This document shows, in pieces, positions 1 through 47,837 of a stretch of 47,837 nt of DNA. The notes under the pieces are model-generated. The model had not been told where the DNA came from. It did not search any database and was given only the letters and a program-made list of their open reading frames with translations. Position 1 is the stretch's first letter. The number at the start of each line of letters is the position of its first letter. The translations under genes were made by a program, and so were the position numbers. Origin of the DNA: a bacterium (lineage in GTDB: Bacteria; Vulcanimicrobiota; Vulcanimicrobiia; Vulcanimicrobiales; Vulcanimicrobiaceae); NCBI GenBank assembly GCA_021790895.1, contig JAJYFM010000008.1:1-47837 (forward strand), in the 5' to 3' direction.

Positions 1-148
1 TCGCGGCGCCCCAACGCCCGATCTCGCCGGAATGCTGCGGTAGCGCCAACGCGATTCCGAAGAGCAGCGCGCATCCGAGCGCAAGAAGCCCGACGATCTC
101 CGAGTTTAGGCGATCTCTCGAACTTGCCTTACGACGCACGCGTGCCAT
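1..148 (-). CDS. N-terminal fragment of FtsK/SpoIIIE-like DNA translocase, truncated by window edge
   Basis: Manual reverse-strand translation from ATG at 148: MARVRRKASSRDRLNSEIVGLLALGCALLFGIALALPQHSGEIGRWGAA; basic N-terminus followed by a transmembrane helix resembling the FtsK 4TM domain start. No stop within the window, so absent from the ORF track. Confidence 0.55.
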   Translation of the reverse strand, partial: MARVRRKASSRDRLNSEIVGLLALGCALLFGIALALPQHSGEIGRWGAA

Positions 149-184
149 TGGGCGATTTCATTCGTCATCGTACGAGGAGTTCTT

Positions 185-1279
185 TTGAGCAAGCCAACCG
201 TCGTCGTCCTCGAGGGCGATCAAACCGGACAGGAATTACTGGAGGAGTCGTTACGCGTGATCGCGCGCGAGACGATCGACCTCGAACTCGATTTTCTTCG
301 CTTCGACCTTTCGCTGGAAAACCGTCGCAAGAGCAATAATGCGGTGGTCCACGAGGCGGCGACCGCAATGAGGGAGCACCGCTTCGGCATCAAGGCCGCA
401 ACGATCACCCCCGAACAGCGTAACGACGTCGGATCGCCCAACGCCATCCTCCGCAAAGAGATCGACGGCAAGGTCATCGTCCGTACCGGCCGCCGTCTGC
501 CGCGCGTACGCCCGGTCGGTGGTATCCACGCGCCGATTGCCGTCGTCCGTATGGCGGTCGGCGATGCGTACGGAGCAAAAGAATGGCGCGAGAGCGTCGA
601 CGGCGACGAGATTGCCTATCGAACCGAATCGATCTCGCGCACGATCTGTCGCTACGTTTCGGAGTATTCGTTCGCGCACGCGCGCAAGGTCGGCGGGCGA
701 GTCTTCGGCGGCCCGAAATACACGGTCAGCCCGGTCTATGAAGGCCTGCTCAAAGAAGAGATGGACGCCGCGGCAGCACGCAATAAAGATGTTCCCTACG
801 AGCCGCAACTCATCGATGCGACCTACGCACTGCTGTTGAGTTCGGTCGGGGACGATCCGCTCGTCATTCCTTCGCTCAACCGCGATGGTGATTGCCTCTC
901 CGATTTCGTCATGCAGCTCTTCGGATCGATCGCCGGAGCGGAATCGGTGCTCCTCTCCTTCGAAGGCTCGCCGGAAGCGGGCGAAGCATTCAAACCGAGC
1001 ACCGTCATGGCCGAGGCACCACACGGCACTGCGCCGCGCCTCTTCGGGAAGAATGTCGCGAACCCACTGGCGATGATCTTGGCGGCGGGAGCGATGCTCG
1101 GCTATATCGACGACAAGCGCGCGAGCAACGCCTCCCGCGCGATCTACGAAGCCTCCCTGGAAGCGATTCACAGCGGTACCGCGACCGCCGACCTCGGCGG
1201 CCAAGCCACGACCACCGAGTTCACCGACGCCGTCATCGACGGCGTCAAACGCAAGCTCGAGGTTTGGTCCTCGCTCTAG
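185..1279 (+). CDS. Isocitrate/isopropylmalate dehydrogenase family protein
   Basis: TTG start preceded by GAGGAG; substrate motif SPNAILR (SxNxxLR), SLNRDGDCLSD, EAPHGTAP..ANPLAMILAAGAML typical of beta-decarboxylating dehydrogenases. Confidence 0.85.
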   Translation: MSKPTVVVLEGDQTGQELLEESLRVIARETIDLELDFLRFDLSLENRRKSNNAVVHEAATAMREHRFGIKAATITPEQRNDVGSPNAILRKEIDGKVIVRTGRRLPRVRPVGGIHAPIAVVRMAVGDAYGAKEWRESVDGDEIAYRTESISRTICRYVSEYSFAHARKVGGRVFGGPKYTVSPVYEGLLKEEMDAAAARNKDVPYEPQLIDATYALLLSSVGDDPLVIPSLNRDGDCLSDFVMQLFGSIAGAESVLLSFEGSPEAGEAFKPSTVMAEAPHGTAPRLFGKNVANPLAMILAAGAMLGYIDDKRASNASRAIYEASLEAIHSGTATADLGGQATTTEFTDAVIDGVKRKLEVWSSL

Positions 1280-1378
1280 CGAGATCGCGCGGCCGGGCCG
1301 TGAGGGCACTCCCCTCTCCGGCCCGGTTCGGCACGCGCGATAAGGGTTCTCACGCGTCACTCCCTAAATAGGTCGATT

Positions 1379-2260
1379 ATGTCCTGGATTACGCGAGGTT
1401 CGGGCGGCTCCGGAAAGCCTCCGCGCTCGGACGGCGAGAACGCGACCCCGAAACGTGCGGCTTTCAGACAGTCGCTGGAGATTCCCATTTCTTTTGAGGC
1501 CGGCGGCAAAGCGGCCCAAGTCTTTGGAACGTTAATCGATATATCGGAGACGGGTTGCCGCATCCGATCGCTCGTCTTACTCGACCGCGAGTGCGTTATT
1601 CGCTTCGAGTTGCGACGCGGAAGCGGCTCGCCGTTGCGCCTGCGAGGGCACGTCGCGGGGCGGCGATCCCCCGCCGACGGCGCGGGCTACGAATACGGGG
1701 TCACCTTCGACGGCATTACTCCCCCCGAACGCAAACAATTGCACGCTGAAATCATGGAATTGCAACGACGCGAGGCGGCGGCGCGATCGCACGTACGAGA
1801 TGAAAAGCCACCTGCCCCAAACGACCAACGCCGTAAGGATTTGCGACAGAGTACCTCGTTTCCGATCTCGTTTCGTCGACCGGGTTCGGTGTGGCTGAGC
1901 GGATTTTGCGCCGACGTCAGCGCCGGCGGCATCCGCCTCGTCTGCGGCGATGCAATCGAGGACGGAAGCGAGCTCGAGTTGCGCTTCACCCTCCCCAACG
2001 ATGTGCTCGAGGTTTTTTCGAAGGGGGGAGAACGGACCGAAATAACGCCGTTCGGCCCGCGCCGAGTGCGCATCCCCGACAATCGGCGAGCTTTCGACCA
2101 GATTTTCGCTCGGGCGCAAGTGGTGGGCAAACTCGCCCCGATCGAAGGGCGGAACTCCTACGGCGTCGAGTTCACGAACCTCGACGGATATTCGCGCGAA
2201 GAGATCGTGCGTTTCAATCACGCGATGCAGCTCCGTCGGCTGCGATCCGGAGCGAAGTAG
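1379..2260 (+). CDS. Tandem PilZ-domain protein
   Basis: Two PilZ-like segments (FRQSLEIPISF..DISETGCRI and RRKDLRQSTSFPISF..DVSAGGIRL). Confidence 0.75.
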   Translation: MSWITRGSGGSGKPPRSDGENATPKRAAFRQSLEIPISFEAGGKAAQVFGTLIDISETGCRIRSLVLLDRECVIRFELRRGSGSPLRLRGHVAGRRSPADGAGYEYGVTFDGITPPERKQLHAEIMELQRREAAARSHVRDEKPPAPNDQRRKDLRQSTSFPISFRRPGSVWLSGFCADVSAGGIRLVCGDAIEDGSELELRFTLPNDVLEVFSKGGERTEITPFGPRRVRIPDNRRAFDQIFARAQVVGKLAPIEGRNSYGVEFTNLDGYSREEIVRFNHAMQLRRLRSGAK

Positions 2261-2266
2261 CGCGCG

Positions 2267-3415
2267 ATGCGCGTGCTTTTCGTCCCACGCGAAGATGGCA
2301 ACCGCGTCTTCGGCGGCGATGTCGTGCAGATGGATGCAACGGCGCGCGAATTGCGGGCGCTCGGCGTCGAGGTAGAGGTCGCCTCCGCGCAACGCGCTTG
2401 CGAAGCGGAGTTCGATATCGTCCATCTTTGGACGAGTCTCCACCTTCCCGACCAACTCGAACGACAACTCGATACGCTCGCGCCGGCTCGCAGCCGCTTT
2501 CGCGTAGCGCTCTCGCCGATTTGGGCGCCGCACCACACGCTGCGCTGGATGCACGCAGCGCGGCGCTGGTTATTTGAAAGCACCACCGACCGCGGCTCGC
2601 TCGATATCGTCAACGCGCGCGACACTTTGGAAAAGATCGCGCGGCGCAGCGTCGACATCACCGTCGATGGAACAACGCTCACGGCGTGGACGGCGCACCC
2701 GTCGACGGCGGCATGCAGAGGCGTCCTCTCACGACTCGATACGATTCTTCCAAACTCGTGGATGGAGCTCGCGGCGATTTTTACGTATCTCGGCGATTTT
2801 TGCGAGCACGCCGTGGTGCCGAATGCCGTCGACGCCGCCCTCTTTACCGCCGGCGATCCCGCTGCGGTTCCCGCCGAATTGCAAGCCGCTCCCTTTGCGC
2901 TCATGTCGGCACGTTTCGATGCGCGCAAACAGCAAGATTTCGTCCTGCTCGCACTCAAGCGCACGGAGTATCCGCTCGTGTTCGTCGGCGACGCAACCGA
3001 TCCGGAGATCTTCGCCCGCTTTCGCGATCTCGGTTCGCGGCGGGAGGCACCGGTCTATTATTATCCGGCGATTCCCCAGCAACAATTGCGGCATCTCTAT
3101 GCCGCCGCGCGCGTCCACCTGTTACCGAGTCTCTTCGAGTCGCCGGGGCTCTCCTCGCTCGAAGCGCTTCTCGCAGGCAGCGCGATCGTCGTCGGTAATC
3201 TCGGATTTGAATCGGAGTATTTCGGCGATTCAGCCTACTATTGCGACCCCTGCGATGCATGGTCGATCCTCCGCGCGACGCAGCGCGCGTGGAATCGTTA
3301 CGAACGCGATGCAGCGCTTCGCGAGCAAGGGCGTCGACGAATTCTCGAAGAGTTCACCTGGTCGGCCGCTGCGAAAGCGACCCTGCACGCCTACGAGCAA
3401 GTTCTCGGAAAATAA
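2267..3415 (+). CDS. Glycosyltransferase family 1/GT4-like
   Basis: VPREDGNRVFGGDVVQM..; C-terminal LFESPGLSSLEALLAGSAIVVGNLG typical of the GT-B E-x7-E region. Confidence 0.8.
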   Translation: MRVLFVPREDGNRVFGGDVVQMDATARELRALGVEVEVASAQRACEAEFDIVHLWTSLHLPDQLERQLDTLAPARSRFRVALSPIWAPHHTLRWMHAARRWLFESTTDRGSLDIVNARDTLEKIARRSVDITVDGTTLTAWTAHPSTAACRGVLSRLDTILPNSWMELAAIFTYLGDFCEHAVVPNAVDAALFTAGDPAAVPAELQAAPFALMSARFDARKQQDFVLLALKRTEYPLVFVGDATDPEIFARFRDLGSRREAPVYYYPAIPQQQLRHLYAAARVHLLPSLFESPGLSSLEALLAGSAIVVGNLGFESEYFGDSAYYCDPCDAWSILRATQRAWNRYERDAALREQGRRRILEEFTWSAAAKATLHAYEQVLGK

Positions 3416-3442
3416 GATCGCCTCGACGTTTTGAGGCGATCT
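3415..3442 (-). terminator. Hairpin between convergent glycosyltransferase and amidase genes
   Basis: AGATCGCCTC-GACGTTTT-GAGGCGATCT, perfect 10-bp stem; on the minus strand it is followed by TTATTTT. Confidence 0.6.
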
Positions 3443-3445
3443 GCG

Positions 3446-4840
3446 CTACTCGACTCCCGGCGGACGCATCGTGTGAAAAGCCGTGCGCGCTTGAAAGCGC
3501 ATCGCGATCGCGACGAGATCGCGCTCACGCCATGGATTCGCCATCATTCCAAATCCGGTCGGAAGATGATGCTCGCCGAAGCCGTTGGGGACGCTCATCG
3601 ACGGGAGTCCACAGAGGTTGCCGGGCGTGACCGGGTCGATCGCTCCGGGCGCATCGGGATAGACTTTATCGAAGGGCGTTCCAATCGGATACGCGACGGT
3701 CGGCAATGTCGGGAAGAGCAATGCATCGTAGGGAGCGATCGTTTTCCCGACGGCATCGACGATCTCGCGCCGACGGCGCATCGCATCGACGTAATCGACG
3801 GCGCGTGTTTCGTACTGCACGTACCCACCGATCCGGTCATCGGGGGACTGCAACTCGCGCGCCTTTCCGCTCTCGATAAGATCGCGAAAGGCGGCGGCGC
3901 TTTCGCCGTTGAGCAATGCTCCGATCGTCGCGCCATAGGGGAGATCGGGTAGCCGTACTTCTTCGTCGATCTCCACCGCATCGGCGATCGCGGCGAGTGC
4001 GGCGTCGAAATTTTTCACTACCGCGGCTTGGGTCTGCTTCCGTGCACCGACGATCACCGCGACGCGCGGCTTCTTCTTCGGCACGTAGAATGGTTCGCTA
4101 CGCGTACTATCGTCGCGCGGATCGGCACCGGCGACGATCCGGAGAATCGCCAACGTATCGCGCGCCGAGCGCGCCATCGGGCCGAGTTTATCGGAGCTCC
4201 ACATCAAGGCCATCGCACCGTAACGGCTCACTCGGCCGAAGGTCGGCCGCAGCCCCGCGACACCGCACATCGCACTCGGCGTTAAGATCGAGCCGTTGGT
4301 CTCGGAGCCGACGGCGAAACCGACTAACCCGGCGGAGACCGCCGCACCGGGGCCGCTCGAGCTCCCGCCGCTCCAAAAATTGCGGTTCCACGGCGTTCTC
4401 CCCGGGCCGGTAAACGATGCATCGGCACCGTTGTACCCGAACGCACCCGCAAGTTCGACCATGGCGAGTTTCGCGGTGAGGACCGCTCCGGCAGCATGGA
4501 GTTTTTCGACCACCGCGCCGTCAAAATCAAAATGACGATCGCGATAGGGTGCCGCCCCCCATGTCGTCGGCGCACCGACCGCAGCGAGCAGATCTTTTAC
4601 TCCGTACGGCACACCGTGCAGCGGACTCTTCCGATCGCCTTGCGCGAGCGCTCGATCGGCAGCGGTCGCTTCGGCGAGCGCGCGTTCGTGCATGATGGTC
4701 ACGACCGCTCCGAAGTGCGAGCCGTAGCGCTCGAGTCGCGCCAAGTAGAGTTTCGTCAGCTCTACCGAGGAGATTTTTTTGCTTGCGATGGCACGGCCGA
4801 GCGCAAGCGCATCGGAGAATGCGAGATCGATCTCGTTCAC
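3446..4840 (-). CDS. Amidase (amidase signature family)
   Basis: GVKDLL lysine region, GGSSSGPGAAVSAG, GSETNGSILTPSAMCGVAGLRPTFGRVS; GTG start overlapping the upstream stop (GTGA). Confidence 0.88.
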   Translation of the reverse strand: MNEIDLAFSDALALGRAIASKKISSVELTKLYLARLERYGSHFGAVVTIMHERALAEATAADRALAQGDRKSPLHGVPYGVKDLLAAVGAPTTWGAAPYRDRHFDFDGAVVEKLHAAGAVLTAKLAMVELAGAFGYNGADASFTGPGRTPWNRNFWSGGSSSGPGAAVSAGLVGFAVGSETNGSILTPSAMCGVAGLRPTFGRVSRYGAMALMWSSDKLGPMARSARDTLAILRIVAGADPRDDSTRSEPFYVPKKKPRVAVIVGARKQTQAAVVKNFDAALAAIADAVEIDEEVRLPDLPYGATIGALLNGESAAAFRDLIESGKARELQSPDDRIGGYVQYETRAVDYVDAMRRRREIVDAVGKTIAPYDALLFPTLPTVAYPIGTPFDKVYPDAPGAIDPVTPGNLCGLPSMSVPNGFGEHHLPTGFGMMANPWRERDLVAIAMRFQARTAFHTMRPPGVE

Positions 4841-5166
4841 GGTCGCACCGCAAATTGCGGGACCGGCGCGTCGCCGTTGTGCAGGACCGTTCCATGCGCA
4901 TTTAACGCAGCGCCGAAACCGTAGCCCTGTTCGATCCCTTGCGCGATCGCGTGAATCTGCGCGTCGCTCAGTTTCGGGTCGAAGCGACGCATCGAGCGCG
5001 CAAGATCGAGCGCGGCCGGCGAGGGCGTCGGCGTGGGGCTCGGCATCGGAGTCGGCGAGGCTTCCGGAGTTGCCTCAACCACGGCGAGACCCGGAACGAG
5101 CGCCGCCCCGACTCCGAGCGCTGCCCCGGCAAGGAAGATTTTCCGCGTGCTCTTCATGATCTGCAT
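4837..5166 (-). CDS. Small secreted hypothetical protein with signal peptide and Pro/Thr/Ser-rich linker
   Basis: MKSTRKIFLAGAALGVGAALVPGLAVVEATPEASPTPMPSPTPTPSPA...; overlaps amidase start by GTGA. Confidence 0.65.
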   Translation of the reverse strand: MQIMKSTRKIFLAGAALGVGAALVPGLAVVEATPEASPTPMPSPTPTPSPAALDLARSMRRFDPKLSDAQIHAIAQGIEQGYGFGAALNAHGTVLHNGDAPVPQFAVRP

Positions 5167-5211
5167 GAACGTCCTTGGCGCGCGGAGGTTTGCAGCCCTC
5201 TACGGCAGCCT

Positions 5212-6045
5212 CTACCTTGCAGCGATCATCGCGACGGCGACGAGCGCGCAGATGACGCCCGCCCACTGAATGCGCGAGAGACGCTCGCGCAGCACGATGC
5301 CTGCGAGCAGCACCGTTGAGGCGGGATAGAGCGACGTCAACACCGCCGAAATCGCGAGCCCGTCGATCCGCGCGGCGAGAAGATACAACAAATTGGCGCC
5401 CATATCGAGCGCACCACCGAGCACAACGATCCAAAAGGCTCCATGCATGCGCATCGAGGTCCGCGTCGCCATCACGATCGAAGCAAGCAACGCGACGGAA
5501 GCAAGGCGCGAGCCAAGCAAGGCTATGAGCGGTCCGCTTTCGCGTGCCATCCCCAAGAGCGTAAAGAACGCCCCAAATGCAATTCCCGCGAGAATCGCTT
5601 CCCGCAGCCCCGCCGTCGCAATCTCCCGCTCTCCGGTTTGTTCGAAAGAGGCCGAGATCGCCACGATCGCTACCGCTGCTAGAACGAGCCCGCCGTCGAC
5701 CAACGGCGTGGGGCGTTCGCCGGAGACGATGCCGAAAACGACCGGCACCGTCGCGGCGAGCAACGCCGTGATCGGCGAGATGACACCCATGCGGCCGATC
5801 GCCAGCGCATGATAGAGCAAGGCGATTCCCGTAGCGCCGGCGACCCCGGCGAGCGCTCCCCATTCCAAGGATACTGCGCTGAAGTGCTCGTGGTGAAACG
5901 CGAGCAGCATCACGATAACGAACATCCCGACGGCCTGCGTCGCGAGCGCAACGGCGAGCAACGCCGCGCGACGCGCAGCGATGCCGCCGAGAAAATCTGC
6001 GCTGCCGTACGCAGCAGCGGCGACGAGCGCGAGCAGCACCCCCAA
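5212..6045 (-). CDS. EamA/DMT-family transporter
   Basis: About 10 hydrophobic helices, duplicated EamA pattern (SPITALLAATVPVVFGIVSGERPT; SLYPASTVLLAGIVLRERLSRIQWAGV); TTG start. Confidence 0.85.
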   Translation of the reverse strand: MGVLLALVAAAAYGSADFLGGIAARRAALLAVALATQAVGMFVIVMLLAFHHEHFSAVSLEWGALAGVAGATGIALLYHALAIGRMGVISPITALLAATVPVVFGIVSGERPTPLVDGGLVLAAVAIVAISASFEQTGEREIATAGLREAILAGIAFGAFFTLLGMARESGPLIALLGSRLASVALLASIVMATRTSMRMHGAFWIVVLGGALDMGANLLYLLAARIDGLAISAVLTSLYPASTVLLAGIVLRERLSRIQWAGVICALVAVAMIAAR

Positions 6046-6053
6046 GGGCGAAG

Positions 6054-7748
6054 TTACGCCTCGATGACGATCGGCACGATCACCGGCCGACGCCGCGTTC
6101 GCGAGAAAATCTCCTTCGCCAACGTTGCACGTACATGTTCGCGTACCGAGTTGGTATCGCGTAAGGCGTCGCTTGAGAGCGAGGCCAGCATCGCGCTTAA
6201 GTGCGCCCGGAGGTGTTCGACGAGCGCTTCGGATTCGGGTTCGTAAAACGCACCACGAGTCACGATATCGGGAACCCCGATCGTTTGCGCCTCCTCCGCA
6301 TCGACGGCGACGACCGCCGTAACAATCCCGTCATTCGAGAGCATCTTGCGGTCGCGAAGCACGGCCTCGCCGATCTCTCCGAGCCCCGTACCGTCCACGA
6401 GCACCATGCCGCCATAGGTTTTCCCGATTTTGTCTCCATACTCGGCCGTAAATTCGACGATATCTCCGTTTTCGATGACGAAGACGCTCTCGGGGTGCAC
6501 GCCGGTTTTGGTTGCCAGATTCCCGTGCGTGACCAACATACGGTACTCGCCGTGAACCGGAATAAAATACTCCGGCCGGATCAAATTGAGCATGAGCAAA
6601 AGCTCTTCTTGCGAGGCGTGCCCAGAAACATGGGCTCGGCCCTCGTTCCCGTGAATGACCGTCGCGCCGAGCCGATAGAGGTTGTTGATCGTTCGATAGA
6701 CGCTTTTTTCATTACCGGGGATCGGCGTCGCGCTGATGACGATCGTATCGCCCGGATCGATCGAGAACTTCGGATGATCGCGGACCGACATCCGCGTAAG
6801 CCCACTCATCGGCTCGCCCTGCGACCCCGTCGTCATCACGACGATTTGGTCTGCACGAAGGTTGCCGACATCTTCGATCTTCACCAAGATATCGGGCGGA
6901 ATACGAAGGTGCCCATGCTCGCGAGCAAAGTGGAGAACGTTGTTCATCGATCTTCCGAGGAATGCGATCTTTCGACCGAATTTTTCGGCATGATCGATCG
7001 CCTGTTGAATGCGCGGAACGTTCGACGCGAAAGAAACGATCAAGATTCGACCGGTCGCTTTTGAAAAAATCGTCGTGAAAGCTTCGCCGACGACACGTTC
7101 GGACTGCGTGTGCCCCGGGCGTTCGGCGTTCGTTGAATCGGCGAGCATGCAGAGCACGCCCTCTTCGCCGATGCGGGCGAGCGCCGCGAAATCGGCCGGT
7201 CGGCCGTCGATCGGCGTCTGATCGAACTTAAAATCTCCGGTGTGGAAAATCGTTCCGCTCGGAGTCCGAACGGCAAGCGAGCATGCACCGGCGACGGAGT
7301 GATTAATATGCACGAATTCCGCTTCGATCTCGCCGTAGCGAACACGATCGCCGGGCGCTACTGCAACCAGCGGCATCTCACCGAGTTTATGCTCGCGCGA
7401 TTTCGCTTTAATCAATGCACCGGTAATCGCGGTACCGACGATCGGGGTGTTCGGAAATTCACGCAAAAAATACGGGATGCCGCCGATATGATCTTCATGC
7501 CCGTGCGTTACTAAAACCGCGCGCAGTTTGTGCACGCGTTCGCGAATGTAGCTAAAATCGTTGATCACGATATCAACGCCGAACATTTCCTCGTCGGGGA
7601 ACATCAGTCCGCAGTCGACCACGACGAGATCGTCGTTGGTCTCGATCACCGTCATGTTTCGACCGATCTCGCCGCAGCCTCCAAGCGGAACGACGCGAAC
7701 GAACGGCTCTTTGGGAGCCTTGGGAACGGAGATGCTCTGCGTTTTCAA
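6054..7748 (-). CDS. rnj: Ribonuclease J (metallo-beta-lactamase/beta-CASP)
   Basis: PLGGCGEIGRNMTVIE, THGHEDHIGGIPYFL, HTGDFKFDQTP, TTGSQGEPMSGLTRMS, HVSGHASQEEL; TTG start. Confidence 0.93.
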   Translation of the reverse strand: MKTQSISVPKAPKEPFVRVVPLGGCGEIGRNMTVIETNDDLVVVDCGLMFPDEEMFGVDIVINDFSYIRERVHKLRAVLVTHGHEDHIGGIPYFLREFPNTPIVGTAITGALIKAKSREHKLGEMPLVAVAPGDRVRYGEIEAEFVHINHSVAGACSLAVRTPSGTIFHTGDFKFDQTPIDGRPADFAALARIGEEGVLCMLADSTNAERPGHTQSERVVGEAFTTIFSKATGRILIVSFASNVPRIQQAIDHAEKFGRKIAFLGRSMNNVLHFAREHGHLRIPPDILVKIEDVGNLRADQIVVMTTGSQGEPMSGLTRMSVRDHPKFSIDPGDTIVISATPIPGNEKSVYRTINNLYRLGATVIHGNEGRAHVSGHASQEELLLMLNLIRPEYFIPVHGEYRMLVTHGNLATKTGVHPESVFVIENGDIVEFTAEYGDKIGKTYGGMVLVDGTGLGEIGEAVLRDRKMLSNDGIVTAVVAVDAEEAQTIGVPDIVTRGAFYEPESEALVEHLRAHLSAMLASLSSDALRDTNSVREHVRATLAKEIFSRTRRRPVIVPIVIEA

Positions 7749-8103
7749 AATCGGGCCTTTACAACGGCTATTTGCGTGGGAATGACGGGCGGAGGAATGC
7801 CCATGGGTTACCGATACTCTATCACGCTCGCGCTACTAGCCGCGAGCCTGCTCGGCAGTACCCACCACCCTGCGCATCGCCCGAGGAGGTCGGCGAGCAC
7901 GGTGCCGCGCGCCGAGAGCCTCTACTCCTGGCATGCGCTGAGGCGGACGCGAGATATCCTCATCCTTCATCTGCTCGAGTTGCGGCGGGAGCGCTTGGGG
8001 CGCCTCGAGCGTCTTTTGCGAGCGGGGACGCCGATCGGTTGCCTTCTCAGGGATCCGCTCCTCTCGGCAAGAACCGAGCCGCCGCCCGCCAATAGTCGCC
8101 GAC

Positions 8104-8877
8104 ATGACGACTGCACCACCACCTCAAGAGAACGCGGGGCTCACGAGCCTCGTCGAAACCATCGTCGCCCCGGCGAGCGCCTTCGACCGCCTCGCCGAGA
8201 AGCAAACCTGGGGCTGGGCGTTTATCGCTTCCTCGCTCCTTACGATCGTCGCGGCGTTGGCGAGCGCCCCCGTCAATCGGCACCTTGCAAAATTGATCAC
8301 GGCGCAACGCATCGCCGCGATAAGCAATCCTCGACAGGCAGCGGCAGCTCGAAGCGCCGCTGCGATCTCCCTGAAGTTCGCCCCGTTCGGGTGGGTTTTT
8401 TCCCCGATTGGAATTCTCGTTGTCGTGTTGATCGCTACCGTCATTCTCGTGATCTTCAACGCCGTTCTTGGCGGAAAGGCGAATTTCAAGCAGATTTGGT
8501 GCGCGGCGATGAACGTCTCGGTCGTCTTTTCGCTCGGCGTACTGATCGGTTCCATCCTTCTCGCGCTCCGTGGCCCCGACGCCATCGCGAGCGTGACGGA
8601 TCTCTACCGAAACTCGCTCTCGCTCGCGGCGGTATTCCCGCGAGAGAATATTAAATTCGATGAATTTCTTTTAGCGATCACCCCATTCTCGCTCTGGGGA
8701 CTCTGGCTCAATTCAATGCTCATGCAACGCATAGCCCGGCTTGAGGCGCCGAAAGCCTGGGCGGCTGCACTCGCAGTGTTGATCCTTCCCGCGCTTCTTA
8801 CTGCGGGACTTGCCGTCCAACCCCCGGCTGCTCCAGGAGGAACGCCTCCGGCCACGAGCGCATCGGCCACCCCATAG
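8104..8877 (+). CDS. Yip1-family membrane protein
   Basis: VETIVAPASAFDRLAEKQTWGWAFIASSLLTIV with multiple TM helices, typical of Yip1/YIF1 domain proteins. Confidence 0.7.
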   Translation: MTTAPPPQENAGLTSLVETIVAPASAFDRLAEKQTWGWAFIASSLLTIVAALASAPVNRHLAKLITAQRIAAISNPRQAAAARSAAAISLKFAPFGWVFSPIGILVVVLIATVILVIFNAVLGGKANFKQIWCAAMNVSVVFSLGVLIGSILLALRGPDAIASVTDLYRNSLSLAAVFPRENIKFDEFLLAITPFSLWGLWLNSMLMQRIARLEAPKAWAAALAVLILPALLTAGLAVQPPAAPGGTPPATSASATP

Positions 8878-8910
8878 CCCACAGCTGAAACTTTTCCCCA
8901 CCTCATCCGT

Positions 8911-8936
8911 AGTAGGCGACGTATGCGTCGCCTACT
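8911..8936 (+). promoter_or_regulatory. Perfect hairpin enclosing the TolC-like start codon
   Basis: AGTAGGCGACG-TATG-CGTCGCCTACT followed by TTTTC; ATG (8923-8925) lies in the 4-nt loop. Confidence 0.7.
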
Positions 8937-10338
8937 TTTCGTTTGGATATCGGTTCCGGCGCTGATCGCCGGAGCGCTCTTCGCCGGCCCCGCCGGCGCA
9001 GCACCGCACCCGCTCGACCTGCGGGAAGCGGTCGCCTACGCACTCGCGCACAACGCGTCGGTCGCCGCTTCGGCAGCGGCGGTAGCGGCGGCGCGCTCGA
9101 CCTTCGCCACGCAGAAAACGCAAAATTTGCCGACCGCCGGTGCTTCTCTCAATAACATCATGTCGAAGAGTTCGAATTACGGCGGCGCGTACGCCGTCAT
9201 CGGTGCACAACAGCAGAGCGTCTTCAGCCAGAACACCGCACAGTTACAGGCACAATACACGTTGACCACCGGCGGGCTCGCCGGCATTCAACTCGCGGCT
9301 TCAAAGGCGAACCTCGAACAAGCGAAGGCGAACCTTCGGAACGCGCAGGCGCAAGTGGCGACTTCGGTAACAACGGCGTATAACAACGTCGTTCAGGATG
9401 ACGAAATCGTCAACGTTGATCGCGGAGACCTTCGATATCAGCGACTGCTGCTCCAAAATGCTCGCGTGAAAGCGCGCGCCGGCGTTGCAGCGGAGGTCGA
9501 CGTCCTCTCCGCACGCGTTGCCGTCGCGCGGAGTGAATCGACGCTCGTCGCCGCTCGGGCGAGCGTTGCAAACGCGCGCGATTCGCTCTGTCAGAGCATC
9601 GGCGCCCCGCTTGGAACGCGTTTCGCGCTGCCGAAGCAACTCGCCATGCCGCCGTTGCCGCACATATCGTTACGCAAAATCGAACGGATCGCCCTAGCAA
9701 ACCGTGCCGACATCGCAAGCGCACGCGATGCCCTTCGCGTGGCCGACCTCAACCGCAAGAGCTGGCTGCCGCAACTCTTCCCGCAAATTCAACTCTCCGC
9801 CGCGGTCGGCAATCAATTTTCTCCGACAAACGCGGTTTTCACGCAACAGCAACTCGATAGCGAATATGCGGCGGGGCTCATCCCAAGCAAAATTCTCGTC
9901 CCGCGCGGCACTCCGGGTTTCTGGCAGATTCAGGCGATTTCGAGCTTCAATCTCCCGATTGTCGATTATGGCGCCCGTCGCCTATCGCGCGTTAACTATG
10001 ACGCTGCGGTCAAGAGTGCCAAACTTTCTCTCGTAAACGCAAAACTCGTTGCCCTCAACGATGTGCGTAGTGCATATCGCGCCGCAAAAGCGGCGATCGC
10101 ACAAGTGGGCTTCGCCAGGCAAGAAGCTCGCCTCGGCATCGAAAGCGCTCACATCAAACAGCTTCAGTATCGCGCCGGCGTCGCCGCGCTCTCCGATGTC
10201 GTGCTGGCTCAGCAAACCTCAATTTCAGCGCAAAACGACCTCATCTCCGCCCGGGTTGCGTACGTCGATGCGCTTGTGCGCTTGCGCACTTCCATGGGTA
10301 TTTTTTCACCGACGAGTGCCGTCGCCGATCTTCACTAA
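8923..10338 (+). CDS. TolC-family outer-membrane efflux protein
   Basis: Signal peptide, long helical repeats (LREAVAYALAHNASVAASAAAV.. and second half SLRKIERIALANRADIASARDALRVADLNRKSWLPQLFPQIQLS). Confidence 0.88.
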   Translation: MRRLLFVWISVPALIAGALFAGPAGAAPHPLDLREAVAYALAHNASVAASAAAVAAARSTFATQKTQNLPTAGASLNNIMSKSSNYGGAYAVIGAQQQSVFSQNTAQLQAQYTLTTGGLAGIQLAASKANLEQAKANLRNAQAQVATSVTTAYNNVVQDDEIVNVDRGDLRYQRLLLQNARVKARAGVAAEVDVLSARVAVARSESTLVAARASVANARDSLCQSIGAPLGTRFALPKQLAMPPLPHISLRKIERIALANRADIASARDALRVADLNRKSWLPQLFPQIQLSAAVGNQFSPTNAVFTQQQLDSEYAAGLIPSKILVPRGTPGFWQIQAISSFNLPIVDYGARRLSRVNYDAAVKSAKLSLVNAKLVALNDVRSAYRAAKAAIAQVGFARQEARLGIESAHIKQLQYRAGVAALSDVVLAQQTSISAQNDLISARVAYVDALVRLRTSMGIFSPTSAVADLH

Positions 10339-10346
10339 GGAGCAAA

Positions 10347-11642
10347 ATGAATAAGAACGCCCGGACCATCGTCATCATCGCGATAGGCGCACTACTAGTC
10401 GTTGGGGTCGTGCTCGCGCTTCGCCCGCATTCGAGCAACTCTATCGCTACGAAAACGTTAAAAATCGAACCGACGACCTTCGTGGTAAAACTTCCGGAAA
10501 ACGGCACCGTCATGCACCCGCACATGGAGACGATCCCCGCCCTCGTCGGCGGCAACCTCGCGAGCATTACGGTCAAGGCGGGAAGCCACGTACAGGCGGG
10601 CGAGCTGCTCGCCACCATCGAGAATCCTTCACTCGACGCCAATGCCGCCGGGGCCCTCGCCGATTACCAAAGCTCGGTTGCAAACGTAAAAACAGCGGCG
10701 ATCCAAGAACGCAACGCTCGCGTACAGTATCAGGCCGGGGTCGACACCGCGCGCAGCAATTTGAACGAAGCTCTCCGCGTTCTCAAGGCCGACGAAACGC
10801 TCTATGCAGACAAAGCGATTCCCCGCAGCCAACTCGATGCGGATCGCGCCAAAGAAGAGCAAGCAAAAGTCACCTACGATCAATCGGTCGAGCAGTTACG
10901 ACTCGGCGCAGTGACCGGCTACGGCACCAGTTCGGTACAAGCGGCGAAAGCCCAAGCCTTAAAAGCGAAGATCCTCAACGATCAGGCGCAGCAACAACTC
11001 GGATTCGAACGCATAACGGCTCCCTTCAACGGTATCATTCAGAGCGTCGCGACGCGCCCCACCGACGCGAACCGCACGATTCTCCCCGGGGATGCCGTCT
11101 CCGCCGGACAAGCGATGTTTACGATTGCCGAGGGCAGCGCATACGTCGTTCAAGCGCAGGTTGACGAACAGGATGTCCACGCCATTGCCTTGGGAATGCC
11201 CGTCAACGTTACCAGCGAAGATTTCCCCAAGATAACCCTTCGCGGGCATATCGAACGCATCTCTCCGATTGCAACACGTTCGACTGACGCCGGGTCGACC
11301 GCGCGCGAGGTGTTGACCACGGTCGCCCTCGACGAAACCAACCCGGTCCTGCGCGACGGAATGACCGCGAACGTCGATATTCTCACGACCAGCATTCCGC
11401 ACGCACTCGTCGTTCCGACCGCAGCGATCGTTCGCGTCAAGAAACAAACGAAGGTCTGGGTTGTCCGGAACGGCAAAGCGCATGAGGTCGCCGTCGTTCT
11501 CGGCAAGAGCAACGACGTGCAGAGCGTCGTGCGCTCGGGTATCGTCGCCGGCGATACCATCATCGCGCATGCACTTCCGACTTTACGAGAAGGTATGGGC
11601 ATCGTGCCGATTCCACAGAGCAGCCCCTCGAGTAGCCCGTGA
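10347..11642 (+). CDS. Efflux periplasmic adaptor subunit (HlyD/MacA-like)
   Basis: VKAGSHVQAGELLATIENPSLDANA..., coiled-coil hairpin, FERITAPFNGIIQSV; RBS AAGGAG. Confidence 0.88.
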   Translation: MNKNARTIVIIAIGALLVVGVVLALRPHSSNSIATKTLKIEPTTFVVKLPENGTVMHPHMETIPALVGGNLASITVKAGSHVQAGELLATIENPSLDANAAGALADYQSSVANVKTAAIQERNARVQYQAGVDTARSNLNEALRVLKADETLYADKAIPRSQLDADRAKEEQAKVTYDQSVEQLRLGAVTGYGTSSVQAAKAQALKAKILNDQAQQQLGFERITAPFNGIIQSVATRPTDANRTILPGDAVSAGQAMFTIAEGSAYVVQAQVDEQDVHAIALGMPVNVTSEDFPKITLRGHIERISPIATRSTDAGSTAREVLTTVALDETNPVLRDGMTANVDILTTSIPHALVVPTAAIVRVKKQTKVWVVRNGKAHEVAVVLGKSNDVQSVVRSGIVAGDTIIAHALPTLREGMGIVPIPQSSPSSSP

Positions 11643-12826
11643 GCGTTCTCGCCGCCTACATCGAAGAAGCCCTCGCCTCACTCTGGCGCAATCGCCTTCG
11701 CTCGGCACTTTCGCTCCTTGGGACGGTTATCGGAATTGCATCGACGATCGCCGTCCTGGGCTTAAGCCAAGCGGGCGCGCGCGGCTTGGAAAAGTCGCTT
11801 GGCAACGCGGACTCGGTCGGGTGGGTGGTCTTCGTCGACCGATCGTCGGATAATCCACTTGCAGCAACGCTCTACTACCGCGATGTCGCTCGTTTCGTCG
11901 CTCGGAGTAACGGCGCGATTTCTTCCGCTTATGCGGGGTATTTCGGTCGCATGTATCCAGTGAATGTCGGCGGGAAAACGCATTACCCGCAGTTCCGTGG
12001 AATCGACAAGGCTTACCAATCGATGGTGCTCCTCGAAGGGCGTAAAATCAACCGCAACGACGTTTTGGAATCGGCAAATGTCGCGATGCTCTCAAAAGAA
12101 GCGCGCAAGACGCTCTTCCCTCACGAGGATCCCGTCGGCAGGAGCATTTCGGTAGGGAATGCGCGCCTGCGTATCGTCGGCGTCATCGATGCCAACGGAA
12201 GCTTATTGAGCAGTGCGGTCGGAGATGCAATCTACGCTCCTTACACCACTATGCATCGCATCGCGCCTGGGCCTATCGACGGAATTATGTTCTATGGCGC
12301 TCCCGGCATTCCATCAAAGCAGGTCAGCGCCGCTGCGATTGCCGCACTACAAAGCATTCATGGACCGCACGCTAAGTACACGGTGCAAGATCAAGCAAAA
12401 TCGCTCGGCATTTTTTCGCACGTCCTCAGCGGTATCGGCATCGGTATCACGTTCATCGGTGGAATTGCGCTTTGCGTGGCAGGCATCGGCATTATGAACA
12501 TCATGCTCGTCTCAGTCAACGAACGCACGCGCGAGATTGGCATTCGCAAGTCGATCGGCGCCAGCGCAGCGGATATTTCGTTGCAATTTTTGATCGAAGC
12601 AACGATTCTTTCGATGATCGGCGGTGTTATCGGCACGATATTCGGCGTAACCGTCGTGCTCGCCCTACAAGGGAGCATCATCCATTTCGCAGGAAGCGCG
12701 CCTGTCCCGTGGGTGATGGTGCTCTCGATCGCGGCATTTTTCACCATCGGCATCGGCATCGGTTTCGGTGCCTATCCGGCGATTCGCGCCGGGCGGCTCG
12801 ATCCGGTCGAAGCATTGCGGAGTTAA
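11639..12826 (+). CDS. ABC transporter permease (MacB/FtsX-like)
   Basis: IEEALASLWRNRLRSALSLLGTVIGIASTIAV, ..[28 protein letters not shown]..; GTGA overlap with adaptor. Confidence 0.9.
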   Translation: MSVLAAYIEEALASLWRNRLRSALSLLGTVIGIASTIAVLGLSQAGARGLEKSLGNADSVGWVVFVDRSSDNPLAATLYYRDVARFVARSNGAISSAYAGYFGRMYPVNVGGKTHYPQFRGIDKAYQSMVLLEGRKINRNDVLESANVAMLSKEARKTLFPHEDPVGRSISVGNARLRIVGVIDANGSLLSSAVGDAIYAPYTTMHRIAPGPIDGIMFYGAPGIPSKQVSAAAIAALQSIHGPHAKYTVQDQAKSLGIFSHVLSGIGIGITFIGGIALCVAGIGIMNIMLVSVNERTREIGIRKSIGASAADISLQFLIEATILSMIGGVIGTIFGVTVVLALQGSIIHFAGSAPVPWVMVLSIAAFFTIGIGIGFGAYPAIRAGRLDPVEALRS

Positions 12827-12827
12827 C

Positions 12828-14028
12828 GTGCTCGATTATATTCGCGAGACGCTCGAACTCATGAAGACGAACCTCACCCGCACCGTGCTGACACTTGTGG
12901 GGCTCGTCGTCGGAGTTGCCGCAATTATCTCCATTCAAGTAGCCGCCGCCGGAATGGCCGCCGCGATCAACGGTGCGTTCCGCGGCATCAACATGAACAC
13001 GTTCTTCATTTTTCCAAAGTCGACTCAAGGCAGTACGCAGCGGGCCAATCTCGGGCTCTCCGATCTCGCGCTGCTCGATCGGAACGTGCCAGGTATCGAG
13101 ACGGCCATCCCATTCGGGCAAACGCGCACGATGGTCAACGCCGGGCATCAACACGTTACGCTAAAGTTCGGCGGCGAATCGTATCGTCGTTTCAGCACCG
13201 CACCGGTCGTCGCGGGGCATGCGATCGCTCGCGCCGATGTCGAGGATGCGTCGCCGGTCTGCGTGCTTTCCGACAAAGCCTATCATCGACTTTTCCCCCA
13301 CGCAGCCGACCCGGACGCGGTCCTCGGCCAGTCGGTCTACATCGGTCCTAAACGCTACGTTGTTATCGGGGTACTCGGGCCGGCGACGCTCTCGACTGCA
13401 TCGCTAGGAATCGACATCAATAACGACGTCGCAATCCCCTACACGACCTTCTATAACGACTACCAGCGCGGGCGACCGCTTTTCGGTATTCAAGTCCTCG
13501 GCAACCGCAAAGCGAGCTTGGCAACGCTGGAAGCAAACGCAAAACGCGTGCTCTCCGATGCTCACGGAGGCTCGATCTACCAAACCTTCGATTTCGCGTT
13601 CTTCACCAAAAAAATCGACGGCTTCTTCGGTGTCGTCGGAACGATCGTCAGTGCGGTCGGCGCCATCTCGCTTCTGGTCGCCGGCATCGGCATCATGAAT
13701 ATCCTTTTCGTATCGGTCAGCGAGCGTACGCGGGAGATCGGGATTCGGCGCGCCATCGGCGCTTCGCGAGCGACGATTTTAATTCAATTTTTCGTGGAAG
13801 CATTCGTGCTCGCGTTTAGCGGTTCGCTCGTCGGTATGTTGGCGGGGCTTGGGATAGGGGACCTCGCCCAACAAATTTTCATCGTCCGCATCTCGGGAAC
13901 GGTCGCTGCGTTACCGTGGATGCAATCCATTTTGCTCGCGACGATCTTTGCAACGATCGTCACGCTCGTCTTCGGTACTCTTCCCGCGCTTCGCGCGGCT
14001 TCTGTCGACCCCATCGAGGCATTACGTT

Positions 14029-14036
<8 letters not shown>
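12828..14036 (+). CDS. Second ABC transporter permease (MacB/FtsX-like)
   Basis: GTG start 12828 ([34 protein letters not shown]); [32 protein letters not shown]. The ORF-track start at 12768 would overlap the upstream gene. Confidence 0.88.
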
Positions 14037-14772
<736 letters not shown>

Positions 14773-14806
14773 CGAGCCTTCTCCACAGCATGGAGTATAT
14801 GCAACT

Positions 14807-16003
14807 GTGAAACAACGCGTTCTTCCCACCCTCATCATCGCTCTCGTCGGGGCGAGCGTCGGCAGCTTCCTCATGATGCTCTACGCGAGCACGCATTTTG
14901 CCGGCGTCGCCGGGCCGAACCATTCGCTGCCCGCGGTTTCAGCGGCGCCTCTGCAAGGGATTAGCGACCAAGATCGCATCGTCTCGGCAGTGAAGCGCAC
15001 CAAACCCTCGGTTGTCGCGATTCAGCTCGACGTCAACGGACAGCGGGTCGTGCCGTTCTTCCAGGGCTTCTTCGGCCAGGGCGGCCCCGGCGTCGAAGAG
15101 CCGTACAAAGGGAAAGCCTCGGGTTCGGGATTCGTGTACGACAACAAGGGCGACATCGTGACCAACGCGCACGTCGTTACGCCTCCGCAGGGCGGGAACA
15201 TCACCAAGTTGACGGTGGTTTTCGCCAACGGCGACCACGTGCCGGCGCACGTCGTCGCGGAGAACATCGGCGCCGACCTCGCGATCATCCGCGTCAACGG
15301 TTACAAGAAGCTTCCGCCGCCGTTGCAGTTCGCGAACTTCGACCGCGTCGAGCAGGGACAGTGGGCGATCGCCATCGGCGAGCCGCTCGAGTTGCAGCAA
15401 ACCGTGACGCTCGGCATCGTTTCGGCCTTCAATCGCAACGAGCCGATTCAGAACGATAGCGGGCAGACGATCGACTTCAAAGGGCTTCTCCAGACCTCTG
15501 CACCGATCAATCCCGGTAACTCCGGCGGCCCGCTGATCGACGACCACGGCAAAGTGATCGGCATCAACCAGTCGACCGTGAAATCCGCGTACGCCCAGGG
15601 CATCGGCTTCGCCATTCCGGCGAATACCGTGCAGCGCGTCGTCGCCGAGATGCTCGCGCACCCCGGCATCACGCAGGGGACGAACGAAGGCTACATGGGG
15701 ATTCAGATGGCCGATCTCACGCCGGGTCTGCGCAACCAGATCGGCTACGCGAACGGACCCAACGGCATCGCCATCATCGCCGTGGTTCCGGGTTCGCCCG
15801 CCGATAAAGCGGGGCTCGAGCCCGGGAACGTGATCCTTCAGGTCGACGGAAAGAGCTTCACCAAGACCCAGGATCTCGTGAAGTATATCGCCGCGAAGAA
15901 GCCCGGAACGGTTGTCCGGATCGATCTCTGGGCACAGGGGCTCAAAAAATTCGCGGCCGTCACGCTGACGGAGCGTCCAGCCACCGCCGGAACGGTGCCG
16001 TAG
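14807..16003 (+). CDS. HtrA/DegP-like trypsin-type serine protease with PDZ domain
   Basis: TNAHVV, ADLAIIRV, INPGNSGGPLID, PDZ GYMGIQM..VVPGSPADKAGLEPGNVILQVDG; N-terminal membrane anchor; GTG start. Confidence 0.92.
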   Translation: MKQRVLPTLIIALVGASVGSFLMMLYASTHFAGVAGPNHSLPAVSAAPLQGISDQDRIVSAVKRTKPSVVAIQLDVNGQRVVPFFQGFFGQGGPGVEEPYKGKASGSGFVYDNKGDIVTNAHVVTPPQGGNITKLTVVFANGDHVPAHVVAENIGADLAIIRVNGYKKLPPPLQFANFDRVEQGQWAIAIGEPLELQQTVTLGIVSAFNRNEPIQNDSGQTIDFKGLLQTSAPINPGNSGGPLIDDHGKVIGINQSTVKSAYAQGIGFAIPANTVQRVVAEMLAHPGITQGTNEGYMGIQMADLTPGLRNQIGYANGPNGIAIIAVVPGSPADKAGLEPGNVILQVDGKSFTKTQDLVKYIAAKKPGTVVRIDLWAQGLKKFAAVTLTERPATAGTVP

Positions 16004-16051
16004 CGCACCGCGCTCCGACGGGAGCGCAACCGAAAGGACGACCCTGCTGTT

Positions 16052-16082
16052 ACAAGGAGCGGAACAAATTGCCGCTCCTTGT
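16052..16082. promoter_or_regulatory. CIRCE-like inverted repeat upstream of dnaK
   Basis: ACAAGGAGCGG-N9(AACAAATTG)-CCGCTCCTTGT, 11-bp perfect arms with 9-nt spacer; arm sequence differs from canonical CIRCE. Confidence 0.5.
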
Positions 16083-16170
16083 TGTAGTATGGGGTAGGCA
16101 ACCAAGCCCGAATTCGTTCGTAAGCGGCAAGGCGTCGTCGAACGATCGGAGCGTCGCCGAATCGTCGCGA

Positions 16171-16197
16171 CGCGCACACCAACCTCGAATGTGCGCG
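16171..16197 (+). promoter_or_regulatory. Hairpin in the dnaK upstream region
   Basis: CGCGCACA-CCAACCTCGAA-TGTGCGCG; loop contains ACCTCG, complementary to CGAGGT (16269-16274) at the dnaK ribosome-binding region. Confidence 0.4.
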
Positions 16198-16282
16198 CGC
16201 CTCGGCTCGACCGCTCGATCGCTCGATCAAGCTGGTCCAGGGCGCGCTCGGGGTTCACATCACATCAACGAGGTAAAACTTC

Positions 16283-18136
16283 ATGGCTAAAGTGGTCGGA
16301 ATCGACCTCGGCACGACCAACTCGGTCGTCGCCGTAATGGAGGGCAATTCGCCCACCGTTATCGCAAACTCGGAAGGCTCGCGTACGACTCCGTCGGTCG
16401 TGGCTTTCTCGAAAACCGGCGAGCGTCTCGTCGGACAACTCGCAAAGCGTCAAGCAGTCACCAACCCGGAGCGCACGATCTCTTCGATCAAGCGCCACAT
16501 GGGTGAGGGCGACTATCGCGTCAAGATCGATGGCAAGGATTACACCCCGCAAGAGATCTCGGCGATGGTTCTGCAAAAACTCGTCAACGACGCGAGCAAC
16601 TATCTCGGCGAACGCGTCACCCAGGCGGTCATTACCGTTCCCGCCTATTTTAACGACGCGCAACGTCAAGCAACCAAAGATGCCGGCAAGATCGCCGGAC
16701 TCGAAGTGTTGCGCATTATCAACGAACCGACCGCAGCGGCACTCGCGTATGGACTCGATAAGAAGGGCAACGAAACGATCCTCGTGTGGGATCTCGGCGG
16801 CGGCACCTTCGACGTCTCTATTCTCGAAGTCGGCGACGGCGTCTTCGAGGTGAAATCGACGAACGGCGACACGCGGCTCGGCGGCGACGACTACGACCAC
16901 CGTGTCGTTGAGTGGATCGTCGGCGAATTCCGCAAAGATCAGGGCATCGATCTCTCCAAGGATAAACAGGCGATGCAACGCCTCACCGAGGCCGCGGAGA
17001 AAGCGAAGATCGAACTTTCGGCGGTCGTGCAAACGACGATCAACTTACCCTTCATCACCGCCGATGCCGAAGGCCCCAAACATCTCGAATACACGCTGAC
17101 GCGTGCGAAGTTCGAAGAGATCACCAGCGATCTCACTGACCGCTGCATCAACCCCTTCAAGAGCGCGCTTGCCGATGCGAAGATCGACATCTCGCAGATC
17201 GATGAAGTGGTGATGGTCGGCGGATCGACCCGCATGCCCGTCATTCTCGAACTCGTCCGTAAGCTCACCGGCAAGGATCCGAACCTCACCGTCAACCCCG
17301 ACGAAGTCGTCGCGGTCGGTGCGGCCATTCAGGCCGGCGTTCTCTCCGGCGAAGTGCGCGATGTCGTTCTACTCGACGTCACCCCGCTCTCGCTGGGCTT
17401 GGAGACGATGGGCGGAGTGATGACGACGCTGATCGAGCGCAACACGACGATCCCGACGAAGAAATCGCAGGTCTTCACCACCGCAGAGGACGGCCAAACC
17501 AGTGTGGACATCCACATTCTGCAAGGCGAACGCCCGATGGCCGGTGATAATAAGACGCTGGGACGATTCCGGCTCGAAGGACTTCCGCCGGCACCGCGCG
17601 GCGTACCGCAGATCGAAGTGACCTTCAATATCGATGCCAATGGCATTGTGAATGTCGGCGCAAAAGATCTCGGGACCGGGAAGGAACAGCAAATCACGAT
17701 CACCGCATCGACAAACCTCAACAAAGAAGAAGTCGAACGGATGGTCAAAGATGCCGAGCTTCAAGGTGCCGCCGACAAAGCGAAGCGCGAAGAGGCAGAG
17801 GTGCGCAACACCGCCTCGAGCCTGATTTACTCGACGGAGAAATCGCTCAAGGAAGTCGGCGAGAAACTCGATGCAACCGCACGCGGCGAAGTCGAGAGTG
17901 CTCTCTCCGATTTGAAAAAACTCAGCGAAAACGGCACCGCCGCTGAAATCAAGGCGGCGATCGAAAAGCTGCAGACCGCAAGCTATAAGATGGCTGAACT
18001 GCTCTACAAGAGCACCGGATCGTCGCCCGACGGCGAAGCCGCCGGTGCTGAATCCGCGAACGGGCAAGCTTCGAACGGCGCGACCAATGCCGCTCCCGAC
18101 GATGCCATCGACGCCGAGTTCAAGGAAGCGAAGTAG
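16283..18136 (+). CDS. dnaK: Chaperone DnaK (Hsp70)
   Basis: [44 protein letters not shown]. Confidence 0.98.
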
Positions 18137-18157
18137 CCTCCGGTTCATGCGAGCGGA

Positions 18158-18191
18158 GTGAGGGCGAGCCGTACGCGGCTATTGCCCTCAC
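18158..18191 (+). promoter_or_regulatory. Two-tier hairpin in dnaK-grpE intergenic region
   Basis: GTGAGGGC..AGCCG-TACG-CGGCT..GCCCTCAC; 8-bp outer and 5-bp inner stem. Confidence 0.5.
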
Positions 18192-18248
18192 CTCCCGCCG
18201 CCTCTTCATGCGCTCAAAATAAGAAAAGAAGTAGAGATAGACGCACCT

Positions 18249-18755
18249 ATGGATAACGATCTGCTCAACGACCCTGTCGGCGTAAACGAAGACAGCGTGC
18301 AGCCGGAGAATGAACTCTCCAAAGCAAACGCGCGCGCCGACGATAACTATAATAAATTTTTACTCGCGATGGCCGACTTCGAAAATTACAAGCGACGCGT
18401 ACAACGCGATATCGAACAACGTATCGTCGAGCATCGACGCCGCCTCTTCGGCCGTCTGCTTCCGGTTCTCGATAATCTCGAACGCGCGCTCGCCGTACCC
18501 ACCGGAGCCGATGCGCTGCGCAGTGGAGTTGAAAGCACGCTGCGCGGATTCGAAGCGGTCCTCACCTCCGAAGGCATCAGTGCCGTCGATGTGAAGGGAC
18601 AACCGTTCGACCCGCACGTTGCCGAGGCGATCGGAACGGTTGCAGCTACCGATGGTCAAGCCGACGATACCGTCGTCGAAGTCGCGGAGAAAGGGTATCG
18701 CCTCGGCGACGATCTCCTCCGACCGGCGAAAGTACTCGTCGCAAAGCATCAATGA
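18249..18755 (+). CDS. grpE: Nucleotide exchange factor GrpE
   Basis: [51 protein letters not shown]. Confidence 0.95.
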
Positions 18756-19765
18756 ACTACAAGGACTACTACGCCGTTCTCGGCGTGCCAAAAGGCGCTC
18801 CCGAGAAGGACATCAAGTCCGCCTATCGCCGCCTTGCACGTAAATGGCACCCCGATGCGAATCCCGGTAACGCGAAGGCCGCCGAAGAAAAGTTCAAGGA
18901 GATCTCCGAAGCGTACGAGGTGCTCGGCGACAGCGACAAACGCCGTAAATACGATGCGCTCGGAAGCGATTGGCAGCAGGCGGCACGACAGGCGGAGCAA
19001 CAGCGCCGCTATCGGACGCAACAAAACGCATCGCAGTCCGACTTCGGCTTCGGCCCCAACATGGGTGCCGGGGCGGGGACGAGCGGCTTTTCGGATTTTT
19101 TCGATATGTTCTTCTCCGGCGTCGGACGGCGCGGCCCGGCCGCTGCCCCGACCGCAGCACGAGGGCAAGACATGGAAACGAGTATCGAACTCTCCCTGCA
19201 CGATATCTACGAAGGCGGCAAGAAATCGATCTCGTTGCAACTCGAGGATAGCTGTCCGCGCTGCCGCGGCACGGGGACGGAGAGCGGCCACCTTTGTCTC
19301 GCTTGCCATGGAACGGGACGAACGCTGAGCACGAAAAAATTCGAGGTCTCTATTCCGCGCGGAATCGGCGAGGGTCAACGCATCCGTCTTGCGGGGCAGG
19401 GCGGCGTCGGCACCGGTGGCGCGCCGAACGGCGACCTCTTCCTCATCGTGAAAACAAGCGAGGACGCGCGCTATAAACGAAAAGGCGACGATCTCTATGT
19501 CGACCTCCCGGTCGATCTCTTCGACCTCGTCTTAGGGGCCGAGGTTCACGTACCGACGATGGGCGGAAACGTCGCGATGACGATTCCGGAAGGCACGCAG
19601 AACAATCGCTTACTCCGTTTATCGGGCAAGGGAATGCCGCACGTCAAGGGCGGCGGCAGCGGCGACCAATATGTCCGCCTTATCGGGCAATTGCCACAGA
19701 ATCTCACCGACAAGGAACGCAAAATTTTCCGCGACCTTAAAAACCTTCGCAACGGAAAGAAGTAG
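18752..19765 (+). CDS. dnaJ: DnaJ-type co-chaperone with reduced (two-motif) Cys-rich region
   Basis: J domain [32 protein letters not shown]; only CPRCRGTG and CLACHGTG; C-terminal DnaJ_C; ATGA overlap with grpE. Confidence 0.92.
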
Positions 19766-19774
19766 CGAGTCGCG

Positions 19775-20149
19775 ATGATCGAGCTGAAGGATATTGCCTT
19801 TACGGCCTATCCCGCTGCCGACGTAGCGTCGCTGGCGCGTTTCTACAAGGATTCGCTCGGCATCGAGTTCGCTGAACCGTATATCGAAAATGGAGTCGCG
19901 CTCTATTGCGAAGCGCGTGTCGGGAGCGGTTATTTTTCGTTGATGACCTCGGCATGGATGGGCGTCGCCGCCGGAAGCTGCGCCTCGATTGCATTCGAAG
20001 TCGCCGATATCGAGGCGGCCTTTGCAACGTTGCGCGAGCGCGGCATTGCAACCGAAGAGATTCACGTTACGCCGGTCTGCAAACTTGGTTCGTTTTTCGA
20101 TCCCGAGGGCAATAAGGTTACGCTCCACGAATCGACGCTCGCGCCATGA
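19775..20149 (+). CDS. VOC (glyoxalase/bleomycin resistance-like) family protein
   Basis: IAFTAYPAADVASLARFYKDSLGIEF..FFDPEGNKVTLHES. Confidence 0.8.
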   Translation: MIELKDIAFTAYPAADVASLARFYKDSLGIEFAEPYIENGVALYCEARVGSGYFSLMTSAWMGVAAGSCASIAFEVADIEAAFATLRERGIATEEIHVTPVCKLGSFFDPEGNKVTLHESTLAP

Positions 20150-21954
20150 TGTCCGGACATGGGCTGATGTGGTCGAACATGTACGACCCGGAGAAGCCGC
20201 GGGTTCGAAGGCGCATCGATTGGGCGCGTATTCGGTCGCTTTTCTCGCCCTATTGGAAACAACAGTCGCTCGTTTTTTTCTTTATCGTCCTCAGTGCGAT
20301 CGTGGGGCTCGTACCCGGCTATATGACGGCGCGAATCATCGATTCCGCTCTGCCGCACCATAGCTTCCACGAACTCACCATCGACGTCGGCTTCATTCTC
20401 GCCGCAGCGATTCTTTCGATGGGTCTCGGCGTCGCCCAGGGTTACTTCAACTCGATGGTCGGCGAAGGGATCATGCGCGATTTGCGGACGAGCCTCGTCT
20501 CGCACCTCCACCGCATGCCGCTCTCATTTTTTACCGCGACGAAGACCGGCGAGATCATGAATCGTGTCTCGAGCGATGTCGACAATGTCGACGGCGTCGT
20601 CACCGGCACGCTCACCACCATCGTTACGAACATCGTTATGATCTCAACGACGCTCATCGCGATGTTGATTTGGAATTGGCGGCTCGCGTTGATATCGACG
20701 GTCGTCGTTCCCTTCATGGTTTTACCCCTCGGCCCAGTCGGGCGAAAAATGTACGACGTCCGCAAGCGCACGCGCGAACAGCGGGATCGGATTGAATCGA
20801 TCACGCAAGAAACGCTCTCGATCTCGGGCATCACGCTGATTAAATCGTTCGTGCGCGAAGCATACGAGCGCTCGCGTTTTTATAAGGTCGGAACCGAGCT
20901 GATGGATCTTGAGATCCGGCTGGCGATGATCGGCCGGTGGTTTATCGCATCGGTGACTGCAATGGTGGTCGTCGGTCCGGCGGTTGTTTGGCTCGGCGGC
21001 GGCTGGCTCGCCCTTCAGGGCGCGCTCGATGTCGGCGTCATCGTCGCCTTTATCGGGTACATCCAGGGGCGGCTCTACGGCCCGGCAGCGGCATTGGTCG
21101 GCATTCAGGTGCAGATCGTCAGTGCACTCGCCGTCTTCGAGCGCATCTTCGATTATCTCGACATGAAAACCGAACGGTACGATGCGCCCGACGCGCTACG
21201 GCTGGGTGAGCTTCGCGGCGACGTCGCCTTCGAGAACGTATCGTTTGCCTACGAGGGACGCGATCAGATTCTCGATCGAATTACCTTCGCGATTCCGGCA
21301 GGTAAAGTGGCAGCCTTCGTGGGCCCCTCGGGAGCGGGGAAAACGACGATTACGCAATTGTTGCCGCGTTTTTACGACATCCCCGAAGGGCATATTTTCG
21401 TCGACGGCCACGATGTAGCGACCGTTGGGCTGGAATCGCTTCGCGAAAATATCGGCATCGTCACTCAAGAAACATACCTGTTTCACGACAGCATCATCGC
21501 AAATCTACGCTATTCCCGCCCCGATGCGAGTATCGAACTTATCCACGAAGCTGCGCGCGCAGCCAATATTCACGATTTCATCCAAACCTTGCCTCAAGGA
21601 TACGATACGATCGTCGGCGAGCGCGGACACAAACTTTCGGGCGGCGAGCGTCAACGTTTAGCAATCGCTCGCGTGCTCCTAAAAAATCCACGCATTCTCA
21701 TTCTTGACGAAGCAACCTCAGCTCTTGATTCCGAGAACGAGGCGGCAATTCAGAGCGCGTTGGAACGGCTCATGCGCGGAAGGACGAGCATGGTTATCGC
21801 CCATCGCCTTTCAACCGTCGTCAATGCCGACACGATTTTTGTCGTCGATGGCGGGCGCATCGTTGAATCGGGTTCGCACAACGAACTCATCGCGCACAAC
21901 GGAACCTATGCGCGGCTCTATCGCACGCAGTTCCGCGAACGGGTACCTTCGTAA
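20146..21954 (+). CDS. ABC transporter, fused permease/ATPase (MsbA-like)
   Basis: TM domain plus GPSGAGKTTITQLLPRFYD, LSGGERQRLAIARVLLKNPRILILDEATSALD; ATGA overlap with upstream gene. Confidence 0.92.
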   Translation: MMSGHGLMWSNMYDPEKPRVRRRIDWARIRSLFSPYWKQQSLVFFFIVLSAIVGLVPGYMTARIIDSALPHHSFHELTIDVGFILAAAILSMGLGVAQGYFNSMVGEGIMRDLRTSLVSHLHRMPLSFFTATKTGEIMNRVSSDVDNVDGVVTGTLTTIVTNIVMISTTLIAMLIWNWRLALISTVVVPFMVLPLGPVGRKMYDVRKRTREQRDRIESITQETLSISGITLIKSFVREAYERSRFYKVGTELMDLEIRLAMIGRWFIASVTAMVVVGPAVVWLGGGWLALQGALDVGVIVAFIGYIQGRLYGPAAALVGIQVQIVSALAVFERIFDYLDMKTERYDAPDALRLGELRGDVAFENVSFAYEGRDQILDRITFAIPAGKVAAFVGPSGAGKTTITQLLPRFYDIPEGHIFVDGHDVATVGLESLRENIGIVTQETYLFHDSIIANLRYSRPDASIELIHEAARAANIHDFIQTLPQGYDTIVGERGHKLSGGERQRLAIARVLLKNPRILILDEATSALDSENEAAIQSALERLMRGRTSMVIAHRLSTVVNADTIFVVDGGRIVESGSHNELIAHNGTYARLYRTQFRERVPS

Positions 21955-22073
21955 CCCCATCTTTTCGAATTGCCTGAGTTTTGTCGTACCGAAGCGGCTC
22001 GCTCGGCCCTATTCTCTAGTACGTAATGGGGAGTGCCCCAACGTCATCCTTTCGCATCTTTCAGGAGAACACC

Positions 22074-22418
22074 ATGCGCAAGCTCGCTTTAGCTCTCGCT
22101 CTTGCCTTCAGCGCCCTTACGGTCGCCTCGGCCAGCGCGAACAGCACCATTGTCGTCAAAGCCAAAGATTTCCAGTTTATGCCGAACGTCATCACCCTGC
22201 ACGTCGGCAAGCCGCAGAAAATTTCGTTCGTCGCCCTTCAAGGCGTGCACGGAATGATCGCCCCTGAAGTCGGCATCACCAAAGTCATCACGATTACCTC
22301 GAAGCCGACCGTCGTCACCGTCACCCCGAAGAAGATCGGCACCTTCCCGGCACACTGCGCGATTTATTGCGGCCTCGGCCACGCGCACATGATGATCACG
22401 TTCAAGGTTATCAAGTAA
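22074..22418 (+). CDS. Secreted cupredoxin (cytochrome oxidase subunit II CuA-like domain)
   Basis: Signal peptide MRKLALALALAFSALTVASASA; VHGM and CAIYCGLGHAHM (CxxxCGxxHxxM); SD AGGAG before ATG 22074. Confidence 0.82.
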   Translation: MRKLALALALAFSALTVASASANSTIVVKAKDFQFMPNVITLHVGKPQKISFVALQGVHGMIAPEVGITKVITITSKPTVVTVTPKKIGTFPAHCAIYCGLGHAHMMITFKVIK

Positions 22419-22439
22419 CCTCAAGCGGTATCAATCGCA

Positions 22440-22480
22440 AAGAGAGGGGAGACGCCTATGGCGTCTCCCCTCTCTTCTTT
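22440..22480. terminator. Bidirectional intrinsic terminator
   Basis: AAGAGAGGGGAGACGCC-TAT-GGCGTCTCCCCTCTCTT then CTTTT; 17-bp perfect stem between convergent genes. Confidence 0.9.
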
Positions 22481-22493
22481 TCGCCGAGCGTTG

Positions 22494-23150
22494 TTAGCCG
22501 AGCATCGAGCCGATTTGCGCCGGGATCAATAACGGTGCACCGGTGCCGGCCTGCACCTCTTCCACGCTCACTCCCGGAGCGAGTTCGCGGAGGACAAGCC
22601 CTTCGGGTTCGATATCGATCACTGCGAGGTCGGTCATCAATTTATGCACGACCTGTTTTCCGGTGAGCGGCAGCGTGCATTCGGCAACGATCTTCTGTGC
22701 GTTGCCCTTCGCGACGTGCTCCATCATCACAATTACCTTTTTGGCGCCGTGCACGAGATCCATCGCGCCGCCCATTCCCTTCACCATTTTTCCGGGAATC
22801 ATCCAGTTCGCGAGGTCACCGCGCGCGCTGACTTGCATGGCGCCGAGAACGGCGAGATCGATATGCCCGCCGCGAATCATGCCGAACGAGAGTGCCGAAT
22901 CGAAGAACGACGCTCCGGGTAACACCGTCACCGTTTCTTTCCCGGCGTTGATGAGGTCGGCATCGACATCCTCTTCGAACGGATACGGACCGGTGCCGAG
23001 GATCCCGTTCTCGCTCTGCAAGACGACGCGCACGCCCGCCGGAACGTAATTCGGAATCAATGTGGGCATGCCGATGCCGAGATTGACGTACATACCGTCG
23101 CGTAACTCGCGCGCAACGCATGCTGCGAGCTCTTCGCGTGATAGTGCCAT
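22494..23150 (-). CDS. scoB: 3-oxoacid CoA-transferase subunit B
   Basis: [46 protein letters not shown]. Confidence 0.9.
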
Positions 23151-23151
23151 C

Positions 23152-23910
23152 TTAGTTCCCCTCCCGTTTGCGCGTGGTGACTCGCTCGATCCGTTTACCC
23201 TCGGCGCCTACCTCGACGACGCGGGCGACGAAGATCCCGGGAAGGTGAACGTTCTCCGGTTCGATCTCACCCGGCTCGACGAGTCGCTCGACTTCGGCGA
23301 TCGTGATGCGGCCGGCCATCGCGCAGAGCGGGTTGAAATTTCGCGTCGCTTTTGCGAAATAGAGATTCCCCTCGCGGTCGCCGATACTCGCGCGCACCAA
23401 CGCAAAATCGCAAACGATCGCTTCTTCAAGGACGTACTCCTGATTGCCGAAACGTCGCGTCTCTTTCGCCGGCGAGCCCTTCGCGACGCTGCCGTCGGCA
23501 TTATGACGCCAGGGTAACCCTCCCGCCGCAATCGGCGTGCCGACGCCGGCCGGAGTATAGAATGCGGGAATTCCGCAGCCCCCGGCACGAAGGCGCTCGG
23601 CGAGCGTTCCCTGCGGCACGAGTTCGACCTCGAGCTCACCGGAAAGATACTGCCGTTCGAATTCTTTGTTTTCGCCGACGTAGGAGCCGGTCGTTCGACG
23701 GATGCGTTTGTTATCGAGGAGGACGCCGAGCCCCCACCCATCAACGCCGCAGTTATTGGAAACGGTGACGAGATCGGTCGCGCCCTGTGCGAGCAGCGCC
23801 TGGATCAGGTTATGGGGGATGCCGTTGAGGCCGAAGCCCCCGACGGCTAACGAGGCCCCGCTGGGAATGTCGGCGACGGCCGCGGCCGCCGATGGGTACA
23901 CTTTCTCCAT
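23152..23910 (-). CDS. scoA: 3-oxoacid CoA-transferase subunit A
   Basis: [56 protein letters not shown]. Confidence 0.9.
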
Positions 23911-24013
23911 ACCGGCGCAAATAGGCGGTCATGGGAGCAAAACCCTGGTCGCCCCCGAATCTATCGGCAAGTTCACAATCCGGTCTCTCGTTATCCATGA
24001 AGAGGAGTTCACA

Positions 24014-25171
24014 ATGTCAGTAGCGGCGCAAGCGCACGACGAAGAAGCGATGATCGTCGAGATGGTGCGCGATTTAGTAGCTGAGAAAGTCGCGCCGCGC
24101 GCGGCAGCGATCGACGAAAGCGAAGAATTCCCGGATGATATCCGTCGTCTCTTTGCGCAGAACGATCTTTTGGGAATTCCGATTCCCACCGAATACGGTG
24201 GGCTCGGCGGGAGTTTCGTAACCTATGTGAAGGTCGTCGAAGAGATTGCCAAAGCCTGCGCATCGAGTTCGCTGATCGTCGCGGTGCAAGAACTCGGCAT
24301 GTTGCCGATTATGATCGGCGGCAACGACGAACAGAAACGACGCTTTCTTCCGAAGATTGCTTCCGGCGAGCACCTCGCCGCATATGCGCTTACCGAAGCG
24401 AGCAGCGGCTCCGATGCGCTCGGTTCGATGCGGACGCGCGCGCGCCGCGACGGTGACTCCTACGTTCTCGACGGCCAGAAAATTTGGATTACCAACGGAA
24501 GCGTCGCCGACGTCGTCTGCGTCTTCGCGGTGACCGATCCGGATGCGGGGAGCCGCGGTGTGAGCGCCTTCGTCGTGGAAAAAGGCACCCCGGGTTTCTC
24601 GGTCGGCAAGAAAGAGCGCAAGATGGGGATCAAGGGCTCGCCGACCGTCGAGTTGATCTTCAACGAATGCCGCGTTCCGGCCGCCAATCGCCTCGGCGAA
24701 GAGGGCGAGGGCTTTAAGATTGCGATGAAGGTCCTCGATAAGTCGCGCCCCGGTATCGCCGCACAGGCCCTCGGCATCGCCGCCGGAGCCCTGGAGTATG
24801 CCACCCAATACGCCCGCGACCGCGTCGCCTTCGGCAAGCCCATCGGGCAGCATCAAGGCATCGGCTTTATGCTTGCCGATATGAAGACCGAGGTCGAGGC
24901 GGCGCGCCTCATGCTCTACGAATCGGCGCGCAAATGCGACGAGGGAGCTGCCGACGTCTCGCTCTGGGCCTCGATGGCGAAGCTCAAGTGCGGCGACGTG
25001 GCGATGGCGGTGACCACCGACGCGGTTCAGGTGCTCGGCGGCTTCGGCTACTCGGCGGAGTACCCGGTCGAGCGGATGATGCGCGACGCCAAAATCACCC
25101 AGATCTACGAGGGAACCCAGCAGATCCAGCGCCTGGTCATCTCCCGCAATTTAGTTGGGAAGGGGCGCTAG
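24014..25171 (+). CDS. Acyl-CoA dehydrogenase
   Basis: YALTEASSGSDALG, WITNGSVADV, RDAKITQIYEGTQQIQRLVISRNL; most plausible ATG at 24014 (the ORF-track start at 23702 overlaps scoA antisense). Confidence 0.92.
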   Translation: MSVAAQAHDEEAMIVEMVRDLVAEKVAPRAAAIDESEEFPDDIRRLFAQNDLLGIPIPTEYGGLGGSFVTYVKVVEEIAKACASSSLIVAVQELGMLPIMIGGNDEQKRRFLPKIASGEHLAAYALTEASSGSDALGSMRTRARRDGDSYVLDGQKIWITNGSVADVVCVFAVTDPDAGSRGVSAFVVEKGTPGFSVGKKERKMGIKGSPTVELIFNECRVPAANRLGEEGEGFKIAMKVLDKSRPGIAAQALGIAAGALEYATQYARDRVAFGKPIGQHQGIGFMLADMKTEVEAARLMLYESARKCDEGAADVSLWASMAKLKCGDVAMAVTTDAVQVLGGFGYSAEYPVERMMRDAKITQIYEGTQQIQRLVISRNLVGKGR

Positions 25172-25254
25172 CTCGCCTTTGCGAACTAACCGCCCTTCTC
25201 GGACGTTCTTAAGGCACGTTAAGAGACGAATTTTCGCAAGAAGGGGGTGAAAGA

Positions 25255-25593
25255 ATGCGCAAACTCCTCGCTGCACTGATCGCGGCGTCCTTCCTCGCAA
25301 CCGGAACGGCTATGGCCGCCTCGGCGAGCAAAGGCTCCACGAAGACCACGACCAAGAAAGCCGCCGCTAAGAAGGCTCCGGCAAAGAAAGCGATGACCAA
25401 GAAGGCCACCGCGAAGAAAGCCGCTGCTAAGAAGGCTCCGGCAAAGAAAGCGATGGCCAAGAAGGCCACCGCGAAGAAAGCCGCCGCTAAGAAGGCTCCG
25501 GCAAAGAAAGCGATGGCCAAGAAAGCCACCGCGAAGAAAGCGACGGCCAAAAAGGCTGCCGCAAAGAAGGGCCATAAACCGCCCGTCCACTAG
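25255..25593 (+). CDS. Secreted Lys/Ala-rich repeat protein resembling histone H1/HC-type tails
   Basis: Signal peptide [26 protein letters not shown] followed by [22 protein letters not shown] repeats; strong RBS AAGGGGGTG. Confidence 0.8.
25361..25570 (+). repeat. Tandem repeat, 60-bp (20-aa) period, about 3.5 copies
   Basis: Unit gccgctaagaaggctccggcaaagaaagcgatggccaagaaggccaccgcgaagaaagcc repeated in frame with few substitutions. Confidence 0.9.
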
Positions 25594-25640
25594 TAGAACC
25601 ACGTTATTATTCTCATCGACCTAGGGGCAGGCGCCCCAAA

Positions 25641-25670
25641 GGCATCGTCGATCTCGACGATGCCTTTTTT
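25641..25670 (+). terminator. Intrinsic terminator of the Lys/Ala-rich gene
   Basis: GGCATCGTCG-ATCT-CGACGATGCC followed by TTTTTT. Confidence 0.92.
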
Positions 25671-27819
25671 ATAGGTGGAACACCGAGTGCCAGTAGTTCA
25701 GCATTCGCTCCCAGAGCGTGCGCCGTTGCATGAGCCCGGCAATCGAATGCGTTTTGCGCGGGTAGAGCATGACGTTCACGTCGGTGAGCCCAGCTAAAAT
25801 CGTTTTCTGTAGGAACGCCACGGTGTTGGCCATGTGGACGTTATCGTCGCTCGTGCCGTGCATGATCTGCAGCGGCCCGTTGAGGTGCGCGACGTCGAAA
25901 AGATTCGAACTACGATCGTACGCGCGCGGATGTTTTTGCGGGAGCCCCATGTAACGCTCGGTGTAGATCGTGTCGTAGAGATGCCAATCGGTGACCGGAG
26001 CGACTGCAAGGCCGGCAACGAAGCGCTTCGAGTGCTCGAGCGCGTAGATCGTTTCGTAGCCGCCGAAACTCCAGCCCCAAATTCCAATGCGCTTCGCATC
26101 GACGTACGGCAGCGAGGCGAGGTAGCGCGCGCCGATGCGTTGTCCCAAGAGCGATCCGGGGCCGAAATTATGCAACAGCAGCCGCACGTGTTTGTCGTTG
26201 TCGATCTGCGAAGCGGGCCCGTCGATCGAAAATACGATAATGCCTTCCTGCGCCAAAAGGTCGTGCATCAGCTCCATCGTGTAGCCGAAGCCGTTCGTCG
26301 TGGTCGGAGCGGCCGGACCACCGTACACGTAGACGACCACCGGATACTTCCGATGCGGATCGAAATGCGGCGGACGAATCATCCACGCGTCGAGCGGCCC
26401 GTACGTCGATGGAACCTCGAAGCGGTCGACTGGAAGCAATTGCGACTGCAACGTGGGGTTGCGGGCGGCGAGCACTTGCGGAGCCTCCGCCGGCGCGTTC
26501 AACGTCACTTCAGGGACGCGGTTCATCGACGAATAGGTATCGACGAATGCATGCGATACCGGCGCAAACGCGATCCGATGAACGCCGCGCTGCGGCGTCA
26601 GATTTGTCAGCGCGTCGCTGCCAAGGTCGACTTCGAGCAACGCGCGATTGCGGCGGGTCGGATAATCGGCATAGACCCATGCATGCACGCCGTTCGCCCC
26701 GGCCGCAACCAACCCGTTCGTCGCGTACTCGCTGCCGAGATTAAAATTACCCGTTATGCGGCGGAGCGCCCCGGCGCTGTTGCGGAGGTAGAGCGATCGC
26801 AAGTTCGCCCGATCGAGCACCCAGAGCGAGGATCCATTTGAAAGCCAGGTCGGCAACGCGATCACATCGACCCACGAAGGCGAGCTTTGGCGATAGAGGG
26901 TTTGCGGCGTCGCGCCGTCGGCGGGAAGTGCATCGACGCGCAACCATTGCTCGCGGCGATTCAATATCTCGGCAATGAGATCGTCGCTCTTCGGGCGCCA
27001 TGCAAACGCCGCGATATACCGATCCTTCGGCGCAGCATTGTAGAGAACGCGATCGGTCTTCGTCGCAAGATCGATGACATGAAGGCTCGCGCCGGGGTTC
27101 TTCTCCCCGGCGAGCGGATAGCGTTGATAATGGACGCGCCCGTTCTTCAATAAGAAGTCGGTGAGTGGGAAGCGCGTAACCTGCCGTTCGTCGAGGCGCA
27201 GATAGGCGATCTGCGTTCCGTCCGGCGACCAGCGAAAACCGTGGGAGATACCGAGTTCTTCCGGGTAGACCCAGTCGAGTTGACCGTCAAGAATATTGTT
27301 TCCCGAACCGCCGTGCGTGAGTTGAACGATGCTACGCTTGGCGCCGAGATGCGCGACGTAAAGATTCGACTTTCTCGCATAGGCGATCGCGCGTCCGTTC
27401 GGCGACCATTGGGGGTCGGAGGCCGCAGTTGCAATTTTTTGCAGTACGTCGGTTGAAATGGTGTAGACGTAGAGCGAGCCACCCGCCTCGATTGCGAGGC
27501 GGCGATCGTGTGGTGACCAGCCTGCGTTATACGGCGTTGCGCCATGCTTGCCGAACCGGCTCGGCTGCAACAACACCCGTGCTGCAGCGCCGTGAAGCGG
27601 GCGAAGCATGAGCGGCAGATGCTCGGAAGGGTCCTGCGAGGGCAGCACGTAGGTGAAGCGCTCTCCTCGGTGCGACCAGGAGATTGCCGCAGGTTGCCGC
27701 CCCCAAGGGGGCTCTTTCCCAAAGGCCGACGAGGGTGTCAGCGCGCCCCGCGCGGGCGCTGCGGCGAGGGCAATCATCAATACGGCGGCGAGAACGGCGA
27801 TCTGTTTCACCTGCTTCAT
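25669..27819 (-). CDS. S9 family peptidase (dipeptidyl peptidase IV-like) with signal peptide
   Basis: Start at 27819 (MKQVKQIAVLAAVLMIALAAAPARG); GIWGWSFGGYET nucleophile, GTSDDNVH, PRKTHSI. The longer 28194 start is antisense to another gene. Confidence 0.88.
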   Translation of the reverse strand: MKQVKQIAVLAAVLMIALAAAPARGALTPSSAFGKEPPWGRQPAAISWSHRGERFTYVLPSQDPSEHLPLMLRPLHGAAARVLLQPSRFGKHGATPYNAGWSPHDRRLAIEAGGSLYVYTISTDVLQKIATAASDPQWSPNGRAIAYARKSNLYVAHLGAKRSIVQLTHGGSGNNILDGQLDWVYPEELGISHGFRWSPDGTQIAYLRLDERQVTRFPLTDFLLKNGRVHYQRYPLAGEKNPGASLHVIDLATKTDRVLYNAAPKDRYIAAFAWRPKSDDLIAEILNRREQWLRVDALPADGATPQTLYRQSSPSWVDVIALPTWLSNGSSLWVLDRANLRSLYLRNSAGALRRITGNFNLGSEYATNGLVAAGANGVHAWVYADYPTRRNRALLEVDLGSDALTNLTPQRGVHRIAFAPVSHAFVDTYSSMNRVPEVTLNAPAEAPQVLAARNPTLQSQLLPVDRFEVPSTYGPLDAWMIRPPHFDPHRKYPVVVYVYGGPAAPTTTNGFGYTMELMHDLLAQEGIIVFSIDGPASQIDNDKHVRLLLHNFGPGSLLGQRIGARYLASLPYVDAKRIGIWGWSFGGYETIYALEHSKRFVAGLAVAPVTDWHLYDTIYTERYMGLPQKHPRAYDRSSNLFDVAHLNGPLQIMHGTSDDNVHMANTVAFLQKTILAGLTDVNVMLYPRKTHSIAGLMQRRTLWERMLNYWHSVFHL

Positions 27820-27859
27820 ACGCGGGACTTTCGCCCATGCGCGTGGCAATACTTTCCCT

Positions 27860-28381
27860 ATGGTAGATCCCATGGAGCCGAGTTTCACCGGACAAAATCC
27901 TATCGTCGCCGCAGCGGAACGCATTCGCGCGCAACGCGCGTTGGGTGAACTTCTCGAAGAGAGCGACGTGTCGAGCGGCGCGCTCGCCGACGGCGGCGCA
28001 GAGAGCTCGCTGCGAGCTTTCGGCGATGCACTCGCGGTGGGAATCAAGCGTCTTAACGCGATTCTCGGCGAGCGAAACGGCGTTCGCTTGGTTCGTCTCG
28101 AAAAACCGCTACGCTTGCGGTTACGCTTCGGCGAACATCGCATCGCGCTCGAACTCGACGAGAGCGCGGAGTTGGTTCGCGTTCGCGGCCTCACATTCGA
28201 CGGCGACTATCAATTCGTTCCCGATCGCGCAATTCCGAGTCTCATCGACGTTTCGAAGGTATCGACCGAGAGCGGCTACGGCGAATCGATCACCCCTTCG
28301 ATGCTTTTGCGGGCGCTCGCGAGCGACGCCGAGCTTCCGCGCCCGCCGCACCTGGATTCGCCCGGCCCGCTCTCATTTTAG
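27860..28381 (+). CDS. Conserved-looking hypothetical protein
   Basis: MVDPMEPSFTGQNPIVAAAERIRAQRALGELLEESD..; plausible ORF in a divergent position; alternative ATG 27872. Confidence 0.55.
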   Translation: MVDPMEPSFTGQNPIVAAAERIRAQRALGELLEESDVSSGALADGGAESSLRAFGDALAVGIKRLNAILGERNGVRLVRLEKPLRLRLRFGEHRIALELDESAELVRVRGLTFDGDYQFVPDRAIPSLIDVSKVSTESGYGESITPSMLLRALASDAELPRPPHLDSPGPLSF

Positions 28382-29048
28382 CAACGATCGGCGCGCTCGG
28401 ACAGATCTGCTGAACCGGGCAACGATCGCAGAGCGGTCGCTGCGCCTTGCAGATCGCGCGACCGTGAAGGATCAGCCAATGATGGGCAAAGCGCCACTGT
28501 GATTCAGGCAGCAGCGCGGTAACGTCGCGCTCCACGGCGAGCGGCGTCGTTCCGACTGTGAGCCCCAACCGATGCGCGACGCGAAAAACATGCGTGTCGA
28601 CGGCGAATGCGGCCTCGCCGAAAGCGACCGAGAGCACGACGCTCGCCGTTTTTCGCCCAACGCCGGGAAGCGCTTCGAGATCCTCCCGCGCTTCGGGCAC
28701 CCTCCCCGCGTGCGTTTCGACCAACGCACGTGCCGCAGCGATAATGTTCTTTGCCTTCGTTCGAAAAAATCCGCAGGACTGAATCAATCGTTCGACATCG
28801 CTCGACCGCGCCGCCGCCAATGCTTTCGGCGTCGGATAGGCGGCGAAGAGCGCCGGGGTCGTCAGATTGACGCGCGCGTCGGTACACTGCGCCGAAAGAA
28901 TGACCGCGACGAGTAATTCGAACGGGTTGCGATAGGTGAGCGCGGTAACGGCGTGCGGATAGGCCTCTTCAAGAAGCCCCAGCTCTTTTTTCGCAATCGT
29001 TTTCGAAACTTTACGATTCGGGAACGGAATTACAGCCACGGGCGTCAT
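28290..29048 (-). CDS. nth: Endonuclease III
   Basis: LLVAVILSAQCTDARVN, LPGVGRKTASVVLSVAFGEAAFAVDTHVFRVAHRLGL, [4Fe-4S] motif C-x6-C-x2-C-x5-C (CKAQRPLCDRCPVQQIC). Confidence 0.93.
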   Translation of the reverse strand: MTPVAVIPFPNRKVSKTIAKKELGLLEEAYPHAVTALTYRNPFELLVAVILSAQCTDARVNLTTPALFAAYPTPKALAAARSSDVERLIQSCGFFRTKAKNIIAAARALVETHAGRVPEAREDLEALPGVGRKTASVVLSVAFGEAAFAVDTHVFRVAHRLGLTVGTTPLAVERDVTALLPESQWRFAHHWLILHGRAICKAQRPLCDRCPVQQICPSAPIVAKMRAGRANPGAAGAEARRRSRAPAKASKG

Positions 29049-29093
29049 TTTGCGCTCAATCGCGGCGCGCAACCTGCCGATGAACCGGCTACG

Positions 29094-30443
29094 ATGAAGG
29101 GCGAACGTGAGGTCGACGATCTTGTCGTGATCGGCGGTGGTCTCGCCGGCGCGGCGGTGGCGATAGCCTGCGCGCGATTCGCCCGGCACGTGCGCCTCCG
29201 GTTATTCTCCCCCGAAGAACCCGGACGCGGCGCTGCTTACGGCGACATCTCCGCGCAATGGCTCATGAACGGCCCCGCCCGCGCGATGAGTATTATCGCC
29301 GACGACTCCGGGCATCTCGTTAGCGCGCTTCGCTGCTACCCGGAGACGCTCGTCACACGGGAGCGATTCGGCGCCTATGTCGGCGCCACGCTTCGCGCCG
29401 CGCTCGCAGAACGGCCGCAGATGTGTATCGAACGCACGGCGGTTATCGATATCGATCGCGGAAGGCACGGCTTCGTTCTTACGGACTCGCGAGGCCATCG
29501 CTTCCGCGCGCGTACCGTCGTGCTCGCACTTGGAAATGCGATTCCGGCCGATGATTTCTTGCCGCACGAACTACGTGAGAGCCGACGCTATTTCGGCGAT
29601 CCATGGCGCACTCGCATCGACGAACTCCCCGCCGGCGACATGCTCTGCATCGGCAGCGGGCTCACCGCGATGGATCGCGTTGCCGCCTTTCGGCACACGA
29701 TGCAGGGTGGAACGGCGTACACGCTCGCGCGCCACGGCTATCTTCCCGCTCGTGAGGCTCCTGAAATTCGCGCCTGTCGCTACTCGGAGCTCGGTATCGA
29801 CGAAGACACCCCACTCTCGCTGTTCCGTACGGTACGAACCGCGATGAGCCGCCGCACCGCTGCCGGCGGCGATTGGCGCGAGGTCGCTGAAGCGCTTCGG
29901 AATCCTTCGCAACGGATATGGCTTGGGTGGACGACCGCGCAACGTCGCCGATTTCTCGAACGACTCGCCGCGTTGTGGGGCTCGCTCCGATATCGCGTTC
30001 CGCCGGCGACCGACGACGCCGTTATCGCTCTTCGACGCGCGGGGCGCTACGTACCGCTGCAGGGAGAGATTGTCGCCGCCTCCGAGAGCGAACACGGTAT
30101 CGCTATTGACTACCGGCGTCGCGGTGAACGGCATCAGATCACCGTTGCATCGGTCGTCAACTGCACCGGCCCAAACGGCGATCTTCACACGAACCCCAAC
30201 CCGTTGATACGCGCACTGCTGCGCCGCGGCCTCATTCGCCGCGATCCGCTCGCCCTCGGTCTCGACGCTACATCCTACGGCGAGGCAATCGATGCAGAAG
30301 GACTTGTCGACGAGCGATTGATCGCCGTTGGGCCGATGCTGCGCGGCATCCTCTTCGAGAGCACCGCCGTCCCGGAGATCGTGGAGCAGGCGCGCGCGAT
30401 CGCGATACGCATCGCACGCGAACGCGAGGGCCGCGTCGCATGA
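29094..30443 (+). CDS. FAD/NAD(P)-binding protein (NAD_binding_9-like)
   Basis: DDLVVIGGGLAGAAVAIACARF, GRGAAYGDISAQWLMNGPARAMS; start ATG 29094. Confidence 0.8.
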   Translation: MKGEREVDDLVVIGGGLAGAAVAIACARFARHVRLRLFSPEEPGRGAAYGDISAQWLMNGPARAMSIIADDSGHLVSALRCYPETLVTRERFGAYVGATLRAALAERPQMCIERTAVIDIDRGRHGFVLTDSRGHRFRARTVVLALGNAIPADDFLPHELRESRRYFGDPWRTRIDELPAGDMLCIGSGLTAMDRVAAFRHTMQGGTAYTLARHGYLPAREAPEIRACRYSELGIDEDTPLSLFRTVRTAMSRRTAAGGDWREVAEALRNPSQRIWLGWTTAQRRRFLERLAALWGSLRYRVPPATDDAVIALRRAGRYVPLQGEIVAASESEHGIAIDYRRRGERHQITVASVVNCTGPNGDLHTNPNPLIRALLRRGLIRRDPLALGLDATSYGEAIDAEGLVDERLIAVGPMLRGILFESTAVPEIVEQARAIAIRIAREREGRVA

Positions 30444-30931
30444 TCGCCGGACTCGACCTCGATCGCATCATCGCCGAACGGCTCGCAAGCCGCTCGCATT
30501 GGGAGGGTTTGCTCCCACGGCGAAAAGTCGGTTACACGCGTTCCCGTCTTTATCTCTGCGATGACTTCGAAGTGCTCGCGCTGCTTTGGTTTCCTGGTGC
30601 AACGACGCCGATTCACGACCACGGCGACTCCTATTGCGCCACTCGCGTCCTCGCCGGCGAACTGCACGTCACGCGCTATCTGCGATCGGAATCCGTGAAC
30701 GGCGTCGGCCGATCTTCGTTACGATTGGTCGGGCGAAACGTGCAGCACGTCGGGGAGGGTGATGCACTTGAAGGGGCGCGCGACCTTCACAGCGTCGCCA
30801 ACCCAACGAAGGTTGAGGCGCTCTCGATTCACGTCTATGCGCCGCGCTATAGCGAATTCGGAATTTACGAAGAGTCGGGGATTCGCCTTGCGACCGCAAC
30901 GGCGCGCTACGACGCCGTCTTCGATTTTTAG
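30440..30931 (+). CDS. Cysteine dioxygenase-family cupin
   Basis: WFPGATTPIHDHGDSYCATRVLAGELHVTRY; ATGA overlap with upstream FAD gene. Confidence 0.78.
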   Translation: MIAGLDLDRIIAERLASRSHWEGLLPRRKVGYTRSRLYLCDDFEVLALLWFPGATTPIHDHGDSYCATRVLAGELHVTRYLRSESVNGVGRSSLRLVGRNVQHVGEGDALEGARDLHSVANPTKVEALSIHVYAPRYSEFGIYEESGIRLATATARYDAVFDF

Positions 30932-30933
30932 CG

Positions 30934-31842
30934 TCAGGCTAGCGATATCGCGTCGCCGTCGCGCGCCACGATGCCGTCTTTTTCCAGAGCGGCCACTAAT
31001 TCGTCGAATTGTTCGCCGATCTTCGGGGGCACCACGCCGACGATCTCGCGCTCAAGGTCGAGGAGCGATATGCGTTCGCCGGGAGGAAGCTCGCGCAGAC
31101 GATCGACGATGCGCCCGCGCGCAAACCGCGCCGTCGATTCAAATGGAACCGGATCCTTCGCGCTCGTCGGCTTTGCAAATTCTTCGCGCAAGCGCTCAAG
31201 GCGCGCGGCATCGATCGGCGCGGCGACGCAGAGTGTTTGCAGCGGGCACGCGGCACAGCGCGGCGCTCGCGCGCTGCAGACAAGCGCCCCGAGATCCATC
31301 ATCGCCGAGCTCCAATCGTGCGCCTCGCCTTTTGGAACAAGCTGGCGCGCGATCTGTTCGAGTTCTTTTACGCTCGCTTTGGCCGGGTATTCGATGCCGA
31401 AGTGAACGCGATGGATGATACGACGAACGTTCGTATCACTTGGTGCCGCGTCGTAGTTAAAGGCGAACGCCCGAATCGCAGCGACCGTATACGGGCCGAC
31501 CCCGGGCAATTCAAGCAGCGCCTTCTCGTCGCTGGGCATCTCGCCCTCGAATCGCGAGACCACCGCATCGGCGAGCGCCTTTAAGCGAACCGCTCGCGTG
31601 TTATAGCCAAGCCCTTTCCAGTACCGCACGACCTCCGAACGCGGAGCCTTCGCCAACGCCGCAAATGTTGGGAAGCGCGATATAAAAGTTCCGAAGATCG
31701 GAACGACGCGATCCACTTGCGTCTGTTGCAGCATAAATTCACTAACGACGGTGTAGTACGGATTTCGTACGACGCGCCAGGGTAAATTCGCCCGCCCGTA
31801 TTTTGCATACCAGGCTAGCAAACGTTTCTGAATCCCGGTCAT
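30934..31842 (-). CDS. mutY: A/G-specific adenine glycosylase-like (MutY)
   Basis: SEFMLQQTQVDRVVP, LPGVGPYTVAAIRAFAF..SDTNVRRI, CSARAPRCAACPLQTLC Fe-S motif; no evident NUDIX-like C-terminal domain. Confidence 0.87.
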   Translation of the reverse strand: MTGIQKRLLAWYAKYGRANLPWRVVRNPYYTVVSEFMLQQTQVDRVVPIFGTFISRFPTFAALAKAPRSEVVRYWKGLGYNTRAVRLKALADAVVSRFEGEMPSDEKALLELPGVGPYTVAAIRAFAFNYDAAPSDTNVRRIIHRVHFGIEYPAKASVKELEQIARQLVPKGEAHDWSSAMMDLGALVCSARAPRCAACPLQTLCVAAPIDAARLERLREEFAKPTSAKDPVPFESTARFARGRIVDRLRELPPGERISLLDLEREIVGVVPPKIGEQFDELVAALEKDGIVARDGDAISLA

Positions 31843-33308
31843 CCGCGCAGGCTACGCATCGCTTCGCCGATGCGGCGAATGCCTTCGGAGATTTCATCGC
31901 GTCGAACCGCGGTTAGCGCCAAGCGAAAATTATGGTCGCCTCCTGAATTCGCATAGAAGGCTTCGCCGAACAAGAACGAGGCGCCGAGGCGCTCGGCGGC
32001 ATCGAGCAGAGGACGGGCGCGCATTTCACGCGGAGTTGCGACCCAGAGATAGAAGCCGCCGCTCGGACCGATCGCGCGAACGCCGCTGGGCCAATATTTC
32101 GCAATCGCTTCGTCGGCGATCTTCCTCCGCAAGTGCAACTCTTCGCGCAACTGCTCGATGTGCGCGTCGTAGCCACGTTCGAGATAATCGACGATGGCGG
32201 CTTGGACGTAGAGACTCGTTGCCATGTCGTAGGCCTGTTTGCGCATTAAAAGCCGATCGACGATCGTGCGCGGGGCGACCATCCAGCCGACGCGCAAGCT
32301 CGGTGCGACGGTTTTACTAAACGTCGAAAGATAGACGACGTGATCCGGAGCGAGCGCGAGCAACGGCGTTTCGTTGTGCGATGCGAGCGGTCCGTAGGGA
32401 TCGTCTTCAATAATCGGAACGCCCGCGCGCCGCGCGATCGTGGCGAGGCGGTCGCGACGATCGGCATTCATGGTGACGTTCGTGGGATTGTGCATCGACG
32501 GCATCGTGTAGATAAAACGGGGGCGACGCGTACGCAGAATCGCCTCGACGTGATCGACGCGCATGCCTTCGTCGTCGACCGGAATAGGGATCGCCCGCAG
32601 ACCGCCGATCTGGAATATCTGTAAGGCTCCCGGATAGGACGGCGACTCGACGATAATCTCGTCGCCGGCTTCGGCGAGGCTCTGGGAGACGATCGCGATC
32701 CCTTGCGTCGACCCGGTCAACACGATGACGTTCTTGGCCACGACGCTGCGCGCACCGCGCGCGCGCATGCGCGCCGCAATTGCCTCCCGGAGCGGCTCGT
32801 ATCCCTCCGAATCGCCGTACGAAAGAATGAAGCGCGGATCGCTCGCGACCCGTGCGAACGAGCCGGCGAGTTCGGCGAGCGGGGAAGGTTCGTCGGGAGC
32901 GACGCCCTGCACGAAGGAGATGCGCCCGGGTTCCTGTTTTGCCGCGAGTTCGCCGAGCACCATCGGAAACTCGCCGACGCGCCACGGCGGCAACGTCACC
33001 CACCACGGAACGCTTGCTCCGCGCTCTCCTGCCGATACCGCGCGTTTACGCGAGGCAACCCGCGAGCCGGAGCCGACGCGCTGATCGAGCAAGCCGTCGG
33101 CGACGAGTTCGCGGTAGGCGCGCACGACCGTGCTGCGATTGATCTCCAGGCGCTCGGCCATCGCTCGCTCGGGGGGCAAGCGCGTCGATTCAGGAAGCGA
33201 GCCGGAGAGAATCGCCTCCCGCAACCCCTCGTAGAGCTGGCGGTAGAGCGGAACGATCGACTCGCGGTCGAGCTGGAGGGGGAGGTTGGGCGCACCAATC
33301 TTGCTCAT
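31839..33308 (-). CDS. MocR-type GntR/aminotransferase fusion regulator
   Basis: N-terminal wHTH (LYRQLYEGLREAILSGSLPESTRLPPERAMAERLEINRSTVVRAYRELVADGLL) plus aminotransferase fold with STFSKTVAPSLRVGW lysine. Confidence 0.9.
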   Translation of the reverse strand: MSKIGAPNLPLQLDRESIVPLYRQLYEGLREAILSGSLPESTRLPPERAMAERLEINRSTVVRAYRELVADGLLDQRVGSGSRVASRKRAVSAGERGASVPWWVTLPPWRVGEFPMVLGELAAKQEPGRISFVQGVAPDEPSPLAELAGSFARVASDPRFILSYGDSEGYEPLREAIAARMRARGARSVVAKNVIVLTGSTQGIAIVSQSLAEAGDEIIVESPSYPGALQIFQIGGLRAIPIPVDDEGMRVDHVEAILRTRRPRFIYTMPSMHNPTNVTMNADRRDRLATIARRAGVPIIEDDPYGPLASHNETPLLALAPDHVVYLSTFSKTVAPSLRVGWMVAPRTIVDRLLMRKQAYDMATSLYVQAAIVDYLERGYDAHIEQLREELHLRRKIADEAIAKYWPSGVRAIGPSGGFYLWVATPREMRARPLLDAAERLGASFLFGEAFYANSGGDHNFRLALTAVRRDEISEGIRRIGEAMRSLRG

Positions 33309-33408
33309 GGATGGATCCAATTGGACTACGGAGGCCCGCCGCCTTCCGCAGCGGAATAATTGGTGGTTACCAACCCCTCATCCACGCCTGCGCGTAAGGA
33401 GTCTTTTC

Positions 33409-34857
33409 GTGGCCGAACATCAGGTCGATGCCGTCGTCATCGGTGCGGGCCCCGGCGGTTATCATGCCGCCATCCGGCTCGGCCAACTTGGGAAATCCGT
33501 CATCTGCGTCGATCGCGACGAGGTCGGTGGAGTCTGCCTGAACTGGGGCTGCATCCCTACGAAAGCGCTGCTGCATGTCGGCGAAGTGATTCGTCACATC
33601 GAACATGCCGAAGCGGTCGGATTAAAGGTTCCCAAAGCCACGGTGGATCGTGCCGGCGTCGAAAAATTCAAGAACGACGTCGTCGCATCGAACGTCGGAG
33701 GCGTAAAGACGCTCTTCAAAGCGAACAACGTGCAGTTCATGTACGGTGAAGCGTCGTTCGTCTCTCCGAACGAAATCGCGCTGAAGGGCAAAGATGGAAG
33801 CAACGAACGTATCCGTGCCGCGCATGTGGTGATCGCGACGGGTTCGGCGCCGATCGATATCAAAGCGTGGCCGCGCGACGGCAAACGGATCATCAACTCC
33901 GACGACGCCGTTTCCATCAAACAGATTCCCAAAACCATGCTCGTCATCGGCGGCGGCGTTATCGGTTTAGAGTTCGCGACGGTCTACACGCGCATGGGCG
34001 CGCAGGTTCTCGTCGTCGAGGCATTGCCGCAGATTCTGACCGGCAGCGATATCGAAATTTCAAAGACGCTCGGGCGTATTCTCAAGAAACAGGGCGTCGA
34101 GATCATGCTCGATACGAAGGTTGCCGCGCTCGAAGCGACGACAAAGGGCGTCAAGGCGACGATATCCGGAGCGGGCACCGGCGGCAAAGATGAGACGCGC
34201 GAATTCGAGATGGCGCTGGTTGCCGTCGGGCGTCGCCCCGTTACCGATGCGCTCAATCTCGCTACCGCGGGGCTCGCAGTCGACGAGAAAGGCTTCCTTG
34301 CCGTCGACGCACGCATGCGCACGAAAGTCGCGCATATCTATGCAATCGGCGATGTCACCGGGCAGCCTTTGCTCGCGCATCGCGCGATGAAGCAGGGCGT
34401 CGTTGCTGCCGAGGTGATCGGCGGCGATATGAGTGCGGCGTTCGATCCGATCGCGATTCCCAATTGCGTCTACACCGATCCCGAGGTTGCCACCGTCGGG
34501 CTCTCCGAGGAAGAGGCGAAGGCGAAGGGCTACGAAGTGCGGATCGGCAAGTTCCCGCTCGCAGCGAGCGGGCGCGCGCGCACGATGAACGAGAGCGACG
34601 GCGTTATCAAACTCGTCGGCGATGCAAAGACCGATATGCTGCTCGGCATGCATATCATCGCTCCGCAGGCCGAATCGCTCATCGGCGAGGGTGTAATCGC
34701 GCTGGAGATGGGGGCGACGCTCGAGGATATCGGGCTCTCGATCCATCCGCATCCCACGCTCACCGAAGGCATCATGGATGCCGCCGAAGCCGCGCACGGA
34801 AAGGCGATTCACATCGTCAATCCCAAGCCGAAGGCGCCGGTCGGAGCGGCAAAATAG
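33409..34857 (+). CDS. lpdA: Dihydrolipoyl dehydrogenase
   Basis: GTG 33409 with AAGGA RBS; VIGAGPGGYHAAIRLGQLG, GGVCLNWGCIPTKALL, AIGDVTGQPLLAHRAMKQG. Confidence 0.93.
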   Translation: MAEHQVDAVVIGAGPGGYHAAIRLGQLGKSVICVDRDEVGGVCLNWGCIPTKALLHVGEVIRHIEHAEAVGLKVPKATVDRAGVEKFKNDVVASNVGGVKTLFKANNVQFMYGEASFVSPNEIALKGKDGSNERIRAAHVVIATGSAPIDIKAWPRDGKRIINSDDAVSIKQIPKTMLVIGGGVIGLEFATVYTRMGAQVLVVEALPQILTGSDIEISKTLGRILKKQGVEIMLDTKVAALEATTKGVKATISGAGTGGKDETREFEMALVAVGRRPVTDALNLATAGLAVDEKGFLAVDARMRTKVAHIYAIGDVTGQPLLAHRAMKQGVVAAEVIGGDMSAAFDPIAIPNCVYTDPEVATVGLSEEEAKAKGYEVRIGKFPLAASGRARTMNESDGVIKLVGDAKTDMLLGMHIIAPQAESLIGEGVIALEMGATLEDIGLSIHPHPTLTEGIMDAAEAAHGKAIHIVNPKPKAPVGAAK

Positions 34858-34862
34858 AACGC

Positions 34863-35498
34863 TTGTCGGGAACGGCGCGGATCCTTGAATTGGGTCTGCG
34901 CCCGTACCGCGAGGTCTGGGATATCCAGCACCGTTTGCACGAAGCCGTCCGTGCCGGCGACGAGCCCGAGACCTGGATATTCGTCGAACATACGCCGACG
35001 ATCACGCTCGGCCGGAACGCCAAATCGGAGAACGTGCTCCTCTCTCCCGAGATCCTCGCTGCGCGCGGTATCGATCTGGTCGAGATCGAACGCGGCGGGG
35101 ACGTCACCTATCACGGCCCCGGGCAACTCGTCGTCTACCCGATTCGCAAGCTCGAACGCTTCCGTGAAGTCGTGCCGTTGGTGCGTTCGCTCGAAGCCGC
35201 GGTCATCGCGGCGTGTGCAGAGTTCGGCATCGTCGCCGAGCGCTGGAGCGAACATGCCGGCGTCTGGGTCGGGCGCAACCAAATATGTGCGATCGGGCTC
35301 GCGGTTCAAAAGATGGTTTCGATGCATGGGATCGCTCTCAACGTCAGCACCGAGCTCAATTACGACCGGCTGATCAACCCGTGCGGATTACTCGATCGTG
35401 GGATCACCTCGATCTCGCACGAACTCGGGCGCGAGGTCTCACTCGCCGAAGCGCGTGATGCCTTGCTCCCGCACCTCGCGGCGGAGTTCAACCTATAA
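34863..35498 (+). CDS. lipB: Lipoyl(octanoyl) transferase
   Basis: ERGGDVTYHGPGQLVVYPI, HAGVWVGRNQICAIG, MHGIALNV, INPCGL; probable TTG start. Confidence 0.92.
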   Translation: MSGTARILELGLRPYREVWDIQHRLHEAVRAGDEPETWIFVEHTPTITLGRNAKSENVLLSPEILAARGIDLVEIERGGDVTYHGPGQLVVYPIRKLERFREVVPLVRSLEAAVIAACAEFGIVAERWSEHAGVWVGRNQICAIGLAVQKMVSMHGIALNVSTELNYDRLINPCGLLDRGITSISHELGREVSLAEARDALLPHLAAEFNL

Positions 35499-35522
35499 CC
35501 GGCAATATTTTCGTGCCACTTC

Positions 35523-36089
35523 CTAGCGCGCGAGCCCGCGCATATCGGCGGTTATCTGTGCAATCGTCATGTCGCCGCCGACGACGCGCAGATTTCCGCG
35601 CGGTCCGATAAAATACACGAAGTCGCTGTGCCCCACATCGCCGCGCGTCGCTTGCACGTCGACGCCATAGGCGCTCCAAATCGTTTTCATCTGCGCGAGC
35701 GAACCGGTGAGCCCGATCGCCGAGGTACCTACGCGACGAAAAAATCGGCGCAGTGCCGCGGGAGTATCGCGCACGGGATCGACGCTGGCAAAAACGATCG
35801 CCACGCGCGAGCCGAGCCCGGATTTCGCGCGCGCCGCTCCGAGCTTGGCCAACGTCTGCGGGCAGATATCCTTACAGTGCGTGAAGCCGAAGTAGAGCGC
35901 GACGACGTGCCCGCGTTCGCTCGGTAACGAAAAGCGCACCCCATTCTGGTCGAGCGCGGCAAGCGGAGGAGCGGGGCGAATCGGCTGCAACACCGTACCG
36001 TAGAGCTTCGCTGGTCGACCCGCGCATGCAGCGGTCGCGATGAGCAACGCAAGAGTGATGAGGCGGAGCGGCAAGCGGCGAAGCGACAT
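35523..36089 (-). CDS. SCO1/SenC-family copper chaperone-like lipoprotein
   Basis: Lipobox-like ATAAC; FGFTHCKDICPQTLAKL and GHSDFVYFI (CxxxC plus His). Confidence 0.88.
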   Translation of the reverse strand: MSLRRLPLRLITLALLIATAACAGRPAKLYGTVLQPIRPAPPLAALDQNGVRFSLPSERGHVVALYFGFTHCKDICPQTLAKLGAARAKSGLGSRVAIVFASVDPVRDTPAALRRFFRRVGTSAIGLTGSLAQMKTIWSAYGVDVQATRGDVGHSDFVYFIGPRGNLRVVGGDMTIAQITADMRGLAR

Positions 36090-36184
36090 CGTTCGTTCTT
36101 CATCTTAGCGTTCCGGGAACCCGCCTATTAGCAAGAAGGCGCTCGCTCGGGAAAATCGCGATCTCCACGGAACCTCGCCAGCGA

Positions 36185-37342
36185 GTGAACGCGCGCAGAG
36201 CTGAGGTCGTCGCACTGGTCAACCGCGGGCATACGGCGCTCGCCGCCGATGATCTGCGCGCCGCCCTTGAGGCTTACGAATGCGCGCTCGAGATCGATCC
36301 ATTCGAACTGCAAGCCCACCTTGGGTTGGCGCTTGGTTACCAACGTCTCGGGGATGACGATGCATCGGAACGCCATCGGCGCGACGCCATTAAACTTGCG
36401 CCGGTGCGCACGATTCCATATCGCGGAACCGGGCAACCCATCCGTGTTCTTGCGCTTCTTGCTACCGCAAACGCGAACATCGACCTCGAACCGCTCCTTT
36501 CAAATGAAGTTTGCGCGATTACCTTGGCGCATGTCGATGCGATGCCGGCGGCAGCCGAGCTCCCCAGGCACGATATTCTCTTTAACGCGATCGGAGATGC
36601 CGACGCCGCCGAAAAAGCGCTCGCGATTGCGAAAATAATCGCGTCACGCAGCGATGCGCCGCTCGTCAACCATCCGGCCGCCGTTGCTGATACGCGCCGC
36701 GACCGTAATGCCGCTCGCCTCCGCGCGCTCCCGGGCCTCCGCGTCCCGCGCATCGCACGCATCGCGCGCGAACGATTGCAGGCCGGGCAGAGAAGCCTCG
36801 CGCTCGCCGCAGCGGGCATAGCCTATCCGTTTCTTTTGCGAACGCCGGGTTTCCACAACGGACGCTTCCTCGCACTCGTCGAGGATCCGAGGAATATCGA
36901 CGCGGCGCTCGGCGCGCTCCCCGGCGAGGAACTCTACGCGATCGAATATATCGATACTCGTGACAAACGCGGATATTACTGCAAATATCGCCTGCTCTTT
37001 ATCGGCGATCAGATCGTTCCGGTCCATGCCGCGCTCTCGACCACCTGGAAAGTGCACTACGAGGCTGCGGATTTGGCGAGCAGCGAGTTGGGGCGAGCGC
37101 TCGACCGTGATTTCCGCCGCCATCCGCGCGAGCGCATCGGAGAGCGAGCCTACGTGGCGCTCGAAGCGCTCCGGCGCGAGCTTGGCCTTCAGTATGCCGG
37201 CGTCGATTTTAGCCTTGACGAGGAAGGCACCCCCGTCCTCTTCGAAGCGAACGCAACGATGCTCCCCGGGAAAGCGAGCGAGCGCGCCCGTAAGGCGACC
37301 CTCGCCCTCATCCGCGCCCTGCTCGCTCCCAGCGCAGGATAA
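36185..37342 (+). CDS. TPR plus ATP-grasp-like protein
   Basis: N-terminal TPR (ALAADDLRAALEAYECALEIDPFELQAHLGLALGYQRLGDDDAS); C-terminal YPFLLRTPGFHNGRFLALVED and GVDFSLDEEGTPVLFEANATM. Confidence 0.72.
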   Translation: MNARRAEVVALVNRGHTALAADDLRAALEAYECALEIDPFELQAHLGLALGYQRLGDDDASERHRRDAIKLAPVRTIPYRGTGQPIRVLALLATANANIDLEPLLSNEVCAITLAHVDAMPAAAELPRHDILFNAIGDADAAEKALAIAKIIASRSDAPLVNHPAAVADTRRDRNAARLRALPGLRVPRIARIARERLQAGQRSLALAAAGIAYPFLLRTPGFHNGRFLALVEDPRNIDAALGALPGEELYAIEYIDTRDKRGYYCKYRLLFIGDQIVPVHAALSTTWKVHYEAADLASSELGRALDRDFRRHPRERIGERAYVALEALRRELGLQYAGVDFSLDEEGTPVLFEANATMLPGKASERARKATLALIRALLAPSAG

Positions 37343-37406
37343 AGTTCCCGCCTTAGGTTTAGGATGCAGCCTTCAGGGGCTGGGGGATGTTAAAATCTTC
37401 GACGCC

Positions 37407-38309
37407 ATGAGCATTGAGATAGATCTCACCGGTACCCCCCTTGAGGCGGTACGCTACGCACGCAAGCCGGACTGGCTTCGCGTCAGCCTGCCGCACGGTG
37501 ACGACTACGAGCGCGTAAAGGCGAAGGTCTCCGGGCTCACCCTCAACACCGTCTGCAAAGAGGCGGCCTGCCCGAACCTCGCGGAGTGTTGGGGCGCGGG
37601 GACGGCGACGATCATGATTCTCGGCGACACCTGCACCCGCGGCTGCCGCTTCTGCAACGTCAAAACCGGAAATCCCCGCGGGACCGTCGATTGGCTCGAG
37701 CCGACGCGCGTCGCCGATGCGGTGGCCGACCTCGGGTGGAAGTACCTCGTGCTTACCGCCGTCGACCGCGACGATCTCGCCGACGGCGGGGCGTTGATTT
37801 TCGCCAATACCGTCCGCGCCATTCACGAGCGCGTGCCGGGTTCCCGTGTCGAGATTCTCACCGGCGATTACCGCGGCGATCTCACCGCGCTCGAGATCGT
37901 ACTCGATGCACGCCCCGACGTTTTCGCGCACAATCTCGAGACCGTTCGCAGACTCACGCCGCACGTTCGCGACAAACGCGCAAAATACGATCGCTCGTTA
38001 GAGGTGCTTCGCCACGCCAAAAAGCACTCGCCCGACCGTTACACGAAAACCTCGCTCATGCTGGGCCTCGGTGAGAGCGTCGAAGAAGCGGAAGCGGCGA
38101 TGGATGATGCCCGCGCCGCCGGCGTCGACATCTTCACCATGGGACAGTATCTTCAACCGAGTAAGAAACATCTTCCGGTCACCGAATTCATCTCTCCGGA
38201 GCGCTTTGCAGAACTTGGAGCGCTCGCGCGTTCGAAAGGATTCCATCAAGTCGTGAGCAGCCCACTCTCGCGGTCCTCCTACCACGCAGAGCAGGCCTTC
38301 CCGGCGTGA
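37407..38309 (+). CDS. lipA: Lipoyl synthase (radical SAM)
   Basis: CKEAACPNLAEC (Cx4Cx5C), CTRGCRFCNV (Cx3Cx2C), C-terminal SRSSYHAEQAF. Confidence 0.96.
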   Translation: MSIEIDLTGTPLEAVRYARKPDWLRVSLPHGDDYERVKAKVSGLTLNTVCKEAACPNLAECWGAGTATIMILGDTCTRGCRFCNVKTGNPRGTVDWLEPTRVADAVADLGWKYLVLTAVDRDDLADGGALIFANTVRAIHERVPGSRVEILTGDYRGDLTALEIVLDARPDVFAHNLETVRRLTPHVRDKRAKYDRSLEVLRHAKKHSPDRYTKTSLMLGLGESVEEAEAAMDDARAAGVDIFTMGQYLQPSKKHLPVTEFISPERFAELGALARSKGFHQVVSSPLSRSSYHAEQAFPA

Positions 38310-41300
38310 CCAAGTTCTTTCTCAATCGTCCGATCTTCGCTACGGTTTTTGCGCTCATCATTACGATAGCGGGTTTGATCGCTATTCCGACGCTTCCGGT
38401 CGCCCAATATCCGCAAATCAATCCGCCGGTCGTTACGATCTCCGCGTTCTATCTCGGTGCCGACCCGAAGACCGTTGAATCGGCGGTGACGATACCGCTG
38501 GAACAGGCGGTCAACGGCGTCCAAGGTCTCAATTACCTCTCGTCGGTCAGCGCACAGGGATCATCTTCGATCACCTGCACGTTCCATCTCGGCACCAATC
38601 TCGATATCGCAGCGGCGGACGTTCAGAATGCCATTCAGAGCGCATTCGGTCGCCTTCCCGGCACCGTTACCCAATCGGGCGTCACGGTCAGCAAAAACGC
38701 CGGCTCGTTCGTCATGGGTATGGCGCTGATCTCGAATACGAAAAAATACGACACGCTTTTCCTGAGCAATTACGCCGCGCTCAATATCGTCAACGATCTC
38801 AAACGCATCCCCGGCGTCAGCAACGTCAATATTTTCGGCGAGCGCCTCTATGCGATGCGGATCTGGCTTGACCCCCACAAACTCGCCGCGCGCGGCCTCA
38901 CCGTCACCGACGTTCTCTCCGCGATTCAATCGCAGAACGCCGCCGTTCCGGGCGGAAGCATCGGCGCGCCTCCACAACCCGCAGATCAACCCTACACCTA
39001 TGTTGTGAGCGTTCACGGGCGCCTCACGACGCCGCAGCAGTTCCGCGATATCATCTTGCGCTCAGACCCCAACGGCGGCATCACGCGCCTCGGAGATGTG
39101 GCGCGCATCGATCTCGGTGCTGAGGATTACAGTAGTTTCTTGCGGTTCGACGGGCACCAAAACGTCGTCGGCATGGGCGTTCAGCAGTACCCGTCGGCGA
39201 ACGCGCTCACCGTATCGAGCGCCGTTATCACCGAGATGAACAAGCTGGAGAAACAATTTCCGGCCGGCGTTCACTATCAAGTCGCATTCAGTTCGACGGC
39301 ATTCGTTCAAGAATCGATTAAAGACGTTCTCATAACGTTGTTGATCTCGATCTTGCTCGTCATCTCGGTGATCTACTTGTTCCTGCAGAACGGGCGCGCG
39401 ACGCTCATCCCGGCGATTACGATTCCGGTCTCGTTGATCGGAACGTTCGCGATCATGAAACTCTTCGCATTTTCAATCAACACAATCACACTCTTTGGAA
39501 TAACGCTCGCTACGGGGCTCGTCGTCGATGATGCGATCGTCGTTATTGAAAATATCGAACGTATCGTAAAACTGCGCGGCACCGGCGTCCTTGCCGGAGC
39601 CGCCGAAGCGATGGAAGAGATACAAGGCGCCGTCGTCGCTTCATCGCTCGTGTTGCTCGCCGTCTTCGTTCCGGTCGCATTTTTCCCGGGAACGACGGGA
39701 CAGATTTACAAGCAATTCGCGCTGACGATCGTCGGCTCGATTTCGATATCGCTCTTTGCTTCGTTAACGCTTGCACCGCCGCTCGCGGTGAAATTTCTCC
39801 ACGTTGGAGATCGCCAACCGCGGTTCGGCCTCTTCACCTGGTTCAATCGACGGCTCGAGCGCTTCCGTGCCTCCTACGCGCGCACGTTGCCGCGCCTATT
39901 GAAGGTTCGCGGCCGCGTCTTAGCGGCATTCGCGGTGACGTTACTTCTCGTCGCCGTACTCTTCAAGGCGATCCCGTCGAGCTTTATCCCGGCGGAGGAC
40001 CAGGGCTTCCTCATATGTCTCATTCAGGCTCCGGAGGGCACCTCGCTGGCCGGCGAACACGCCATTGCCGTGCAGGTTGAAAAATATCTTCTCGCTCAAC
40101 CGCAAGTTGCACACGTCTTCAATGTCGGCGGATTTAGTTTCGGCGGTTCGACCCCGAACCGCGGCATGATGTTCGTCCGTTTGAAGCCCTGGAACCAGCG
40201 CCCTGGGCCGTTTAACTCAGCGACATTCCTTTCAACAAAATACTTTTTCCATTTTATGTCCTACGCCAAGGCGCAGGTCCTCGTCGTAAATCCTCCGGCG
40301 ATTAGCGGCGTCGGCACGACATCGGGTTTCCAGTTCGAACTCGAGAACAACGGCACGCTTACGCTGCGACAACTCGATGGCGTGGCGAAAAAAATTCTTG
40401 CCGCAGCGGCCAAAGATCCCCGACTCGTCCAAGTACGGACGCAATTTGCGATTAATTCGCCGCAACTCGACGCCACCGTCAACCGGCAGAAGGCGATATC
40501 CTTAGGCGTTCCGTTAAGCGATCTCTACGCGACGCTCGGAGTGATGCTCGGCGGCGCCTATGTGAACGATTTTACCTATCTCAATCAGTCCTACCGCGTG
40601 TACGTCCAAGGTGACGAACGCTATCGCGACCGTATCGCCTCGCTCCAGAGCCTCTACACGCGCTCGGCGGCTGGCGGCATGATTCCGCTACCGGAACTCA
40701 TCAGCGTACACCGCGCCCTCGCCGCTCCCGTTATCGACCACTACAATCTCTACCGCAGCATCGAGATCACCGGGCAGGCCGCGAGCGGACACAGCTCGGG
40801 TGAAGCGATCTCCGCGATGGAGCAGATCTTTAAACGCGTCGCTCCGCCGGGCGTCAGTTACGAATGGAGCGGCATCTCGCTCGAAGAGATCCACGCCGGC
40901 TCGCAAACGATCCTCCTCTTCACCCTTGGCATCATCTTCGTCTTTTTAGTGCTCTCCGCACTCTACGAAAACTGGATCGACCCACTGATCGTCTTGCTCG
41001 CCGTACCGGCGGCACTCTTCGGCGCGCTCGCGTTGATTGGATTACGGAATGTCTTCCCGTTCCTGAATATCTTCCTGCACATGGCGCAGAACGTCTACGT
41101 ACAGGTCGGCTATGTGATGCTCGTAGGTCTTGCGAGTAAAAACGCGATTCTTATCGTCGAGTTCGCCAACCAACAACTGCGCGCCGGCGCCGACATTACG
41201 ACCGCCGCGCTCCGCGGAGCGCAGACCCGCCTTCGCCCGATCCTCATGACCTCGATCGCCTTCATCCTCGGCTCGACGCCGCTGGTCTTCGCCACCGGCG

Positions 41301-41506
41301 CCGGCAGCGCGGCGCGCCAATCGATCGGCACCGTGGTCTTCGGCGGCATGCTCGTCTCAACGTTTCTCAACCTGATGGTGACGCCGATCCTCTACGTGGT
41401 CATCAAGAGCCTCGAAGAGCGGCTCTTCGGCCGACCCTTCGTCGAAGCGCACGGATCGACGGCAGGTGTAGAAGTTCAGGAAAATTCGACGCCTCTCCAG
41501 GATTAA
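38306..41506 (+). CDS. HAE1-family RND efflux transporter (AcrB-like)
   Basis: FFLNRPIFATVFALIITIAG, GLVVDDAIVVIENIER, GLASKNAILIVEFANQ; GTGA overlap with lipA. Confidence 0.93.
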   Translation: MTKFFLNRPIFATVFALIITIAGLIAIPTLPVAQYPQINPPVVTISAFYLGADPKTVESAVTIPLEQAVNGVQGLNYLSSVSAQGSSSITCTFHLGTNLDIAAADVQNAIQSAFGRLPGTVTQSGVTVSKNAGSFVMGMALISNTKKYDTLFLSNYAALNIVNDLKRIPGVSNVNIFGERLYAMRIWLDPHKLAARGLTVTDVLSAIQSQNAAVPGGSIGAPPQPADQPYTYVVSVHGRLTTPQQFRDIILRSDPNGGITRLGDVARIDLGAEDYSSFLRFDGHQNVVGMGVQQYPSANALTVSSAVITEMNKLEKQFPAGVHYQVAFSSTAFVQESIKDVLITLLISILLVISVIYLFLQNGRATLIPAITIPVSLIGTFAIMKLFAFSINTITLFGITLATGLVVDDAIVVIENIERIVKLRGTGVLAGAAEAMEEIQGAVVASSLVLLAVFVPVAFFPGTTGQIYKQFALTIVGSISISLFASLTLAPPLAVKFLHVGDRQPRFGLFTWFNRRLERFRASYARTLPRLLKVRGRVLAAFAVTLLLVAVLFKAIPSSFIPAEDQGFLICLIQAPEGTSLAGEHAIAVQVEKYLLAQPQVAHVFNVGGFSFGGSTPNRGMMFVRLKPWNQRPGPFNSATFLSTKYFFHFMSYAKAQVLVVNPPAISGVGTTSGFQFELENNGTLTLRQLDGVAKKILAAAAKDPRLVQVRTQFAINSPQLDATVNRQKAISLGVPLSDLYATLGVMLGGAYVNDFTYLNQSYRVYVQGDERYRDRIASLQSLYTRSAAGGMIPLPELISVHRALAAPVIDHYNLYRSIEITGQAASGHSSGEAISAMEQIFKRVAPPGVSYEWSGISLEEIHAGSQTILLFTLGIIFVFLVLSALYENWIDPLIVLLAVPAALFGALALIGLRNVFPFLNIFLHMAQNVYVQVGYVMLVGLASKNAILIVEFANQQLRAGADITTAALRGAQTRLRPILMTSIAFILGSTPLVFATGAGSAARQSIGTVVFGGMLVSTFLNLMVTPILYVVIKSLEERLFGRPFVEAHGSTAGVEVQENSTPLQD

Positions 41507-41610
41507 GGCGTCGAGCGGCGCCAGGGAAAGCGGGCCATTTAGCGCAACGTACCCCTCCAACCGGGGGACACTTTTTCGTTTTCCGCCGGGCTCCCGTTTT
41601 GGAGGTGCGA

Positions 41611-42804
41611 ATGCACAAACTTTCTCTTCGCGCGATCGCCGCAGGCGCGGCTCTCATCGCGCTAGGGCTCTCGGCGGCCCCGGCCGCCGCCTCAACGAGC
41701 GAGGCCTTTGCGACCAACGTGGTCGGCGGCGCAAACACCGCCATCAAGAACGCCATGAAGTCGCCGCGGGCCAAGAACACCGTCAACAAGCGTACGGTCG
41801 CTCAGGTTCCGCCAGTCGAACAGCACCCCGTCGGCGGAGCGAAGGTCCAACAGGGGCTGCCGACCGGCTTTACCTATACCGCTGATATATCGGCGGCGTT
41901 TCCCTATGGCAACATTGGAACCGCAAAAGGTCAATGGCTGCCGGGCGGCGTCGATTTCGTTGCCGGCTATGGGTTTAACCCCACCAGCCGTTTCATGGCT
42001 TCGATGTACCAGCTACAGCATTACCCGTACGGTTTCAACAGCGGAACCGTGCCGCTCTATTTACAGGGTTTCGCCAATCCGATCGGCTGCGTCAACCTCG
42101 ATAACACCGCAGCAAACGGTTGTACGCCCGAGAATCTCAACGTCGCGACCAAAGATACGTTCCTCTTCTTCAACTACGAAAAACTCTTCTCGATCAAATT
42201 CAAAAACGGTCGCGTTCTTCCGATCGTCGTTACTCCGACCTACGTTTCGCGTTGGTCGAAGATCGGTGCATCGACACAGAACGACGACACCGTTCCCTTC
42301 GCGGTGAATCCGCCCGACGGCCCGGCCTTCTTCAACACGAAGACGCGCACGGCGCAGGTCTGGTCGCTCGCCGTTACGGTGCCGTTCCTCAAGACGCCGA
42401 AGATGTTCGGCACCTTCACCGTTGCCCCGGGCTGGCTCACCCATCTCAACGGGATTAACGGCGTCAACAAGGCGCAGCTCTACCAGATTCTCTATCTCGA
42501 ATACACCCCCGATTCCAAAACGAAGTTTTTCTTCGAGCCGCAAAGCTCGCGCGATTATCTTCCGACCGACCCCTACGCGCAGCATCTCTTCGCGTACTTC
42601 CTCGGAGTTTCGCGTCGCTTGACGAAAAACACGTTCGTTCAGCTCCAACTCAATAGCGGTGGGCCGTCGAACGAGACCCCTTACGGCGTCTCGGCGATCT
42701 CGTGCGTCTCGATCACGCAGTGTGCGCCGGTCGTCGGCGGACTCAAAGCCACTCAAATCCAGATTCAGTTCGGCATCGGCTCGCCGAGCGTGATTCAGTT
42801 CTAA
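41611..42804 (+). CDS. Predicted outer-membrane beta-barrel/secreted protein
   Basis: Signal peptide MHKLSLRAIAAGAALIALGLSAAPAAAS; alternating-residue strands; terminal residues ..IQF with C-terminal Phe; SD GGAGG. Confidence 0.65.
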   Translation: MHKLSLRAIAAGAALIALGLSAAPAAASTSEAFATNVVGGANTAIKNAMKSPRAKNTVNKRTVAQVPPVEQHPVGGAKVQQGLPTGFTYTADISAAFPYGNIGTAKGQWLPGGVDFVAGYGFNPTSRFMASMYQLQHYPYGFNSGTVPLYLQGFANPIGCVNLDNTAANGCTPENLNVATKDTFLFFNYEKLFSIKFKNGRVLPIVVTPTYVSRWSKIGASTQNDDTVPFAVNPPDGPAFFNTKTRTAQVWSLAVTVPFLKTPKMFGTFTVAPGWLTHLNGINGVNKAQLYQILYLEYTPDSKTKFFFEPQSSRDYLPTDPYAQHLFAYFLGVSRRLTKNTFVQLQLNSGGPSNETPYGVSAISCVSITQCAPVVGGLKATQIQIQFGIGSPSVIQF

Positions 42805-42811
42805 GGCAAGG

Positions 42812-44536
42812 ATGAGAACGATGAAGATCAAGTACCTCCAACGCGCCTTCGCCATCGTCGCCATGGCCGCGCTTGCGGCTTGCGGCGGCGGCGGAAGTAG
42901 CACCTCGACGGTCCCGGTTCCGACCCCATCCGCGGTCGCACCGAATCTCCTCTCGCGCATCGTCGGCGTCGGCGACAGCCTCACCGCCGGCTATCAATCG
43001 GCGGGATGGCTCGGCGCGACGAACGTGCCGAATCCGCTCCTCACCGGAACTCCCTACGCCGGCGCACCGGCACCCTTCGGACAAGAGAACGGCTGGTGGT
43101 CGTTGCTCTACGAACAGGCCCAAACCGCGGTAACCGGCTTGCCGTTTAACCCGCTGATGATGGCCGGCCCGTCGAGCCCGCTACCGTTGATTGCGGGCCC
43201 GGGATTCGGCAACGAACTCGTCCCCGCGAACCCCGCCCTCACCGGCGGGCTCGAATTCGGTCCTCTCTTCGGCACCGCGTCGGGTGCGGGCTGCAAAGCG
43301 AACGACCAGGCTGCATACAGTCTTACGACGGTCGCGACGACCCTCATGAATCCGAACGCAACGCCGTTCGATCTCGGTATCCCGGGGCTCACGATTCACG
43401 AAGAGATCGCGATGCATCAGCCGCTCGTTCCGAGCTGCGCCGCTATTCCGGGTATCCCGGCAGCGGTTCAGGGCGTCGTCGGCGGCGAGAGCCAGGATTT
43501 CTGGCCGGTGCTGCACGGGTTCACGAACCTCGGCTCCTCGCTCACCCCGCTCTCTGCAGCAGTCTCGCTCAAACCGACGCTGGCAACCGTCTGGCTCGGT
43601 GCGAACGATCTGTTGAAGTACGCGTTCAGCGCCGGACAGTGGCAAGGTGACGACACCAGCGTCGCACAGGTGCAGAGCGACATGACGACGATCATCAACC
43701 AGTTGAAAGCCTCCGGCGCGAAAGTCGTCGTGGCGAATATCCCCGATATCCTCGTCGCTCCGCAGTTCTTCACCGTTCAAGACCCGGCGGTCCTCACCGC
43801 CGAGCTTGCGCCGACGCTGCAACCCGCCGTCTGCAATATCCAAGCAAATGCGGCGTGCACGATCGAACTCTTCGCGACCTCGCAGAGTCCGGCACTCCCG
43901 ATAACGCTACCTGAGGCGCAGAGCCTCGTCGTCGCCGTCTCCAACGCCTACGGCTTGGGCGCAACGACCAGTACGCCGGGTTATCTCACCGAGACCGGCA
44001 TGTTGACGACGATCGAAACGCTCGGAGGCGTTATCAAAGCCGACCCGGCGCTCTTGGCGAACCCGACTGCGCTGGCAACCGCCCTCACCACCGCGTTGCA
44101 ACTCGATCCCAACGGTGCGGGCAGCGGCCTCGGCGGAAACTACTTCACGCCGGCGTGGGCTGCTCAGGTGCAAAGCGTCAACGATAATATCAACAACGGT
44201 ATTCTCGCCGCCGCACAGGCGACGAACACGCCGCTGGTCGATACGAAGACGCTCGAGGATAATCTCTCCTGGAAAGGCGCGATCGGCGCCGCTCCCAGCC
44301 CCTACTTCCTCCAAGCACTCAGCATCAACCCTGGGAAATGCTGCACGCTTGGATTCGGCGGAGGCGTCCTGAGCTTCGACGGCCTGCATCCCTCGGATAC
44401 CGGCTACGCGCTCATCGCCAACGCGTTTATCCAAACGATCAATACCGCGTACGGAACGACGATGAACCCCGTCAGCGCGGTCAACGTCTATAACGGAACT
44501 GGATACTTCTATCCCGATCCGTTCGCGCAACACTAG
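42812..44536 (+). CDS. SGNH/GDSL hydrolase, predicted lipoprotein
   Basis: Lipobox LAAC followed by GGGGSS; GVGDSLTAGY, LGANDLLKYA, DGLHPSDTGYALIANAF. Confidence 0.85.
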   Translation: MRTMKIKYLQRAFAIVAMAALAACGGGGSSTSTVPVPTPSAVAPNLLSRIVGVGDSLTAGYQSAGWLGATNVPNPLLTGTPYAGAPAPFGQENGWWSLLYEQAQTAVTGLPFNPLMMAGPSSPLPLIAGPGFGNELVPANPALTGGLEFGPLFGTASGAGCKANDQAAYSLTTVATTLMNPNATPFDLGIPGLTIHEEIAMHQPLVPSCAAIPGIPAAVQGVVGGESQDFWPVLHGFTNLGSSLTPLSAAVSLKPTLATVWLGANDLLKYAFSAGQWQGDDTSVAQVQSDMTTIINQLKASGAKVVVANIPDILVAPQFFTVQDPAVLTAELAPTLQPAVCNIQANAACTIELFATSQSPALPITLPEAQSLVVAVSNAYGLGATTSTPGYLTETGMLTTIETLGGVIKADPALLANPTALATALTTALQLDPNGAGSGLGGNYFTPAWAAQVQSVNDNINNGILAAAQATNTPLVDTKTLEDNLSWKGAIGAAPSPYFLQALSINPGKCCTLGFGGGVLSFDGLHPSDTGYALIANAFIQTINTAYGTTMNPVSAVNVYNGTGYFYPDPFAQH

Positions 44537-44552
44537 CGCAAAGACGTCCGAA

Positions 44553-44593
44553 AAAGAAACGCCCCGCCGGTTACGGCGGGGCGTTTCTTTTAT
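44553..44593. terminator. Bidirectional intrinsic terminator
   Basis: AAAGAAACGCCCCGCCG-GTTA-CGGCGGGGCGTTTCTTT; 17-bp perfect stem between convergent genes. Confidence 0.9.
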
Positions 44594-44608
44594 GATGCCG
44601 GAAGCGTA

Positions 44609-45868
44609 TTAAGCGTAGATTCCACGCAAGCGAAGCGCCTTCACGACGCGATCGATAGCGATGGAGTAGGCGGCGATGCGCAGCGTCGTATTATGCTGCT
44701 TCGCAAAATCTTGGATGCGATGCAGATTTTCGAGCAGCGTATCTTCGAGCCGTTCGTTGACCTCAGATTCTTTCCAGAAGTACCCCATGCGGTCTTGGAC
44801 CCACTCGAAGTACGAGACGGTCACGCCACCGGCGTTGGCCATAATATCGGGAATCACGACCACTCCGCGCTCTCTGAAGATATTTGCGGCTTCAGGAGTC
44901 GTCGGCCCGTTCGCGCCCTCGACGATGAGTTTCGCTTTCACCTTCGCGGCGTTCTCGGCGGTAAAGACCTTCTCGAGTGCGGCCGGAACCAGCACGTCGC
45001 ACGAAGCGGTCAACAACTCGCCGTTGCTGATCTTGTCGCCGCCCTTGAACCCGTCGAGCGAGCGATGCTCGGCGCTATACTTCATCGCCGCGGCAACGTC
45101 GATCCCCTTATCGTTGTGATAGGCTCCGGTGACATCGGAGATGCCGACGATCTTGCAACCGCGCTCGGCGAAGAGTTTCGCGGCATACATTCCGACGTTT
45201 CCAAAACCTTGGATCGCGATGCTGCTCTGCTCGGGCTTCAGACCCATCTTCGCCATCTGATCGAGCGCGCAGATCGTCACGCCGCGTCCGGTCGCTTCGA
45301 CGCGCCCGCGCGAGCCGCCGATTTCGAGCGGTTTGCCGGTAACGACGCCGGGAACGTTTTGCCGAACGTGCATCGAGTAGGTGTCCATGAACCACGCCAT
45401 GATCTGCGGTGTCGTGTTGACGTCGGGTGCCGGCACATCTTTATCGGGACCGACGACTTCGACGAGTTCGGCTGCATAGCGGCGGGTGATCCGTTCGAGC
45501 TCGTTCATCGACAGCGTCGCCGGATCGCAGGTAACGCCGCCCTTCGCTCCGCCGAACGGCAGATCGACGACCGCGCACTTCCACGTCATCCAGAACGCGA
45601 GCGCCGTTACTTCGTCGAGCGTCACACCGGGATGGTAGCGGATGCCGCCCTTCGCAGCGCCGCGCGCGAAACTATATTGCACGCGATATCCGGTGAATAC
45701 CTCAAACTCTCCGGTGTCGCGTTGGAACGGAATCGAAAAAATGATCTGGCGAGCCGGATGCGTGAGGATGAGTCGCATGCCTGCATCGAGCTCGAGAATA
45801 TCCGCCGCTTCCTTGAAGTACGTGATCCCGTCACCGAATACCGAGACATCGCGGGGCGAGGTGCTCAT
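44609..45868 (-). CDS. gdhA: Glu/Leu/Phe/Val dehydrogenase (glutamate dehydrogenase-like)
   Basis: PFGGAKGGVTCDP, VQYSFARGAAKGGIRYHP, GFGNVGMYAAKLFAERG, MANAGGVTVSYFEWVQ; RBS TTAGGAGG. Confidence 0.92.
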   Translation of the reverse strand: MSTSPRDVSVFGDGITYFKEAADILELDAGMRLILTHPARQIIFSIPFQRDTGEFEVFTGYRVQYSFARGAAKGGIRYHPGVTLDEVTALAFWMTWKCAVVDLPFGGAKGGVTCDPATLSMNELERITRRYAAELVEVVGPDKDVPAPDVNTTPQIMAWFMDTYSMHVRQNVPGVVTGKPLEIGGSRGRVEATGRGVTICALDQMAKMGLKPEQSSIAIQGFGNVGMYAAKLFAERGCKIVGISDVTGAYHNDKGIDVAAAMKYSAEHRSLDGFKGGDKISNGELLTASCDVLVPAALEKVFTAENAAKVKAKLIVEGANGPTTPEAANIFRERGVVVIPDIMANAGGVTVSYFEWVQDRMGYFWKESEVNERLEDTLLENLHRIQDFAKQHNTTLRIAAYSIAIDRVVKALRLRGIYA

Positions 45869-45988
45869 AGAAACCTAGTGCCTCCTAAGACTGTAATGTG
45901 CGCAAAGAGCAAACCCGACCGACGTTTGCGCTCCCTCTCCGCGGTTCCTGGAACACTTTGGTCGCAGCCGCTAGGTTTACCAAAGCAA

Positions 45989-47083
45989 CTAGACGTTGAA
46001 GCGGAAGTTGACGACATCGCCCTCTTGCATAACGTAATCTTTGCCTTCGCTCCTCAGGCGCCCGGCGGCACGAATCGCATCCATGTTTTTCAGCTCGGCA
46101 TAGTCCTCGTAGCTGACGATCTCGGCGCGAATGAAACCGCGCTCGATGTCGCTATGGATCTTGCCGGCGGCCTGAGGTGCGCGCGTCCCTCGCTCGATGG
46201 TCCAGGCGCGGACTTCCTGCTCGCCTGCGGTCAGGTACGTCATGAGCCCGAGCGTCTCGAAGGCCGCGAGCGCGAGTTCGTCGAGCCCTCGGCGCTCGAT
46301 CCCCAATTCCTCGCAGAATGCCTGCGCCTCCTCGTCGGAGAGCCCCGCAAACTCCGCCTCGATCTTGCCGCAGAGCACGACGACCTGCGCCCCTTCCCCC
46401 TCCGCGATCCGCCGTACCGCCGCCACGTAGGGCCCCTCGGAGGCGATCTGGGCCTCGTCGACGTTGGCCACGTAGAGCAGCGGTTTCGCGGTTATGAGAA
46501 AACTTTCGCGGGCGACCTCACGTTCGAGCGATCCCTCGGGGAAGGAGCGCGCCGCCCTTCCTTCCTCTAGGGCCGCCGTGAGGCGAGCCGCTGCGTCGTA
46601 GGTCGGTCGTACCTTCGGGTTCGCACGCGCCTCACGATCCAGGCGATCGAGGCGCTTGCGCATCGTGGAGAGGTCGGCGAGCGCAAGCTCGATCGCGATG
46701 ATCTCGATATCGCGCGCCGGATCGGGGCCCCCTTCGACGTGGGTGACATTCTCGTCGTCGAAACAGCGAACGACCATCGCAATCGCATCGGTCTCGCGGA
46801 TATGGCTGAGGAAGGCATTCCCAAGCCCTTGTCCGGTGCTCGCCCCGCGCACCAGCCCGGCAATATCGACGAAGCGAACCGTCGTCGGAACGATGCGCCG
46901 CGCGCTCACGATTTGCTGCAGCACGCCGAGGCGTTCGTCGGGGACGGCGACCTCCCCGACGTTGGGCTCGATCGTTGCGAAGGGGTAGTTCGCCGCCAAA
47001 GCCTGCGCCGAACGCGTCAGCGCGTTGAAGATAGTGGATTTCCCGACGTTGGGAAGGCCGACGATACCGCAAGAGAGTGCCAT
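45989..47083 (-). CDS. ychF: Redox-regulated/ribosome-binding ATPase YchF
   Basis: CGIVGLPNVGKSTIFNALT, VRFVDIAGLVRGASTGQGLGNAFLSHIRE, C-terminal TGS region FIRAEIVSYEDY. Confidence 0.95.
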   Translation of the reverse strand: MALSCGIVGLPNVGKSTIFNALTRSAQALAANYPFATIEPNVGEVAVPDERLGVLQQIVSARRIVPTTVRFVDIAGLVRGASTGQGLGNAFLSHIRETDAIAMVVRCFDDENVTHVEGGPDPARDIEIIAIELALADLSTMRKRLDRLDREARANPKVRPTYDAAARLTAALEEGRAARSFPEGSLEREVARESFLITAKPLLYVANVDEAQIASEGPYVAAVRRIAEGEGAQVVVLCGKIEAEFAGLSDEEAQAFCEELGIERRGLDELALAAFETLGLMTYLTAGEQEVRAWTIERGTRAPQAAGKIHSDIERGFIRAEIVSYEDYAELKNMDAIRAAGRLRSEGKDYVMQEGDVVNFRFNV

Positions 47084-47148
47084 GACAAGTCGGCTTCGCT
47101 TCCGCCCATGCCAGGGAAAGCCTGCCTCACGTAGGATTACTCTAGGGT

Positions 47149-47625
47149 ATGCGTCAGATGAAGGTCGATAAGCTCGGAATCGATTTGCTCACACACGAAC
47201 CCGTTGTCATCCTCAAGGCAGTCAACGGCATGCAATTTTTACCGATTCTCATCGGCCCGTTCGAAGCGGCGGCGATCTCGCACGTGCTTGAGGGGGGACA
47301 AGCGCCGCGCCCGCTCTCGCACGATCTAATGCTCTCGATCGTCGAAACGCTCGGCGGGACAATCGAACAGGTCGTCATTCACGATATTCGCGACTCGACG
47401 TTCTTCGCAAAACTCGTCGTGCGCGCCGGCGGCGATCTCAAAGAGATCGATGCACGCCCATCGGACGGGATAGCGATTGCGTTACGCGCGAAAGCACCGA
47501 TCTACGTCACCGATAAAATCGTGCTTGAAGAGAGCCAGGGCGAAGGTGGCGAGGGCGATGAAGAAGATCTCTCTCGGTTCAAGAAGTTTCTCGACAATCT
47601 CAAACCGAGCGATTTCAATCGTTAA
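47149..47625 (+). CDS. Bifunctional nuclease (BFN/DUF151) domain protein
   Basis: VVILKAVNGMQFLPILIGPFEAAAISHVLEG, RPLSHDLMLSIVETLG, ARPSDGIAIALRAKAPIYV. Confidence 0.9.
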   Translation: MRQMKVDKLGIDLLTHEPVVILKAVNGMQFLPILIGPFEAAAISHVLEGGQAPRPLSHDLMLSIVETLGGTIEQVVIHDIRDSTFFAKLVVRAGGDLKEIDARPSDGIAIALRAKAPIYVTDKIVLEESQGEGGEGDEEDLSRFKKFLDNLKPSDFNR

Positions 47626-47641
47626 TTCGCCCGCTCCGTAA

Positions 47642-47837
47642 CTAGCGACTCCCGTTCTGTTGAACGACTTGGCCGTTGAGCATGATTGTATTTTTCAGTA
47701 TGGTCGAGGTGCTCTGGAGCCATGCCGCACCGCGTTTTACCCACACATCGGTCTCCGTCGCGCTGATTTGAATCGGCGAGGTTCCGCTCTGCGACGCAAC
47801 GGTTCCGTCCGCCGATTGCTGCACGTCGACCGTTACC
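47642..47837 (-). CDS. C-terminal fragment of a hypothetical (possibly SnoaL/DUF4440 NTF2-like) protein, truncated by window edge
   Basis: ISATETDVWVKRGAAWLQSTSTILKNTIMLNGQVVQQNGSR; stop at 47642, true start beyond the window. Confidence 0.4.
   Translation of the reverse strand, partial: VTVDVQQSADGTVASQSGTSPIQISATETDVWVKRGAAWLQSTSTILKNTIMLNGQVVQQNGSR

Follow-up and report, generated by a model that had tools for sequence, protein, structure and literature searches.

In the window (the whole 47,837-nucleotide stretch of DNA that was analyzed), the gene for a TolC-like outer-membrane efflux protein begins inside a perfect palindrome with the look of a transcription terminator. We asked what such a structure does at the first codon of an efflux operon. 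A first-pass annotation had read it as a terminator behind the upstream yip1 gene that overlaps the tolC start and might combine transcriptional attenuation with translational control of the operon.

The hairpin at the start of the efflux operon

The palindrome reads AGTAGGCGACG-TATG-CGTCGCCTACT at 8911 to 8936 and is followed by TTTCGTTTGG (Table 1). As the first-pass annotation had it, the arms are perfect over 11 bp, the ATG at 8923 lies in the TATG loop, and this codon is the sole plausible start of the tolC open reading frame (ORF), with no in-frame ATG, GTG, or TTG within the following 20 codons. The annotation had seen no good Shine-Dalgarno (SD) sequence; however, the SD-like AGTAGG, a 5/6 match to AGGAGG, is present 6 nt upstream of the ATG, inside the 5' arm. 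Judged by its place relative to the promoter described below, it would exist only in RNA begun upstream.

Table 1. Features at the tolC start and in the efflux operon (window positions)
Feature	Position	Strand	Basis
yip1, Yip1-domain membrane protein gene	8104..8877	+	ORF; PF04893, E 2e-10
-35 element TGAAAC of ECF-type promoter, in invariant 11-bp block 8885-8895	8886..8891	+	Motif statistics
38-bp block invariant in 8/8 congeneric orthologs	8907..8944	+	
-10 element CGTA; spacer of 16 bp, 8892-8907	8908..8911	+	Motif statistics
Perfect inverted repeat, 11-bp arms, TATG loop with start codon	8911..8936	+	
SD-like AGTAGG, 6 nt 5' of ATG, within 5' arm	8911..8916	+	Sequence
Predicted transcription start of ECF promoter, 5-10 nt after CGTA	8916..8921	+	Promoter geometry
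tolC-like outer-membrane efflux protein gene	8923..10338	+	PF02321, E 9e-37
T-rich tail TTTCGTT, unchanged even at third codon positions	8937..8943	+	
HlyD-type adaptor, two MacB/FtsX permeases, ABC ATPase (remaining operon)	10347..14772	+	Pfam

The segment from 8911 to 8936 alone folds at -18.8 kcal/mol (z = -5.5 against dinucleotide shuffles). Across 8880 to 8970, the wider span that had been proposed for folding, the value is -28.5 (z = -2.3). In this span, in 8896-8960, and in 8911-8936 alike, the predicted hairpin encloses the SD-like element together with the start codon, so that both are covered in longer transcripts. The hairpin was the top terminator-like site in a scan of 7 to 17 kb, and its Carafa-type score of 27 to 35 falls in the range of 24 to 67 obtained for nine terminators of the genus. 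It has the form of an intrinsic terminator, a GC-rich hairpin and then a U-tract, except that the U-tract is interrupted (UUUCGUUU); the T-tail is conserved and lies on the coding side only. From the yip1 stop codon to the hairpin is 34 nt. The annotation's view of the structure as terminator-like is thus supported by its score and by its position after yip1.

In about 1.2 Mb of sequence from the genus, we found 37 perfect inverted repeats (arms of at least 11 bp, loops of 3 to 8), the longest of which mostly lie directly 3' of stop codons, a terminator-like placement. Among those checked, the tolC repeat is the only one that both encloses a start codon and recurs in relatives. A genus-wide start-codon hairpin device found no support in the other start-codon hairpins of congener G007: the one at L167 (7417-7446) seems to terminate a gene on the opposite strand, the called ORF being apparently antisense, and the one at L154 is absent from the close relative L212. 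Clear intrinsic terminators follow stop codons in the window at 44552-44591, 22440-22476, and 25638-25667, several of them between convergent genes.

Pfam matches bore out the operon make-up given by the annotation (TolC, HlyD, two permeases, and an ATPase), and the two small ORFs downstream of it proved to be a glyoxalase and a cupredoxin. The likely source of read-through RNA into tolC is yip1. No regulator gene adjoins the operon in the window, as judged from ORFs and Pfam. The region 14807-19765, directly 3' of the operon, holds a DegP/HtrA-like protease gene and then dnaK-grpE-dnaJ, a stress-gene neighborhood that fits envelope-stress control of the efflux operon. Upstream of yip1, a small secreted-protein ORF (about 7799-8110) is conserved in the genus and has a GGAGG within a small GGGC...GCCC repeat 5' of its ATG.

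A very probable ECF-type promoter that ends in the palindrome

The firmest result is that tolC very probably has an ECF-type promoter of its own. The sequence TGAAAC-N16-CGTA at 8886-8911 is an exact fit to the published SigW consensus, TGAAACN16,17CGTA (PMC2375139); it is present in 8/8 orthologs and is the single occurrence of the pattern in the window. Across the genus the motif is commoner than its reversed control. Motif statistics were computed on about 1.17 Mb of G007, a better assembled congener, which holds 13 matches at spacers 16 to 17, five of them directly 5' of gene starts. Shuffled words gave 2.1 matches, with 0.07 before starts, and each other spacer gave 0 to 3 matches. The scan of 7 to 17 kb for sigma-70 promoters found none near tolC, and its total lay below that of shuffles. 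The tolC promoter shares its -35, -10, and spacing with promoters of the Bacillus subtilis SigW regulon, as well as the link to envelope and efflux functions (PMC2375139), but it comes from a different phylum, its sigma factor is a putative one, and its -10 element overlaps a palindrome.

At ECF promoters, transcription begins a few bases 3' of the -10 element. Because the promoter ends at 8911, RNA made from it should begin within the 5' arm and be unable to form the complete hairpin, which speaks against the attenuation or translational control that the annotation had proposed, as far as the operon's own mRNA is concerned. The exact start is a prediction from promoter geometry. When RNAs starting at 8916 to 8922 were folded, a start at 8916 left six pairs and one at 8918 four, and from 8920 onward no start-codon hairpin formed.

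Other genes downstream of the motif encode an RND pump, a DUF4097-like protein, a winged-helix regulator, and a secreted protein (names from inspection of the translations). In the secreted-protein gene (L100/L104), the ATG comes only 8 nt after CGTA. An ECF sigma gene carries CGAAAC-N17-CGTA before its own ATG in the three congeners inspected, together with a second promoter, TGAAAC-N17-CGTA, facing the opposite way. A motif before an ECF sigma gene's own start is the usual sign of autoregulation, and this sigma factor is therefore a candidate for acting on the tolC promoter; by its motifs, it is the likely master of the regulon. The gene was found in G007:C27, G002:C34, G001:C332, and G000:C8 (loci L132, L133, L135, and L083), and the divergent promoter beside it serves a small membrane protein gene. 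A further site, TGAAACAAATATCGTAGAGTGCACGTA, at L178 4470 (minus strand), L084, L094, L102, and L109, is conserved in most genomes of the genus; it is divergent from a winged-helix regulator gene and has no consistent ORF downstream, so that a small RNA or small protein under an ECF promoter is possible there. A literature search on sigma factors of Candidatus Eremiobacterota found no regulon description for the phylum.

Conservation in the genus and history in the family

The tolC start was recovered from 8 of the 10 genomes of the genus; one of the two left out has a contig break inside tolC, and in the other no ortholog was found. The 38-bp block is identical in these eight Candidatus Eremiobacterota genomes within a 600-bp region of 72 to 90% identity between species, and the 11-bp block over the -35 element is likewise invariant at a fixed distance from it. 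In 20,000 column shuffles of the alignment, the longest invariant run was 25, compared with the 38 observed. Codons 2 to 7 of tolC are nucleotide invariant in all eight orthologs; elsewhere in the gene, 29% of constant-residue codons are so, which puts the chance for codons 2 to 7 at about 6e-4. The palindrome occurs once per genome, at the tolC start only. We therefore take selection to act on the bases and not on the protein alone, and by this comparison the hairpin region is not a product of chance. Part of the palindrome's invariance is explained by overlapping constraints, namely, the promoter end, the start codon, and the Arg-Arg-Leu-Leu start of the signal peptide.

The annotation had looked to conservation and covariation of the stem in relatives. 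Conservation was found; covariation was not, since arms and loop are invariant in the eight orthologs and leave no compensatory changes to see. In the same species, the window terminator at 44552-44591, our control for compensatory change, has a G-C pair exchanged for C-G, further paired changes, and loops that vary.

At -784 to -892 from tolC, roughly at the start of yip1, fifteen further genomes of the family carry [TC]GAAAC-N16/17-CGTA (random words, 0.03); an ECF-type promoter thus commonly drives the yip1-tolC operon. No such motif was found before yip1 in the window's own genus. In G051, the nearest outgroup, CGAAAC-N17-CGTA precedes the tolC ATG by 12 nt, an SD-like GAGGTG comes directly after CGTA, and there is no palindrome or hairpin; in G071, G079, and G045, a TGAAAC element lies right before tolC, with a weaker -10. 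The promoter at tolC is therefore common to this genus and a neighboring one, and the palindrome was added in this genus.

Four other genomes (G072, G085, G089, and G093; loci L258, L263, L262, and L260) have perfect GC-rich hairpins of 11 to 12 bp early in the tolC coding sequence, in the signal-peptide region, with arms kept and loops varied; they probably reflect an Ala-rich codon composition. A 13-bp perfect hairpin in the tolC start region of L012 (G015) and a 15-bp one 77 nt before the tolC match in L288 (G048) both differ from the hairpin of the window.

What the palindrome may do

The explanation that we favor, at only slightly less than an even chance, is a gate at a stress promoter, in which RNA from tolC's own promoter escapes the hairpin and read-through RNA from yip1 is blocked. 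An ECF sigma factor would recognize TGAAAC-N16-CGTA, and RNA would begin a few bases downstream, in the 5' arm, giving a nearly leaderless tolC mRNA without the full hairpin. RNA arriving from yip1 would carry both arms and, with all eleven pairs, fold into the hairpin, which would hide the SD-like sequence and the AUG and be followed by the U-rich tail. Such RNA would halt at the hairpin or stay untranslated, whether by termination or by a translation block. The same bases would mark the end of the promoter, the transcription start, and the start codon, as well as the border between two transcription units, and the efflux operon would be silent unless its own sigma factor were active. The gate would have been built on a promoter that the nearest outgroup already has at tolC and that many other genera of the family have 5' of yip1.

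This logic has a precedent in bacteriophage T4 gene e (also soc, 49, and I-TevI), where a late promoter lies within a hairpin that hides the ribosome-binding site and the long early transcripts are translated about 100-fold less than structure-less ones (PMC3014915). As would be the case at tolC, long read-through RNA of the phage genes forms a helix over the SD sequence and/or the AUG, and RNA from the gene's own promoter, without the 5' strand, escapes it; in both systems, that promoter depends on an alternative sigma factor. At tolC, by contrast, the gene belongs to an efflux operon of the chromosome and its promoter is of ECF type, the AUG is in the loop itself, the U-rich tail may also terminate transcription, and the mRNA would be nearly leaderless; the phage mechanism was shown experimentally, whereas the tolC gate comes from sequence computation. 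That a 38-bp chromosomal gate makes the operon answer only to its own stress sigma factor, with T4 gene e logic having arisen in one genus of uncultured bacteria, is a claim we hold tentatively. Besides the T4 precedents (gene e, soc, and I-TevI; PMC3014915), the gate is favored by the two invariant blocks and codons 2 to 7, by the enrichment of the motif and its recurrence before the ECF sigma gene, upstream of yip1 in 15 genomes, and in G051, by the second gene with CGTA 8 nt before its ATG, and by a terminator score within the genus range with a conserved, coding-side T-tail. Several observations sit less well with it. Arms and loop show no change and no covariation, unlike the true terminator at 44552-44591; the U-tail is interrupted; and RNA starting at 8916 would still pair over 6 bp and hold the AUG in a loop. 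The GAGGTG that follows CGTA in G051 would not be part of the transcript, which means that the start position is less secure or that this SD match is accidental. Transposase genes of IS10 and IS50 are protected in a related manner, as inward read-through RNA folds over the gene start and RNA from the gene's own promoter does not; here, there are no transposon ends, and the site is a single-copy chromosomal one.

The invariance that argues for selection also suits a DNA operator, which we regard as a fairly unlikely explanation but a serious rival to the gate. A dimeric repressor (TetR- or MarR-like) on 8911-8936 would lie over the ECF start site and block the promoter; on this account, the start codon would be within the palindrome only because the mRNA is nearly leaderless. 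A perfect 26-bp palindrome running from the last base of the -10 element is in the usual repressor position, and arms and loop that stay invariant, in comparison with the compensating, loop-varying terminator at 44552-44591, favor base-specific recognition, for example, by a repressor dimer over the start site. Efflux operons are often under repressor control, and TetR-family operators (AcrR, TtgR, and QacR) are long palindromes over the promoter or start site of such operons; the tolC site, by contrast, has neither an adjacent regulator gene nor a second site. A distant, unlinked regulator may exist. No second site within one mismatch was found in the 10 genomes, and sites within three mismatches were, among the matches listed, scattered like GC-rich background. 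No autoregulatory site was thus found, and an operator regulon built on further copies was rejected. An operator would also leave the conserved one-sided T-tail outside the palindrome unexplained, and the palindrome is absent from G051, which has the same promoter.

It is improbable that the structure simply ends the yip1 transcript as an ordinary intrinsic terminator, overlapping the tolC start by chance and exerting no special control on tolC. Its score is typical of the genus, and it lies 34 nt after the yip1 stop; the genus commonly has intrinsic terminators 12 to 26 nt behind stop codons. However, its synonymous codons and ATG loop are invariant whereas the terminator at 44552-44591 evolves fast, and part of it coincides with the -10 and start region of a conserved promoter. 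Regulation of the operon's own mRNA by the hairpin, as an attenuator, a thermosensor, or a means of sequestering the start codon, could draw on the presence of both the start codon and AGTAGG within the structure, yet it is very improbable: the conserved ECF promoter puts the start in the 5' arm, an 11-bp GC-rich stem is too stable for easy melting, and there is no sensor element.

For Candidatus Eremiobacterota, the analysis yields an ECF promoter motif open to testing, together with a candidate sigma factor and several target genes. If the gate at tolC is real, a few dozen bases suffice to insulate a stress operon from its neighbor, the start site being placed within a hairpin that is available to read-through RNA alone. 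This would be a logic known from phage T4 and, to our knowledge, new for a chromosomal efflux operon.
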